NCBI GenBank assembly: GCA_027024155.1
Contig: JALVTE010000109.1
Coordinates: 1 to 64,000, forward strand
Origin: Campylobacteraceae bacterium
Lineage (GTDB): Bacteria; Campylobacterota; Campylobacteria; Campylobacterales; Sulfurovaceae
Direction of reading: 5' to 3'
Length of the DNA: 64,000 bases
Positions 1 to 64,000 of the stretch are shown in pieces; the stretch's first letter is position 1, and the number at the start of each line of letters is the position of its first letter. The notes under the pieces were generated by a model. It ran no database searches. It was not told where the DNA came from and saw only the letters and a list, made by a program, of their open reading frames with translations. The translations under genes and the position numbers were made by a program.

Positions 1-16
1 ATATCCATCCTTAGTT

Positions 17-62
17 GAAAAAGTCGCACCCAATAGGTGAAAGTTTGAAGTGTGACTTTTTC
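17..62. terminator. Long stem-loop (GAAAAAGTCGCAC / GTGTGACTTTTTC), terminator-like or palindromic module
   Basis: 13-bp inverted repeat with one G-T wobble and a 20-nt loop, read from sequence. Confidence 0.5.
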
Positions 63-292
63 GCTTTGAAGTACCTAATTATAGAGCAAGTTGGCTTGTT
101 GTCTAATTTGGTATGGAATTATTGGGGCTAAAAATAGATGATACCCACAACATCTCTAGCTTTAATAACAGGCTAGGCACACTTTTACAGTCTAGCCGAA
201 GCTAATTCAAGAAAGAGTAACGACGCATAGGCGGAAAGCTAGAGATAGCCTTCGGATAGATATTACCTATTAGTATAGGTGCCCTACAAGTA

Positions 293-530
293 ATTAAGTT
301 AAGGAATTTACTTCCATAAATTGTAGTAAATTTAAAGCTCACCATCTCAGTCATTCTTAGTAGAGCGAAGAATCTAGTTTAAACGGCTGTAAAGCTAATA
401 GTTTATCTCGGCTTTTTAAGTTAGATTCTTCGCATACGCTCAGAATGACTGCGATGGTAAATATTTTCATCACTTCTGGCTTTGAGCTTAAAGCCAAGAT
501 ATGGATATGAAATCCTTAACTTAACGCCAT
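293..530. repeat. Copy 1 of nested-palindrome dispersed element (MITE/REP-like)
   Basis: Outer inverted repeat TTAAGTTAAGGA../..TCCTTAACTTAA; inner palindrome GTCATTCTTAGTAGAGCGAAGAATCTAG...TTAGATTCTTCGCATACGCTCAGAATGAC; near-identical reverse complement of the copy at 32283-32570. Confidence 0.8.
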
Positions 531-589
531 TAAAGGTGCCCTAAAGTTTTACAAGAAATCTAATATAGAATATAACAAGATAATAACTT

Positions 590-907
590 TTAAGAGAATA
601 ATATTTCGTACGGTCTTTTTATCTTTTCTACTAAAGAAGCTATACTTACTGCCCTACCCTCTCGTGCAAACTCTTTAGCTCCTAAGAATACAATAGTAGT
701 AGGAATAGAGAATACACTAAAATTAGCTGCTATTTCTTGTGAATTTTTTGCATCTATATAAACTTGTTTTATTTTAGGGAAGTTATCTTCAAAAGCCACT
801 TTTATCTTTGGCTTCAAAGCATCGCAAACAGCACAATTATCACCCCAAAAGTATAACAGTACACCATCCTCTTTCTCTATTAAATCTTTTATCTCTTCTA
901 AAGTCAT
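590..907 (-). CDS. Thioredoxin family protein
   Basis: Thioredoxin-like fold with WGDNCAVCDALKP CxxC motif and cis-Pro SIPT. Confidence 0.85.
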   Translation of the reverse strand: MTLEEIKDLIEKEDGVLLYFWGDNCAVCDALKPKIKVAFEDNFPKIKQVYIDAKNSQEIAANFSVFSIPTTIVFLGAKEFAREGRAVSIASLVEKIKRPYEILFS

Positions 908-934
908 TTATAATCCTCCAACAATAAACTATCT

Positions 935-987
935 CAACCATTAACCAACAACTATCAACTATCAACTATCAACTATTAACTATCAAC
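935..987. repeat. Heptamer tandem array (CAACTAT)n
   Basis: CAACCAT TAACCAA CAACTAT CAACTAT CAACTAT CAACTAT TAACTAT CAAC, period 7. Confidence 0.9.
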
Positions 988-995
988 AGCTTCGC

Positions 996-2432
996 CTAAA
1001 CGAAGCTAGGAGCATCATTAGCAAACAAAATCAAATCGCCAGCTCTTGTGTTTTGTGCTAAGAAACTCTCGAACTCTGATTTATCTTTTAAGTGCATTAA
1101 TTTATCACTATCTACATACTCTTTAAATATTTCGTAATTTAAATCGCCTGTTACAACTACTAAATCAAACACTTCATTTGCTCTTTTGGCTACCTTAATA
1201 TTTAAATTATCATCAACCTCTACAAGCCCTGGTGTTATTACAACTTTTCTGCCATCGTAAGTAGAAGCCAAATCGAAAGATGATAGCATACCATCTATAT
1301 TGCCATTAAAGCTATCATCAATAATAAGCTTGCCACCTGCCTCTATCTTTTGCAATCTATGCTCTACTGGTTGTAGCTCTTTCAAAGCCTCTTTAATCTG
1401 CTCCTCTTCTACACCTAACTCTTTAGCAACTTTTATAGCAGCTGCTAAGTTTACAGCATTGAAATCGCCTAAGATATTAGCACAGTAGTAGTTATCATCT
1501 AAACTAAAACATACGCCATCTAGTGTTGCTTTAATATCTTTTATATCGTGTCCAAAAAGCTCTATTTTAGGGTTACTAGATTTTACATTTGCACTTATAT
1601 GTACCCAGGCATGCTCTAATCTATTGCTTTTTGTAATCTCCATTTTTGTATTTCTAATACGCTCTAGCGACTTAAAATACTCTATATGTGCTGGTCCAAT
1701 AGTTCCAACTACTGCATATTGTGGGTTTACTACTTTTGTAATATCTAATATATCGCCAACCTCTCTAGCCCCCATTTCTACTACATAGACTTCGGCACTA
1801 TCTGGTAAGTCAACATTTATATCTTTTATAACACCACCAAGCGTATTTACCGAACGAGGAGTAGCATAAACATTATACTTTTTAGATAGAAGATGTGCAA
1901 TAAAGTTTTTCATACTTGTCTTACCATAACTTGCTGTTACACCTACTATTTTTAAATTTTCTCTTTCATCTAATTTATCTATTGCTCGGTTTTTAAAGCC
2001 TGCAAAAAGAATCTTCTCTATAATTACCGATACAATCCAAGCTAGCAAAATTGGCACAAGTACAAGTGTTGTCTTAGTAACAAAAAATGTAAATAGTGCA
2101 AAACCAATAAGCAGTGCAAAAAATCTTTTTACTCTACCTGTAAAAACTAAAGGTTTATCCTGTTTTTTATACCAAAAATATAGAGCAATAGCATAAACAA
2201 TTAGCAAAATTGGTTGATAAATTTTTAAATTAGCAAAGCTCAAAGCTTCATAAGCTGCAAATGGAACTAAAAAGTAAAATATATTCCAAAGTGGCTTAGT
2301 GTGATGAAAAATTGCTCTATTTAACTTGTAACTATACCACTGCATAGTTGTCATAAAGTAGTATCCAATAAGTAATACAAATAGTATATATGTAATTAAA
2401 ATAGTTATACTGTTATTTAATATTTCAGTCAT
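996..2432 (-). CDS. murF: UDP-N-acetylmuramoyl-tripeptide--D-alanyl-D-alanine ligase
   Basis: Mur ligase motifs GVTASYGKTSMKNFIAHLL, EMGAREVGDI, HRLQ, DDSFNGN. Confidence 0.92.
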   Translation of the reverse strand: MTEILNNSITILITYILFVLLIGYYFMTTMQWYSYKLNRAIFHHTKPLWNIFYFLVPFAAYEALSFANLKIYQPILLIVYAIALYFWYKKQDKPLVFTGRVKRFFALLIGFALFTFFVTKTTLVLVPILLAWIVSVIIEKILFAGFKNRAIDKLDERENLKIVGVTASYGKTSMKNFIAHLLSKKYNVYATPRSVNTLGGVIKDINVDLPDSAEVYVVEMGAREVGDILDITKVVNPQYAVVGTIGPAHIEYFKSLERIRNTKMEITKSNRLEHAWVHISANVKSSNPKIELFGHDIKDIKATLDGVCFSLDDNYYCANILGDFNAVNLAAAIKVAKELGVEEEQIKEALKELQPVEHRLQKIEAGGKLIIDDSFNGNIDGMLSSFDLASTYDGRKVVITPGLVEVDDNLNIKVAKRANEVFDLVVVTGDLNYEIFKEYVDSDKLMHLKDKSEFESFLAQNTRAGDLILFANDAPSFV

Positions 2433-3159
2433 TTATATCCTTCAACTCAAGAGCAATCTGCTCGCTAATATATTTAGAATTATTTAAAAAGAAAAAGTGG
2501 TCGCCTGCTAACTCATAAAGTTTACTATTTGGTATTATACTTTGTATCTTTTTAGCAGTCCAAAGTGGTGTTGCTGTATCATCTATACCCCAAAATAGCA
2601 GAGCTTTGCCATTGATATTATGAAAATTCTCTTCAAACTCTTCATCTACAACATTTTTAAATGTCTCATACATTGCTTGGTTCATCTCTTTAGCATCGCT
2701 AGATACAAAGAGTTTACGAATTTTTTGCACACCAAATGGTTTAAGTAGTTTAAATATTGCTATTTTAGCTTTTACACTAAATGGCTTAGGTACTAAAACT
2801 CCTGCACTAGAGAGCAGTATCAAACAATCAGGCTTTAAAAGTGTTGCAACTTTACCACCGAAAGAGTGCCCAGCAATGGCTTGCGGTGTTGCAGCAATTT
2901 TTTCTAAAAATAGTTTAACAATATCTGCATAGTCCTGAGTTGTTAAAACCATATTTTCGTTAGGCGATTGCCCAAAACCTGGCATATCTAAATAGATATG
3001 TTTAAAATCATTTAAGTAGCTACCAAAAGCTTGTTGCATTATCTCTTTATTACTTCCCCAACCATGCAAGAAAAGAATACTCTGCTCTTTTGTTGGGTTT
3101 TTAATTAAATAAGAAAGAGAAAAGTTCTCTCCCTTATAATCTAGCTCGCTTATTGCCAT
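2425..3159 (-). CDS. Alpha/beta hydrolase
   Basis: LHGWGSN, GHSFGGKVA nucleophile elbow, GDHFFFLN. Confidence 0.88.
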   Translation of the reverse strand: MAISELDYKGENFSLSYLIKNPTKEQSILFLHGWGSNKEIMQQAFGSYLNDFKHIYLDMPGFGQSPNENMVLTTQDYADIVKLFLEKIAATPQAIAGHSFGGKVATLLKPDCLILLSSAGVLVPKPFSVKAKIAIFKLLKPFGVQKIRKLFVSSDAKEMNQAMYETFKNVVDEEFEENFHNINGKALLFWGIDDTATPLWTAKKIQSIIPNSKLYELAGDHFFFLNNSKYISEQIALELKDIND

Positions 3160-3164
3160 ACTCT

Positions 3165-4439
3165 CTATTTCCCCGTTTCAACCATCTTAGTAGGAACTCT
3201 TAATTTTGTCATTTTATCAAAACCATAAATATCTGGATAGAAATTAACAACCCCATTTTCTACATACGCGGTTAAGTATACAATATGTACAGGAATATAT
3301 TGAGATAAACTTACATACTTTGTTTTTTTAGCTTTAAGAATTTTTCCAACTTCTTCAAACTTCTGTTTTGTATAAGATGTAGATAAGTGACTTAGTAACT
3401 TAAGAGGTTTCTCTAATCTAACACAACCATGACTATAAGCTCTTAATTGGCGAGAGAATAGCCCTTTAGAGTTGGTATCATGCATATATACTGAGAATCT
3501 ATTAGGGAACATAAATTTAACGCTTCCCAATGCATTATGACTAGATGCTTGCTCAATAATTTTATATGGTAACTCCCTTGTAGACCACTCTGGTGTTAAA
3601 TATTTCTTCCAGTCTACATTTGATGGATTAACTGTTGGAGAGTCTGGTGCATAATCTTTTTTAACAACCATATGGTGTCGTTTTAAATAACTTTTGTCTC
3701 TAATAATTGCAGGTATCACCTCTTTTCTTGCAATATTATCTGGGACATTCCATGTTGGGTGTACTGTAATATATTTCATCATACTACTAAAGATAGGGGT
3801 TTGCCATGTCTGTCTTCCGACAACAACTTTAAACTCCATTGTTTTTTGCCCATTTTCAAAAAATCTAAATTTATACTCTGGAACATTTATAAGTACGTAT
3901 GTATCCCAACCTGTTGGTTTTAGTAGCTTAACTCTCTCGATATTTTGTTTTATTTTATACTTTTGAACTGGAGATACAGCAGCATTATAAGCATTAATCA
4001 ATGGAAAAAACTGAGGCATTTGTGGAACATATGGGTCTAAAATAGAACTTATTTTTGCACCAGATTTTAGCTTAGCCATAATATCACTATCACTTACATA
4101 TTCATTATAAAATTCATAATGAGTCTTAATATTTTGTGCCTCTTTTGCTCTGATAGCGGCTTTAAAAGCTTCTTGGTCAATACAACCATTTGCTAAATTC
4201 TCTGTATACTTTACTAAAATTTTGTTTAATATTTTATCATCTTTAGTCTGCTGATACTGTGCAATCATTGGTTGTAAATCACAAACCGAAGAGTACTTAT
4301 CTTCTTGTAAAATTTGCATAAACTCACTCTTTTGTGCATCGCTCCAACTTGTACTACCAGCTGTAGTTCCTAAACCATTACATCCAGATATAACAAATGC
4401 AGATACTGCAGCAAATGCTATCGAATATTTCAATTTCAT
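3165..4439 (-). CDS. L,D-transpeptidase (YkuD) family lipoprotein
   Basis: Lipobox VISGC; YkuD motif YSHGCVRLEKP; MHDTN. Confidence 0.9.
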   Translation of the reverse strand: MKLKYSIAFAAVSAFVISGCNGLGTTAGSTSWSDAQKSEFMQILQEDKYSSVCDLQPMIAQYQQTKDDKILNKILVKYTENLANGCIDQEAFKAAIRAKEAQNIKTHYEFYNEYVSDSDIMAKLKSGAKISSILDPYVPQMPQFFPLINAYNAAVSPVQKYKIKQNIERVKLLKPTGWDTYVLINVPEYKFRFFENGQKTMEFKVVVGRQTWQTPIFSSMMKYITVHPTWNVPDNIARKEVIPAIIRDKSYLKRHHMVVKKDYAPDSPTVNPSNVDWKKYLTPEWSTRELPYKIIEQASSHNALGSVKFMFPNRFSVYMHDTNSKGLFSRQLRAYSHGCVRLEKPLKLLSHLSTSYTKQKFEEVGKILKAKKTKYVSLSQYIPVHIVYLTAYVENGVVNFYPDIYGFDKMTKLRVPTKMVETGK

Positions 4440-4526
4440 ACTAACCCCTATAAATAATTGTCTCTATTTTACCCAAATATACAAAAAAAAAGCTTTTTTG
4501 ATTATATACAAAATTTATTAGTTGCA

Positions 4527-5666
4527 TTATCCATTTATATAATCTGCACAAGCTTTTGCACTACTAAATGCCCACTGAAAATTAAAGCCTCCTAATCTCC
4601 CTGTAACATTTAAAACTTCTCCTATAAAAAAAAGATTGTTTACCTTTTTACTCATTAAGCTATCACTATCTACTTCAAAAGTATCGACTCCGCCTTTTGT
4701 TACTTCAGCTTTTGTATAACCAAAGTTTCCTGCTGGAGCAAATTTATAACTCTTCAGAGTCTCTAAATTCTTCCACTCCTCTTTAGCTAATCTATTTGCA
4801 TTTTTATCTTTTATCTCTAATTTTTTCAACAATGCCATAGCTACTCTTTTTGGAAGTGGCAGAAGATTAGATAACATCTTGGTACTATTTTTTAACTCTT
4901 TTATTTCAAGATTTGGTAAAAAGTCAATCTCTAAAAAACCTTTCTCCCAAAACAGAGAAGCATTCAAAACTACAGGTCCACTAATACCTTTGTGAGCAAA
5001 CAGCATAGAGCCTTTAAACTCTTTACCATCTACTTTTATAGCAACTTCTACACTTACACCACTTAGCTCTTTAAAAAAAGCTTCGCTAGGCTGTAGAGTA
5101 AATCCTACTAATGCCGGTTTTGTATCTATTATTGTATGTCCAAAGCTCTTTGCTATTTCGTAACCTATTGGGCTTGCACCAATTTTAGCAAAGCTTAAAC
5201 CACCGCTTGCAACTATTAAGTTTTTTGCTTTAAATTTACCGATATTTGTAGTAACTTCAAAAATATCACTCTTCTTTACTACACTTAATACTTCGCAGTT
5301 TAATTTTGTTCTAACTTCTTTAATCTCTTTTTTTAAAATAGTTAAAATTTCGCTAGAACTACTCTTGCAAAAATACTCTGTACTATTTTTTATACTAAAC
5401 TCTAATCCTCTATTTTTAAAGAATTTAAGGAGCCATCTGTTGTTATATTTTTTAATATTGTTTTTTATAAAACTACAATCAGCTAAATAATCGCTACAAC
5501 TAATATTTTTGTTTGTAAAGTTACATCTACCGCCACCAGATATTGCTATTTTAGCTCCTAACTGGCTATTATGCTCTATTAATAGTATACTCTTTTTACT
5601 GTTTAAATTAGCAGCCAACATTAAACCACTAGCACCACCACCGATTATAATATTTTCATATACCAT
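4527..5666 (-). CDS. HI0933/BaiN-family NAD(P)/FAD-dependent oxidoreductase
   Basis: GGGASGLMLAA, GGGRCNFTN, GRLGGFNFQWAF motifs. Confidence 0.9.
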   Translation of the reverse strand: MVYENIIIGGGASGLMLAANLNSKKSILLIEHNSQLGAKIAISGGGRCNFTNKNISCSDYLADCSFIKNNIKKYNNRWLLKFFKNRGLEFSIKNSTEYFCKSSSSEILTILKKEIKEVRTKLNCEVLSVVKKSDIFEVTTNIGKFKAKNLIVASGGLSFAKIGASPIGYEIAKSFGHTIIDTKPALVGFTLQPSEAFFKELSGVSVEVAIKVDGKEFKGSMLFAHKGISGPVVLNASLFWEKGFLEIDFLPNLEIKELKNSTKMLSNLLPLPKRVAMALLKKLEIKDKNANRLAKEEWKNLETLKSYKFAPAGNFGYTKAEVTKGGVDTFEVDSDSLMSKKVNNLFFIGEVLNVTGRLGGFNFQWAFSSAKACADYING

Positions 5667-6226
5667 TACAATCTTTGCATCTTTTTAAGACCAATTTTTA
5701 CAAGCTCTTGTACAGTTCCACTCTCGCCATTTAGTGCTTTTTTGATTGCATCTTTCTTAAAACCTAAAGACTCTAGTGCCATTGTTGCTTCTAGTATATC
5801 ACTGCCTGCACTACTCTGCTCGCCATCGCCACTAACTATAAAGTCTGCAAGCTCTACCAAAATTCTACTAGCCGCTTTTGGTCCAATACCAGGAACTCTC
5901 TTTAGCATTCCTACATCTTTAGCACTTACAATTTTTGCAAATGTCTCTGGTGTAAAGGTAGAGCAAACTGCCAAGCCAACTTTTGGACCAACACCATTGA
6001 TTTTAAGAAGCGTATCAAACATCTTCTTTTCATCTTTGCTAATAAAACCAAACAGTAAATTTGCATCTTCACGTATTATTTGTGTAACAAACAGCTTTGC
6101 ACTGTCGCCACTAATTGCATTAGAGCTATTAACCGATACATTAACTTCGTAAGTTAAGCCATTTATAAAAATATGCAAAAGTGTCGGCTCTTTATATACT
6201 ATTTTGCCCTCTATTCCTACTATCAA
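5666..6226 (-). CDS. ruvA: Holliday junction branch migration protein RuvA
   Basis: HhH motifs [13 protein letters not shown] and [17 protein letters not shown]. Confidence 0.95.
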
Positions 6227-6293
6227 AACAATACCTTTAACTTTTTTAGTATTTTATAGTTATAATTCTTGCAAAAAGGTAAATTAATTCACT

Positions 6294-7700
6294 ATGCGTA
6301 TAAAATCGATATTTTCAAACAGTGGCGGTATATTTTTCTCTAGGATATTTGGTTTTATTCGAGATTTAACAATGGCTTCTATTTTGGGAGCAAATGTATA
6401 CAGTGATATTTTTGCCGTTGCCTTCAAACTACCAAACCTATTTAGAAGAATCTTTGCAGAGGGTGCATTTACTCAAAGTTTTATGCCATCATTTATTGCC
6501 GCTAGATATAAGACAATCTTTAGTGCCAAAGTTCTTGCAACTCTTTTAGCTTCGATTATAATATTATCTATTATTGTAAATCTATTTCCATATCAAATAA
6601 CAAAACTTTTAGCACCTGGTTTCAAAGATAGTACATTAATTCTTGCCGCTAAATATGTTGCTATACAATTTTGGTATCTACCACTTATCTTTTTAGTTAC
6701 CTATTTAGGTGCACTATTACAATATAAAGAGCATTTTGCTACAACAGCATTTGCTACAACCTTGCTAAATATAGCACTTATTATTGCTATGCTGCTATAT
6801 AAAGACTCTAGCAAAGAAGAGATACTAATGGCTCTAAGTTGGGGTGTAATTGCTGGTGGTGTTTTACAAGTAATAGTTCATTTAATTGTTGCAAAAAGAT
6901 TAAGAATTTTAAGAGTAGTTAAATTTGGATTTAACAATTTTAAAGCAAAAAGCGAAGAAGTAAGCAAAGATACAAAGCGTTTCTTCAAGAGCTTTTTTCC
7001 TGCAATTTGGGGTAATTCAACTCTGCAAATTATGTCGTTTTTAGATACTTGGCTAGCATCTTTTCTAGTTGCTGGCTCTATTAGCTACCTATACTATGCA
7101 AATAGAATATTCCAACTACCACTTGCACTATTTGCTATAGCGCTATCTATTGCGATATTCCCAACAGTCTCTAAAAAAATTAAAGCAAAAGAGGAGGCAC
7201 AAGCCCTCAGAGAGTTTAAAAGAGGCTTTTGGATTTTACTATATCTTTTAACTGCCTCTACAGTTGGGGGCATAATATTCTCTAAAGAGATAATTTGGCT
7301 ACTTTTTGAACGCGGTGCTTTTACTAGAGAAAATACTATAGATGTTGCCCTAGTTTTACAAATGTATCTAATCGGGCTTATACCATATGGACTCAATAAA
7401 CTCTTCGCTCTCTGGCTGTATGCGAACCACCAACAGGGCAAAGCAGCCAAAATTGCTACTATTTCACTCATTAGCTATGCCCTTTTTGCATTTTTATTAA
7501 TAAAACCATTAGGTGCACAAGGTTTAGCACTTGCTGGCTCTTTAACAGGCTTAGTAAGCTTTTTTTTAACAATTAAACATTTTGGGGTAGATAGAATGGT
7601 AAATATTGTCGATAAAAGCAGAACTTTTAAGTTTACAATCATTCTATCAACCTTTACTTTGTTACTTTTGATTATCAACATTCTATGGATACATATCTAA
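6294..7700 (+). CDS. murJ: Lipid II flippase MurJ/MviN
   Basis: N-terminus FSRIFGFIRDLTMASILGAN...FRRIFAEGAFTQSFMP. Confidence 0.95.
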   Translation: MRIKSIFSNSGGIFFSRIFGFIRDLTMASILGANVYSDIFAVAFKLPNLFRRIFAEGAFTQSFMPSFIAARYKTIFSAKVLATLLASIIILSIIVNLFPYQITKLLAPGFKDSTLILAAKYVAIQFWYLPLIFLVTYLGALLQYKEHFATTAFATTLLNIALIIAMLLYKDSSKEEILMALSWGVIAGGVLQVIVHLIVAKRLRILRVVKFGFNNFKAKSEEVSKDTKRFFKSFFPAIWGNSTLQIMSFLDTWLASFLVAGSISYLYYANRIFQLPLALFAIALSIAIFPTVSKKIKAKEEAQALREFKRGFWILLYLLTASTVGGIIFSKEIIWLLFERGAFTRENTIDVALVLQMYLIGLIPYGLNKLFALWLYANHQQGKAAKIATISLISYALFAFLLIKPLGAQGLALAGSLTGLVSFFLTIKHFGVDRMVNIVDKSRTFKFTIILSTFTLLLLIINILWIHI

Positions 7701-7751
7701 TTTTGTCATAACTATTTACTTTCAATTTATTTTAAGATATAATTTAAATTG

Positions 7752-7776
7752 TAAAGGGAGACAAGCTTCCCCTTTA
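7752..7776 (+). promoter_or_regulatory. Leader hairpin in 5' region of hpf
   Basis: TAAAGGG-(11 nt)-CCCTTTA upstream of the start at 7800. Confidence 0.5.
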
Positions 7777-7799
7777 GATAAAAAATTAAAGGATATACT

Positions 7800-8321
7800 A
7801 TGAACACAAGTATAGTAGGAAAAAATTTAGAGCTTACCGAGCCTATCAAGAATTACGCAGAGTCTGCTTTTGAAGCAATTAAGAAATACAACTTAGACAT
7901 TATTTCTGCAAATATGGTTCTATCAGACAGTAAAAAAGGTTTTTTCAGTGTTGAATTTGTAATTAATGTAAAAGATAAGCATACTGTTGTAATTACTCAA
8001 AGAGAAAAAGATTTATATGCAGCTATAGATTTAGCATTAGATAGAGCTAAAAAGAATTTAAGAAGATATGCTGACAAAATAAAAGATAACAATCACGAGG
8101 GCATTAAAGCATTAGACAATGGTGAAGCACCATTACCAGAAAAAGATGAAGATGGTGACGAGATAATCCCATTAGAACCAAAACTTTATAAGCCTTTAGA
8201 TTTCGAAGAGGCAAAATTAATGCTTGACGAATCAGAAGAGAACTTCTTTGTATTCTACGACATCGATGGAAATATGAGAGTTATTACAAAGCTAGACGAC
8301 GAACACTACGGACTATACTAA
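7800..8321 (+). CDS. hpf: Long-form ribosome hibernation promoting factor
   Basis: N-terminal S30AE domain plus C-terminal DFEEAKLMLDESEENFFVFYDIDGNMRVI dimerisation domain. Confidence 0.9.
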   Translation: MNTSIVGKNLELTEPIKNYAESAFEAIKKYNLDIISANMVLSDSKKGFFSVEFVINVKDKHTVVITQREKDLYAAIDLALDRAKKNLRRYADKIKDNNHEGIKALDNGEAPLPEKDEDGDEIIPLEPKLYKPLDFEEAKLMLDESEENFFVFYDIDGNMRVITKLDDEHYGLY

Positions 8322-8366
8322 TCCAACAAATTCCCGAACCCCGCGGGAACCCCTACCAAAAACAAT

Positions 8367-8408
8367 CAACTATCAACCATTAACCATTAACCATCTACTA
8401 TTAACCAA
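8367..8408. repeat. Heptamer tandem array (CAACCAT/TAACCAT)n overlapping the stop of the downstream minus-strand gene
   Basis: CAACTAT CAACCAT TAACCAT TAACCAT CTACTAT TAACCAA. Confidence 0.85.
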
Positions 8409-9600
8409 CTTTTCTAATAAACAAAACCTTCAGATAATTCCCTTCTATAAAATTCTCGTTTACTCTAAAATCTTTAGGCAATGAAAAACTCTCTTCTATT
8501 TTATACTTTATGCCCAAATCTCTAAAAGCTTTATCTACAAATGTTCTAAATTTCATCATACCAAAGTTTGCTGCATTTGTCGAAGCGACTATTACACCAC
8601 CTCTGTTTGTAATGGCAATAATCTCTTTAAGCAGTTTTGTATAATCTTTTGCTGCACTAAATGTACGCTTTTTAGAGCGAGCAAAACTTGGAGGGTCCAC
8701 TACTACCATATCGTAACTCAAACCCTTTCTAAGTGCATATTTAAAGTAATCAAAGACATCTGCAACTACAATTTTTTGCTTATCTAAATCTATACCATTT
8801 ACACTAAATTGCTCTTTAGTTTTTGGCAAAGAGCGTTTTGCCAAATCTACACTTGTTGTCTCTTTTGCTCCACCAAGTGCAGCATACACAGAAAATGCTC
8901 CGGTATAAGAGAATGTATTTAAAAAGACTCGACCATTGGCATATCTGTCTCTTATAGTTTTTCGTACATCTTTTTGGTCTAAAAATACGCCCACCATTGC
9001 ACCATCGTCTAAATATACAGCAAAGTTTACACCATTCTCTTTAACAATTAATGGCTCAGGAGCTTTTTTACCCTCTACAAAATCGCTCTGCGTCCCAACA
9101 TACTGCCCTTTTGCATCAAATCTGCGTTTTTGATACATACCTTTAAACTCTAAACTTTTCCTTAGAGCTTGCAAAATTGTATCTTTAAACTCAAATATTC
9201 CCAAACTGTACCAAGTTACAACTAAAAAACCATCGTAATAATCTACTGTTATGCCCCCTACTCCATCGCCTTCGCCATTAAATAGTCTAAATGCTGTTGT
9301 ATCTCGGCTTTCAAAAAACTCTGTTCTATACTCTATGGCATCTTTAAATTTAGCTTTAAAAAACTCTACATCTATCGACTCACTCTCTTGATAACTTAGA
9401 ACCCAACCTTTGCCTTTGTTTTGTTCTCCATAGTAGGCTTTTGCTATAAACTTGCCTCTGTTGCTATAGAGTTTTAAAATCGAGCCTTGCTTTTTTACAC
9501 CACTCCAATCTTCTATAAATTCACCCAAAATCAGGGGGTAACCATCTTTTAGTTTATCTTCAAACTCTCTTTTTACTACAACTTTTAACTCTTTTGGCAT
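8401..9600 (-). CDS. Class I SAM-dependent rRNA methyltransferase (RlmI-like)
   Basis: FLNTFSYTGAFSVYAALGGAKETTSVDLAKRSL, VVVDPPSFARSKKRTFSAAKDY. Confidence 0.9.
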   Translation of the reverse strand: MPKELKVVVKREFEDKLKDGYPLILGEFIEDWSGVKKQGSILKLYSNRGKFIAKAYYGEQNKGKGWVLSYQESESIDVEFFKAKFKDAIEYRTEFFESRDTTAFRLFNGEGDGVGGITVDYYDGFLVVTWYSLGIFEFKDTILQALRKSLEFKGMYQKRRFDAKGQYVGTQSDFVEGKKAPEPLIVKENGVNFAVYLDDGAMVGVFLDQKDVRKTIRDRYANGRVFLNTFSYTGAFSVYAALGGAKETTSVDLAKRSLPKTKEQFSVNGIDLDKQKIVVADVFDYFKYALRKGLSYDMVVVDPPSFARSKKRTFSAAKDYTKLLKEIIAITNRGGVIVASTNAANFGMMKFRTFVDKAFRDLGIKYKIEESFSLPKDFRVNENFIEGNYLKVLFIRKVG

Positions 9601-11201
9601 TTTTTACTCTCCAACAAATCGTATAGTTTTACAATATTATGATACTTCTTATCTAACTCTAAATCTATCAAATCATCTTTTAACTCTAATATATTTTTAG
9701 CTCTCATAACTAAATCTCGACCAAATAACATATATAAAGCATCTTTAAAATTCTCAAAATCTAAGCCCTCATTTTGCATCTTTATAAGCTCAGAAATTAC
9801 TAAATGCTCTTTCTTATCGCTAAATTCCAGTAAAGAGATAGCCATATCTAAATCGCCATTTCGCAAATATTGTTGAGCTTTAAACTCTAACATACTAAAG
9901 CTATTTTTAAACACTACCCCAATATATTTTGCCACATCTATACTATCATCTAAATGCTCGCACTCTTGCAGTATCTCTTCGGCTTCATACTCTTTATAAT
10001 TTAGCACCATATCTCGTAAGAATTTAGCTCGGTTTTTATTTTCGTAAATTAACTCATCTATCTCATAAACTTCGCTAAAATTTGGCACAACAATTTGGCA
10101 AGTATAAAAGCCCAAATAGTCGTAATCTCGTATATAGACTTCTCTATTTTGCTCTGTAATTATATTAAGCAGATAGTTATATTCATCCTCTATACCACTA
10201 CCACTGTAATTAAACTTGCTATACTCAAAACTCTTAACACTGCTTAAAAACTGTAAACCCATTTTGCCATTACTATCTATAAAATGCGACTCTAAATTAA
10301 AACTACTTGCAACTTGTTCGCTATCAAAAGTTGGAATTTCAAAGCCCGTTAGGGAGTTTAAATCTCTACCCTGCATAAGCTCGGTTAATGTACGCTCTAG
10401 TGCCACTTGCAAAATAGGGTGTGCCCCAAACGAGACAAACAAAGAGCCATCGGCTTTGTTTATTAAGGCAATAGCAACTACAGGATAGATACCACCAAGC
10501 GATGCATCTAAAACCAAAACTTCAAAACCTGCCTCTTTTAGCTTACCAACACCACTACTCACTACATCATACTGCTTTATTACAGTAGCTGGAAACTCTG
10601 GTAGTGCATATCCATTTTTAATAATTTCAAACTTTACATACCGCTCTATTATCTCACTAAGTGCCTGAACTCTTGCCTCTAGCTTTGTATTACCTGCTGC
10701 TAAGCCATTACTTACATACAAATTTTGCAATACATTTACAGGAAAGTTCTCTACTTCTGATGTTATAGCATTTACAAATGGTAGGGCTATTACTTTGTCA
10801 TAATAATCACTATTAAAATCTATAAAATCTTCGAAGCCAAGCTCGCCATTTGGGTTATATATCGCCTCTAATTTAGGGCTTAGATAACTCTCTTCACTAA
10901 GTAGCACCTCATCTGTGTAGTGTTCTCTATTTTGCAAATAAAAGTCGATAAAAAAGTTATTACTCTGTAATCTTTCGATAAACTCCCCCAAAGCACTAGC
11001 TCTGCACGATTTTTTGCACACACCTTTACCATTAGAGTAAACATACTCTGGGGCATCTTTGTAAGCTAAATTTACAGAGTAACAGTTAGGCACAGGATTT
11101 AGCAAACCACTAAAAAGAGTATCGCAACCAAGCCCTTGTAAAATAGCTTCCATTCGCTTAATAGATGTCTCTAGTGGTGCCTCTTTAGATAGATAATTCA
11201 T
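9585..11201 (-). CDS. YcaO-domain protein, E. coli YcaO-like
   Basis: LLNPVPNCYSVNL, SNGKGVCKKSCRASALGEFIERL. Confidence 0.85.
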   Translation of the reverse strand: MNYLSKEAPLETSIKRMEAILQGLGCDTLFSGLLNPVPNCYSVNLAYKDAPEYVYSNGKGVCKKSCRASALGEFIERLQSNNFFIDFYLQNREHYTDEVLLSEESYLSPKLEAIYNPNGELGFEDFIDFNSDYYDKVIALPFVNAITSEVENFPVNVLQNLYVSNGLAAGNTKLEARVQALSEIIERYVKFEIIKNGYALPEFPATVIKQYDVVSSGVGKLKEAGFEVLVLDASLGGIYPVVAIALINKADGSLFVSFGAHPILQVALERTLTELMQGRDLNSLTGFEIPTFDSEQVASSFNLESHFIDSNGKMGLQFLSSVKSFEYSKFNYSGSGIEDEYNYLLNIITEQNREVYIRDYDYLGFYTCQIVVPNFSEVYEIDELIYENKNRAKFLRDMVLNYKEYEAEEILQECEHLDDSIDVAKYIGVVFKNSFSMLEFKAQQYLRNGDLDMAISLLEFSDKKEHLVISELIKMQNEGLDFENFKDALYMLFGRDLVMRAKNILELKDDLIDLELDKKYHNIVKLYDLLESKKCQKS

Positions 11202-11222
11202 TTTCTCACTTTTTTATTTTTT

Positions 11223-11373
11223 GGTGTGGTAAGGGTACAGCACACTACACTCTTAATAATTTGGTCGGTGTAAACTGCAATGCCAATAAATTAAGCTTTT
11301 AAATGTGCAGTGAGGGCACTGCACCCTACAGTAAAGTCAATTTTATCGTAGGGTGTGGTACCCTTACCACACC
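11223..11373. repeat. 26-bp imperfect inverted repeat enclosing the GTGCAGTGAGGGCACTGCAC palindrome
   Basis: GGTGTGGTAAGGGTACAGCACACTAC (11223-11248) against GTAGGGTGTGGTACCCTTACCACACC (11348-11373); inner hairpin 11305-11324. Confidence 0.8.
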
Positions 11374-11450
11374 AAAAGATCCTTAATTCAATAGCATTGC
11401 ACTAAACCGACATTACAACTTCTGCTCTCAACAAATCATAAAGTACCCTA

Positions 11451-11559
11451 CACCGTCACTCTGAGTAAAGCGAAGAGTCTAGCCAAAATTGACAAGGCAT
11501 AGAATTTACTCTACAATTTAAACTAGATTCTTCACATCCGTTCAGAATGACGGCGATGG
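11451..11559. repeat. Copy 2 (diverged centre) of nested-palindrome dispersed element
   Basis: CACCGTCACTCTGAGTAAAGCGAAGAGTCTAG ... CTAGATTCTTCACATCCGTTCAGAATGACGGCGATGG. Confidence 0.75.
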
Positions 11560-11562
11560 CAA

Positions 11563-11590
11563 CTTCCAACTTCAAACTTCAAACTTCACA
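11563..11590. repeat. Heptamer array (CTTCAAA)n
   Basis: CTTCCAA CTTCAAA CTTCAAA CTTCACA. Confidence 0.75.
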
Positions 11591-11608
11591 CTGGTCAGTA
11601 AACCGACC

Positions 11609-13429
11609 CTACCTTAATGCAATCTTGCTAACTCTCTCTTTTGCCTGAGCAATTATAGCCTCGTCTTGGCTTAAATCTAGCCATTTAAAGGCTTCGCCAC
11701 TTTGCGTTACACCATCTAGTAAATCTCCACTATTTCGGTATTTTAAATCTAGCATAGCAATTTTAAAGCCATCTAGTGTTTGGCTAAACTCTTCTAACCT
11801 TTTTGGTGGCGTTTTTGCATTTGTATATAAGAAGCAGTGGCTCTCTAGCCCCTGACGCCCTACTCTTCCACGCAGTTGATGCAAAGTTGCCAAACCAAAG
11901 CGTTCTGCTCCTACAATTACTATTGTAGTTAGTCTAGGCAAGGATATTCCTACCTCTATAACCGTAGTCGATAGCAAAATATTCCCCTTATCTCTAAACT
12001 CTAACAACACTTCATCTTTTGCTTTGTCTTTACCATGGGTTACATATACATTTTCAAACTTTTTCTGCCAATATGCAGTTGCCTCTGTTAGAGATGTATA
12101 TGGCACTTCATCGCTAGGCTCTACTAGTGGATAGACTATTAATATCTGATGCTCTTGCTCAATTTCGCTCTCTATATGCTCCAATAAAGCATTAAAGTCG
12201 GCTTTGCCTATTATATGTGTCTCTATCAGCTTTTTAAATGGTAGCATCTTTATAGTAGTTATATCTATCAACTCGCTCTCAATCATCGCTTGCGTTCTAG
12301 GTATTGGGGTTGCTGAAAATTGCAAAAAGTGGGGGCTGTTTTCACCCTGTTTGCTAAGAGCATCTAGCATAGCTCTCTGCCCTGCTCCAAAACGGTGTTG
12401 CTCGTCTATCATAACCAAAGAGGCTTTTGGTAAGTCATCTTTATAAAGCAGTGCATGCGTTCCTATTATAAAGTCTGCTTTTGTATAGTCGCCATCGCTG
12501 TTTTTTTGTGTAACCAGAGCCAAATTTAAAAAGTTAGATAGATACTTAGTAGCCTCTTCATATAGCTGATTAGCAAGTAAAGAGGTAGGAGCCATTAAAA
12601 TAGATTTATCTTTGCCAGCAATCATAGCCGAAGCAAGTATTACCATAGTTTTACCACTACCTACATCACCTATAATAATTCTTTTAGCCGCCTTTTGGCT
12701 ACTTGCTAAATCATTCTTAACCTCTTGTATCGCTTTTAACTGGTCGTCCGTTAGTGTAAATGGCAAGCTCTCAATAAATGGCAAAGCAGATCCATTTAAA
12801 GATTTTATTGGCTTATTAGTCACCCGTTTTCTTCGCATTTTTGCTAAGTGGCTATACGCCTCTACCGATTTAAGTGCAAAGATAATACTCTCTATATACT
12901 CACCTTCACTCTTTACTTCGCTAATAGTTTTTGGAAAGTGCAACTTTAAAAGGGCATCTACTTCATTTGGTAACAATCCCGCAGAGTATAGACTCTCGCT
13001 AGTTATATACTTTTTTATTAAAGCTCTAATTTCGCTCTGTTTTAAAACAGTTTTATATTTTGGTGTAATCTCTCCAAAACTCTTTAGAGATTTTGGTTGC
13101 GAAATTTGCAAAGCCCCTCTAAAGTAACCAACTCTTCCGTTAATTACATGCTCGCTACCAACACTAAAAAGCTTCAGATGATAAGGTGTAGTTCTAAAAA
13201 ATATAGCACTAGCTTGTGTATTAAAATCAACTAAATTAAGTTTAATATGCAGTCGCCCACCAAATGTAGAACTACCCACTACAGTAGCCCTAGCAACTAA
13301 GTTAGAGCCATCTTTTATCTCTTTGCTAAGTGTAGTATCTTCGTAACTTGTAGGAATAGTAAGAGCCAAATCTAGCAGAGTTCGCTTTTTTAACTTTTTT
13401 AAAAGTGTTATATCTTTTGGCTCAAACAT
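11609..13429 (-). CDS. recG: ATP-dependent DNA helicase RecG
   Basis: IIGDVGSGKT, MIDEQHRFGAGQR, LRGRVGRQGLESHCFLY. Confidence 0.95.
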   Translation of the reverse strand: MFEPKDITLLKKLKKRTLLDLALTIPTSYEDTTLSKEIKDGSNLVARATVVGSSTFGGRLHIKLNLVDFNTQASAIFFRTTPYHLKLFSVGSEHVINGRVGYFRGALQISQPKSLKSFGEITPKYKTVLKQSEIRALIKKYITSESLYSAGLLPNEVDALLKLHFPKTISEVKSEGEYIESIIFALKSVEAYSHLAKMRRKRVTNKPIKSLNGSALPFIESLPFTLTDDQLKAIQEVKNDLASSQKAAKRIIIGDVGSGKTMVILASAMIAGKDKSILMAPTSLLANQLYEEATKYLSNFLNLALVTQKNSDGDYTKADFIIGTHALLYKDDLPKASLVMIDEQHRFGAGQRAMLDALSKQGENSPHFLQFSATPIPRTQAMIESELIDITTIKMLPFKKLIETHIIGKADFNALLEHIESEIEQEHQILIVYPLVEPSDEVPYTSLTEATAYWQKKFENVYVTHGKDKAKDEVLLEFRDKGNILLSTTVIEVGISLPRLTTIVIVGAERFGLATLHQLRGRVGRQGLESHCFLYTNAKTPPKRLEEFSQTLDGFKIAMLDLKYRNSGDLLDGVTQSGEAFKWLDLSQDEAIIAQAKERVSKIALR

Positions 13430-13446
13430 AGGTTTAACTCTAAACC

Positions 13447-14730
13447 TTATTTTTTATCGGTAACTATAAAGAAGCTAAGCTTCCCAATTTCGCTATGCTC
13501 TTTTATAAACTTATTTAAATCTTCTAGCTTCAAATTCTTAATAATATCTAGCTCTTCTTTGCTAAAGCCAAGCCCTGCACCACTATAGTATTCGTTAAAT
13601 GCTCTGGAAACTCTTTGGTTTAGCGTTTCTACTCTTAATGGCTCACTTCCCAAGTAATACTTTTTAGCAGCCTCTAGCTCCTCTTTTGTAACACCATTTT
13701 TAATAAAGTTATTAATTACACTCTTTACAACATCAATAGCCTCTTTTTGAGTCTTTAATTTAGTTTGTAAATAACCTGTAAAATAACTGTTTGTTTTATT
13801 TACTACAAATCGACTATATGCAGAGTATGCTAAACCTCTTTTTACACGCACCTCTTCCATAAGTCGGCTACCAAAACCACTACTTCCTAAAATAAATGAA
13901 GCAACTTTTCCTATTACTCTATCTTTATTGCTAATATCCATACTGTATGGTGCACCAAAATAGATATATGCCTGCTTAGTATCTTTGGCTACCTTTTTTG
14001 TCTGCTCCTTATCGCTAGCACTAATTTTTGCTATTGCTTCTACCTTGCCACGCTTAAGTGTAGAGGCAAATTTTTTAGCTATTTTTTTAACTTCATCTTC
14101 GCTAAAATCCCCACCCACAACTACTATCAAATTATCTAAAAACAGATGAGAATTTATATAATCTTTTGCATCTGCCAATTTTAAAGAGCTTATAGACTCT
14201 TTTGTACCAAGTCTAGGATTTGCCAAAGCTGTGCCGGCAAAAAGTTCACCCTTAAGACCATTACTTGCAATATAGTCAAAATCATCACTCTTGCTTGTAA
14301 GAGTTGCTAATCGTCTTGCTACAACCTTTTTAAATGTATCTTCTTTGTAATTTGGCTCTTTTAAAAGCTCTAGCAACTTATCTAAGCCATAGTTAAACTG
14401 CTCTTTTATACTATCGATTGTAAATACAAATGTCTCGTTACCTGCATTTGCACTAAACTCTATAGCTCTGTTTTCCAACTCTTTAGCAAACTCTACAGAA
14501 CCTTTGCTCGCTGTACCTTCATTTAGTAAATCTGCCGACAAAGATACTAGCCCAGCCTTTTTACTAGCCAACACCCCACTATCTCTAAAAATAAACTCTA
14601 CAGTAGTTAGTGGCAAGCGGTTATCTTTTTCAAAAACTATTGGAACATCCACTCCATTAACATTAACTTTTAGCACAGTTGCTGCCATTAGGTATCCTTG
14701 TAGTATAAATATTAGTATAACTTTTTTCAT
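13447..14730 (-). CDS. M16 family (pitrilysin-like) protein with signal peptide
   Basis: M16 architecture (LMEEVRVKRGLAYSAYS); no HxxEH seen. Confidence 0.85.
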   Translation of the reverse strand: MKKVILIFILQGYLMAATVLKVNVNGVDVPIVFEKDNRLPLTTVEFIFRDSGVLASKKAGLVSLSADLLNEGTASKGSVEFAKELENRAIEFSANAGNETFVFTIDSIKEQFNYGLDKLLELLKEPNYKEDTFKKVVARRLATLTSKSDDFDYIASNGLKGELFAGTALANPRLGTKESISSLKLADAKDYINSHLFLDNLIVVVGGDFSEDEVKKIAKKFASTLKRGKVEAIAKISASDKEQTKKVAKDTKQAYIYFGAPYSMDISNKDRVIGKVASFILGSSGFGSRLMEEVRVKRGLAYSAYSRFVVNKTNSYFTGYLQTKLKTQKEAIDVVKSVINNFIKNGVTKEELEAAKKYYLGSEPLRVETLNQRVSRAFNEYYSGAGLGFSKEELDIIKNLKLEDLNKFIKEHSEIGKLSFFIVTDKK

Positions 14731-14768
14731 CTTTTCATCCTTGCAGGAAAGCTAGAAGCTATCTTATT

Positions 14769-14803
14769 AGCTTTAAGCTTTTTGCTTTACGCCTTTAGCT
14801 TAT
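14769..14803. repeat. Heptamer array (AGCTTTA)n
   Basis: AGCTTTA AGCTTTT TGCTTTA CGCCTTT AGCTTAT. Confidence 0.7.
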
Positions 14804-14829
14804 TAAAGCCCAAAAAAGGGCTTTAATAA
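14800..14829 (-). terminator. Intrinsic terminator-like hairpin after mqnC
   Basis: Perfect 12-bp stem TTATTAAAGCCC / GGGCTTTAATAA with 6-nt loop. Confidence 0.7.
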
Positions 14830-15893
14830 TATCTTTCCAAAATCTCATAAGCTGTATTTCTTTTAGCTGGCTTCTCGCCAACATCTTTAATTAATGCTAT
14901 CATCTCTTGCTGATTCATAGAGTTTGCTGCACCTGCTGCAGATACAACATTCTCTTCCATCATGGTACTTCCTAAATCGTTTGCACCCCAATTTAGAGCC
15001 ATCTGTCCAATGTAGCTACCTTGTGTAACCCAAGAGCTTTGAATATTTGGTACATTATCTAAAAACAGTCTTGCAACCGCAAGCAGTCTTAAGTATCTAT
15101 TAGAGCTCTGCTTCTTTATCTCTGGGTGTTTTTCCATCAGGGCTGTATTTTTACCCTGAAAGCTCCACATAATAAATGCTCTAAAACCGCCTGTTTTATC
15201 TTGCAAGCGTCTTATTTCATCAAAATGCTCTACTATATCTTCGTCGCTCTCTACAGTTCCATACATCATAGTTGCAGTCGATTTAATACCAAGTTTGTGT
15301 GCCTCTTCGTGCACCTCTAGCCAAGTATCTTTATCTAACTTTTTTGGTGCTATTATATCGCGTACTTTATCGCTTAAAATCTCAGCACCAGCTCCTGGAA
15401 TTGAGCTTAAACCTTTAGCATGCAGTCTTTCTAAAACCTCTTTTATCGAAATATCAGAGCGTCTTGCAATATAATCTATCTCAATCGCACTAAAGCCGTG
15501 AATTGTAACTTGCGGATACTTATTATGAATATGCTCTACTAAATCTTCGTACCACTCTATCTCTAATTTTGGGTGTACACCACCTTGAAATAGGATTTGC
15601 GTTCCTCCAATAGCAATTAGCTCATCTATCTTTTTATCGATTTCATCAAAAGTTAAAATATATGCATCTTCATCTTTTTCGTGGCGATAAAAGGCACAAA
15701 AGTCACAATCTACCCAACAGATATTTGTATAGTTAATGTTTCTATCTACAACAAAAGTTGTAACACCTTTAGGGTGGAGTTGCTTCTTCTTAGCATACGC
15801 TAAGCGACCAAGCTCTTTTAAGTCGGCATTTTTAATTAAATCTACCGCCTCTTGCTTTGTTAGCCTTTTGTTTAAATCTAACTCTAAACCCAA
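14823..15893 (-). CDS. mqnC: Cyclic dehypoxanthinyl futalosine synthase (radical SAM)
   Basis: NYTNICWVDCDFCAFYR CxxxCxxC motif, ILFQGGVHP, GAGAEILSD. Confidence 0.93.
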   Translation of the reverse strand: MGLELDLNKRLTKQEAVDLIKNADLKELGRLAYAKKKQLHPKGVTTFVVDRNINYTNICWVDCDFCAFYRHEKDEDAYILTFDEIDKKIDELIAIGGTQILFQGGVHPKLEIEWYEDLVEHIHNKYPQVTIHGFSAIEIDYIARRSDISIKEVLERLHAKGLSSIPGAGAEILSDKVRDIIAPKKLDKDTWLEVHEEAHKLGIKSTATMMYGTVESDEDIVEHFDEIRRLQDKTGGFRAFIMWSFQGKNTALMEKHPEIKKQSSNRYLRLLAVARLFLDNVPNIQSSWVTQGSYIGQMALNWGANDLGSTMMEENVVSAAGAANSMNQQEMIALIKDVGEKPAKRNTAYEILERYY

Positions 15894-15896
15894 AGG

Positions 15897-16292
15897 CTAC
15901 TCCTTGCCTATAGCATCTAACACACCATTAATAAATTGGTGCGATTTATCATCTGCTAACTCTTTTGCAAGCTCAATCGCTTCGTTAATTACAATAGATT
16001 TATTGTTTTTATCTACCACAATTTCATAAGCCGCTAATCTTAAAATTGCTCTCTCTATCTTGCCTAGCTCATCAAAATCCCACTCTTTTAAATGCTTTTT
16101 GATAGCTTCATCTATCACATCTAAATTATCAACAGTACCTTTAAAAAGCTTTGCAGAGAACTCTCTCTGTTTATTACGAATTTTCTTCTCTTCTAAAATC
16201 TCTTCGAAAAATTTACTAATATCTTCATTGCCTAAATCGTATGCATACAGCAAGCCTACTACAGCTGCTCTTGCTTGGTGTCTTGTTGCCAT
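15897..16292 (-). CDS. nusB: Transcription antitermination factor NusB
   Basis: ATRHQARAAVVGLLYAYD start; VINEAIELAKELADDKSHQFINGVLD. Confidence 0.95.
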   Translation of the reverse strand: MATRHQARAAVVGLLYAYDLGNEDISKFFEEILEEKKIRNKQREFSAKLFKGTVDNLDVIDEAIKKHLKEWDFDELGKIERAILRLAAYEIVVDKNNKSIVINEAIELAKELADDKSHQFINGVLDAIGKE

Positions 16293-16759
16293 TAATTAAG
16301 CTCTCCATATAGGTTTATCATCTCTATTAAGCTACCCATTGCTTCGGCACCTTTGTTTCCAGCTTTCGTACCGGCTCTCTCGATTGCTTGCTCTATGCTA
16401 TCAACAGTTAATACACCAAAGCTTACAGGTTTACCATGCTTTAGTGCCATATTTGCAACACCTTTAGTCGCCTCTGCCGATACATAATCAAAGTGTGGCG
16501 TAGCCCCTCTAATTACTGCACCTAAACAACATACCGCATCGTACTTACCACTTGCAAGTGCTTTATCTAACGCAAACGGAATCTCAAACGCACCTGGTAC
16601 TAAGATTAAATCTAAATCTTTCTCATCCCCACCATGTCTAGCATAAAAATCTTTTGCACCCTCTACTAAACGGTCTGTAATAAAGTGGTTAAACCTTGCA
16701 CTTATAATTGCAACCTTTTTACTCTTATCTACTTGAATGTTACCTTCTACTATATTCAT
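16292..16759 (-). CDS. ribH: 6,7-dimethyl-8-ribityllumazine synthase
   Basis: [41 protein letters not shown]. Confidence 0.96.
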
Positions 16760-16778
16760 ACTTTTCCTTTCTTTTTTA

Positions 16779-16813
16779 AGCTAAAAGCGTAAAGCCAAAA
16801 GCTTAAAGCTAAT
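16779..16813. repeat. Heptamer array (AGCTAAA)n
   Basis: AGCTAAA AGCGTAA AGCCAAA AGCTTAA AGCTAAT. Confidence 0.75.
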
Positions 16814-16859
16814 AAAGTAGCTTCGCTTCCTTTTTTATAAAAGGTGAAACCACAAATTT

Positions 16860-16887
16860 AGCTTTAAGCTTCAGGCTTTAAGCTTTT
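16860..16887. repeat. Heptamer array (AGCTTTA)n, roughly inverted relative to 16779-16813
   Basis: AGCTTTA AGCTTCA GGCTTTA AGCTTTT. Confidence 0.75.
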
Positions 16888-16908
16888 TAAAATGCTACAA
16901 AGTCGCAC

Positions 16909-16943
16909 CACTAATCACTAACAACTAACCCCTAATCACTATT
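16909..16943. repeat. Heptamer array (CACTAAC)n overlapping the kdsA stop codon
   Basis: CACTAAT CACTAAC AACTAAC CCCTAAT CACTATT. Confidence 0.8.
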
Positions 16944-17739
16944 GAGCCGCAAGCTCAATAGCTTTTATCTTTTTCACTAAATCTTTTAACTCATCTAACT
17001 GTATCATATTTGGTCCATCACTTAGTGCAATGCTTGGGTCAAAGTGTGTCTCGAAAAAGAAACCATCTACGCCAACCGCAGCTGCTGCTTTTGCTAGATA
17101 CGGCACAAAAGAGCTATCTCCACCACTACTCGCCCCACCACTTGCTGGCATCTGCACAGAGTGTGTTGCATCAAATATAACAGGAGCAAACTCTCGCATA
17201 ATTTTTAAGCCTCGCATATCTACAACTAAGTTGCCATACCCAAAACTAGAGCCACGCTCTGTTAGCCATACATTGTATTTTTTAGCTACATCATAACTAA
17301 CTTCGCCATCATACCCTCTAGTCTTAAGCACCTTTTTAACCGAATGCTCCATTGCAGCAGGTGCTAAAAATTGCCCCTTTTTAATATTTACAACACTAGC
17401 TGTTTTAGCAGCCGCCACCAAAAGGTCTGTTTGTCTTGATAAAAAAGCAGGAATTTGCAAAACATCTGCAACTTCACTAGCAACACTAGCTTGCTCTGGC
17501 AAGTGAATATCGGTTAAAATCTTATAACCAAACTCATCTTTAACCTCTTGCAAAATCTTTAAGCCCTCTTCGATTCCAGGACCTCTAAAACTATCTATAG
17601 AAGTTCTATTTGCCTTATCAAAGCTAGCTTTAAAATAAAAATCTATAGTACAATCTTCATTAAACTCCGCCAACTCTTTAGCAATTTTAAAAACACTCTC
17701 CCAACTCTCAACCACACAAGGTCCAGCAATAAGTATCAA
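16939..17739 (-). CDS. kdsA: 3-deoxy-8-phosphooctulonate synthase
   Basis: [39 protein letters not shown]. Confidence 0.96.
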
Positions 17740-17867
17740 ATTATACCCCTTTTACATATTAGGCTAATTATACTCAAAAAAGATTAAAAGCGCCGAAATT
17801 ATTAGTATGTAAGGAGACCTTTAATAATTATTCAGGATAAATATGAAAAGTTATTTGAATTTAATAT

Positions 17868-17891
17868 TCTCCCATCAGAGATGATGGGAGA
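17868..17891 (-). terminator. Terminator-like hairpin downstream of clpB
   Basis: TCTCCCATC-AGAGAT-GATGGGAGA perfect 9-bp stem. Confidence 0.65.
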
Positions 17892-17909
17892 GAGATGTGA
17901 AGTAGGAGA

Positions 17910-20486
17910 TTATTCAACAACAGCAACGATTTCGCCACCTTCAGCGTCGAATTTTACTTTGTCACCCTCTTTAACTTTGCCTTCTAGTATCATCTCAGCA
18001 AGTTTATCTTCTATTAACTCTTGTAGGGCTCTTTTTAGTGGTCTAGCACCATACACTGGGTCAAAGCCTGCATCTGCTATTAACTCTTTTGCTGCGTCAG
18101 TTAAAGTTATCTCTATATCATTTTCTACCAATTTAGCTTTTATCCCTTTCAACATAATATCTACAATGTTTTTAATCTCTTCTTTTCCTAGTGGGTTGAA
18201 GATAATTAAATCATCTAATCTGTTTATAAACTCTGGCTTAAAGTAATTTTTAAGCTCTGCTCTTACTGCTACTTCTCTATCTTCTGGGTCTTTTAACTCC
18301 ATAATTTTATCGCTTGCGATATTTGAAGTTAAGATAATAATTGTGTTTTTAAAATCTACTGTTACACCTTTATTATCTGTTAAACGACCATCATCTAGCA
18401 CTTGCAGTAAGATGTTAAATACATCTGGGTGTGCTTTTTCTACTTCGTCAAACAAGATTACACTATATGGCTTTCTTCTAACTGCTTCAGTTAATTGTCC
18501 GCCCTCTTCATAACCTACATAGCCTGGTGCTGCACCAACTAAACGGCTAACTGAGTGTTTCTCCATATACTCTGTCATATCGAAACGAATTAGTGACTTT
18601 TCGCTATCAAATAGGAACTTCGCTAATGCTTTAGCTGTTTGTGTTTTACCTACACCTGTTGGTCCTAAGAATAGGAAACTACCTATTGGTCTGTTTGTAT
18701 CTGAAAGCCCTGCTTTGTTTCTTTTAATAGCACGAGATACTGCACTTAAAGCTTCATCTTGTCCAACAACTTCTTGTTTTAAGTGCTCTTCGATATGTAA
18801 CACTTTTTCTCTTTCGCTTTGTAACATTTTATTTACTGGAATACCTGTCCAGCGACTTACAATACTTGCTATCATCTCTTCATCAACAGCATTTTTAAGT
18901 AGTGTGCCCTCTTTTTGCATACGCGCCCAAGTTGCGTTTAACTCTTCTAACTCTTTTTGCAATGCAGGCACTTCACCATACTCGATTTCTGCTGCTTTGT
19001 TGAAGTTACCTTCTCTTTTAGCAAGCTCTGCTTCACGTTTTTTCTCTTCGATATTTACTTTTACTTGTGCAATTTTGTTAAATATCTCTTTTTCATTGTT
19101 AAATTGTGCTTCTAGCTCTCTTTTTTTCTCTTCTAAGTTTGCTAACTCTTTTTCTATCTCTTTAATTTTCTCTTCATTTTTAGGAGTTAGCTCCATTTTA
19201 AGAGCTTCTGTTTCAACTAAAAGTTTTTGAATCTCTCTTTTTACTTTTGCCAATTCAAATGGTTCACTCTCTATTTGCATTTTAAGTTCTGCTGCCGCTT
19301 CGTCGATTAAGTCTATCGCTTTATCTGGTAGGAATCTATCAGTAATATAACGATTAGATAACTTAACAGCTGCTATCAATGCACTATCTAAAATTTGTAC
19401 ATTGTGGTGTGCTTCTAATCTCTCTTTAATTCCACGCATAATTTGTAAAGCTTCATCAATAGATGGTTCATCTACTCTTACTGCTTGGAATCTTCTTTGC
19501 AGTGCTGCATCTTTTTCGATATATTTTCTATACTCTTTTAGTGTTGTTGCACCTATTGTGTGCAATTCTCCACGTGCTAGCATTGGCTTTAGCATATTTG
19601 CCGCATCCATACTACCCTCGCTAGCACCAGCTCCTACGATTGTATGGATTTCATCGATAAATAGAATAATGTTGCCATCTTTTTTAACCTCTTCGATAAC
19701 AGCTTTTAGTCTATCTTCGAACTCTCCACGATACTTTGCACCTGCAATTAGTGCTGCCATATCAAGCTCGATTAAACGACGATTTTGTAAAGATAAAGGA
19801 ACCTCTTTATCTACAATTCTTTGTGCTAAGCCCTCTACGATTGCTGTTTTACCAACTCCTGGTTCACCTAGCAAAATTGGGTTGTTTTTAGTTTTACGAA
19901 TAAGAATTTGCATTGTTCTTTGAATCTCTTCGTCTCTTCCAACCACTGGGTCTAGCTCACCATCTATAGCTTTTTTTGTTAAATCAATACCATATTTCTC
20001 TAGTGCTTCTAACTTTTCGTCATCTGTTTGACTTTGAATACTCTTACCACCTCTTAGAGCTTCTAAATTTTTCTTAAACTCCATTAAATCTACATATTTA
20101 CCAAGAGTATCTTTAATGTAACTCTCGTTAATGTTTGCAACTAGCCAAGTATCTACAGATAGATAGCTATCGCCATTTGCTGCCATTTGCCCTTCGGCAT
20201 TTTGCAAACTTCTTACTACATTTGCAGATAATTTTATACTCTCTTTTGTTACATTTGAAGATGTTGGCAACTTTTTAGCAAGAGATGCTACATCTAATTC
20301 GATAGCTGCTTTATCTACACCCATTTTATTTAATACTTGATTTAATATAGAGCCACTATTTGTAAGTTGTGCCCATATTAAATGAATAGGTTCTACCTCT
20401 GGATTTTTATTGTGCAGTGCCAATGATAAACCTGATTCTATAGTTTGTGTCATTTGGTGTGTTAATTTTTCTAATATATTGCTCAT
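17910..20486 (-). CDS. clpB: ATP-dependent chaperone ClpB (start placed at MSNILEKL rather than the ORF-track start at 20558)
   Basis: Two AAA+ Walker motifs ([16 protein letters not shown]), coiled-coil middle domain; AAGGAG Shine-Dalgarno just upstream of ATG at 20486. Confidence 0.95.
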
Positions 20487-20712
20487 TTCAAGCTCCTTCT
20501 TTTTGTTTTGTGTAACTTTACCATAAATAGCAAACTTTCGTTGCAATCTAAGTTGCAAAATTAAAAATAATTAAGTATAAAACAATTAATATCTGAACAT
20601 AACCCTAATTTAAGTGATATTTATATAGAATAGGCACTAAAATTTACAGGAATTATTACCTGATAAATTGGCTTAAGAAAAGCTAACTACTAAACTTTAA
20701 GGAAAATAAACA

Positions 20713-22056
20713 ATGTTTAAACATAATAAAAAAGTTATACTCTCATCATTTGTAGCAGCAACTACTGCTATGTTTATCTCTGGTACATCAATTTTGAGTG
20801 CTAAGAGTTCAAATAGCGACTCTAAATTAGAAGCTTATTTAAAATTTACAAGAGTTTTAAATTTAATTGAGAGTCAATATGTAGATGAAGTAAATACTAC
20901 AACATTAATTAATAAAGCACTTAAAGGACTTTTATCTAATTTAGATGCTCACTCAGCTTATATGGATGCAAAATCTTTTAAAGATTTAAGTATTCAAACA
21001 AAAGGTGAGTTTGGAGGTCTTGGTATCGTTGTTGGTATGAAAAAAGGTGCTCTTACTATTATCGCTCCAATAGATGGCACACCTGCTGCTAAAGCTGGCG
21101 TTAAAGCTGGAGATATTATATTAAAAATAGATAACAAATCTACACTAGGTATGAGCATAGATGATGCAGTTAAACTTATGCGTGGTAAACCAAAGACTAA
21201 AATAACTCTAACACTTGTAAGAAAAGGTGAGAGCAAACCTATAATTGTACATATTGTTAGAGATATAATTAAAATAGAGTCTGTTAAGAGTAAAAATATT
21301 TATTTAGATAAAACTAAAAAAGAGAAAGTAGTATATATTAAAATTGCATCATTTGATGCTAAAGTTGTAAATGGCGTTAAAAAAGTATTAGAAGATAATA
21401 GAGATGCTAAAGGTATTATTTTCGATTTACGTAATAACCCTGGTGGACTATTAAGTCAAGCAACTGGACTTTTAGATATGTTTATAGATAAGGGTGTATT
21501 AGTTAGTCAAAAAGGTAGAGTAAAGCAAGAGAATATTGTTTATAAAGCTCATGCAGAGACTCCTTATAAAGATATACCTGTAACAATTTTAGTAAATGGT
21601 GGAAGTGCTAGTGCTAGTGAAATTGTAAGTGGTGGATTCCAAGACCACCATAGAGCTGCAATTATTGGTGAAAAGACATTTGGTAAAGGTAGTGTACAAA
21701 TTGTTGCACCTCTTGGCGGTGGAGAGGGAATTAAGCTAACAGTTGCTAGATACTATTTACCAAGTGGAAGAACTATACAAAATAAAGGTGTAACACCAGA
21801 TGTTATTGTCTATCCAGGTAAAGTACCTCAAAAAGATGATAACGCTTTTATGATTAAAGAGAATGAGTTAAAACAACACTTAAAAACTGAATTAGAGAAG
21901 ATAAATGCTAAAGATAATAACGCTACAGCAAGCGAAAACAATAGCACAAAAGTAGAAAAGAAAAAGATTATTACAACTAAAGATTTGTTTAAAGATGCAC
22001 AGCTAAAAGAAGCATACGATATTTTAAAAGTTTTAATTTTACAAAAAGGTAAATAG
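20713..22056 (+). CDS. ctpA: S41 family C-terminal processing peptidase
   Basis: PDZ domain, RNNPGGLL, GGSASASEIVSGG, GEKTFGKGSVQ. Confidence 0.93.
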   Translation: MFKHNKKVILSSFVAATTAMFISGTSILSAKSSNSDSKLEAYLKFTRVLNLIESQYVDEVNTTTLINKALKGLLSNLDAHSAYMDAKSFKDLSIQTKGEFGGLGIVVGMKKGALTIIAPIDGTPAAKAGVKAGDIILKIDNKSTLGMSIDDAVKLMRGKPKTKITLTLVRKGESKPIIVHIVRDIIKIESVKSKNIYLDKTKKEKVVYIKIASFDAKVVNGVKKVLEDNRDAKGIIFDLRNNPGGLLSQATGLLDMFIDKGVLVSQKGRVKQENIVYKAHAETPYKDIPVTILVNGGSASASEIVSGGFQDHHRAAIIGEKTFGKGSVQIVAPLGGGEGIKLTVARYYLPSGRTIQNKGVTPDVIVYPGKVPQKDDNAFMIKENELKQHLKTELEKINAKDNNATASENNSTKVEKKKIITTKDLFKDAQLKEAYDILKVLILQKGK

Positions 22057-22770
22057 GTGGAAAAAAAAGAGCTACTTTACGAAGGCAAAGCAAAAAAGAT
22101 TTGGACGACTGAAGATAAAGATTTACTAATTTCTGAGTTTAAAGATTCTTTAACAGCATTTAATGGCGAAAAGAAATCTAGCGAAGAGGGAAAAGGTGCA
22201 CTTAACAATAAAATCTCGGCTGCACTTTTTGAGTATTTAGAGAGCAAGGGTGTGCCAACTCACTATGTTAAGATGCTTGATGATAACAATATGTTACACA
22301 AAAGAGCAGATGTAATATTAATAGAAGTAATCGTAAGAAACATAGCAACAGGTAGCTTAAGTAGAAACTTAGGTATAGAAGATGGTAAAGTACTACCATT
22401 TACACTTGTAGAGTTCGATTACAAAAACGATGAACTAGGCGACCCAAAACTAAACGACCAACACGCTCTTATTTTAGAGCTTGTTAAGAGTCAAGAAGAT
22501 TTAGACTACATTAGATATATGGCTAGAAAAATCAACAAATTTTTAAGCGAATTTTATAGTGAGCTTAACTTAAAAGTTGTAGATTTTAAGCTGGAGTTTG
22601 GAGTAGACAGCAATGGTAATATAATCTTAATTGATGAGTTAAGTCCAGATAACTTTAGACTTTGGGATGCAGATACAAACGAAAAGATGGATAAAGATAG
22701 ATTTCGTCAAGGTTTAGGTGGCTTAAAAGAGGCTTACGAAGAGGTATTAAGAAGAATTCAAAACAGATAA
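22057..22770 (+). CDS. purC: Phosphoribosylaminoimidazole-succinocarboxamide synthase (GTG start)
   Basis: [36 protein letters not shown]. Confidence 0.96.
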
Positions 22771-22780
22771 AGGCAGATTA

Positions 22781-23023
22781 ATGAAAGCAGTAGTAAATGT
22801 ATTTTTAAAAGAGGGTGTACTCGACCCACAAGGTAAAGCAGCAGCTCATGCATTAGGTAGTTTAGGCTTTAAAGGTGTTAATGAAGTTAGAATTGGTAAG
22901 CAAATTGTTATCGATTTAGACGCTACAAGCAAAGAAGAAGCACTAAAAGAGGTAGAGCAAATGAGCGAAACTCTTTTAGCTAACACTGTTATTGAAGATT
23001 ATACTATAGAGATAAAAGAATGA
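22781..23023 (+). CDS. purS: Phosphoribosylformylglycinamidine synthase subunit PurS
   Basis: VFLKEGVLDPQGKAAAHALGSLGF. Confidence 0.96.
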   Translation: MKAVVNVFLKEGVLDPQGKAAAHALGSLGFKGVNEVRIGKQIVIDLDATSKEEALKEVEQMSETLLANTVIEDYTIEIKE

Positions 23024-23102
23024 AAGTTTCATTCTTCCATAAAATAATAAATCAAAATAATGAAAGTTTCTCTTGCCAAAGGCAAAGCTTTAGTGAGAGG
23101 AA

Positions 23103-23129
23103 TTTTCAAGGAGCTTTGCTTCTTGAAAA
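23103..23129 (+). promoter_or_regulatory. Hairpin immediately upstream of the purQ ribosome binding site
   Basis: TTTTCAAG-GAGCTTTGCTT-CTTGAAAA followed by GGAG and the ATG at 23141. Confidence 0.5.
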
Positions 23130-23140
23130 GGAGACAATAG

Positions 23141-23815
23141 ATGAATAAAAAAGCAGTAGTTTTAAGATTTCCGGGCACAAACTGCGAATTTGACAGCGAA
23201 TATGCTCTAAAAAAGCTGGGTTGGAATGTAGAGATAGTATGGCATAAAGAAGAAGTTTTACCAAAATGTGATTTAGTCGTAGTACCAGGTGGCTTTAGTT
23301 ATGGCGACTATTTACGCTCTGGCTCTATTGCTAGATTTGCTCCAATTATGAAAGCAGTAGAAAGTTACGCAAACGAAGGTGGCTATGTATTAGGTATCTG
23401 TAACGGTTTCCAAATTCTTACAGAGGCAGGCTTACTACCAGGTGCATTAAAGAGAAATAACAACCTACACTTTATATCTAAAATGCAGCATATTAAAGTT
23501 GTAAACAACGATAATAAATTTTTACAAAACTGTAAAATAGATGAAATTTTAAATATACCTGTAGCACATGCTGATGGTAACTATTATATAGATGATGCTG
23601 GCTTAGAAGAGTTAAAGAAAAACAATCAAATTTTAGCAAGATACTGCAACGAAAATGGAGAGCCAATGGTTCTAAATGGTTCAGTAGAGCAGATTGCTGG
23701 AGTATGTAATAAAACTAAAAATGTATTTGGTCTTATGCCACATCCAGAGCGAGCTATCGAAGAGATTTTAAGCTCTATAGATGGTGTTAAAATGTTAGAA
23801 GGACTTAGTGCTTGA
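23141..23815 (+). CDS. purQ: Phosphoribosylformylglycinamidine synthase subunit PurQ
   Basis: RFPGTNCEFD, VPGGFSYGDYLR, GICNGFQILTEAGLLPGAL, MPHPERA. Confidence 0.96.
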   Translation: MNKKAVVLRFPGTNCEFDSEYALKKLGWNVEIVWHKEEVLPKCDLVVVPGGFSYGDYLRSGSIARFAPIMKAVESYANEGGYVLGICNGFQILTEAGLLPGALKRNNNLHFISKMQHIKVVNNDNKFLQNCKIDEILNIPVAHADGNYYIDDAGLEELKKNNQILARYCNENGEPMVLNGSVEQIAGVCNKTKNVFGLMPHPERAIEEILSSIDGVKMLEGLSA

Positions 23816-24861
23816 TTAAGCATAATTTTTTAACTAAGTTATTTTTACTTATAGTTTTTGCACTACCACTGTTAGCAGGTGGTGCACCATATAGTTATAG
23901 TTATATACCAAAAGTCGTATACAAAAACCAACTATTTCCAGTAACGATTTTAGTTAAACACTATAATCCAAAAGACCCTCCACGATTTGAGTATGACACT
24001 ATAAGTTTACTACAACCTGTAGATTTAAAACCTGTAAAAGTTATCAATAAAGATGAAGCTTTTTATACATACTATTTTAAAGCAAATTCAGATAAAAATA
24101 GTATTGAGATACCTACATTATCTATTTGGAATTTAAATTACTCTTATACTTTAAATCCAAAAGTTGTAGAGTTAAAAGAGTTAGAAAAAAAAGATAAAAA
24201 TTATAGTGGTGTACTTGCATCTAACTTAAGAGTAGACTCCACAAAAGTAGATACTTATGACGATAGCCATAACTTAGTTACTCTTAATTTAGAAGCAAAT
24301 GAAGCAAATTTAGAAGATATGCATATACCAAATGTTATAGATGATGGTATAGAAAATTTAAAAAGAGATGGTGCACTAACTACCGCAACATACTATTTCA
24401 TAATTCCTAGTAAGCAAAAAAATATAGTTTTTTCATATTTTAACACAATAAAAAGAGATTTTAAAACAAAAAAAGTCTCGTTAGAAAATCAAAAAAGCTC
24501 GTTAGATAGTAATAATTTAAAACCAAAAGAGTTAGACTTTGATAAGTTAAAAAAATATATTTTAATAGGCTTGATAATAATATTTACAATAGCTTATCTT
24601 TTAACAAAAGATTGGATATATTTAATATTTTTTATAATAACTATGGGAATTTTAATATACCTATTTATGCCAAAAAAGAGTATATGCGTAAATGAGGGAG
24701 CAGCACTTTATATATTGCCAACCCAAAATAGCAATATTAGTTTAAGAATAGATAAAAAAATAACAACTAAAGTTTTAAAAACTTATAAAAACTTTAATAA
24801 AATAGAGTATAAAAACTCTCTTTCAGGATGGATAAAAAATGAAGATATTTGCAAAAATTAG
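23812..24861 (+). CDS. Hypothetical exported/membrane protein (BatD-like N-terminal region, two TM segments, SH3-like C-terminus)
   Basis: Signal peptide, TM segments near aa 245-285; no confident family. Confidence 0.6.
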   Translation: MIKHNFLTKLFLLIVFALPLLAGGAPYSYSYIPKVVYKNQLFPVTILVKHYNPKDPPRFEYDTISLLQPVDLKPVKVINKDEAFYTYYFKANSDKNSIEIPTLSIWNLNYSYTLNPKVVELKELEKKDKNYSGVLASNLRVDSTKVDTYDDSHNLVTLNLEANEANLEDMHIPNVIDDGIENLKRDGALTTATYYFIIPSKQKNIVFSYFNTIKRDFKTKKVSLENQKSSLDSNNLKPKELDFDKLKKYILIGLIIIFTIAYLLTKDWIYLIFFIITMGILIYLFMPKKSICVNEGAALYILPTQNSNISLRIDKKITTKVLKTYKNFNKIEYKNSLSGWIKNEDICKN

Positions 24862-25546
24862 ATTCTATTGGGGTGCGTTTGTCATCTCTTTTATTGTTGC
24901 GGCAATTATGATTCCTTTAATTACAATTTTTCCAAAATATAAGGGCAAGATAATGCACAACTTAAATAGAGTAATTCTATTTTTTATGAATGTTAAAGTA
25001 AAAGCATATGGACAAAGAGATGAAAAAGCTAATATGTTTATAATAAATCATCAAGGAATTATGGATATTATTGCATTAGAAGCTATTGAATATACACATT
25101 TTAGTTGGGTAGCTAAAAAAGAGTTATTTGATACTCCTTGGTTTGGATATCTATTAAAAAATGGAGATATGATTTCTGTAGATAGAGAAAACAAAGCAGG
25201 ATTAATTAAACTATTAAAAGATGTAAAAGAGTCTGTTGAAGTAAAAAATAGAGCCGTTGCTATATTTCCAGAAGGTACAAGAAGTGCAACTCAAGAACTT
25301 TTGCCATTTAAAGCTGGAACAAAATTAGTTGCAAACAAATTAAATTTAAGAGTACAACCTATTGTAATTACAGGTAGTAAATATGCTCTAAATGAACATA
25401 ATAAAACAGCTCATAGTGGAACAATAAATGTACACTATTTAGAAGCGTTTGATATTAAAGATGCACCAAAAGATTGGTATGAGAGGGTACAAGAGAGAAT
25501 GAAAGAAAAAATAGAAGAAGAGTATGAAAAAGGGATAGAGAGATAA
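24839..25546 (+). CDS. plsC: 1-acylglycerol-3-phosphate O-acyltransferase family
   Basis: NHQGIMD (NHxxxxD) and FPEGTRS motifs. Confidence 0.92.
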   Translation: MKIFAKIRFYWGAFVISFIVAAIMIPLITIFPKYKGKIMHNLNRVILFFMNVKVKAYGQRDEKANMFIINHQGIMDIIALEAIEYTHFSWVAKKELFDTPWFGYLLKNGDMISVDRENKAGLIKLLKDVKESVEVKNRAVAIFPEGTRSATQELLPFKAGTKLVANKLNLRVQPIVITGSKYALNEHNKTAHSGTINVHYLEAFDIKDAPKDWYERVQERMKEKIEEEYEKGIER

Positions 25547-26127
25547 TGATTATAAGAAAACTCTTTAAATTCGAAAATGCACACATCGTAAGAAACTGCA
25601 CAACTATTAGATGTAGCGAAAATATACATGGACACTCATACAAAGTAGAAGTTTTGCTAGAGTCAAACTATTTAGACAATGGGCATATGGTTTATGACTT
25701 TGGGCTTACAAAAGTTTATATAAAAGAGTTAATAGACTCGTTTGACCATGCAATTACACTTTGGAGTGGTGATGACCAAGAGTACATAGAAGATATAAAA
25801 AAACATAGTAGCAGATGGGTAGAGTTACCAGTTAGTCCATCAGCAGAGCAATTTAGTAGAGTTTTCTTTTTGATAGTAGAGAGAGTTTTAAAACTTACAA
25901 AAATGCAAAACCATGAGAGAGATGTGAAAGTAAACAGCATAATTGTACATGAAACAGATACAGGTTATGCACAATGTTTCAAAGATGATGCTCATAATAA
26001 AAATATGGGTATTATAAATTTAGAAGATATAAAATTTTCTACACAAGTACAAAATGAGTGGAGTAATTCAAATATATGGGATAATATAATAAAAAATATA
26101 GAATTAATTACACCTAATAGAATATAA
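25546..26127 (+). CDS. queD: 6-carboxytetrahydropterin synthase family
   Basis: FENAHIVR, HGHSY, DFDH-like FDHAITL, HETDTGYAQC. Confidence 0.85.
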   Translation: MIIRKLFKFENAHIVRNCTTIRCSENIHGHSYKVEVLLESNYLDNGHMVYDFGLTKVYIKELIDSFDHAITLWSGDDQEYIEDIKKHSSRWVELPVSPSAEQFSRVFFLIVERVLKLTKMQNHERDVKVNSIIVHETDTGYAQCFKDDAHNKNMGIINLEDIKFSTQVQNEWSNSNIWDNIIKNIELITPNRI

Positions 26128-26185
26128 TTATGATTATTTCAAACTTTGTGATATAATACTTTTATAAATTACACAAGGAGATTTT

Positions 26186-26764
26186 ATGAACAGAATTATT
26201 GTTTTATCTGTAGCTACAGTTGCAATATTAACATTTAGCGGATGTGATAAAGGTGATAAAGCGGCAGAAACAACGAAACAAGCCACTACAGAGGTTGCAG
26301 CTGCAACTAAAGATGCAGCTACTAAAACTGTAGCTGCTGCAAAAGAGACTGCTACTAAAGCTACTGAAGCAGTTAAAGAGAGTGCAAAAAAAGCGGTAGA
26401 TGCAACTAAAGAAGCTGCAAATGATGTTGCTCAAAAAGCTAAAGAGACTGCTACTAAAGCTACTGAAGCGGTTAAAGAGACTGCTGATAAAGCAAAAGCT
26501 GCAGTTGCAGGTACTAATGATAAGGGTGCTCAATTATTTAACAAATGTAAAAGTTGTCACGGTCCTGACGGTAAAACTAAAGCTCTTGGTAAGTCAGCAG
26601 TTATTGCTGGTCAAAGTGCTGACGATTTAGTTAAAAAACTTACTGAGTATAAAGCTGGTACAAGAAATGTAGCAGGTATGGGTACATTAATGAAAGGTCA
26701 AGTAGGTAATATGAGTGATGAAGATATTAAAGCTTTAGCTAATTATATCTCTAACTTAAAATAA
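26186..26764 (+). CDS. Cytochrome c class I lipoprotein with Ala/Lys/Thr-rich helical spacer
   Basis: Lipobox LTFSGC; heme motif CKSCH; MGTLMKGQ distal Met; repeats of KETATKATEAVKE. Confidence 0.9.
   Translation: MNRIIVLSVATVAILTFSGCDKGDKAAETTKQATTEVAAATKDAATKTVAAAKETATKATEAVKESAKKAVDATKEAANDVAQKAKETATKATEAVKETADKAKAAVAGTNDKGAQLFNKCKSCHGPDGKTKALGKSAVIAGQSADDLVKKLTEYKAGTRNVAGMGTLMKGQVGNMSDEDIKALANYISNLK
26342..26480 (+). repeat. Two near-identical 40-bp in-frame direct repeats, period 99 bp (33 aa)
   Basis: aaagagactgctactaaagctactgaagcrgttaaagaga at 26342-26381 and 26441-26480. Confidence 0.9.
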
Positions 26765-26772
26765 TTTAACTT

Positions 26773-26795
26773 TTAGCAGAGCTATCCTCTGCTAA
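26773..26795. terminator. Hairpin between convergent genes
   Basis: TTAGCAGAG-CTATC-CTCTGCTAA; includes the stop of the minus-strand gene. Confidence 0.6.
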
Positions 26796-27688
26796 ATGCT
26801 ACATAACGATAAAGCAACCCCTTCTCTAAGTCCATCATCTATAATAATAGATTTATCCATATTAAGTGTTAAATATATTCGTTTAAATATAAGTATGCCA
26901 GCTACAATTAAATCATCTCGACCTACACCTACAGTTTTTTCTCTATCTTCTTTACTCATAGATAATAGCTTTTTTAAATAAAAATCTAACTCATCAATAG
27001 ATAATTCAATGCCATTAATAGCTTTTGCATTATATGTTTCATAAGTAAAACCTAATTTCATAGCAGCTATTGTAGTAGGTGTACCAGCAGTTGCAACAAA
27101 GGTCAAATTGTATTTTATATACTCTTTAACATAATCTCTAACTTCATCCATCTTAATATCTAAAATTCTATCTATATCTTCTAAAGAGTTAGCCATATTA
27201 GCTACAGTTACAATTCCTAAACTAAAACTTTTTGTATAAACTTTTCCATCTACATAGAATGTTAGCTCGGTAGAACCTCCGCCAATATCTACTAATACAA
27301 AATTTTTAATATCTTTTTTTAACAAATGTAATCTATTTAGAACTGCTTTTAAAGTATAGAGTGCTTCTTGTTGTGGAGTGATAATTTCAAATTCTACTCC
27401 TGTTTCATCTTTTATCTTTTTTAAAACTTCTAAAGAGTTTTTAGCTACTCTCATAGCTTCGGTTGTTACAGCTTTTAATTTAGAATTATTAAAATTTATA
27501 AACTCTTTTGCCTCTTTTAAGCCCATAATGATTCTATCTTGTGCACTTTCATCTATCAATCCATTTTTAGTAATAGAGTCTGCTGTTCTAACTATTTTCT
27601 CATATTCCGATAAAATCTCTTTGTTATTGCAACTATATTTAACTACTCTAAGAGTATTAGAGCCTAAATCTATAGCAATAACTTCCAT
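26792..27688 (-). CDS. Ppx/GppA family phosphatase
   Basis: IDLGSNTLRVV, TTEAMRVAKNS, VDIGGGSTEL. Confidence 0.9.
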   Translation of the reverse strand: MEVIAIDLGSNTLRVVKYSCNNKEILSEYEKIVRTADSITKNGLIDESAQDRIIMGLKEAKEFINFNNSKLKAVTTEAMRVAKNSLEVLKKIKDETGVEFEIITPQQEALYTLKAVLNRLHLLKKDIKNFVLVDIGGGSTELTFYVDGKVYTKSFSLGIVTVANMANSLEDIDRILDIKMDEVRDYVKEYIKYNLTFVATAGTPTTIAAMKLGFTYETYNAKAINGIELSIDELDFYLKKLLSMSKEDREKTVGVGRDDLIVAGILIFKRIYLTLNMDKSIIIDDGLREGVALSLCSI

Positions 27689-28899
27689 TAATGAAGCTCA
27701 CTAAATTTATAATTATTTTTTCTTAATATTTCTCGTATCTCTTCTTGGTGTTCAACACCTTTTGTCTCTAAAGATACACTTACATGGGCATCTCCAAACT
27801 CTAAATCTGTAGATGTTCTATCATACCCAATTTGTACAATATTAGCCTGTGCTTCTCGCATAAGATGGGAAAAGTCCTCTAATGCACCTGGTTTATCGAT
27901 AAGAGTTACTATAAGCTTCATTTTTCTACTTGATTTTACTAAACCTTTCTCTATAATTAGAGATAACATAGTTACATCAATATTACCACCACTAAGTACT
28001 ACACATACTTTACTATTAGGCTCTAAATCTATCTTTTTATGCATTAAAGATGCTACACCAGTTGCACCTGCACCCTCTACTAATAATTTTTGACGTTCCA
28101 ATAAAAACAAAATTGCACTTGCTATTTCATCATCACACACAAGATGCATTTGATCAACATATTTAATTATATAATCTAATGTAAATTCAGATGTATTTTT
28201 TACTGCTATTCCATCTGCTATAGTTTTAACCTCTTCAGTATTTATTACAGATTTAGCATTATAAGATTTAACCATAGCAGGTGCTCCCTCAGCTGCAACT
28301 CCAATTATTTTAATGTTAGGATTTAACTCTTTAGCCAATTTTGCAACACCACTAATTAATCCACCTCCACCAACTGGTACAATAATAGCATCAAAATCAT
28401 CAATTTCTTTAAATATTTCAAGTGCAATAGTACCTTGTCCAGCTATAATCTCTTCATCTGCAAATGGATGTACAAATGAAAGATTGTTTTTATTTGCATA
28501 CTCAATAGCAAAAGAGTATGCTTCATCATAATTTTTCCCTTTAAGTACAACATTCGCACCATAAGATTTAACACCTAAAACTTTATTTAAAGGTGTAGAT
28601 TCAGGCATAAAGATAGTAGCTTCTATATTAAAATGTTTAGCACTAAGTGCCACACCTTGAGCGTGGTTACCAGCACTTGCAGCAACAACTCCTTTTAACT
28701 CACCCTTTTCATGTAGAGTTGCAATTTTGTTAAATGCACCTCTTAATTTAAAAGAGCCTGTTACTTGTAAGTTCTCTTTTTTTAAATATACTCTATAGTC
28801 TGTAGCTTCACTTAGAACAGGAGCAAAAGCTAAAGGTGTATGATAAGCTACTTTTTTTAACCTTTTAGCAGCATTTTCAAAATTTTCTATGGATAACAT
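27688..28899 (-). CDS. ilvA: Threonine ammonia-lyase
   Basis: KKENLQVTGSFKLRGAFNKI PLP Lys motif, VPVGGGGLISG, C-terminal ACT-like domain. Confidence 0.9.
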   Translation of the reverse strand: MLSIENFENAAKRLKKVAYHTPLAFAPVLSEATDYRVYLKKENLQVTGSFKLRGAFNKIATLHEKGELKGVVAASAGNHAQGVALSAKHFNIEATIFMPESTPLNKVLGVKSYGANVVLKGKNYDEAYSFAIEYANKNNLSFVHPFADEEIIAGQGTIALEIFKEIDDFDAIIVPVGGGGLISGVAKLAKELNPNIKIIGVAAEGAPAMVKSYNAKSVINTEEVKTIADGIAVKNTSEFTLDYIIKYVDQMHLVCDDEIASAILFLLERQKLLVEGAGATGVASLMHKKIDLEPNSKVCVVLSGGNIDVTMLSLIIEKGLVKSSRKMKLIVTLIDKPGALEDFSHLMREAQANIVQIGYDRTSTDLEFGDAHVSVSLETKGVEHQEEIREILRKNNYKFSELH

Positions 28900-28960
28900 T
28901 ATATTCCTTATCTCTTTATGTTAAAATTGAATACTATTATACCAACAAAAAGGAAAAAGT

Positions 28961-29392
28961 ATGCAATGTGAATTACCATCTGTAAACTCTAATCCAGAAG
29001 AGATTAAAAAATATTTAGAAACTTACAAAAATATAGCTATAGTTGGAGCTTCTCCAAATCCAACAAAAGATAGTAACAAAGTTACAAAGTATATGATAGA
29101 GGCTGGTTATAATGTATTTCCAATATATCCAAAAGAAGATGAAATCTTAGGTCAAAAAGTTTATCGCTCTCTATTAGATATAGAAGACAAAGTAGATATT
29201 GTAGTAGTATTTAGAAAACCAGAAGCTGTTATGCCAATAGCAGAAGCATGTATTAAGAGAGGTGATGTAGACTTATTATGGACTCAATTACAAATTGTAA
29301 ATAACGAAGCAGCAGAGAAAGCAAAAGAGAATGGAATTAATGTAGTTCAAAATTTATGTATTAAAGTAGAGCACCATCACTTGCTAGGCTAA
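28961..29392 (+). CDS. CoA-binding domain protein (YccU-like)
   Basis: AIVGASPNPTKDSNKVTKYMIEAGYNVFPIYP. Confidence 0.9.
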   Translation: MQCELPSVNSNPEEIKKYLETYKNIAIVGASPNPTKDSNKVTKYMIEAGYNVFPIYPKEDEILGQKVYRSLLDIEDKVDIVVVFRKPEAVMPIAEACIKRGDVDLLWTQLQIVNNEAAEKAKENGINVVQNLCIKVEHHHLLG

Positions 29393-29405
29393 TATCCTAG
29401 CAAGT
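29379..29405. terminator. Terminator-like hairpin overlapping the end of the CoA-binding protein gene
   Basis: ACTTGCTAGG-CTAATAT-CCTAGCAAGT perfect 10-bp stem. Confidence 0.65.
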
Positions 29406-29423
29406 ATTGCCATAAGGCTGTTT

Positions 29424-30743
29424 TTACCAATAAAGTACTATTCTTTTACGCCCCCATTGCAGAGCTCTTCTTTTATTTACACCCATATATATGTCAATGT
29501 GATTTCTAAGTCTAGCATTCATTTTATCTCGCACTACATAATAACCAGGAAGACCTAAAATTTTTACTTTAACACCATTAGTTAAACCATATTTCTTAAT
29601 TAAATCTGGGGAAACTGCTATAATTTTCATACCAGGACGAAGACGGTTATTCCAAGCTGCTAAAAACGGCGTTTTATCAGTTTGATTTCTATGGGAAGTA
29701 TAAGCTGTAGCTACAACTCTAATTTTTCTTTTATACTTAAGTGAAGGCACCTTCTCAAATTTTATATTTTTTACAATATCATAATCATTAGACTTTATTC
29801 TTTTAATTTTAGAAGGGCTTAAAACTAATTTTTGACCTATTTTAATCTTACTACTTCTACTAAGTTTATTAAGCTCTCTTAACGTTGTAAGTGATATATT
29901 ATTCTTTCTAGCAATCAAAGATAAAGTATCACCTTTTTTTACAATGTATATACCTACGTTACTCTTCTTTTTAGATTTCTTCTTTGTTAATAGAGTTTTT
30001 AACTTAGCTTTTGAAGGTAAAATTAACTTTTGTCCTATTTTAATAGTTGCATTTTTATCTAATTTATTTAAAGACAAGAGAGCCTTTTTATTCAACGAAA
30101 ACTTTTTTGCAATTTTAATTAAATTGTCACCTTTTTTAACTACATAAATATTTGTTTTTTTAGCTTTTTTAGCTTTAACTATTTTTTTATTTGTAACAAT
30201 TTTGCTTTTATTTATTTCATTATTAACTGATGACAAATTTGAAGTAATATTTTTCTTAGTAGATTTGGTAGATATCTCTTGATTAAAAGTAATTTTAGTT
30301 TTGCTCACTTCTTTAGCATTTGTTTTTATTAAAGGTGTTTTAACTACTTCATTAGCTTTAGGCTCTTCTTTATCAATCTTCTTTAATTCAAGATATTTAC
30401 TTCTGTCTATTAAAGCTTGAAGTCCCATATTTCCATCAAATTGCTTACTATATCTTTTACGCAATGAATCTAAATATGATAAATCAGACTGCCTTTGAAC
30501 ACCATGAGCTTTAACTACTAAATTTTCTAACTTAGTAGTACTCTTTGCTATAGGTATAACTTGCCTTGATACCATATTCTTATCATTAGAAACTTTAGCT
30601 TTAATTAAATTAATATTATAGTAGGGGTCACATCTATTGTTATAATCATAACCATTTTGGCATGGTGTTGTACCATACCCAAACTCTGATAGTAAACAAC
30701 TCAATGTAAAAGATATAGAAATCTTTTGTAAGTGCCTAGCCAT
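29424..30743 (-). CDS. Two-LysM plus 3D-domain cell wall protein
   Basis: YVVKKGDNLIKIAKKF.., YIVKKGDTLSLIARKN.., VVATAYTSHRNQTDKTPFLAAWNNRLRPGMKIIAVSPDL. Confidence 0.85.
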   Translation of the reverse strand: MARHLQKISISFTLSCLLSEFGYGTTPCQNGYDYNNRCDPYYNINLIKAKVSNDKNMVSRQVIPIAKSTTKLENLVVKAHGVQRQSDLSYLDSLRKRYSKQFDGNMGLQALIDRSKYLELKKIDKEEPKANEVVKTPLIKTNAKEVSKTKITFNQEISTKSTKKNITSNLSSVNNEINKSKIVTNKKIVKAKKAKKTNIYVVKKGDNLIKIAKKFSLNKKALLSLNKLDKNATIKIGQKLILPSKAKLKTLLTKKKSKKKSNVGIYIVKKGDTLSLIARKNNISLTTLRELNKLSRSSKIKIGQKLVLSPSKIKRIKSNDYDIVKNIKFEKVPSLKYKRKIRVVATAYTSHRNQTDKTPFLAAWNNRLRPGMKIIAVSPDLIKKYGLTNGVKVKILGLPGYYVVRDKMNARLRNHIDIYMGVNKRRALQWGRKRIVLYW

Positions 30744-30752
30744 TTGTCTCCT

Positions 30753-32225
30753 TTAAGAGTCTAAAAATTCAAGCATTTCTCGCATAATATCTGTTTTTTC
30801 AACAATTTTCAAGTGTACTATCTCTTTTTTGAATAAATTGTTAATCATATCAGGTATTTTAGCATTAAATTTAGAAGATATCTCATTTAATGCTTCTTTG
30901 TCATTTTTTGCATCTAAGCCCATTGCTTTGGCTATTGTAGGACTAAACTTAGTCCACTCTGCAGTAGAGTATGCTACTGTTGGTAACATTTTATCTCTTT
31001 TTTCACTATATGCCTTAATACATGTTGCTGTGTGGGGATCCATAAGGTACCCATCTCTTAAAAATTCAGTAATAATTGCTTCAGCTTCACTATCATTCAT
31101 AAAGACAGCAGCAAAGTCTGACTGAATCTCTTTTAATTCATCATTTGTTAATTCGTAATAATTTTCATTGCTTAAAGAATCCATTAACTCTTTGGTTCTA
31201 ATAGCTCCAAATTTATCGAAAAGTACTCTCTCAATGTTTGAGCTTTTTAGTATATCCATCGCAGGAGAGTTTGTCTGTATTAACTCTTTATCTCTTAAAT
31301 CGTATCTGCCCTCTTCGATTAATTCTGTTAGGATATTATTACTATTTGATGCGATAAGTATCTTCTCTATTGGTACACCAGCTTTTTTAACATAGTATGC
31401 ACCCAAAGCATTACCAAAGTTTCCACTTGGCACTACTAAATAGATTTTATCTCCTACTTTTATACTAGCATCTCTTACTAGCTCTAAGTAGCTGTGTATA
31501 TGATAAATTGTCTGGAAAATAATTCTTCCAAAATTTACAGAGTTTGCAGCTGATAATTTAATATTTTTAGCATCTAATGCATCTTTAAACTCTTTTGATG
31601 CTAATAGTGATTTCAGAGCCTCTTGTGTATCGTCGAAGTTTCCTTTAACACCAATAACTTTTAAGTTTTTAGCATCTTCTGTAACCATTTGCAAGCGTTG
31701 AACATCGCTAGTTCCACCATCTGGGTATAGACAACAGACTTTAATATTGTCTCTATTTTTAAATGTCTCTAATGTTGCTGGTCCAGTATCTCCACTTGTT
31801 GCAGCCATAATAAGATAGTTTTCATCTCTTTTTTTAGCCAAACTAGAGAGTATTACACCAAAAGGTTGAAGAGCCATATCTTTAAATGCTCTTGTTGGTC
31901 CATGGTAAAGCTCGCTTATATAAAGGTCATCTTTTACTTTAACTACTGGTACAGGGTTATTGGCATCATCAAACTCATCGTATCTACTTAATGCTTCATC
32001 AATTAAGTCATCATCTATATCGATTTCAAATGCTTTTAATACATCTTTTGCTAACTCTTTATATGAAGAGTTAATATGACTGTTTATAAACTCTTCGCCT
32101 AAATTGGGCAAAGACTCAGGTACATACAAACCACCAAAACTAGCTAGTGGGCTAAGAATTGCTTGTGAAAACTCTACTTTTTCTGGCTTTATGCCATCAT
32201 TACCACGTGTCTCTATAAATTTCAT
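30753..32225 (-). CDS. thrC: Threonine synthase
   Basis: HGPTRAFKDMALQPFG, AATSGDTGPATLE, VPSGNFGNALGAYY. Confidence 0.95.
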   Translation of the reverse strand: MKFIETRGNDGIKPEKVEFSQAILSPLASFGGLYVPESLPNLGEEFINSHINSSYKELAKDVLKAFEIDIDDDLIDEALSRYDEFDDANNPVPVVKVKDDLYISELYHGPTRAFKDMALQPFGVILSSLAKKRDENYLIMAATSGDTGPATLETFKNRDNIKVCCLYPDGGTSDVQRLQMVTEDAKNLKVIGVKGNFDDTQEALKSLLASKEFKDALDAKNIKLSAANSVNFGRIIFQTIYHIHSYLELVRDASIKVGDKIYLVVPSGNFGNALGAYYVKKAGVPIEKILIASNSNNILTELIEEGRYDLRDKELIQTNSPAMDILKSSNIERVLFDKFGAIRTKELMDSLSNENYYELTNDELKEIQSDFAAVFMNDSEAEAIITEFLRDGYLMDPHTATCIKAYSEKRDKMLPTVAYSTAEWTKFSPTIAKAMGLDAKNDKEALNEISSKFNAKIPDMINNLFKKEIVHLKIVEKTDIMREMLEFLDS

Positions 32226-32282
32226 TTTCTATCCTGCTAAAAATTTGCTTGGAATTATATCCAAATTTGAAAAACTTAGAGC

Positions 32283-32570
32283 TTATAGCTCCTCTAATGC
32301 CATTAAGTTAAGGATTTTATATCCATTTCTTAGCTTTAAGTTCAAAGCCAAAAGCAATGAAATATTGGCTATCGCCGTCATTCTGAACGTATGTGAAGAA
32401 TCTAACTTAAAAAGCCGAGATAAACTCTTAGCTTTACAGCCGTTTAAACTGGATTCTTCGCATCTGCTCAGAATGACAGCGATAGCAAGCTTAAAGGTGC
32501 CCTAAAGTTTATTGCATTCTATAGAATCAAAACTCTTAACTTAATGGCATTGAAGATGCCCTTATAGCTC
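32283..32570. repeat. Copy 3 of nested-palindrome dispersed element, opposite orientation to copy 1
   Basis: Outer IR TTATAGCTCCTCTAATGCCATTAAGTTAAGGATTTT / AAAACTCTTAACTTAATGGCATTGAAGATGCCCTTATAGCTC; inner palindrome 32367-32487. Confidence 0.85.
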
Positions 32571-33413
32571 TATACAAGTACCAATACCACTGCTTGTTAA
32601 TATCTCTAAAAGTAGAGAGTGTTCTAGTCTGCCATCTATAATATGAGCTTTCTTAACTCCACCACGTAGAGACTCTATACAAGCATCTACTTTTGGAACC
32701 ATTCCTCCTACTATTGTACCATCGCTCTTTAACTCTTCGGTTTTTGCAATAGTTAAAGTTTTTATTAACTCTTTACTCTTATTTAAAACACCTGGAGTGT
32801 CTGTTAAAAATAGAACCTTTCTAGCCTCTAGTGCTACTGCTATACGGCTTGCTGCTAAGTCTGCATTTATATTAAAGCCAGGGTGTCCTAAGCTTACGCC
32901 ACTTGCTATTGGTGCAATTACTGGTATAAATCCATCATCTATTATATTATGTACTACCTCAGCATTAACCTCTTCTATAACTCCTGTGTAGCCAAATTTT
33001 TCAACATCTTTTGGAACTGCTTTAATAAAATCGGCATCTTTACCTGAGATTCCAATAGCCTTTGCACCTTGAGAATTTAGAAGAGATACAATATCTTTAT
33101 TAACCTCTCCACTTAAAACCATCTCAGCTATTCTCATAACCTCTTTAGTAGTAACCCTTTGCCCATCTATAAATTTAGTATCTATATTTAAGTTATTAAG
33201 CATATTGGTAATGCTTTTGCCACCACCATGCACAACTACAGGCTTCATTCCAACAGTATGAAGCAGTGCTATATCTTCTGCAAATTTTGCCTTAAGCTCT
33301 TCGCTAGTTTGTGCAGAGCCTCCATATTTAATTACTATAATGTCATCTCTAAACTTCTTAATGTAAGGTAGGGCATCAAGCAAAGTTGTTACTATTTCTA
33401 TCTTATCTTTCAA
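32562..33413 (-). CDS. argB: Acetylglutamate kinase
   Basis: IVIKYGGSAQ, VVVHGGGKSI, NINADLAASRIAVAL, GGMVPKVDACIESLRGGVKKAHIIDGR. Confidence 0.96.
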   Translation of the reverse strand: MKDKIEIVTTLLDALPYIKKFRDDIIVIKYGGSAQTSEELKAKFAEDIALLHTVGMKPVVVHGGGKSITNMLNNLNIDTKFIDGQRVTTKEVMRIAEMVLSGEVNKDIVSLLNSQGAKAIGISGKDADFIKAVPKDVEKFGYTGVIEEVNAEVVHNIIDDGFIPVIAPIASGVSLGHPGFNINADLAASRIAVALEARKVLFLTDTPGVLNKSKELIKTLTIAKTEELKSDGTIVGGMVPKVDACIESLRGGVKKAHIIDGRLEHSLLLEILTSSGIGTCIEL

Positions 33414-34336
33414 CTTACTTCCTCGTTAATATATTTTTCTATCTCTTTTAAAGCTTTTGAATTTATATCTAATTTTAACTTTATTATTGAAGTTGGCAAC
33501 TTAAATTGCTCTAATTTTACAAAATCTTTTTGAGTTACCAAGATAGTTTGGGCATTATACTTCTTAATTTGTGCTAAAATTTTATCTTTTTCAAAATATG
33601 CATGGTCTTTTATGTAATACTTTCCAACAACTCCAGTTGGTAAAAATCTATCTAACCTTTTTGGATTTGCAATAGAAGTTACTAAAAGCATTGAGCTACT
33701 TAAATTTTCATAACTTACCTCTCGAGTAAAATCTATCCCCTCTTTTAGCACCATATCTGCCCTACTCTTTGCAAAAGCAAACTCTCTAAAAGGTCCTGCT
33801 GGCAAGAGATATTTGTTTGCTAAACTCTTTGGCTCTAAAAGTATATCGAACTTTTTAATATCAACTTTACTAAAAGCATCATCAAGAATAATCAAGCTTG
33901 CTCCCTTATTTTTAGCCAACTCTATCGCCTCTCTTCTATCTTCACTAACTATTACACTGCAACTGCTACACTCTTTGGCAACAAGCATAGCTTCATCGCC
34001 ACTAGCTTCTACTCTACATACTATTTTGCCATCTAATTTAACTTTTACCAAACCGCTACTTTTTCTACCAAAACCACGAGATATATAATATATATTTTTA
34101 TATCCCCTACTCTCTAAATAGCCAATTAGAGCAATAGCAAATGGCGTTTTACCACTGCCACCAACTGTTAAGTTCCCTATGCTTATAATCTTTACTCCAT
34201 AATTTTTAGGAGTTTTAAAAAGCTTTAAAAGCCAAGATACTACACCATATAGCAAAGATATAGGCAAAAGTATAACAATAACAATATAGTCAAACCCCTT
34301 AGGGGCAAAAAATAGTCTCTCGAAGTATCTTATCAT
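33410..34336 (-). CDS. lpxK: Tetraacyldisaccharide 4'-kinase
   Basis: IISIGNLTVGGSGKTPF, YISRGFGRKSSG, LDDAF. Confidence 0.93.
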   Translation of the reverse strand: MIRYFERLFFAPKGFDYIVIVILLPISLLYGVVSWLLKLFKTPKNYGVKIISIGNLTVGGSGKTPFAIALIGYLESRGYKNIYYISRGFGRKSSGLVKVKLDGKIVCRVEASGDEAMLVAKECSSCSVIVSEDRREAIELAKNKGASLIILDDAFSKVDIKKFDILLEPKSLANKYLLPAGPFREFAFAKSRADMVLKEGIDFTREVSYENLSSSMLLVTSIANPKRLDRFLPTGVVGKYYIKDHAYFEKDKILAQIKKYNAQTILVTQKDFVKLEQFKLPTSIIKLKLDINSKALKEIEKYINEEVS

Positions 34337-35457
34337 ATATGTTTACTTGCTACCTTTTTTACAGCTTCTACTACTAAAAGAGCATCTTTTTTACTCATCT
34401 TCCCATTACAAGGCAGAGACATCACTTTTTGATAAGCACTTAAAGCATTTGGAAAACTAAAAATCTTTAAACCATACTTTTGCTTATAGTATTTCGTAAA
34501 GTTTAAAGGAATATAGTGCAAGCCAACCTCTATACCCAACGCTTTTAACTCTCTTGCAAAAGCATCTCTATTTTTATCTACCTCTATTACAAAGTAACTG
34601 TATGGATGCTCATCACTCTTTATAGGTAATTTAATATGTTTAACACCATCCAACTCTTTAAAGTAAATATTTGCAACCTCTCTCTTTTTAGCTATTAATT
34701 CATCTCTTAAATCTACAAGTCTGTTTAGTAAATATGCATTTAAAGCATCTAAACGATAATCACAACCTATATCTTCTATATCATAGAGATAACTTACATC
34801 ACTATTTGTACTCTTTAAGCCATGCTCTCTTAAAAGCGATGCTCTATCATAAAATTTATCACTTTTAAATGTTAAAATAGCACCTTTTATTGTATTATCC
34901 AACTTATAATTTAACGAAAACAGACCAATATCTCCACTAACATCTATACTTGCATCTATATTAGGTCTATCTGTAAAATCTTCTATAACAAGTAGATTAT
35001 TCTCTTTTGCAATCTCTATAATTTCGCTCATATCTTGCTTTAAACCTGCAAAGTGTGTAACTACTATAGCTCTTAACTTCTTACTTTTGTTTTTTGCAAC
35101 TACATCTCTTAAAGAGTCTATACTCATATGGTAAGTCTCTGGCTCTATATCGGTAAAGAGTGGCTCACTATCAAAATGTCTTATAGCTTCTGGAATATCT
35201 ACATAAGAATTAACTGCACATATAACTTTATCACCTCTTTTTAAATCTATTGCACACATACTAAGATGAATTGCCGAAGATGTATTATTAACCGCCAAAG
35301 TATGATTACATATATTACTGCTACAATTTGTTAATTCTAAAAATCTACTCTCTAAATTCTCAACAGCACTCTCTATTTTGCTAAAAAAATTATCTCTATT
35401 TATTTCGCTTAAATTAGATAGAAAAGTTGGTTTGTAAAATGGAACTACATAATTCAT
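34333..35457 (-). CDS. DegT/DnrJ/EryC1/StrS family aminotransferase
   Basis: VPFYKPTF, TSSAIHLSM, VVTHFAGL, REHG, CDYRLDALNAYL. Confidence 0.85.
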   Translation of the reverse strand: MNYVVPFYKPTFLSNLSEINRDNFFSKIESAVENLESRFLELTNCSSNICNHTLAVNNTSSAIHLSMCAIDLKRGDKVICAVNSYVDIPEAIRHFDSEPLFTDIEPETYHMSIDSLRDVVAKNKSKKLRAIVVTHFAGLKQDMSEIIEIAKENNLLVIEDFTDRPNIDASIDVSGDIGLFSLNYKLDNTIKGAILTFKSDKFYDRASLLREHGLKSTNSDVSYLYDIEDIGCDYRLDALNAYLLNRLVDLRDELIAKKREVANIYFKELDGVKHIKLPIKSDEHPYSYFVIEVDKNRDAFARELKALGIEVGLHYIPLNFTKYYKQKYGLKIFSFPNALSAYQKVMSLPCNGKMSKKDALLVVEAVKKVASKHI

Positions 35458-35666
35458 AAAATTTTCCTAATATTATTATTCTAAAACTTACTATACTATA
35501 AATAGTATAACATAACATTAATACCCAAAAATAATCTATAGTAACCTTAAGCATATCGATATTTTACTATTTATATTAGTATTTTTACAAAAGTATATTT
35601 TCCTTATTGCACTTTTTATTTTCTTCTTTCAACTTAGCTTTGCCTAGGAGTTCAAGTCTATTTTTT

Positions 35667-36542
35667 TTAAACAAACCTATCTTCAAGCGTAACTAAAAGA
35701 CCAGAAAGAATAACTAAAAATATAGATACTATATTAATCAAAGTTATTTTCTCTCCAAATATAAGAGCTATCCAAATTACAGAGAGAACAGGAGATATAT
35801 ATACTAAAGGGGCTATCTTAGAGGCATCTGCTTTTGATAGTGCATAAATCCATAATATATAAGATAAGCCATTTACAAAAACTCCATTTATAAATATTAC
35901 TACAGAGGACTCTAAATCAGGAATCTCAAAACTACTCCAAAATATCAGAGTTATCAACGAAAATATAGTTGCCCAAAAAAAGTATAAAAATATATTAAAA
36001 TTTATATCACCATTTTGTAATTTAGAGAATATAGAGAATAGAGCAAATGAGATTGCTCCTATAAAGACAATCAACAATACAGATATATTAGAAAAATCTA
36101 TAGAGAAAATATCACCCTTTGTAAATACAATTAAGGCAGCTAAAAATCCAAATATAACAGATACGATTTTATATCTATTTAACTTCTCTTTTAAAAAGAT
36201 AAGTGCAAACAGAGGAAGCAAAGCAGGCCATAGATACTGAACAACTAACACTTCGGTAGAATTTCCTTTAGAGTATCCATAATAGAGGCACAAATAGTAA
36301 AAGAAGCAGCCTAAAAAGCCTAATAGTGCACTCTGTATTATATATTTTATAGTTACAGTTTTAATTTTATTTAAAAAGTTTTTAACCGTTAAAGCTACTG
36401 CAATAGTAGATAAAACATTTGTCCAAAATAGAAATTGCAAACTATCAATATGAATTTGCCCAATTTTAGAGACTAATGGAATAAAACTCCAAGCTAACAC
36501 GCAAGAGAGAGCTAAAAAAGTTGCAGAGTTTTTAAAGCTCAT
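35667..36542 (-). CDS. DMT/EamA family transporter
   Basis: Ten hydrophobic segments, EamA repeats. Confidence 0.85.
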   Translation of the reverse strand: MSFKNSATFLALSCVLAWSFIPLVSKIGQIHIDSLQFLFWTNVLSTIAVALTVKNFLNKIKTVTIKYIIQSALLGFLGCFFYYLCLYYGYSKGNSTEVLVVQYLWPALLPLFALIFLKEKLNRYKIVSVIFGFLAALIVFTKGDIFSIDFSNISVLLIVFIGAISFALFSIFSKLQNGDINFNIFLYFFWATIFSLITLIFWSSFEIPDLESSVVIFINGVFVNGLSYILWIYALSKADASKIAPLVYISPVLSVIWIALIFGEKITLINIVSIFLVILSGLLVTLEDRFV

Positions 36543-36545
36543 ACT

Positions 36546-37358
36546 CTAACTACACTCTTTAGCACCAAGAGCTATTAATTCAGAGCAGCTAAAACCTGCC
36601 TTTTTTCTACCCTCTATATCGAAATTATTGGCATCTCTGTGCAATCTGTACTTATTTATAATCTCTAAATATCTATCTTGATAATCACTATTTTCAATAT
36701 CACAAAGATATTTAAACCAAATATCACCTTTTCTTACATGGTCTATCTCTTCATCATATATAATATCTAATGCTTCTAAAAGCTCCGCAACTATTGGATT
36801 ATTTTTAAAATTTTGCAACTTTGCTGTTATTTTTGGATTAACATCTAAGCCACTTGCTTCGAAATATCTAGGAATTACTGCCATTCTCTCTATTATGCTA
36901 TGATTAGTTTTATACGATACTTCAAATAACCCCTTATGCACAGGTAAATCTCCATACTCAGCACCCAATTTATTTAAAATTTCTAGTAACATTCTAAAGT
37001 GTCTTATCTCATCTTGTGCTACTATTAGCCAATCTAGTTTATAATCAGTTGGCATATTTGGAAACCTATAAACAGCATCTATTGCTAAATCTATAGCACT
37101 AAATTCAATATGAGTTATCGAGTGTACAAGTGCAATAAGCCCATCTTTAGAGTTAAAATCTTTTCGTTTAGGTAAATCTTTGGGTTTTACAATTTTGCAA
37201 ATTTCTGAGTAAGAGGGGTTCACTTGAACTTTTGGCTCAAAATTGCATTCTTGCTCTTGTGCTCTTAAACAATCTGTAATTGCCCTATTTACTATAAGCT
37301 CTTTTGTGTTAATATCTGCACTAAATAGTGCTATTTCTAATTCGCTATAAAAGTCCAT
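36546..37358 (-). CDS. DUF455 ferritin-like protein
   Basis: HSITHIEFSAIDLAIDAVYRFP, DEIRHFRML, DEEIDHVRKGDIWFKYL. Confidence 0.88.
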   Translation of the reverse strand: MDFYSELEIALFSADINTKELIVNRAITDCLRAQEQECNFEPKVQVNPSYSEICKIVKPKDLPKRKDFNSKDGLIALVHSITHIEFSAIDLAIDAVYRFPNMPTDYKLDWLIVAQDEIRHFRMLLEILNKLGAEYGDLPVHKGLFEVSYKTNHSIIERMAVIPRYFEASGLDVNPKITAKLQNFKNNPIVAELLEALDIIYDEEIDHVRKGDIWFKYLCDIENSDYQDRYLEIINKYRLHRDANNFDIEGRKKAGFSCSELIALGAKECS

Positions 37359-37375
37359 AAGGAGTATTATATCTT

Positions 37376-37978
37376 ATGCAAATAAAAGTTAAGCCAATGG
37401 GACAGTACCAAACAAACTGTTATATATTAAGTGTAGATAATAAAGATTATATTATAGACCCAGGAGTAGATGCAACTGCTTGGGTTATGAAAAATTGCAA
37501 AAACCCTGTAGCAATACTAAACACACACGGACACTTCGACCATGTCTGGAGCAACAAAGAGTTAAGCGAAAAGTTAAATATACCAATCTACTGCCCAATA
37601 GATGATGCCTTTATGCTAGAGAAAGACCCATTTAATTATGGTACACCAAAATCTAAAGCCACAACTTTAGTTAAGCATAATCAAAAAATTAAAATAGATG
37701 GTGTAGAGTTTACATTTTGGCACTTCCCTGGGCACACACCAGGATGTAGTACAATAGAGTACAAAGATGTATGGTTTAGTGGCGACTTTCTATTCGATGG
37801 CTCTATTGGTAGATGGGATTTTCCATACTCTAGTGCAAAAGATATGATAAAAAGCCTACAAAATGTTAAAAAGTTTAAACAAAATAAGCAAATACTACCA
37901 GGACACGGAGGAGCTACAACTTTAAAAAAAGAGTTAAGACATATAGATTATTGGATAAATGTGGTAGCAAACTCATAA
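37376..37978 (+). CDS. MBL-fold metallo-hydrolase (glyoxalase II-like)
   Basis: THGHFDHVW, HFPGHTPGC, FSGDFLF, LPGHGGATTL. Confidence 0.92.
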   Translation: MQIKVKPMGQYQTNCYILSVDNKDYIIDPGVDATAWVMKNCKNPVAILNTHGHFDHVWSNKELSEKLNIPIYCPIDDAFMLEKDPFNYGTPKSKATTLVKHNQKIKIDGVEFTFWHFPGHTPGCSTIEYKDVWFSGDFLFDGSIGRWDFPYSSAKDMIKSLQNVKKFKQNKQILPGHGGATTLKKELRHIDYWINVVANS

Positions 37979-38082
37979 AATACTCTATTTTACTAAAAAA
38001 TATTAACTTTTTATATATTTTTTAGTATCAAATTAAAGAAATTATGTTATACTTGGGTTAAAATCCATAAAAAGGGTTCATC

Positions 38083-38613
38083 ATGAAACTCAAAAACATA
38101 ATCCTATCAATGGCTACAATTACAACTTTGGCTACTGCAGCAGACCATAATTTGTATCCTAACTCATATTATCTATTTATAAATTACGATAATAATTCAA
38201 ATGAATCAGCCTTAGGAAACACATCATCTTTTGATATACGATATAATCAAAACGATATTCAATTTTCTAACTTCTCAATAGACACACTACAATATGCAAT
38301 GGAGTATACACCATCTGCAAAATATGTAGATTCAGGCAAAACTACTACCATTTTCAAAGGTGGTATGAATGTTTTATGGTATCTCGATAATCCAAGTCCA
38401 TTTAGTTTATATCTATTAGGTGGTGCAGGGTTAAAATATGTTAATTACCAAGAAGACCCTCAAACCATCATAGATATCTATACAAATGTGGCAGCAGGTC
38501 TTGAATATAATATAAGAAACGATATAGCTATAGTGGCAGAAAAAAAGTTTACATATGAAGGTGCAGAAAAAAAGACATACACTACAAGTTTAGGTTTTAG
38601 ATATAGCTTTTAG
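38083..38613 (+). CDS. Outer membrane beta-barrel protein
   Basis: Signal peptide, alternating strands, terminal aromatic GFRYSF. Confidence 0.7.
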   Translation: MKLKNIILSMATITTLATAADHNLYPNSYYLFINYDNNSNESALGNTSSFDIRYNQNDIQFSNFSIDTLQYAMEYTPSAKYVDSGKTTTIFKGGMNVLWYLDNPSPFSLYLLGGAGLKYVNYQEDPQTIIDIYTNVAAGLEYNIRNDIAIVAEKKFTYEGAEKKTYTTSLGFRYSF

Positions 38614-38619
38614 CATACA

Positions 38620-38648
38620 ATAGGAGTATCAAACACTTGTACTCCTAT
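38620..38648. terminator. Hairpin between convergent genes
   Basis: ATAGGAGTA-(11 nt)-TACTCCTAT. Confidence 0.6.
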
Positions 38649-38679
38649 CAATCACAACAACTAAATCCTATATCCTAAT

Positions 38680-39900
38680 TTACTCCATCTCTTTTTCTCT
38701 ATTTTGAAGATACCTTACCACTCCTTCAACAATCCCTTTTGCCTGTAAATCTTGGTATTTTGGATTAAAAAGTCGTGCTCTCTCTTTTGGATTAGATAGA
38801 TAACCTGTTTCAATAAGAATTGCAGGCATCTCTGCACCTACAAGTACATAAAATGGTGCTCCTCTTACTCCACCATCTTTGACACCTTTAAAATGTGCTC
38901 TTAAGTTAGCTAACATATGCTCTTGTACGTCTATAGCTAATCTATTTGATAGTGCTATTTTTGGTCCTGTAAATACTGCATTCAAGAGTACTTTTTTAGT
39001 TGCACTATCTTTACCTTTTAAAATCTCTCTATTCTCTTTTGCCGCAATTCTTTTTGCTCTAGCATTTCTTGTAGTTTGCAAAAAATAAGTCTCTATTCCT
39101 CTTGCAATATTAACTCTTTTTTTATTAGAAATAGAATTAGCATGAATAGATATAAACAGGTCTGCTTTATTTCTATTAGCCTTTCTAATTCTACCACCAA
39201 GAGAGATAAATCTATCATTACTTCGTGTCATTTCAACTTTAAAACCTAAATTTCTTAAACGACGAACAACTTTTTTTGCAATTCTTAAAACTAATGTTTT
39301 CTCTTTATACCCATGCCAATATGTACCAGAATCTTTTCCACCATGACCTGCATCTACCATTATTTTATATTGATGCTTTAAGTTAGTACTATAAACTGTA
39401 TCAATAACTTTTGCAGCATTTCCTACTGGCTCTTTAGAGACATATGAAAAAAGTTTTTTTGCTGAAGTTATCTTTTTTACATTTTTATGCTTAGTACTTT
39501 TTTTATAGTTAGATATTAATTTGGAATTTGGTAATTCAATATAAAATATAGGTTTAGCTTTTTGATAATATCTAATAGCATAAGGCTTTTTGCTATCTAT
39601 AACTAAACGTGCCAAGTCTCTTCTATTTTGAGCTATTCTAACAGATTTAATATCACCATTGAATTTTAAATACTTTTTTAATCTATTGCTAAGTTTAACA
39701 TTCTTAAAATCAAATACATATCTAGTTAGCTCTTTGCCTTTTATAGCTGAAGCCTTTATTTGATTTTTTTTTAAAGATTTACTAAATTCTAATTGTAATT
39801 TAGAATCAGAAACTGTTACATTTTTAAGCATAGTAGAAGCCTCTACTGTGCTTATGAGAAATAAAAAGAATATTATACTAAAAAAAAATCTACTCGCCAT
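38680..39900 (-). CDS. N-acetylmuramoyl-L-alanine amidase (Amidase_3) with AMIN-like N-terminus
   Basis: IMVDAGHGGKDSGT, SIHANSI, ILIETGYLSNPKE. Confidence 0.93.
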   Translation of the reverse strand: MASRFFFSIIFFLFLISTVEASTMLKNVTVSDSKLQLEFSKSLKKNQIKASAIKGKELTRYVFDFKNVKLSNRLKKYLKFNGDIKSVRIAQNRRDLARLVIDSKKPYAIRYYQKAKPIFYIELPNSKLISNYKKSTKHKNVKKITSAKKLFSYVSKEPVGNAAKVIDTVYSTNLKHQYKIMVDAGHGGKDSGTYWHGYKEKTLVLRIAKKVVRRLRNLGFKVEMTRSNDRFISLGGRIRKANRNKADLFISIHANSISNKKRVNIARGIETYFLQTTRNARAKRIAAKENREILKGKDSATKKVLLNAVFTGPKIALSNRLAIDVQEHMLANLRAHFKGVKDGGVRGAPFYVLVGAEMPAILIETGYLSNPKERARLFNPKYQDLQAKGIVEGVVRYLQNREKEME

Positions 39901-40984
39901 TTATTAATTTATCCATTAACTCTTTAACTGTAATTATCTCGTTTAATCTATAACCATTTGCTCCTGTAAAAAATAGTCCAGTATCTAACTTGCCATCATA
40001 TGCATCACTTAAACTATCTGCAATACAATAACCTACAACTTTAGCCTCTTCGCCTCTATGACACGGTGCTACACAGTTAGATATACACTTGATTTTAGGA
40101 GCTTTTTTCTCTTCGATAAGTTTGTGTAAATTTGTTTTAACACCACGAGCAGGATACCCAACAGGTGATTTAAAGAGTTTAATATCTTCTTCTTTAGAAT
40201 CAATTATAACTTTTTTAAACTCATCACTTGCATCACACTCAACAGTACCTATAAATCTAGTACCTAACTGTACACCCTTAGCACCTAAAGCAAACATTTT
40301 TTCTATATCGCTCTTATCCCAAATACCACCAGCAGCAATTACGGGAATATCACCCCAATTTTTTGCCTCTTCTATAACTGGTGGTAAAATCTCTTCTAAC
40401 TGATTCTCTGGTGCAAAGCACTCATCATATTTAAAACCTTGGTGCCCACCACTTAATGGACCCTCTACAATTACAGCATCTGGTAATTTGTTATGAGTCT
40501 TTTTCCATCTTCTACATAAAATTCTTAAAGCTTTAGCTGTAGAAACTATTGGTACAAGTGCTACATCAGGATAATCCTTCGCAGCTTCTGGCATAGTAAG
40601 TGGCAGTCCTGCACCTGTTATAATAATATCTGCTCCAGCTTCACAAGCATCTGCAACTACTCTGTCATACTCATTAATTGCATATAAAACATTACACGCT
40701 AAGGGTTTGTCTCCACAAATTTTTCTAGCATTTTCAAAAATTTTATTTAAACCCTCTTTTGAGTAAAAATTTTCAGCTTCATATGGTCTCCCATTTCCTA
40801 ATACTCTCTTAGAAAAAGCTCTATTTTCATATATGCCTGTTCCGACGGAACTAACTACTCCTAAACCACCCTCTTTGCTAACGGTTCCAGCTAATTTATC
40901 CCAAGATATACCTACACCCATACCACCTTGTATTATCGGCTTTTCAATAGTATGTTTTCCAATTTTTAACGGCTTAAACTCCAT
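39890..40984 (-). CDS. Nitronate monooxygenase / NPD family
   Basis: PIIQGGMGVGIS, GPLSGGHQGFK, AAGGIW, GVQLGTRF. Confidence 0.9.
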   Translation of the reverse strand: MEFKPLKIGKHTIEKPIIQGGMGVGISWDKLAGTVSKEGGLGVVSSVGTGIYENRAFSKRVLGNGRPYEAENFYSKEGLNKIFENARKICGDKPLACNVLYAINEYDRVVADACEAGADIIITGAGLPLTMPEAAKDYPDVALVPIVSTAKALRILCRRWKKTHNKLPDAVIVEGPLSGGHQGFKYDECFAPENQLEEILPPVIEEAKNWGDIPVIAAGGIWDKSDIEKMFALGAKGVQLGTRFIGTVECDASDEFKKVIIDSKEEDIKLFKSPVGYPARGVKTNLHKLIEEKKAPKIKCISNCVAPCHRGEEAKVVGYCIADSLSDAYDGKLDTGLFFTGANGYRLNEIITVKELMDKLINGE

Positions 40985-40985
40985 A

Positions 40986-42194
40986 TTATCCCACCTTTAC
41001 TTTAGCAAATTTTCTCTTTCCTACTTGTAGAACATACTCTCCAGCTTCTAATTTTAACTGCTCATCTTCTACTTTTTTCTGGTCTATTTTAACAGCACCT
41101 TGCTTAATATCTCGTCTAGCCTGAGAAGTAGAAGGCTCTAAATTACACTCTTGTAGAGCTTTACAAATCCAGATACCGCTTTCTAAACTAAACTCTGGTA
41201 TATCATCTGGAATCTCTTTTTTCTTAAATTGTAACTCAAATGCCTCTTGTGCTTTAAGTGCATCTTCTTTAGGGCTAAACTTTTCTGTAATCTCTAATGC
41301 CAAAGCCTCTTTAACTTTTTTAGGATGCAACGTTCCATTTTCGACACCTTGCTTTAACTCTTCAATCTCTTGGCTACTCTTTTGGCTTAAAAGTTCATAA
41401 TATCTCCACATAAGCTCATCACTAATAGAGAGTAGTTTAGCATATATATCTTTTGGCTCTTCATCTATACCAATATAGTTATTTTTAGACTTACTCATCT
41501 TTTCAACGCCATCTAAGCCCTCTAATAGAGGCAACATTAAAATAGATTGTTGTTTGCCTACCCCATAATCTTTTTGTAAATCACGCCCCACAAATAGGTT
41601 AAATCTCTGGTCTGTTCCACCTAACTCAATATCGCTTTTAAGCACTACACTATCGTAACCTTGCAATAGTGGGTATAAAAACTCCATTACACTAATACTT
41701 ACACCCTCTTTATATCGTTTACTAAAATCATCTCTTTCTAACATTCTAGCCACATTATAATGAGATGACAATTCGACCATACCACTAGCACCTAATTTAT
41801 CTGTCCAGCTAGCATTATAGTATACAGTAGTTTTTTCTGGGTCTAATATTTTAAATGCCTGCTCTTGGTAAGTTGCTGCATTTCTTTCTATCTCTTCTCT
41901 TGAAATCATCGGTCTTGTTTTATCTCTACCACTTGGGTCTCCAACAGAAGCAGTAAAATCACCAATAACTAACTGTATATGACCACCATACTTTTGAAAT
42001 GTCGCTAATCTGTTTAATACTACAGAGTGCCCTAAGTGAATATCTGCAGAGGTCGGATCCATTCCAAATTTAACAGTGAACTCTTCACCACTCTCATAAT
42101 ATTTTTTTATTAACTCTTCTATTCTATCTAAACCTATAATATTATCTTTTTCTATACCTCTTGTTATATCTTCTAATGCTTTCTGTACACTCAT
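40986..42194 (-). CDS. tyrS: Tyrosine--tRNA ligase
   Basis: FGMDPTSADIHLGHSV, GTDQRFNL, KMSKSKNNYI, C-terminal S4 domain. Confidence 0.96.
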   Translation of the reverse strand: MSVQKALEDITRGIEKDNIIGLDRIEELIKKYYESGEEFTVKFGMDPTSADIHLGHSVVLNRLATFQKYGGHIQLVIGDFTASVGDPSGRDKTRPMISREEIERNAATYQEQAFKILDPEKTTVYYNASWTDKLGASGMVELSSHYNVARMLERDDFSKRYKEGVSISVMEFLYPLLQGYDSVVLKSDIELGGTDQRFNLFVGRDLQKDYGVGKQQSILMLPLLEGLDGVEKMSKSKNNYIGIDEEPKDIYAKLLSISDELMWRYYELLSQKSSQEIEELKQGVENGTLHPKKVKEALALEITEKFSPKEDALKAQEAFELQFKKKEIPDDIPEFSLESGIWICKALQECNLEPSTSQARRDIKQGAVKIDQKKVEDEQLKLEAGEYVLQVGKRKFAKVKVG

Positions 42195-42208
42195 ACTATC
42201 TCCTATAT

Positions 42209-44359
42209 TTAACTTTTATATGCATCTTTTAGCGATACAAAATCTATTAATTTAAACTTTTTAGCAATTATATCTTTTATGACATTGCTACTATCTGAAG
42301 TAGATTCTACATCTAATTTACAATACTCTGCTGTATCACCACTTTTAATACCAAGCTCTATATTTGTAATATTTAAATCTAATTTATTTAACTCTCTAAC
42401 TAACTCCAATAAAGAGCCTTTTTTATTTTGTAGAGCAATTATCATTCTATATTTAGAACTCTTTTTACTTCTCCACTCTACATAAAGCATCTTAGAGTCA
42501 GAATTAATTAAATCGTAAGCTTTTGAGCATAATTTATGGTGTACTACAGCTCTACCTCTTGTATAAAAAGCAACCACTTCATCCCCAAGTTTAGGGTGAC
42601 AGCAGTAATCAAACTCTACACTCTCGATGCTTTTGTTTGTAAAAAGTTTAAAATAGTCTATCTCTTTTATATGTGGCTTTTTGTAACCTTTTTTCATAAG
42701 TTCCCAAAATCTAACCTCTTTAAGCTTTTTATATGAAGCAATCTTAACTATCTTCTCTTTTAATCTATCTAAATTGTTTGTAATTCTATAAACATTGCTA
42801 TCTAAATCTAACTCTTTTAAAACTCTTTTTATATCTTCATCAGTTGTATTAAATATTGTAGATAATATCTTATATGCTACCTTGGTATTAACCTCTTTAA
42901 TTCTTTGATTACATATATTTTTAATACCCTCTTTTGCCTTAGATGTCTTAACTGTACTAACCCAAGAACAGTGCAATCTAGGCTTATCTTGTGTTACAAT
43001 TTTTACAATATCACCATTTTTTAATATTCTAAGTAGAGATGTATGCTCTTTATTTACCAGTGCAGAGGTTGCTAAATCACCAACTTCCGAGTGAACGGCA
43101 TAAGCATAATCTAATACAACTGAACCTTTAGGTAGAGTATAACTGTCACCTAAAGGAGAAAATACTACGATATCTTCACTATAAAGGTCAGCTTTTGTTG
43201 CTTCCATAAATTTATCTATAGATTCACTCTCGTATGTTAAGTTACTAATCCAATCTAAATTTATGTTATCTGCCCCAGCTTTATACTTCCAGTGTGCTGC
43301 TACCCCATACTCAGCTAACTTATGCATATCTTGGGTTCTAATTTGTGCCTCTACAATATCATCATCAAAAAATAGTGTAGAGTGGAGTGTTTGGTAACCA
43401 TTATCCTTTGGCAAGGCTATATAGTCTTTAAACCTAGATACAATAGGTGTATAGTTTAAGTGTAAAACGCCTAAAGCTTTATAGCATAAAATTGGCTCTT
43501 TAACTATAATTCTTATAGCCAAAAGGTCAAGTACCTCTTCTATACTGATGCCTTTTCTATGTATCTTTAGGTAGATAGAGTATCTATGTTTAACCCTTCC
43601 TACAATCTCTACATCATCTCTATGAAAGCCATTTTGATTAAGTATATTTTTTGCTTTTTCAATAAAATGATTAAGTCTTAAATTAAGATTTTGCTTGTGC
43701 GATGTTAAGTAGTCATCAATCTTTTTATAATCTTCAGGGTAGATATATTTAAAACTCAAATCTTCAAGATAATTTTTAATTTTAGATATACCCAACTTAT
43801 GAGCTATAGGAGCATAAACAACAAGTGTCTCTTCTGAAATTCGTTTCTGTTTATCTGGAGTTAGAGCATCAAGTGTTAGCATATTGTGCAATCTATCACA
43901 CAACTTAACAACCAAAACTCTTAAATCTTGAATAGAAGCTATTAAAATTTTTCTAAAAGAGAGTGCAGATTTTATCAGTTTTTCACTAGAGCCAGATTTT
44001 ACTAATTCATCTTCTCTAATCTCTACAATTTTAGTTAATCCATCAACTAAATGCTCTACATCTTTTCCAAATAGAGCCTCTATATCTGAATTCTCATACT
44101 TTGTATCTTCTACAACATCATGCAAGAGTGCAGCAATAATCATTGTCTTATCATTAGATATAGAAGCAACAATGGTAGCCACAAGTATAGGGTGGATAAT
44201 ATATGGCTCTCCACTTTTTCTATATTGACCCTCATGGGCTAAAATTGCAAAATCAATAGCCCTTTCTACATCTTCATCAATATCAGCATTTAATTCTAAG
44301 AGTTTTACCGCATCGGGTACAGTCTTTACCTTACGGATTAAATTAATAAAATCATTCAA
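42209..44359 (-). CDS. spoT: RelA/SpoT bifunctional (p)ppGpp synthetase/hydrolase
   Basis: HD motif LLHDVVEDT, synthetase domain DLLAIRIIV..KDNGYQTLHST, TGS and ACT domains. Confidence 0.95.
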   Translation of the reverse strand: MNDFINLIRKVKTVPDAVKLLELNADIDEDVERAIDFAILAHEGQYRKSGEPYIIHPILVATIVASISNDKTMIIAALLHDVVEDTKYENSDIEALFGKDVEHLVDGLTKIVEIREDELVKSGSSEKLIKSALSFRKILIASIQDLRVLVVKLCDRLHNMLTLDALTPDKQKRISEETLVVYAPIAHKLGISKIKNYLEDLSFKYIYPEDYKKIDDYLTSHKQNLNLRLNHFIEKAKNILNQNGFHRDDVEIVGRVKHRYSIYLKIHRKGISIEEVLDLLAIRIIVKEPILCYKALGVLHLNYTPIVSRFKDYIALPKDNGYQTLHSTLFFDDDIVEAQIRTQDMHKLAEYGVAAHWKYKAGADNINLDWISNLTYESESIDKFMEATKADLYSEDIVVFSPLGDSYTLPKGSVVLDYAYAVHSEVGDLATSALVNKEHTSLLRILKNGDIVKIVTQDKPRLHCSWVSTVKTSKAKEGIKNICNQRIKEVNTKVAYKILSTIFNTTDEDIKRVLKELDLDSNVYRITNNLDRLKEKIVKIASYKKLKEVRFWELMKKGYKKPHIKEIDYFKLFTNKSIESVEFDYCCHPKLGDEVVAFYTRGRAVVHHKLCSKAYDLINSDSKMLYVEWRSKKSSKYRMIIALQNKKGSLLELVRELNKLDLNITNIELGIKSGDTAEYCKLDVESTSDSSNVIKDIIAKKFKLIDFVSLKDAYKS

Positions 44360-44362
44360 TTA

Positions 44363-44569
44363 TTAACTCTCTACAGTAATTTCTATTTTGCCTTCTGCAA
44401 TTTCTATTAATGCAATATCTGCGGCTTTATGGTCATTTAAATTCATATCAACTAATGGTTTCGCACCGTTTGTTATCTCTTTTGCTCTTTTCCCTACTGC
44501 TTTTGCCATTAAGTATCTATCAAAATTATATTTCTCTAATGCTATAGCTGCTATTTGCTCTAATCTCAT
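44363..44569 (-). CDS. rpoZ: DNA-directed RNA polymerase subunit omega
   Basis: MRLEQIAAIALEKYNFDRYLMAKAVGKRAKEI; conserved context with spoT. Confidence 0.9.
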   Translation of the reverse strand: MRLEQIAAIALEKYNFDRYLMAKAVGKRAKEITNGAKPLVDMNLNDHKAADIALIEIAEGKIEITVES

Positions 44570-44593
44570 CTGTTTCTCCTTATTTAACTAAAC

Positions 44594-45310
<717 letters not shown>

Positions 45311-45365
45311 TCAATAACTATATTATCGAAATTATATCCAAAGAGTTTTTGATTGAGCTAAATTT

Positions 45366-46616
45366 TTATAGATTTATTAACCTTGTTGGGTTTATAAATT
45401 TGCCATTCTTTGTTGCTTCAAAAATAAGCTTTCTTTTAACTTTGCCAATAACAGCACCTTTCTTAACCTTTGCTCCCACTTTTAAAAATGGAGAAAACTT
45501 ATTTAAATCCGCATATATTGTGTGCATACCATTACTATGTTTTATAACAACAAGTTTTCCTAGCATACTATTTTCTCCAATATAAGAGACCTCTCCATTC
45601 ATAACATTATAGACCCTTCTATCACTACTTTGAGATACTAATGTTACAGAATCACTATGAGACTTTATCTTGTATATTGGGTCTATAAATGTTCCAAAGT
45701 TTTTTATGACTTTAGCACTCTTTAAAGGAGCAATAGTTTTAGCACCTCTGTACCTATAAATATTATCTAAACTATATGATGTACCATACTGCTTTACTCC
45801 ATCTACAACTGCCACTTTGCTACTATGTCTTAAATGTTTTAAAGCTCTTATTCTCTTTTTTAACTCTCTTTCTCTTCTCTTAGCCTCTTTAGCAGTCTCT
45901 TCTTGTATTAAATTAAGCTTAGTTAGCGTTAATCTAATTACAGTTTGTCTTCTAAATATCTCTCTTAATTTTTTAGAGTATAACTTCTCTTCAAGAGCAA
46001 GTTTTTTTAACAATTTACTCTTTTGCGCTTTCTCTTTTTCGTAGAGTTTTTTTTGTGCATTAACATCTTTTATGCTTTTTGCAATATCATCTCTTCTTTT
46101 TAATAAGTTTTTTCTAAGTGAATTTTTTTGCTCTATATTTCTTGATAGTTTAAGCAACTCTTGTTGATTATAGTTTTTATATCTTTCCAATACCTCTTTT
46201 AAAACAACACTCTTTTCATCTTTTTGTGCAGTTTTATTTTGTGCGACAACACCACCTAATTGCATAGATACTTTTTGAGCAAACTCTTTAGTCTTTTTTT
46301 CAATATCTTTATCTAAAGCTTTTACTATATTATCTATGCCCCTAATTTCTGCCATAGCATCTTGATACTTTTTATTAGCATTTCCTAAAATACCATTTAA
46401 CTCATATATCTTTTTATCATATTTTTCTATCTCATCTTTTAACTGTTTAATCTTATTAGCTATAGCTTGCAGTTGTTTATGCGTAACACTCTTCTCTTTT
46501 TGTGTACTAGCCAAAGAGTGCTTAGACTCTTTTATTTTACTAAAGAGTTCACTAGGGTTAGTTTTAGCATTAAGAGCAATAAAAGCAAAAATAGTTAAAA
46601 ATGCTATTTTTCTCAT
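45366..46616 (-). CDS. M23-domain EnvC-like murein hydrolase activator
   Basis: Signal peptide, long coiled coil, C-terminal M23 domain (GEVSYIGENSMLGKLVVIKHSNGMHTIYADLNKF). Confidence 0.85.
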   Translation of the reverse strand: MRKIAFLTIFAFIALNAKTNPSELFSKIKESKHSLASTQKEKSVTHKQLQAIANKIKQLKDEIEKYDKKIYELNGILGNANKKYQDAMAEIRGIDNIVKALDKDIEKKTKEFAQKVSMQLGGVVAQNKTAQKDEKSVVLKEVLERYKNYNQQELLKLSRNIEQKNSLRKNLLKRRDDIAKSIKDVNAQKKLYEKEKAQKSKLLKKLALEEKLYSKKLREIFRRQTVIRLTLTKLNLIQEETAKEAKRRERELKKRIRALKHLRHSSKVAVVDGVKQYGTSYSLDNIYRYRGAKTIAPLKSAKVIKNFGTFIDPIYKIKSHSDSVTLVSQSSDRRVYNVMNGEVSYIGENSMLGKLVVIKHSNGMHTIYADLNKFSPFLKVGAKVKKGAVIGKVKRKLIFEATKNGKFINPTRLINL

Positions 46617-47443
46617 CCCTCTGGAACCTCTCTAGTATTCATAGCTACAATAAATACAGATATTGCAACAATTACAATAGCTATTACAAATAGTATCACA
46701 AAATCAGAAATATTAAAAAGTAAATCTTGGTTATTTTTAACAAAATCTATATCAGAGTTTTGAGACCATTTACTTTTAATAAATAGGAAAATTACAATAT
46801 TTAAGATTGTAGCAATAATAGCGTCTATAATTGCCACTTTGAACAAAATACCACTTCTTAGCATCATTGGTGCACCAAATATTTCCATAATTTTCATTCT
46901 ATCTTTATGTGCTAGTTGCCACACTTGCATCTGCTTAATTACAAGCATAATACTTACAATAAATAGCATAACTATAAAGATATTTAAAAGCATCTTTACA
47001 AGCCTAAATATTGTATGTTTAGAGTGATAATTCTCTCCAAAAATCTCTACATTTAATATGCCATTCACATTTTTTAACTCAGCTCTAATCTTTTTTAAAC
47101 CATCCAAAGACATATAACTTGTTAAGTGTACTCTATAAAAATATGGCAAATCTTTCATAATAGCAGCAAGTGCAGCATCTTGCATACCAGATGTAACCTC
47201 TTTTGCAATATCCTCTCTATTCATAGCTTCAACACTATCTATATTATCATCTATACTTCTTAAATATGGAGTTGTTAAATTTTTTTGACTCACTACTAAA
47301 ATTGCATACTCATTCTTTAATTTATTTTCATACGAGGAAGTAATTCTGTTAAAAACAAGTATAAACTCTATACCAATTAGCATTGCCATAAGTGGCAGTA
47401 TAAACATTAAATGGTCTTTAATGGACTTCATGAACACCTCCAT
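46613..47443 (-). CDS. ftsX: Cell division protein FtsX
   Basis: Four TM segments, adjacent to ftsE, QLAHKDRMKIMEIFGAP motif. Confidence 0.88.
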   Translation of the reverse strand: MEVFMKSIKDHLMFILPLMAMLIGIEFILVFNRITSSYENKLKNEYAILVVSQKNLTTPYLRSIDDNIDSVEAMNREDIAKEVTSGMQDAALAAIMKDLPYFYRVHLTSYMSLDGLKKIRAELKNVNGILNVEIFGENYHSKHTIFRLVKMLLNIFIVMLFIVSIMLVIKQMQVWQLAHKDRMKIMEIFGAPMMLRSGILFKVAIIDAIIATILNIVIFLFIKSKWSQNSDIDFVKNNQDLLFNISDFVILFVIAIVIVAISVFIVAMNTREVPEG

Positions 47444-48092
47444 TCTCTATAATAAAGTGACGATAAGGAATATTAAATATCGTAGGTATTTTATGAGTAA
47501 CAACTACAACAGTAGCATTTAACTGGTCACAAGCATTCTCTAACAAATCCCAAACAACACCAGAAGAGAATTCATCAAGGTTACCTGTAGGCTCATCAGC
47601 CAATATTAAAAATGGATTTTTAGAGAGAGCTCTTGCAACACCAACTCTCTGTTGCTCCCCACCACTAAGTTCTAATGGATACTTAGTAGCTTGGTCACTC
47701 AATTTTACATGCGATAATAACTTCTCTGCTTGAACTTTTTGTACATCTAAACTATACCCCGTAATTATAAGAGGTAGTACAACATTTTTCTCTACTGTCC
47801 ATTCATTTATTAGCTTATAGTCTTGAAATACAATACCAATATTACGACGAAGTTGCAAAAGTTGTTTCTTTTTAATTTTACTCATATCAAAACCGCCAAC
47901 ATTAAGCATACCTTCTCGTGGTTTTATCTGCCCATATAGCGACTTTAGAAGTGTAGATTTACCACTACCACTAGGTCCAGTAATAAATACAAATTCACCC
48001 TGCTCTATAGTAAAGGTTACATCATTAATAATAATATTTTTACCTTTATCATATGCTAATGTTAAATTAGTTGCCGAGATTATACTAGCCAT
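47418..48092 (-). CDS. ftsE: Cell division ATP-binding protein FtsE
   Basis: ITGPSGSGKSTLL, LSGGEQQRVGVARAL, LADEPTGNLD. Confidence 0.93.
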   Translation of the reverse strand: MASIISATNLTLAYDKGKNIIINDVTFTIEQGEFVFITGPSGSGKSTLLKSLYGQIKPREGMLNVGGFDMSKIKKKQLLQLRRNIGIVFQDYKLINEWTVEKNVVLPLIITGYSLDVQKVQAEKLLSHVKLSDQATKYPLELSGGEQQRVGVARALSKNPFLILADEPTGNLDEFSSGVVWDLLENACDQLNATVVVVTHKIPTIFNIPYRHFIIENGGVHEVH

Positions 48093-49233
48093 TTAATACC
48101 TCTTTTATAAGTTTGTGAGCTTTATAATTTACCAAACTCTTTACTGGATTTAATGGAAGATAATATCCACCATTATCAACTACAATCATCTTCTTCTCTG
48201 GTATATTAAAACTACCAAAAGAGCACTCTACCACAAAACCTTTTCCATCTACTCTGTCGTATTTTTTACCAAAGTGTACAAAATAGTTATCTTTTATCAT
48301 ACTCTCTCTTGGAATTTCAACATTACAATTTAAATCACCAAAACTAAAGTCTATATTTAATTCTCTTTCTTCAGACTCTTCAAGCGACTCTAAAGTAACT
48401 GTATATATATCTTTATTCATCTTTTTCCATCTATCTTCATACTTGCTTGTTACTGCAATATCTATATTCTTCTCTACACTAAATTTACTGCTCTTTGGCG
48501 AACTAAAAACCTCTAAAGAGTACTCGTAATAGTTTTGAGAATCAGTTCTAAGCTCTAGTGATGCACCTTTTTTCAATGCTCTTATAGATTCATTTACAAA
48601 AAAGTTACTAATAACTCTTCTGTGTGGTTTCTTATCCCAAGGTACAGGAAAATGAACAAATATTTTATCTAAAATATTTGAAGGTAGCATTTCAAGTAAC
48701 AATCTGGCATCATAATTTACTACCCAAATATTTTCTATATTTTGTAAAGTTATCTGTTTTAACAGTTGGTTTATCGAAGCAGAATGAATTTCAATTCCAA
48801 TAAATAGTGTATCTTTCTCTTCATTAGCTCTATATAGCAAATGTCTAGCACTCCCAAAACCAACTTCTAATTTTATTTTTTTAAAATTAGTTTTAAAGTT
48901 ATAAAAATCTTCTATAGTCTTAAAGTACTCGTGTGCAATCTTTGGTTTATGTGGTTTCTCTGCTGTATTAGCATGCAAAACTTCTAAATTCAACTCTTTA
49001 GCAAAAGAGTTCAAAACCTCTTTTAAAAACGCTGTATCTGAACCTTTTGTAATTTTATTTGGCTTTACTAAATACTCTCGCTCTTTTTTAACAATATCTA
49101 AAAAAATTTTTTTACTATTCCTATTTACAAGAACAATATCTTTACTACTATGCACTGCTCTAAACTCTATTAAAGAGCTATTATTCTTATCAATACATTC
49201 TGAATTAAATGGTTCTACTTTTAAATGTGGCAC
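48085..49233 (-). CDS. trmB: tRNA (guanosine(46)-N7)-methyltransferase, long Campylobacterota form
   Basis: LEVGFGSARHLL, GIEIHSASINQLLKQ, VHFPVPWDKKPHRRV. Confidence 0.9.
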   Translation of the reverse strand: MPHLKVEPFNSECIDKNNSSLIEFRAVHSSKDIVLVNRNSKKIFLDIVKKEREYLVKPNKITKGSDTAFLKEVLNSFAKELNLEVLHANTAEKPHKPKIAHEYFKTIEDFYNFKTNFKKIKLEVGFGSARHLLYRANEEKDTLFIGIEIHSASINQLLKQITLQNIENIWVVNYDARLLLEMLPSNILDKIFVHFPVPWDKKPHRRVISNFFVNESIRALKKGASLELRTDSQNYYEYSLEVFSSPKSSKFSVEKNIDIAVTSKYEDRWKKMNKDIYTVTLESLEESEERELNIDFSFGDLNCNVEIPRESMIKDNYFVHFGKKYDRVDGKGFVVECSFGSFNIPEKKMIVVDNGGYYLPLNPVKSLVNYKAHKLIKEVLNG

Positions 49234-49896
49234 TTATCTTACCTCCACGCTTAATACATTACTTGCTTTAGATAGAAATTCATTAGCATCTCTTGCAAAA
49301 ACTCTATAAAAATATTTATTCCCACGCTCTGGAGTAAAATCAATATACTCAGGATACAATCTACCCTTTACAGTAGCTAGATAAAACCATCTTTTATCAC
49401 TTTTTTTTCGTCTCTGAATTATGTACTCAGTTACAGTAGGTTCAGAGCTAGGAACCCACAAAAGCTTTACTACCCCAACATCTACAAGTTTTGCTTCTAC
49501 TAGCTTAACTGATTTATATGGTGGCATTGTTTTTATTGGAACTATATCTCCATACATTGATTCACTTAAACCAACAGCAGTTGTAAATGTATAAAAATAT
49601 TTAGTATTTGGTTTAATTTTTTTATCAACATAATGTGTTGCAAACCTATTAGTTATAGCATCTATTTTCACATAAACTTGTTTAATACCTTTTTTAGCCT
49701 CTGCTCTATAAACATTTATACTATTAATATTCTTATATCTGGCAAGACTTTTCCATTCAAAACCAACACTGTTTCTATCAATAACAGTTTTTACACCTAC
49801 AACCTTTGGTAAAGAGTAATCGGTAAAAAAAGCATTTGCACTTGTTACAATAAAACTACTAAGTAGTAAAATTTTTAAAACTGTTTTTAACTTCAT
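49234..49896 (-). CDS. Fibronectin type III-like domain exported protein (start moved to MKLKTVLKILLLSS)
   Basis: Signal peptide beginning at internal Met; FnIII-like NTKYFYTFTTAV, NKYFYRVFARDA. Confidence 0.75.
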   Translation of the reverse strand: MKLKTVLKILLLSSFIVTSANAFFTDYSLPKVVGVKTVIDRNSVGFEWKSLARYKNINSINVYRAEAKKGIKQVYVKIDAITNRFATHYVDKKIKPNTKYFYTFTTAVGLSESMYGDIVPIKTMPPYKSVKLVEAKLVDVGVVKLLWVPSSEPTVTEYIIQRRKKSDKRWFYLATVKGRLYPEYIDFTPERGNKYFYRVFARDANEFLSKASNVLSVEVR

Positions 49897-50821
49897 CTTT
49901 CGTAAGATTATCATACTCTCTATCCTTATTAAAATTCTTTTTAAAATACTCTTGCATATCACTAAATAGTGGTGCCTTAACCTCTACAAGTTTACCACTT
50001 ATAGGATGAATAAAATATAACAAATAAGCATGCAAAAACATTCTATGCTCAAGCTTATGATCATTTGCCCCATATAACCTATCACCAAGTATATACCTAT
50101 TTAGTGTAGTTAAATGTACTCTAATCTGATGAGTTCTACCACTAAATAGTTTAGCAACTATCAACTCACTATTATTTGAACTCTGCACAACTTTAGTAAA
50201 AGCTGTTTTAGCCTCTTTACCACCCTCTACTATTGCCATTTTTAACCTATTTTTAGGGTTTCTAGCAATAGGTTTATTAACTATTAAATTATCTTTTAAT
50301 GGATAGTTAATAACCGCTAGGTAGTACCGCCCCATACTTCTATCTTGCAACTGCTTACTTAAAGCTTCGTGTGCAAAATTGCTTTTAGCTATTAAAATTG
50401 CTCCGCTTGTATCTTTATCAAGCCTATGCACTATTCCATTACGCTCTTCGCCACTAATTGTAGAGAGCCTAATGTTTTGCTTTCTTAACCAATCCACAAG
50501 CGTTGGCTCTTTAACAGAGGGTGCAGGGTGCACAACCAAGCCAGATGGCTTATTGATAACTAAAATATCATCATCTTCATAAAGCCTCTCGATTTCAATA
50601 TCTATATCGCTATAATCTTGAACTTTGGCTTCTATAAATTTATACTCTATCTCATCTTCGCTTGAGACTTTAAAAGATCTCTTTAAAACTATTTTACCAT
50701 TAACCTTAACTAATCCATCTTTTATTAACTTCTCAATTTGGTTTCGACTCTTTTGTAATTTAAAAGAGAGCACCTTATCCAATCTACCAGCATTGCTAGC
50801 TAAAAACTTACCACTCTCCAC
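49859..50821 (-). CDS. rluD: RluD-family 23S rRNA pseudouridine synthase
   Basis: S4 domain, GIVHRLDKDTSGAILIAKS, SGRTHQIRVHL. Confidence 0.93.
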   Translation of the reverse strand: MESGKFLASNAGRLDKVLSFKLQKSRNQIEKLIKDGLVKVNGKIVLKRSFKVSSEDEIEYKFIEAKVQDYSDIDIEIERLYEDDDILVINKPSGLVVHPAPSVKEPTLVDWLRKQNIRLSTISGEERNGIVHRLDKDTSGAILIAKSNFAHEALSKQLQDRSMGRYYLAVINYPLKDNLIVNKPIARNPKNRLKMAIVEGGKEAKTAFTKVVQSSNNSELIVAKLFSGRTHQIRVHLTTLNRYILGDRLYGANDHKLEHRMFLHAYLLYFIHPISGKLVEVKAPLFSDMQEYFKKNFNKDREYDNLTKDEVKNSFKNFTT

Positions 50822-51053
50822 AAAAAAACTCCACCAATTTAATAACAGACTTACAAAAAGAAGTCTAATAAGAGAATAACATAAATTTAATTAAGTGTAT
50901 ATTAAAAAATATAATTATAGTATAAATATTGTTTTGAGAAATTTTGAAGATATAGCAATTATTACTCTACAGATAACACAAAAAAGCAATTTATTAGAAT
51001 AAAAACAGTATATTGAAGGTATAAAATCTAATTAAAAGGATCTATTATATCTA

Positions 51054-51395
51054 TTGTATATATCTATTGTAGTTGTAGTTAAAAAAGGAAACAAAATAGC
51101 AATCGCTTCAGATACACTAACTAGCAAAGGTCAAACAGATTTTTCGCATAAATATAAAATAAATAGTAAAAAATTTTTAGAATACGATGGTAGCTACATC
51201 GGCTCAGTAGGTAGAGCAATGTCTAAAATAATGATAAAACATGCTTTAGAAAATCAAGAACATACAATTAATTTTAACGGCTTTGATAATGTATACAGCT
51301 CTATGTAAAGGATAATAACAAAACATTTTTATCCAGTTAATACCCCTAAGCAACACTCTACTGAAGTAATAGAGTGGATTAAAGAGAATATATAG
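51054..51395 (+). pseudogene. Decayed N-terminal remnant of a proteasome-like (Ntn-hydrolase) protein
   Basis: SIVVVVKKGNKIAIASDTLTSKGQTDFSHKYKINSKKFLEYDGSYIGSVG matches the start of proteasome-like Ntn hydrolases; no ATG start, in-frame TAA at 51306, then 28 further codons to TAG at 51393-51395; no C-terminal half. Confidence 0.65.
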
Positions 51396-51431
51396 TAGAA
51401 TTCCATAAAAAGAGTAAAAGGTAAATAACAT

Positions 51432-51962
51432 ATGTTTAAAAGCAAAGATTTTAATATTTTATTAGGTATTAGTATAGCAATATTAGCTATTTTAGCATTA
51501 GGTATATACACAAGTCCTACATATACACAAAAACAGGCTATTTTTAACTCAACCATATTTTTTATATCTGTTGTATTTATATCATCTATCACATTAATAG
51601 TTTTATGGCACGGTTTTAAAGAGTTTAGTGTAATGCTAGCTATTATTTTAGCTATGATAATTTCTCTACTTGGTATCAAAGCTGGGCTAATTGCTGTACT
51701 TATGACTTATTTAGTTTGGGGTTTTGCATTTTCTATTGAACTACTGCTAGCACATAATGGAGTAGAGAGTGCAATAACTTGGTTTAAAAAACACTACAAT
51801 GTAAAAAGTTTTAAAGTAGAATTTAAAATATTCTACCCTATGATTTTATTAATGCATCTATTTTTAGAGATAATCCCTGGAATCATATATCAAGAAGCTA
51901 TACTAGATTTTAAACCAAAAGAGTTATATCAAGCAATGCTTGGTGAATTGGGAAAGAAATAA
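51432..51962 (+). CDS. Hypothetical multi-pass membrane protein
   Basis: Several hydrophobic segments. Confidence 0.65.
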   Translation: MFKSKDFNILLGISIAILAILALGIYTSPTYTQKQAIFNSTIFFISVVFISSITLIVLWHGFKEFSVMLAIILAMIISLLGIKAGLIAVLMTYLVWGFAFSIELLLAHNGVESAITWFKKHYNVKSFKVEFKIFYPMILLMHLFLEIIPGIIYQEAILDFKPKELYQAMLGELGKK

Positions 51963-51999
51963 GCACCTCACTCTTCGAGGATTTAGAACAAAAATTACA

Positions 52000-52680
52000 C
52001 TACAACGCAAATTTTACAAACTCTACACTCTCTCCGTTAAAAACTCCAACTTTTCCACTGCAAGCTAAAGATGGTAGAGAGACATAGTTATCGATAATAA
52101 CACCTTGGTGGTAGTGCCCCTCTATTACAATATCAGCTTTGTAATTTTTAGCTATACTTTTAGCTAAATTGTTAAAGTTTTTAATTTTTTTACATATCTT
52201 TTTATTACTCATATTAGCTAGTTTATTTTTAGCTATAAACTCTGGCAAGAGTTTTAAAATTATTGGGTTTCTTATTAGTTTTGTATAGATTTTGTAGCTA
52301 AGCTTCATCTCGTATCTATCGCCATGAGAGAGTGCTACTCTTTTATTATCATATTTAAAAACTGCAGGTTGTTGCTCTATTGTAAATATTTTAACATTTT
52401 TAAATAGTGGTTTTAAGTTGAAATCGTGGTTGCCCTCTATGTAGATAACTTCTATATTTTTTGCAAGCTTATCTATTAGCTCTATTTCTGTTTTGAATAG
52501 TTTTTTTAAGTAACTAGAGCCACCAACTAAAAGGTCGAATATATCGCCCATTAGTATTAATTGAGGGCAATGCACATTGCCACTATCCAATGCTTTTAGA
52601 ATATCTATTAAGCTCTTATTGTGGTTTGGATAGTGGGCATCGGCTATAAGTATTGCACCCTTTTTAAGGAACATAGGCAA
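52000..52680 (-). CDS. Metallophosphoesterase, UDP-2,3-diacylglucosamine hydrolase-like
   Basis: LIADAHYP, LMGDIFDLLVGG, IEGNHDFNL, SHGDRY, EGHYHQG. Confidence 0.88.
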   Translation of the reverse strand: MPMFLKKGAILIADAHYPNHNKSLIDILKALDSGNVHCPQLILMGDIFDLLVGGSSYLKKLFKTEIELIDKLAKNIEVIYIEGNHDFNLKPLFKNVKIFTIEQQPAVFKYDNKRVALSHGDRYEMKLSYKIYTKLIRNPIILKLLPEFIAKNKLANMSNKKICKKIKNFNNLAKSIAKNYKADIVIEGHYHQGVIIDNYVSLPSLACSGKVGVFNGESVEFVKFAL

Positions 52681-53677
52681 TTTGTGGTGCTCCTAAGCCC
52701 TCTTCTAAGCCCATTGCAATATTTGCAGCAACTAATGCTTGTGAACTAGCTCCTCTTAGCAAATTGTCTATTGCCGAGCTTATAAATAGTGCGTTTCCAT
52801 TTTTTGCTGCGAAAACATCACAAAAGTGTGTGCCTGCTGTGCTTTTTATATCTACTGGTTTCTCTCTAACTCTTATAAAAGGCTCATTTTCGTAAGCTTT
52901 TTTAAGTACATCTAATGGCTCTATATCATCTTTTAATACTGCATATACACTTACTAATTCACCTCTAGTTGCTGGTATTAAGTGTGGTACAAAGTTTACT
53001 TCGAAATCTCTGCCATGTACCTTTTTTATCTTCTCTTTTATCTCTGGTGCGTGGCGGTGTTTTAGTGGATTATATGCAAAGATATTTTCATTAATTGTTA
53101 CAAATGCGTTATTCTCTGTTAGTTTTTTGCCAGCCCCACTAACACCACTTTTTGCATCTACAAATATTGGTGTACCCTCTTGCAAGTATGGAATAAATGG
53201 TAAAAGCCCAAGCAGAGTTGCAGTTGGGTAGCACCCCGGCCCTGCTACTACTTTTGCATTTTTAATATCTTCTCTAAAGTACTCTATAAGCCCATATGCT
53301 GAGTTTTCTAAATTCTCTTTGTCAGTATGTTTACAGTACGCCTCTTCATAAGTTGCTAACTCTAAACGATAATCTGCAGAAAGGTCTATTACTTTAACAC
53401 CTTTAGCTATTAACTCTTTTGCAACTTCCATAGAGTGCTTGTGTGGCAGGGCTAAAAATGCCAACTTACAACTGCTAGCAATTTTATCTATATCTACAAT
53501 CTCTACATCTAACTCTAACACACCTTTTAGTGCGGGGTGCAAGGCATTTAGTGTTGTATCGCCTTTGCTAGTTGCAAGGTAGTTAACTTCAAAAACTGGA
53601 TGATTAATTATTAGTTTTACAAGCTCTAAACCTGTATATCCGCTTGCTCCAATTATTGCTACATTAATTTTGTTCAT
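52664..53677 (-). CDS. argC: N-acetyl-gamma-glutamyl-phosphate reductase
   Basis: AIIGASGYTGLELVKL, GPGCYPTATLLGLLP, HRHAPEI. Confidence 0.96.
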   Translation of the reverse strand: MNKINVAIIGASGYTGLELVKLIINHPVFEVNYLATSKGDTTLNALHPALKGVLELDVEIVDIDKIASSCKLAFLALPHKHSMEVAKELIAKGVKVIDLSADYRLELATYEEAYCKHTDKENLENSAYGLIEYFREDIKNAKVVAGPGCYPTATLLGLLPFIPYLQEGTPIFVDAKSGVSGAGKKLTENNAFVTINENIFAYNPLKHRHAPEIKEKIKKVHGRDFEVNFVPHLIPATRGELVSVYAVLKDDIEPLDVLKKAYENEPFIRVREKPVDIKSTAGTHFCDVFAAKNGNALFISSAIDNLLRGASSQALVAANIAMGLEEGLGAPQIAYVP

Positions 53678-54165
53678 CAGTCACACTCGATTGGCTCGTA
53701 CTTAACCTCTTCGATGTCGAAGCTCTTTTTCCCACTTGGTAGAGTAATCTCTACTTCATCGCCCTCTTCTTTGCCTAGTAGAACTCTAGCCATTGGTGAT
53801 TGTATAGATATAAGCCCTTTTGCCGGGTTAGACTCTTGCACACCGACAATAGTATATTTTACCTCTTCGTCGCTATCTTGGTCGATTAAAACAACTGTAG
53901 AGCCAAAGCTAACTCGCTCATGTGCCAAAGTAGATGGGTCAATTACCTGTGCACGACCTACAATATCTGTAAGCTCAGTAATTCTAGCCTCCATAAGCCC
54001 CTGACGCTCTTTTGCTGCATGGTACTCGGCATTCTCTTTTAAATCGCCTAACTCTCTTGCTTCATCAATAATTTTTGCAATTTTAGCACGCTCTTCGCTT
54101 CTTAACTGCTCTAACTCAATAGATAACTTTCTAAAACTACTCTCTAACATAGGAACTTTCTGCAC
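53677..54165 (-). CDS. greA: Transcription elongation factor GreA
   Basis: DLKENAEYHAAKERQGLMEARI, SPMARVLLGKEEGDEVEI. Confidence 0.95.
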   Translation of the reverse strand: MQKVPMLESSFRKLSIELEQLRSEERAKIAKIIDEARELGDLKENAEYHAAKERQGLMEARITELTDIVGRAQVIDPSTLAHERVSFGSTVVLIDQDSDEEVKYTIVGVQESNPAKGLISIQSPMARVLLGKEEGDEVEITLPSGKKSFDIEEVKYEPIECD

Positions 54166-54225
54166 AAGCTATCCTTTTTAATTTTTGTAGTATTATATCA
54201 AAAAAAATTGAGGTTATATGAAGAA

Positions 54226-55005
54226 ATGGAAAAAACAGTACTTATAACTAACGATGATGGCTTCGACTCACCAGGTTTACTAGCACTAAAAGAGGCAATA
54301 GAGCCACTGGCAAATCTTATTGTAGTTGCCCCAACTCTGCAAAAGTCGGCTTGTGGACACTCGCTAACACTTACCAGACCTTTACATTTTATAGAAATTG
54401 ATAAAAACTTTTATAAGCTAGATGACGGTACACCAAGCGATTGTGTATTTCTTTCTTTAACCAAACTATTTAAAGATAAAAAGCCAGATTTGGTAGTAAG
54501 TGGCATAAACATAGGTCCAAACTTAGGCGAAGATATAACTTACTCTGGCACAGCAGCGGCGGCTATGGAAGCAGTACTTCAAGGCATACCAGCTATTGCA
54601 TTTTCACAAGTTTGTAAAGGCGATTGTGGCAAACTGAATTTTGAGTTAGCAAAAGAGATAGCCACCAAACTGGTAAAAAAAACACTGCAAGAGGGCTCAG
54701 CAGTTGACGATAGAAAATTTTTAAATGTAAATATTCCACCACTTGCCCCAAGAGATTACAAAGGTAGCAAAGTAACACACGCCGGACGCAGAGCTTACGG
54801 TTTTGATGCTCAAGTACATCATAATCCAAGAGGGTTGGAGTACTACTGGATAGGCTTACCAAAAATCGACTGGACACCAACCATAAACCCAAAACACGAC
54901 TACAGCGATATAGAGGCGATAGAAGATGATTTTGTATCCATAACACCAATACATTTAGATATGACACACTACGAAAGTATTAAAAAAGTAGAAGAGTGGC
55001 TATGA
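54226..55005 (+). CDS. surE: 5'/3'-nucleotidase SurE (start at MEKTVLITNDDG rather than ORF-track 54208)
   Basis: ITNDDGFDSPG, SGINIGPNLGEDITYSGTAAAAMEA. Confidence 0.93.
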   Translation: MEKTVLITNDDGFDSPGLLALKEAIEPLANLIVVAPTLQKSACGHSLTLTRPLHFIEIDKNFYKLDDGTPSDCVFLSLTKLFKDKKPDLVVSGINIGPNLGEDITYSGTAAAAMEAVLQGIPAIAFSQVCKGDCGKLNFELAKEIATKLVKKTLQEGSAVDDRKFLNVNIPPLAPRDYKGSKVTHAGRRAYGFDAQVHHNPRGLEYYWIGLPKIDWTPTINPKHDYSDIEAIEDDFVSITPIHLDMTHYESIKKVEEWL

Positions 55006-55640
55006 GATACAGTAGATGCCGCACCCTCTTTGGAGATGAAGATTTCGCAAAACTACAAAAAGCAAAAGTGCTAATTTTAGGCGTTGGTGGTGTAGGAAGC
55101 TACGCACTAGATTGCCTATATAAAAGCGGAGTAACAAATATAACCATACTAGACTACGACACTTATGACGAAAGCAACCTAAACCGACAAATAGGAGCCG
55201 AGGGAAACATTGGCAAAAGCAAAGTAGCCACCCTTGCCAAACTATACCCAAAAATAACCCCAATAGAGCAAAAGATGGATTTAGCATGGCTAGAGAGCTT
55301 TGACTTTGAGCCATACGACATAATAATAGACGCCGCCGATACAACAAAAGTAAAAGTAGAGTTAGCTAAAAAACAGTACAAAAAACTGATAATGTCGCTA
55401 GGTAGTGCCAAACGAGCCGACTTTAGCAAAATAGAGATAAGCACAATATTCAAAACCCACGGTGACGCACTAGCTAGAAAAATCCGAAATGAGTTAAAAA
55501 AAGCCAAATTTAACAAAAACTTTACAGTAGTATTCAGCCCCGAAGAGGCAAAATGCAAAGAGAAAGGCTCTTTTGTTGCAATAACAGGAGCCTTTGGTTT
55601 GGCTATTTGCTCTGAGGTGGTCAAGAAGATACTGAAATAG
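55002..55640 (+). CDS. tcdA: ThiF/TcdA-family tRNA threonylcarbamoyladenosine dehydratase
   Basis: ILGVGGVGSYALDCLYKSGVTNITILDYDTYDESNLNRQ; ATGA overlap with surE. Confidence 0.88.
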   Translation: MRYSRCRTLFGDEDFAKLQKAKVLILGVGGVGSYALDCLYKSGVTNITILDYDTYDESNLNRQIGAEGNIGKSKVATLAKLYPKITPIEQKMDLAWLESFDFEPYDIIIDAADTTKVKVELAKKQYKKLIMSLGSAKRADFSKIEISTIFKTHGDALARKIRNELKKAKFNKNFTVVFSPEEAKCKEKGSFVAITGAFGLAICSEVVKKILK

Positions 55641-55645
55641 CAAAA

Positions 55646-55909
55646 TCAATAGTGATAGCGACAAGATATAATAACTATACTCTTATCTTCAACTGCATAA
55701 ACTAACCTATGCTCTGCATCTATACGCCTAGAGTAAAATCCTGAGAGATTCTCTTTTAAAGCCTCTGGCTTACCTATACCCTCAAAAGGCTCTCTTAGTG
55801 TTGCTTCTATTAATCTGTTTATACGCTTTAGAGTTTTTTTATCCTGACCTTGCCAATAGAGATAACTCTTCCAAGCTTCTGGTGTCCAAGATAGAATTCG
55901 TTTACTCAT
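55646..55909 (-). CDS. yoeB: YoeB/Txe family mRNA interferase toxin
   Basis: WTPEAWKSYLYWQGQDKKTLKRINRLIEATLREPFEGIGKPEALK...YSRRIDAEHRLVYAV...CRYHY. Confidence 0.95.
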   Translation of the reverse strand: MSKRILSWTPEAWKSYLYWQGQDKKTLKRINRLIEATLREPFEGIGKPEALKENLSGFYSRRIDAEHRLVYAVEDKSIVIISCRYHY

Positions 55910-56156
55910 CTATTAACTCGTGTTGCTCTATTTTAGAGGCATTATACTCAGCAATAGATTTTTCCAAATGTCTAACATTTTTAGGAGACTTTAAAAGATG
56001 TAAGGTCTCTTGCATAGCATTAAAATACTCTAACGACATCACTACAGCATCTTCAGCATCACGCCTGCTTATAATAGTATAATCAGCATCCTCTACAACA
56101 CTATCTATCACAGATTTAAAGTTATTTCTAGCTTCCGAAAAATTTACTACTCTCAT
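55902..56156 (-). CDS. yefM: YefM/Phd family antitoxin
   Basis: NFSEARNNFKSVIDSV..DYTIISRRDAEDAVVMSLEYFNAMQETLHLL; overlaps yoeB by 8 nt. Confidence 0.95.
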   Translation of the reverse strand: MRVVNFSEARNNFKSVIDSVVEDADYTIISRRDAEDAVVMSLEYFNAMQETLHLLKSPKNVRHLEKSIAEYNASKIEQHELIDE

Positions 56157-56170
56157 GCTATGCTCCTTAT

Positions 56171-56198
56171 TTGTACAATAAATTGTACAATTATAGCA
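56171..56198 (-). promoter_or_regulatory. yefM promoter/operator: extended -10 TGCTATAAT next to paired TTGTACAA palindromes
   Basis: TTGTACAA-TAAA-TTGTACAA (56171-56190); minus-strand TATAAT at 56190-56195; AAGGAG at 56163-56168. Confidence 0.75.
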
Positions 56199-56227
56199 TA
56201 ATTTTAGTAGAGTTTAATTGAAATTAC

Positions 56228-56563
56228 TTATTTTATTATCTTCTTATAGAGATATATAAAAAATGGTTCAGGTTGTGCAAAACATATTCCAGTATATTTA
56301 TATTTTTTATCAAAATTTACGATAAGATATTTATGTTTATCTACATTAAATATATTCATCTCCCCATTTTTATCTATGCTGTATTCTACTTTTGTTTCTT
56401 TTAATACTTTTTCCACTTTATCTCTATCCATGCCACTGTGTAATTTTTTTTCTAATTTTACCTGTAGTTGATTTTTTTCTTTAGTGCAATTAATTACCTC
56501 TATTAGTGATATATATGCAATTACTAAAAACAAAAGAGCTGAAAAAAGTATTTTTGTTATCAT
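56228..56563 (-). CDS. Hypothetical small protein with N-terminal TM/signal segment
   Basis: ORF overlapping the upstream CDS stop, hydrophobic N-terminus. Confidence 0.55.
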   Translation of the reverse strand: MITKILFSALLFLVIAYISLIEVINCTKEKNQLQVKLEKKLHSGMDRDKVEKVLKETKVEYSIDKNGEMNIFNVDKHKYLIVNFDKKYKYTGICFAQPEPFFIYLYKKIIK

Positions 56564-56991
56564 AACAGATACTCTTCAGCATCAATAGCTTTTATACCCC
56601 TATCTATAGCCTCTTTTGCCATAATGCCAGTAGCTTCTGTAGATATTAGCTCTTTATCTTTGTTGTATAGTTTAGCACTCTTTACACCACAGCTTGGACT
56701 TCTGTCTTTGCCTATGAAGAGGTCTATATCTTTGTTATTCTCAAAAAATGCTTTTGCGTACTCTTTTATTGGTGGGGTTAAGTCGGCACCTGTTAAGTTT
56801 GATATTGCTTTTATCTCTGTAGAGTCTATTAAATCCATAGTTGGACGGGGTGTGCCGTAGCAAAAATCCTCAGGGCAGAAAGCTATTAGCTCGTATCCTT
56901 CTAATTTACCTAAAAGTTTTGGGTCGTGGTTTTCGCATCCATCATATCGGCATTTATTACCTAGCAGGCAGGCTGAGATTGCTACTTTCAT
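56560..56991 (-). CDS. DUF523 domain protein
   Basis: ISACLLGNKCRYDG, FCPE, RSPSCGV. Confidence 0.9.
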   Translation of the reverse strand: MKVAISACLLGNKCRYDGCENHDPKLLGKLEGYELIAFCPEDFCYGTPRPTMDLIDSTEIKAISNLTGADLTPPIKEYAKAFFENNKDIDLFIGKDRSPSCGVKSAKLYNKDKELISTEATGIMAKEAIDRGIKAIDAEEYLL

Positions 56992-57069
56992 TAGCGTTCC
57001 TTTTTATATATTTATATACGCGTAGGGTCAATTTATCGACCATAAAATAGGGATTTAATCTGAATTATT

Positions 57070-57219
57070 GGTCGGTAAACCGACCCTACACTTTTACAAT
57101 AAGATGTAGGTGCGACCGTGTCGCACATTAAAACATAAGGATGTCAGTAATTTTTTCATGTGTGCCATGGTCATACCTACAATATATAAGGCTTTAAAGG
57201 TGCAGTGAGGGCACTGCAC
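57070..57219. repeat. Cluster of short palindromic modules
   Basis: GGTCGGTAAACCGACC (57070-57085), GTGCGACCGTGTCGCAC (57110-57126), GTGCAGTGAGGGCACTGCAC (57200-57219, identical to 11305-11324). Confidence 0.8.
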
Positions 57220-57279
57220 ACTACGGAATTTGGGTTAAAGTATTTTATAACAATTTAAATATCGGATCAACAAATACAA

Positions 57280-57314
57280 AGCTCTAGGCTCTGTTCACTA
57301 AGCTCTAAGCTCTT
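57280..57314. repeat. Heptamer array (AGCTCTA)n
   Basis: AGCTCTA GGCTCTG TTCACTA AGCTCTA AGCTCTT. Confidence 0.7.
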
Positions 57315-57326
57315 TTAATCAAAAGC

Positions 57327-58778
57327 TTAAAAGATAACCACCGACTTTATCTCGGTAAACTCTTCTAGTGCAAATTTTGGACCCTCTTTGCCTATGCCTG
57401 ACTGTTTTGAGCCTCCGTATGGTTGTATATCGAAGCGAACTGTTGGTATATCGTTTACTACTACTCCACCAGCTTGAGCATCATCTATAAAGGCTTTTGT
57501 TAGTTTTAGTGAGTTAGTGAATATACTGTATTGTAAGCCGTATGGAGAGTTGTTTATCTTCTCTATTGCTTCATCATATCCGCTAACTTTGACAAGGCTT
57601 ACTATTGGAGCAAATACCTCTTGGCATACTATTTTCATATCGTCTGTTACTTCTGTCATAATTGTTGGTGGGAATATACCATCTATCTCTTTACCACCTG
57701 CTAGGGCTACTGCACCCTCATCTATTGCACTAGCTACCCAACTTTTAGCTCTTAACACGGCATCATCGTTTATTAGTGGTCCCATGAAGGTATCTTCTTC
57801 GTATGGTGAGCCAACTTTAAACTGCTTTGTCTCCTCTGCCATAAGTTCTGCAAATTTGTCGTAAATATCTTCGTGTACATAGATTCTCTGTAGTGAAATA
57901 CAGACTTGTCCGCTATTGTAGAATGAGCCAAATGCACATTTTTTGGCTGCATCTTCTAAGTTGGCATCTTTATCTATATATGTTGCAGCGTTGCCACCTA
58001 GTTCTAGGGCTACTTTTTTAATGCCTGCATTTTGCATGATAATTCTACCAACTTGTGCAGAGCCTGTAAAGCTAATAACTCTAGGTATTGGGTTGCTAAC
58101 TAGTTCGCCACCAACTTCGGCATCGCCATACACTAAGCTTAGGGCATCTTTTATTGCATATTCGCTTTCGATAAACAGTTTTGCTAATGCGTAAGAGCAA
58201 GCTGGAGCTTCTGGTGTTGGTTTTAGTACCACTGCATTTCCAGCCCCAAGTGCTGGTGCAATTTTGTGTGCTACTAAATTTAGTGGAAAGTTAAATGGTG
58301 TAATACAGCTAGCAACTCCTATAGGTACACGCTTATAGTAAGCTAAAGCTTCTCTGCCACTTGGTGTAGCATCTGTCGCTATTGTTTCACCATGTAAGTT
58401 TATGAGCTCCTTTGCTGTTATCTCTATTGTTTCGGCACATCTAATAGCTTCTACCTTTGCAAAAGCGTATGGTTTTGCTACCTCATCTACAATTAGTTTT
58501 GCAAAATCATCTACACGCTCTCTTAACTTTTTAGCTACATCTTCTAGCCAAGCAATTCGCTGACTAAGTGGAGCTTTTGCAGTAATTTTAGAAGCTTTAT
58601 TTGCAATCTCTAATGCTCTCTTCGCATCTTCTACACTGCATAATGGATAAGTACTAACAACTTCTTTACTGTAGGGATTTTTAATCTCTACTATATTGTC
58701 ATTAGTCGCTTCTTCGCTTCCAAAAAATATTTTAGCTTCGTTTACTTTTACATCTTTACTATCGAAAATTCCAAACAT
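57327..58778 (-). CDS. Aldehyde dehydrogenase family protein
   Basis: TPFNFPLNLVAHKIAPALGAGNAVVLKP, ELGGNAATYID, FYNSGQVCISLQR. Confidence 0.92.
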   Translation of the reverse strand: MFGIFDSKDVKVNEAKIFFGSEEATNDNIVEIKNPYSKEVVSTYPLCSVEDAKRALEIANKASKITAKAPLSQRIAWLEDVAKKLRERVDDFAKLIVDEVAKPYAFAKVEAIRCAETIEITAKELINLHGETIATDATPSGREALAYYKRVPIGVASCITPFNFPLNLVAHKIAPALGAGNAVVLKPTPEAPACSYALAKLFIESEYAIKDALSLVYGDAEVGGELVSNPIPRVISFTGSAQVGRIIMQNAGIKKVALELGGNAATYIDKDANLEDAAKKCAFGSFYNSGQVCISLQRIYVHEDIYDKFAELMAEETKQFKVGSPYEEDTFMGPLINDDAVLRAKSWVASAIDEGAVALAGGKEIDGIFPPTIMTEVTDDMKIVCQEVFAPIVSLVKVSGYDEAIEKINNSPYGLQYSIFTNSLKLTKAFIDDAQAGGVVVNDIPTVRFDIQPYGGSKQSGIGKEGPKFALEEFTEIKSVVIF

Positions 58779-59023
58779 TATTTACCTTTACTAGAACAGC
58801 TACCGCTATCACAATGGCTTTTCTTGAGTATGAATTTGTATACAAAATCTTTTATAATTAGAATTATACACCAAATCCAAAGAATATCCATAATAATATT
58901 ATCTTTGTAATCTAAAACATAATAAAGAACTGGTACTCCCAATGCAATAATCCATTTAACATAGTAAAAAAATAGTATTCCTGCTCCATAAAGGTCTTTA
59001 AGAACAGTTAAAATTGCTTTCAT
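58778..59023 (-). CDS. Small membrane protein with Cys-containing tail (HCDSGSCSSKGK)
   Basis: Hydrophobic segments; translationally coupled to neighbours. Confidence 0.6.
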   Translation of the reverse strand: MKAILTVLKDLYGAGILFFYYVKWIIALGVPVLYYVLDYKDNIIMDILWIWCIILIIKDFVYKFILKKSHCDSGSCSSKGK

Positions 59024-59332
59024 TTACAGAGCACCAAGTGCCTGTTTTACATTATCTTCTGCCATCGAGATGTTCCACTCTGGGTCCCATACAACTTCTA
59101 CTTCTACATTGTTTACACCATCTATTCTTTTTGGTGCATCTTCTACCCACTGGGTAATCATTTGATGCAGAGGGCATGCTCTTGTAGATAGTGTCATTGT
59201 AATTTTTACATTACAATCGTCATCTATAGCTACATTATAAATTAACCCCATCTCTACTAAGTTAAAGCCAACTTCTGGGTCAATAATTGTTCTTAACTCA
59301 TCATATACTTGTTTTTCTGTTACATTACACAT
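59024..59332 (-). CDS. DUF59/MIP18-family metal-sulfur cluster assembly factor
   Basis: LRTIIDPEVGFNLVEMGLIYNVAIDD..VKITMTLSTRACPLHQMI. Confidence 0.9.
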   Translation of the reverse strand: MCNVTEKQVYDELRTIIDPEVGFNLVEMGLIYNVAIDDDCNVKITMTLSTRACPLHQMITQWVEDAPKRIDGVNNVEVEVVWDPEWNISMAEDNVKQALGAL

Positions 59333-59334
59333 TG

Positions 59335-60576
59335 TTAATCCTCAACTTTAAAATTTAAAATATAAAAAACTGTTTGCACCATAAAGATAGCACCGATTGC
59401 TAATAATACAACACCACCTTTAAAAATATCATCGCTTCCTATCAATAACCCAACGGCACCAATAGTTAAGCCGCTCATACTTAGCCAAAACGAGTACTCT
59501 ATCTCTCTATCTGGTAACATTTCGTGTAGCATTGGTACTTTTTTCTTGCCTACTAATTCACTAAATCTCTCGAACCAAACTAAAAATGGGATAATCTTTA
59601 ACAAATGCCCATTTATAACAAATGTAATAAAGCCCATAACTATTAGCCATACTGCAACTTTTAATCCATTCTCAAAATCGAAAAAGAGCCATAAAATTCC
59701 AAAAAAGAGTGATAAGCCTAATGAAATAAATGCTACATAGATATGCTTATACCAAATATCTAGCAGTTTTCTCGCTCTTATTTTATATAGTGTTACAACT
59801 TGTTTAAGATAAAATATAATACCTACGCCAATACCTAAAAGTGATATATCTGCAATATATGTTAGTTTAAAAAGAGTGGCTATAGAGAATACAATTATAG
59901 AGCCTACAACTATTTTAAATGCTCTCTCTACATCACTGTCATCATAACCGTGTGCTAAACCAAACATTGGCAAAAGTATCATACTTAAACCAATTACTGT
60001 AATAGTTACATAGCCAAAAAGCACTAAAACAATATGTATTGGTAAAAATCTGCCTAAATCTACATTTACGCCTGCACCAATAGCCAAAGCCATAAAGAAG
60101 CCAATAACTATTGCAATAGTCAAGAATATATTACCAGCCTTAACACACTTTACAGTTAGCGTATTCGATTCTGCTTTTTTAAGCGTCATAAGTGTTTCAA
60201 ACAGAAATACCGACATTGCAACAAGTACCAATAAACCACCATAAGGCAGTACTGCCGGTGCAAACCAAAAACCAACAACCATCAAAATAGAACCAATAGC
60301 AAGTGCAGGAAAAATTATATAGTATAAATCAACACTAAAGTGCCCTACTTCTAAAACTACAGGTACTAATTGAGCCATTGCACCAAAAATAACTATCATC
60401 ACAAAACCTAATAAAAATAGGTGTGCCCAGCCTACAATATTTAAATCGTTTAAATTAGAGTTAGAATTTAAAAAAAGTAGTGCAAATGTAGATATAAGAT
60501 AGATAATAGAGCCAAATTTAAAGAATGGCTCTATCATTTTTAATGGTGGTGCAAAATCTTTCGATATGCTAAACAT
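59335..60576 (-). CDS. Multi-pass membrane protein, heme-copper oxidase subunit I-like / NnrS-like
   Basis: About 12 hydrophobic segments; GWAHLFLLGFVMIVIFGAMAQLVPVVLEVGHF and HIVLVLFGYVTITVIG conserved-His helices. Confidence 0.7.
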   Translation of the reverse strand: MFSISKDFAPPLKMIEPFFKFGSIIYLISTFALLFLNSNSNLNDLNIVGWAHLFLLGFVMIVIFGAMAQLVPVVLEVGHFSVDLYYIIFPALAIGSILMVVGFWFAPAVLPYGGLLVLVAMSVFLFETLMTLKKAESNTLTVKCVKAGNIFLTIAIVIGFFMALAIGAGVNVDLGRFLPIHIVLVLFGYVTITVIGLSMILLPMFGLAHGYDDSDVERAFKIVVGSIIVFSIATLFKLTYIADISLLGIGVGIIFYLKQVVTLYKIRARKLLDIWYKHIYVAFISLGLSLFFGILWLFFDFENGLKVAVWLIVMGFITFVINGHLLKIIPFLVWFERFSELVGKKKVPMLHEMLPDREIEYSFWLSMSGLTIGAVGLLIGSDDIFKGGVVLLAIGAIFMVQTVFYILNFKVED

Positions 60577-60582
60577 AATTAA

Positions 60583-60912
60583 TTAACCTTCGCAAGCTGC
60601 ATCATCAAGTTTTGCTTTTTCGCTTGCACCCTCTTTATAAGTAAACTCTAAAGCAACTTTATCGTCATCAAGTTTCTTTTCAGTTATGTTGTAGTTCTCT
60701 TCTATTTTAGCAAGTAAACCCATTGGTTTTTTATGGTTTATCATTACAAGCTTTTTGTTTGGTCCATCGATTAACTTCAAACCTGCCATTGCATTTACCA
60801 TTGGCTCTGGTGGTCCGCATCTGCTTGTATCAAATTCATAAACCTCTACGCCATTATCGTCGTATTTGTAAAAATCAACTGTTGCTCCTGCAACTTCTAT
60901 TTTTTCTTTCAT
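60583..60912 (-). CDS. Hypothetical, DUF2249-like
   Basis: FDTSRCGPPEPMVNAMAGLKLIDGPNKKLVMINHKKPMGLLAKIEENY. Confidence 0.6.
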   Translation of the reverse strand: MKEKIEVAGATVDFYKYDDNGVEVYEFDTSRCGPPEPMVNAMAGLKLIDGPNKKLVMINHKKPMGLLAKIEENYNITEKKLDDDKVALEFTYKEGASEKAKLDDAACEG

Positions 60913-61014
60913 TTAATTCTCCTTATATTTGTCTAGCTTATACATAAATAAACTAATACTTATTTTAATACGGAGTAATTATATCCTATTTAAAATAAAA
61001 AAAGTTGATTTAAA

Positions 61015-61533
61015 TCATTTTTTACTGATTTTAGGAATTTTAACAATAATTTTGTCATCTTTTAACTCATAGTCTGCTTTTGCTCCATCTGCATCTTTAG
61101 GTAGTGTAAAACTCTGTACATATGAACTTCTTGAAATACTTTTTACATTTCCATATTGCCCATTTGTTTTAGAGACCTCTTTAGACTGCTCTACAGAAAT
61201 TGTCAAAATTCCATTTTTTGCTTTTACATCTACTTTGGTATTTTTACCTTTACCTATTTTTAGAGCAACTTCGTAATGGTCTTTTTTATCTACAATACCA
61301 CTACTCATCATTCCACCACCACTAAAAATTACTGGCATATTAGAGTTATTTAAACTATTTTGTTCAAACACTTTAAACATACTATCCATCTGCTTTTGCA
61401 TCTGATCCATTTGTTGCATTTGCATTTGGAAAACTTTATCCATTTGCTCAAATGGGTCATTCATAACTTTTGCACTGTTATTTGCACCAAATAGTGCCAT
61501 TGAAGTAACTAAGGGTAATAAAATCTTTTTCAT
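61015..61533 (-). CDS. Hsp20/alpha-crystallin family protein with N-terminal signal peptide
   Basis: MKKILLPLVTSMALFGANNS leader; IVDKKDHYEVALKIGKGKNTKVDVKAKNGILTISVEQSKE..SYVQSFTLPKDADGAKADYELKDDKIIVKIPK. Confidence 0.85.
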   Translation of the reverse strand: MKKILLPLVTSMALFGANNSAKVMNDPFEQMDKVFQMQMQQMDQMQKQMDSMFKVFEQNSLNNSNMPVIFSGGGMMSSGIVDKKDHYEVALKIGKGKNTKVDVKAKNGILTISVEQSKEVSKTNGQYGNVKSISRSSYVQSFTLPKDADGAKADYELKDDKIIVKIPKISKK

Positions 61534-61672
61534 ATTTAGCTCCTTATATAATCTTTTTATAATGATATGCTATTATACAAGTGTTAAAAAAATATTAATG
61601 CAACTTATGTAGCATTGCAGAGTGACTACATAAAAAAATGATAATATTTCAAAAATAAAAAGGAGAGTTAAA

Positions 61673-62071
61673 ATGAAAAAACTTATGTTAATTGTCGCAC
61701 TATCGTACTCACTATTTGCAGAGTTAAAAGATGTAAATGCTGATACTTTAATTCAGATGCAAAAGCAGGGAATTCCAGTTATAGACATTAGAACACCTGG
61801 GGAGTGGAAAGATAGAGGTATTATTAAAGGTGCTCACAAAATTATGTTCTTTACACCACAGGGTGGGGCAGATGTACCTAACTTTATGTTTGAACTTGGT
61901 CATTTAGTTAAAGATAAAGAGCAACCATTTATTATATACTGTGCACACGCAAACAGAACAAAACAGCTAGGAAAATGGCTAAGTGATAAATTAGGATTTA
62001 AAAAAGTTTATGAATTAAAAGGCGGTATAGAGTACGGATGGATAAATACTAAACATAAAACTGTTAAATAA
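61673..62071 (+). CDS. Exported single-domain rhodanese-like protein
   Basis: Signal peptide; VIDIRTPGEW; active loop YCAHANRTKQLG; LKGGIEYGW. Confidence 0.88.
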   Translation: MKKLMLIVALSYSLFAELKDVNADTLIQMQKQGIPVIDIRTPGEWKDRGIIKGAHKIMFFTPQGGADVPNFMFELGHLVKDKEQPFIIYCAHANRTKQLGKWLSDKLGFKKVYELKGGIEYGWINTKHKTVK

Positions 62072-62120
62072 GTTAATGCTCGTAAATCCCTAAAAAAATG
62101 GGATTTACAAGAACTATCAT

Positions 62121-62176
62121 CTTAAAACTTCAAACTTAAAACTTTAAACTTGCAACTTCAAACTTTCTACTTCTCT
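62121..62176. repeat. Heptamer array (CTTCAAA)n reaching the stop codon of the LysR gene
   Basis: CTTAAAA CTTCAAA CTTAAAA CTTTAAA CTTGCAA CTTCAAA CTTTCTA CTTCTCT. Confidence 0.85.
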
Positions 62177-63077
62177 AACACTTACCAGATAAAATATAAT
62201 CAGTCGCAGTAATTACATATGGGTTATTTTTATTATTCTTATTATAAACAATATATAAAGTTCTATCCATTGCAATACCATGAATTCTTGATTGGAATAG
62301 TTTTTTATCATTAACCTCTTGTGCTATTGCATATTTAGAGATTATAGATACTATTGGTTTTTCTAAGTTTTGTTTACTTCTACTAATAGTGTTAAGTACA
62401 GCAGTTGAGCTATTTACTTCAGATACAATATTAAAATCTTTACAAGATACATTTAGATTTTCAAACTTCTCTTGAACTATTTTTCTAGTATGGCTACCTA
62501 CTTCACGGCATACCCAGTCGAAATTGTATAAATCTTCTGTATTTACAACTCTAGGAAGAGGAGTATTACTTACAAGTACCAATTCATCATCTAGCCATTT
62601 TCTATAAACTAAATCTTCATCATAAATAGGTGCTTCTATAAGTCCTAAATCTATTGAACGCTCTTTTAATTTTTCAACTATAACTCTACTAATTTCTATA
62701 GTTAATTTTACATCATTTCCAATAGATTTTTTTATCTCCTGTAAACACTCTCCAGGTAATATATAGTTACCTATTGTAAAAGATGCTCCAAGATTAAAGG
62801 TAATATCTTTATCGATAATTTTTAGTATTTTATTCTCTGCCTGTACAACAGCCGCCTCTAATTCTACTGCAATTTTATACAACTCTTCACCGGTAGATGT
62901 AAGTTTAATGCCAGTCTTTTTTCTCTCTATTAATTTAGTCTCTAAGTAATTTTCTAAATACTTAATTTGTTGAGTTACAGCTGGTTGAGATACCCCCAGT
63001 TTATTAGAAGCTTTAGAAAAACCTCTCTCTCTAACAACAATTAAAAAAGTCTCTAGCTTCGAAAAATCTTTTAGCAA
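62175..63077 (-). CDS. LysR family transcriptional regulator (probable TTG start at 63077)
   Basis: FSKLETFLIVVRERGFSKASNKLGVSQPAVTQQIKYLENYL HTH; GGAGGGGG six nt before TTG. Confidence 0.88.
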   Translation of the reverse strand: MLKDFSKLETFLIVVRERGFSKASNKLGVSQPAVTQQIKYLENYLETKLIERKKTGIKLTSTGEELYKIAVELEAAVVQAENKILKIIDKDITFNLGASFTIGNYILPGECLQEIKKSIGNDVKLTIEISRVIVEKLKERSIDLGLIEAPIYDEDLVYRKWLDDELVLVSNTPLPRVVNTEDLYNFDWVCREVGSHTRKIVQEKFENLNVSCKDFNIVSEVNSSTAVLNTISRSKQNLEKPIVSIISKYAIAQEVNDKKLFQSRIHGIAMDRTLYIVYNKNNKNNPYVITATDYILSGKC

Positions 63078-63377
63078 AATATGCCCCCTCCTAAAAAATA
63101 AATACAAAAAGTAATTCTTATTTATAATTACTACTTATTGAATTTAAATAATATTCTAACATAACATTTTGTAATCGCTTCTTATTTGATTACTTAAATA
63201 TATAAATAATTAATTTTTATAGTAAAATATAGTTATTAGGTGATACCAAACTTAACACTTTATTTCAATTAGCTAATATAAACAATAAACTTATACTAAG
63301 GCACATAACTTATCTTAACTTCAGTTAATACTATTTTAACGATAGAAAATGTATAATAATAATAAAAAAGAGAGCAA

Positions 63378-64000
63378 ATGCTAGATGAGCTAAACGAATC
63401 GCAACGAGAAGCGGCAACACATATTGATGGACCACTACTAATATTAGCAGGTGCTGGTAGTGGAAAAACAAAAACACTTACAACTCGTTTAGCGTATTTA
63501 ATAGGCGAAGTTGGTATAGACCCACTAAACACCCTAACACTTACATTTACAAATAAAGCAGCTAGTGAAATGAGAAACCGTGCTACAAGACTTATTGGTG
63601 ATAGTGCTAGTTCTATGCCCCTACTTTGTACTTTCCATAAATTTGGACTTCTGTTTTTAAAATTTAATATCTCAAGACTTGGCAGAAAAAACACTTTTAA
63701 TATTATAGACAGCGACGACCAAAAAAGAATGGTAAAAGCGATATGCAAAGATTTAAAAATAGAGTTGCAAACATCATTTTTAACAAGCGAAATATCTAAG
63801 TATAAAAATATTTTACTAGACCCACAAGAAGCACTAGAGAAAGCAGAATTAGCCGATTATAAAAAAGCAGCAAAAGTATATATAGAGTACCAAAAAAGAT
63901 TACTAGAGAATAATTTAGTTGATTTCGACGATTTATTGGCATTAACATACAAAATACTCTTAGAACACGATGATTTAAGAGAAGAGACAAACAACCGATA
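63378..64000 (+). CDS. UvrD/Rep-family ATP-dependent DNA helicase, 5' part, truncated by window edge (absent from ORF track)
   Basis: MLDELNESQREAATHIDGPLLILAGAGSGKTKTLTTRLAYLI...LTLTFTNKAASEMRNR; frame open to base 64000. Confidence 0.93.
   Translation, partial: MLDELNESQREAATHIDGPLLILAGAGSGKTKTLTTRLAYLIGEVGIDPLNTLTLTFTNKAASEMRNRATRLIGDSASSMPLLCTFHKFGLLFLKFNISRLGRKNTFNIIDSDDQKRMVKAICKDLKIELQTSFLTSEISKYKNILLDPQEALEKAELADYKKAAKVYIEYQKRLLENNLVDFDDLLALTYKILLEHDDLREETNNR

Follow-up and report, generated by a model that had tools for sequence, protein, structure and literature searches.

REP sequences that carry a CGTC tag, among them the dRS3 repeats of Neisseria, are defined by an 8-9-bp stem starting with AT, a 4-5-nt loop, a CCA tail and their occurrence as dimers (Di Nocera et al., 2013, PMC3733652). 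The published hosts include a Sulfurovum, and in a few species the dimers were noted within longer palindromes; no mover was named for them, and they were never found beside Y1 genes (PMC3733652). Transposons of the IS4 family, subgroup IS4, have ends of the form -AATR--------WTW- and are flanked by 10-13-bp repeats (De Palmenaer et al., 2008, PMC2266710). Finally, the MITE within hupL of Ca. Thiomargarita nelsonii (positions 1357-1561) has a 10-bp direct repeat and a 19-bp inverted repeat, and no parent was found for it in ISfinder (Flood et al., 2016, PMC4853749). The repeat family described here, which we call Y, shares features with each of these systems.

We consider it highly probable (about 0.9) that Y is a non-coding MITE with IS4-type ends and a cargo of CGTC-tagged REPs, moved in trans by an IS4-type DDE transposase. 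The 64,000-nucleotide stretch of DNA analyzed here (the window) holds two copies, the limits of which were drawn at about 287-533 (forward strand) and 32295-32552 (reverse strand). Copy 1 consists of arm A, a REP pair and arm B, has the tips CAAGTAATTAAGTTAAGG and CCTTAACTTAACGCCATTA, and lies between direct repeats AGGTGCCCTA on the forward strand at 277-286 and 534-543, which represent a candidate target duplication. By the published definition (PMC3733652), the segment at 350-449 within it is a CGTC-type REP pair (GTCATTCTTAG..GAAGAATC / GATTCTTCGC..GAATGAC). Over most of its length, copy 2 is copy 1 in reverse complement, although the outer arms are unlike on one side, and it contains a CGTC-type REP pair at 32377-32477. 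Direct repeats CTTATAGCTC at 32282-32291 and 32561-32570 (both forward strand) bound the block that is inserted here relative to congeners, and the right one holds the stop codon of the adjoining argB-like gene (32562-33413, reverse strand). A few extra bases separate the tips of copy 2 from the CTTATAGCTC repeats, so the exact history of this insertion is uncertain, and later change or a prior insertion of repeat X, described below, could have obscured it.

The original prediction, made from the letters of the DNA, was that the window contains near-identical inverted copies of a nested palindrome devoid of coding capacity. The copies are real: 365-466 is 92% complementary to 32360-32461 over 102 nt, and 465-544 is 84% complementary to 32283-32362 over 80 nt. 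Both have the outer TTAAGTTAAGG inverted repeat as well as the inner GTCATTC...GAATC palindromes, and both are non-coding as claimed. The fold, proposed as a further check, is strong in both copies and far beyond that of shuffled sequences (z -8.0 as DNA and -9.7 as RNA), and an Rfam search of the window returned no match. Where the prediction must be revised is in treating the nested structure as one palindromic element, since what was found is a MITE enclosing a CGTC-tagged REP pair.

Further copies, which the prediction had anticipated, are plentiful in the genome of origin, the assembly of which (2.15 Mb in 123 contigs) is broken at these repeats. Window positions 293-545 used as a query matched about 60 places in that genome, with E values down to 1e-129, and a search for the end sequence TGCCATTAAGTTAAGGA that allowed up to 2 mismatches gave 103 occurrences, versus one for a reversed-pattern control. 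At least 41 complete copies were counted in the fetched regions of the genome; they measure 63-556 bp (most of them 228-258 bp) and have terminal inverted repeats (TIRs) of about 19 bp and no ORF of note, as a group in agreement with the length of 70-300 bp, the 15-30-bp TIRs and the lack of coding potential that characterize MITEs. The spread of Y within the genus is uneven, the full query having matched 6 of the 11 congeners (0-33 matches each). Outside the genus, the search returned one short match, from a sister genus, and nothing from the remaining genera.

Y begins and ends with (C)CAATGCCATTAAGTTAAGG and its inverted repeat (roughly 19 bp), and its arms, which combine freely, fall into five or more types (A-E). 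An inverted pair of hairpins (REPs) lies inside 33 of the 40 scored copies, with cassette R1 (GTCATTCTGAGC..GAAGAATC) present in 20, cassette R2 (GTCATTCCCGTG..CGGGAATCC) in 10 and both in 3. Because the shortest copies (63-91 bp) are without a hairpin pair, we infer that the basic Y element is short and that the REP pairs look like cargo within it. R2, which reads CGTC-ATTCCCGT-GAAA-ACGGGAAT-CCA, has every published feature of the CGTC-tagged REPs, namely the tag, an 8-bp stem starting with AT, a 4-nt loop, the CCA and the dimeric arrangement. R1, which is the cassette present in the two window copies, shares the tag and the dimer form but its stem is imperfect, and GTCATTCTGAGC..GAAGAATC can thus be regarded as a less perfect variant. 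The difference from the published REPs (PMC3733652) is that the dimers are housed here in an IS4-type MITE.

Related sequences were also seen apart from complete Y copies. A CGTC-REP pair without Y ends lies at 11454-11552 of the window, so some REP pairs exist outside Y, and at 14755-16887 a sequence with many AGCTTTAAGC-type repeats, which resembles Y arms, occurs three times, with both orientations represented. Another multi-copy element, known by its ends only (L289-L307, with right ends in L014, L026, L052, L066 and L069), is joined to CGTC-type REPs in one orientation and invariably at the point between GTCAT and CATTCTGAG, as seen at all 19 left and all 5 right junctions. The ends of this element are not inverted repeats, the contigs stop inside it, and its choice of site resembles, by analogy, that of IS110/IS1111.

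Several observations indicate that Y was inserted. In support of the target duplications that were to be looked for, 9-10-bp direct repeats with at least 9/10 identity lie at the tips of 13 of the 41 copies, compared with a mean of 2.5 and a maximum of 9.2 when left and right flanks were re-paired, although these statistics are weakened because the favored target, AGGTGCCCT or its complement, doubles as the end of repeat X, which inflates chance matches. In the other 28 copies the duplications are imperfect or absent, having decayed. Duplications off the usual target include TTGGTAGCAC at L008 and GGGGGCGGG at L039, the latter in a congener. The AGGTGCCCT flanks were at first suspected to be part of Y itself, a possibility that was abandoned once they were recognized as favored target and X end. 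X is MITE-like, about 160-270 bp long, with ends GGGCACCTCTAATAATAGG and flanking TTAA or TATA; it occupies about 125-285 of the window, occurs also at L099, L101, L089 and L014, and often has Y located in its terminal bases.

The argB locus, where copy 2 lies (32.3 kb), is without Y in 10 of the 11 congeners, most of which have a gap of a few tens of bases there. Only the nearest congener (G004, with a 99% identical protein) has a Y-family element at this site, the left, outer junction of which is the same as that of copy 2 while the interior cassette is different. All of the 38 copies scored for gene context are intergenic, none being inside a long reading frame; the neighboring genes are co-directional at 23, convergent at 10 and divergent at 2, and 3 copies were unclassified.

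An IS with exact Y ends was found neither in the window's genome and its 11 congeners nor by a profile search that covered 299 genomes from the phylum, where IS4-family transposases of this kind are rare (6 of 299 genomes). The exact 18-nt end AATGCCATTAAGTTAAGG is, however, abundant and scattered in genomes of Thiomargarita, Beggiatoa, Thioploca and Parabeggiatoa, and is present in a Sulfurovum genome, a Campylobacterales genome and Gracilibacteria; the first two of these occurrences accord with a host in Campylobacterota. It was absent from viral contigs. At L223 a transposase fragment lies directly behind a Y-type end, and with this fragment as the query 22 matches were obtained from Ca. 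Thiomargarita nelsonii, along with further ones outside it. The partner transposase called for by the original prediction was identified in Beggiatoaceae, including Thiomargarita, where six loci (L259, L263, L265, L267, L269 and L273) contain ISs of 1.76-1.9 kb with both exact Y ends and an IS4-like DDE transposase. Four of these are flanked by duplications of 10-12 bp (ACCCTACGGCT, GACCATAAGT, ACTCTATCACAT and GTGCGTAGGAC), and the reading frames of many of the 1.76-1.9-kb ISs are broken. A 1.36-kb IS of Thioploca (L249) has near-identical ends and an intact, open 430-aa transposase with the YREK motif and a D-80-D-96-E triad, the second spacing of which is just under the published 100-150; some Thioploca copies begin with CACTG instead of the Y-type tip. 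Y thus shares its ends, as expected of a MITE, with autonomous elements, exactly in Thiomargarita and near-exactly in Thioploca.

The ends CAATGCCATTAAGTTAAGG and CAATGCCAATGAAATAAGC, the latter from a resident IS considered below, both fit -AATR--------WTW-. Together with the 10-12-bp duplications, the D-D-E triad and the Y2R3E6K motif, this tip pattern places the parent in subgroup IS4. The published features of that subgroup that recur here are the end pattern, the 10-13-bp duplications, a strong target preference, and D-D-E and Y2R3E6K in transposases bearing the same or related ends; in contrast, Y encodes nothing (PMC2266710). The IS1 family, considered on account of a 9-bp duplication, was rejected, as none of the 12 genomes of the genus contains PF03400. 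Judged by sequence, the ends shared by this genus and Beggiatoaceae are suggestive of horizontal transfer. Our literature search returned no report of the Y end sequence and none linking Beggiatoa with the IS4 family.

The same ends bear on the hupL MITE. At L308, in the Thiomargarita genome, an element with exact Y ends and the repeat ACTGTTTGGAT interrupts the hydrogenase gene and spans the published coordinates of that MITE, and its parent family would for this reason most likely be IS4. The hupL MITE (PMC4853749) has the same 18-19-bp ends as Y and resembles it in direct repeats of about 10 bp, length and many dispersed copies. It differs in belonging to another host phylum than that of Y (Campylobacterota), and in that Y has CGTC-REP pairs and exchangeable arms.

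If Y is such a MITE, an IS4-type DDE transposase would recognize the roughly 19-bp ends CAATGCCATTAAGTTAAGG in trans, excise the element and paste it into a new site, where about 10 bp would be duplicated, as is typical of cut-and-paste transposition in this family. Near-palindromic GG-N-GC-CC targets, such as AGGTGCCCT, would be preferred. The CGTC-tagged hairpin pair would travel as cargo between the exchangeable arms, such that the spread of Y would also spread the REP pair, and later recombination between Y copies could swap arms and cassettes.

The source of this transposase could be the resident IS at L245 (1133-2500), the sole intact IS4-family IS in the window's genome. Its 455-aa transposase, encoded by a single ORF, matches NF033592 (NCBIfam transpos_IS4_1) with 142 bits versus a cutoff of 115 as well as PF01609 (Pfam DDE_Tnp_1), and contains D-93-D-121-E, YFKRWGVEISYDILK and the Y2R3E6K motif. 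Being the only intact homologue in the genome, and sharing with Y the tip CAATGCCA, the 10-bp duplication length (its flanking repeat is CGGAAGTGGG) and the transposase family, it is a possible mover, but we regard it as the less likely one: its ends CAATGCCAATGAAATAAGC agree with those of Y in 14 of 18 bases and are better matched by a MITE family of its own, Z (TIR CAATGCCAATGAATTAAGC), and in Beggiatoaceae the exact Y ends accompany other transposases. A transposase usually discriminates in favor of the ends of its own element. The mover may instead be an IS with exact Y ends that was lost from this lineage or left unassembled. The resident IS is itself nested in a Y copy, within the REP cassette, and the host copy keeps its own AAAGGGCACC repeats. 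Z is a second IS4-type MITE of about 120 bp that carries a GTAG-type REP pair; it was seen at 11278-11399 of the window and at L017 (1336-1456), L065 (701-821) and L067 (1067-1187), its ends have their best match in the resident IS, and several Y copies have a Z element inserted in their REP cassette.

A further possibility, which we view with some doubt, is that the present Y copies are dead and that recombination between them (gene conversion) reshuffled their interiors and so spread the REP pair among them. This reading concerns current activity and is compatible with the arrival of Y as a MITE. The free combination of five arm types, the shared outer junction but different cassette at the argB site of G004 and the decayed tips in 28 of 41 copies are consistent with it. 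However, the existence of near-identical copies (92-95%) and the species-specific copy numbers suggest a fairly recent spread, and recombination alone creates no new insertion sites.

The claim that the element is non-autonomous and moved in trans named either a REP-associated tyrosine transposase or an IS, and only the second option held up, through the dispersed copies, TIRs, duplications and empty sites. Neither outcome named as refuting it, a lack of further genomic copies or the presence of copies at orthologous positions in distant relatives, was observed. It is very improbable that a RAYT (an IS200/IS605-like Y1 transposase) spread Y as a repeat of the REP/BIME type. The genome does contain five Y1_Tnp matches, the inner palindromes of Y resemble REPs, and other REPs flank one of the Y1 genes; yet neither a Y end nor the GTCATTCTGA/GTCATTC repeat lies beside any of the five genes (L031-L035), in agreement with the published separation of CGTC REPs from Y1 genes. 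To our knowledge, RAYT and IS200 enzymes make no target duplications; these, like the long TIRs, suit DDE elements, and with the IS4 partner they largely refute RAYT as the mover. The Y1 gene at L034 (1238-2020) has the REP GTAGGGTCGGTTTACCGAC on both sides in a REPtron-like arrangement, and this REP occurs three times in the window (11594-11612, 57022-57040 and 57071-57089). Less probable still is an immobile structured RNA or terminator of ancestral origin, retained to regulate genes, for which the very strong fold and the intergenic position of all 38 scored copies, just 2 of them between divergent genes, might speak, but which has no Rfam family and fits poorly with the empty argB site in 10 of 11 congeners, copy numbers that jump between species, the target duplications, the lack of Y at orthologous sites across distant genera and the fact that random insertions would, after selection, likewise sit away from promoters and genes.

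In summary, Y accounts for much of the intergenic repeat load of this genome and for many of the contig breaks in its assembly. We lean toward the view that IS4-type MITEs are the vehicle which disperses REP pairs in this lineage, CGTC-tagged ones in Y and GTAG-type ones in Z. A REP pair carried as the cargo of a DDE-type MITE offers a concrete mover for CGTC-tagged REPs and, if true, would answer for this group how such REPs, which lack a transposase of their own, are able to move. The orphan hupL MITE of Thiomargarita gains a parent IS family, and two unrelated groups of sulfur bacteria are tied to one transposon system, their shared ends pointing, if this reading is correct, to transfer of an IS4 system between sulfur-oxidizing bacteria across phyla.
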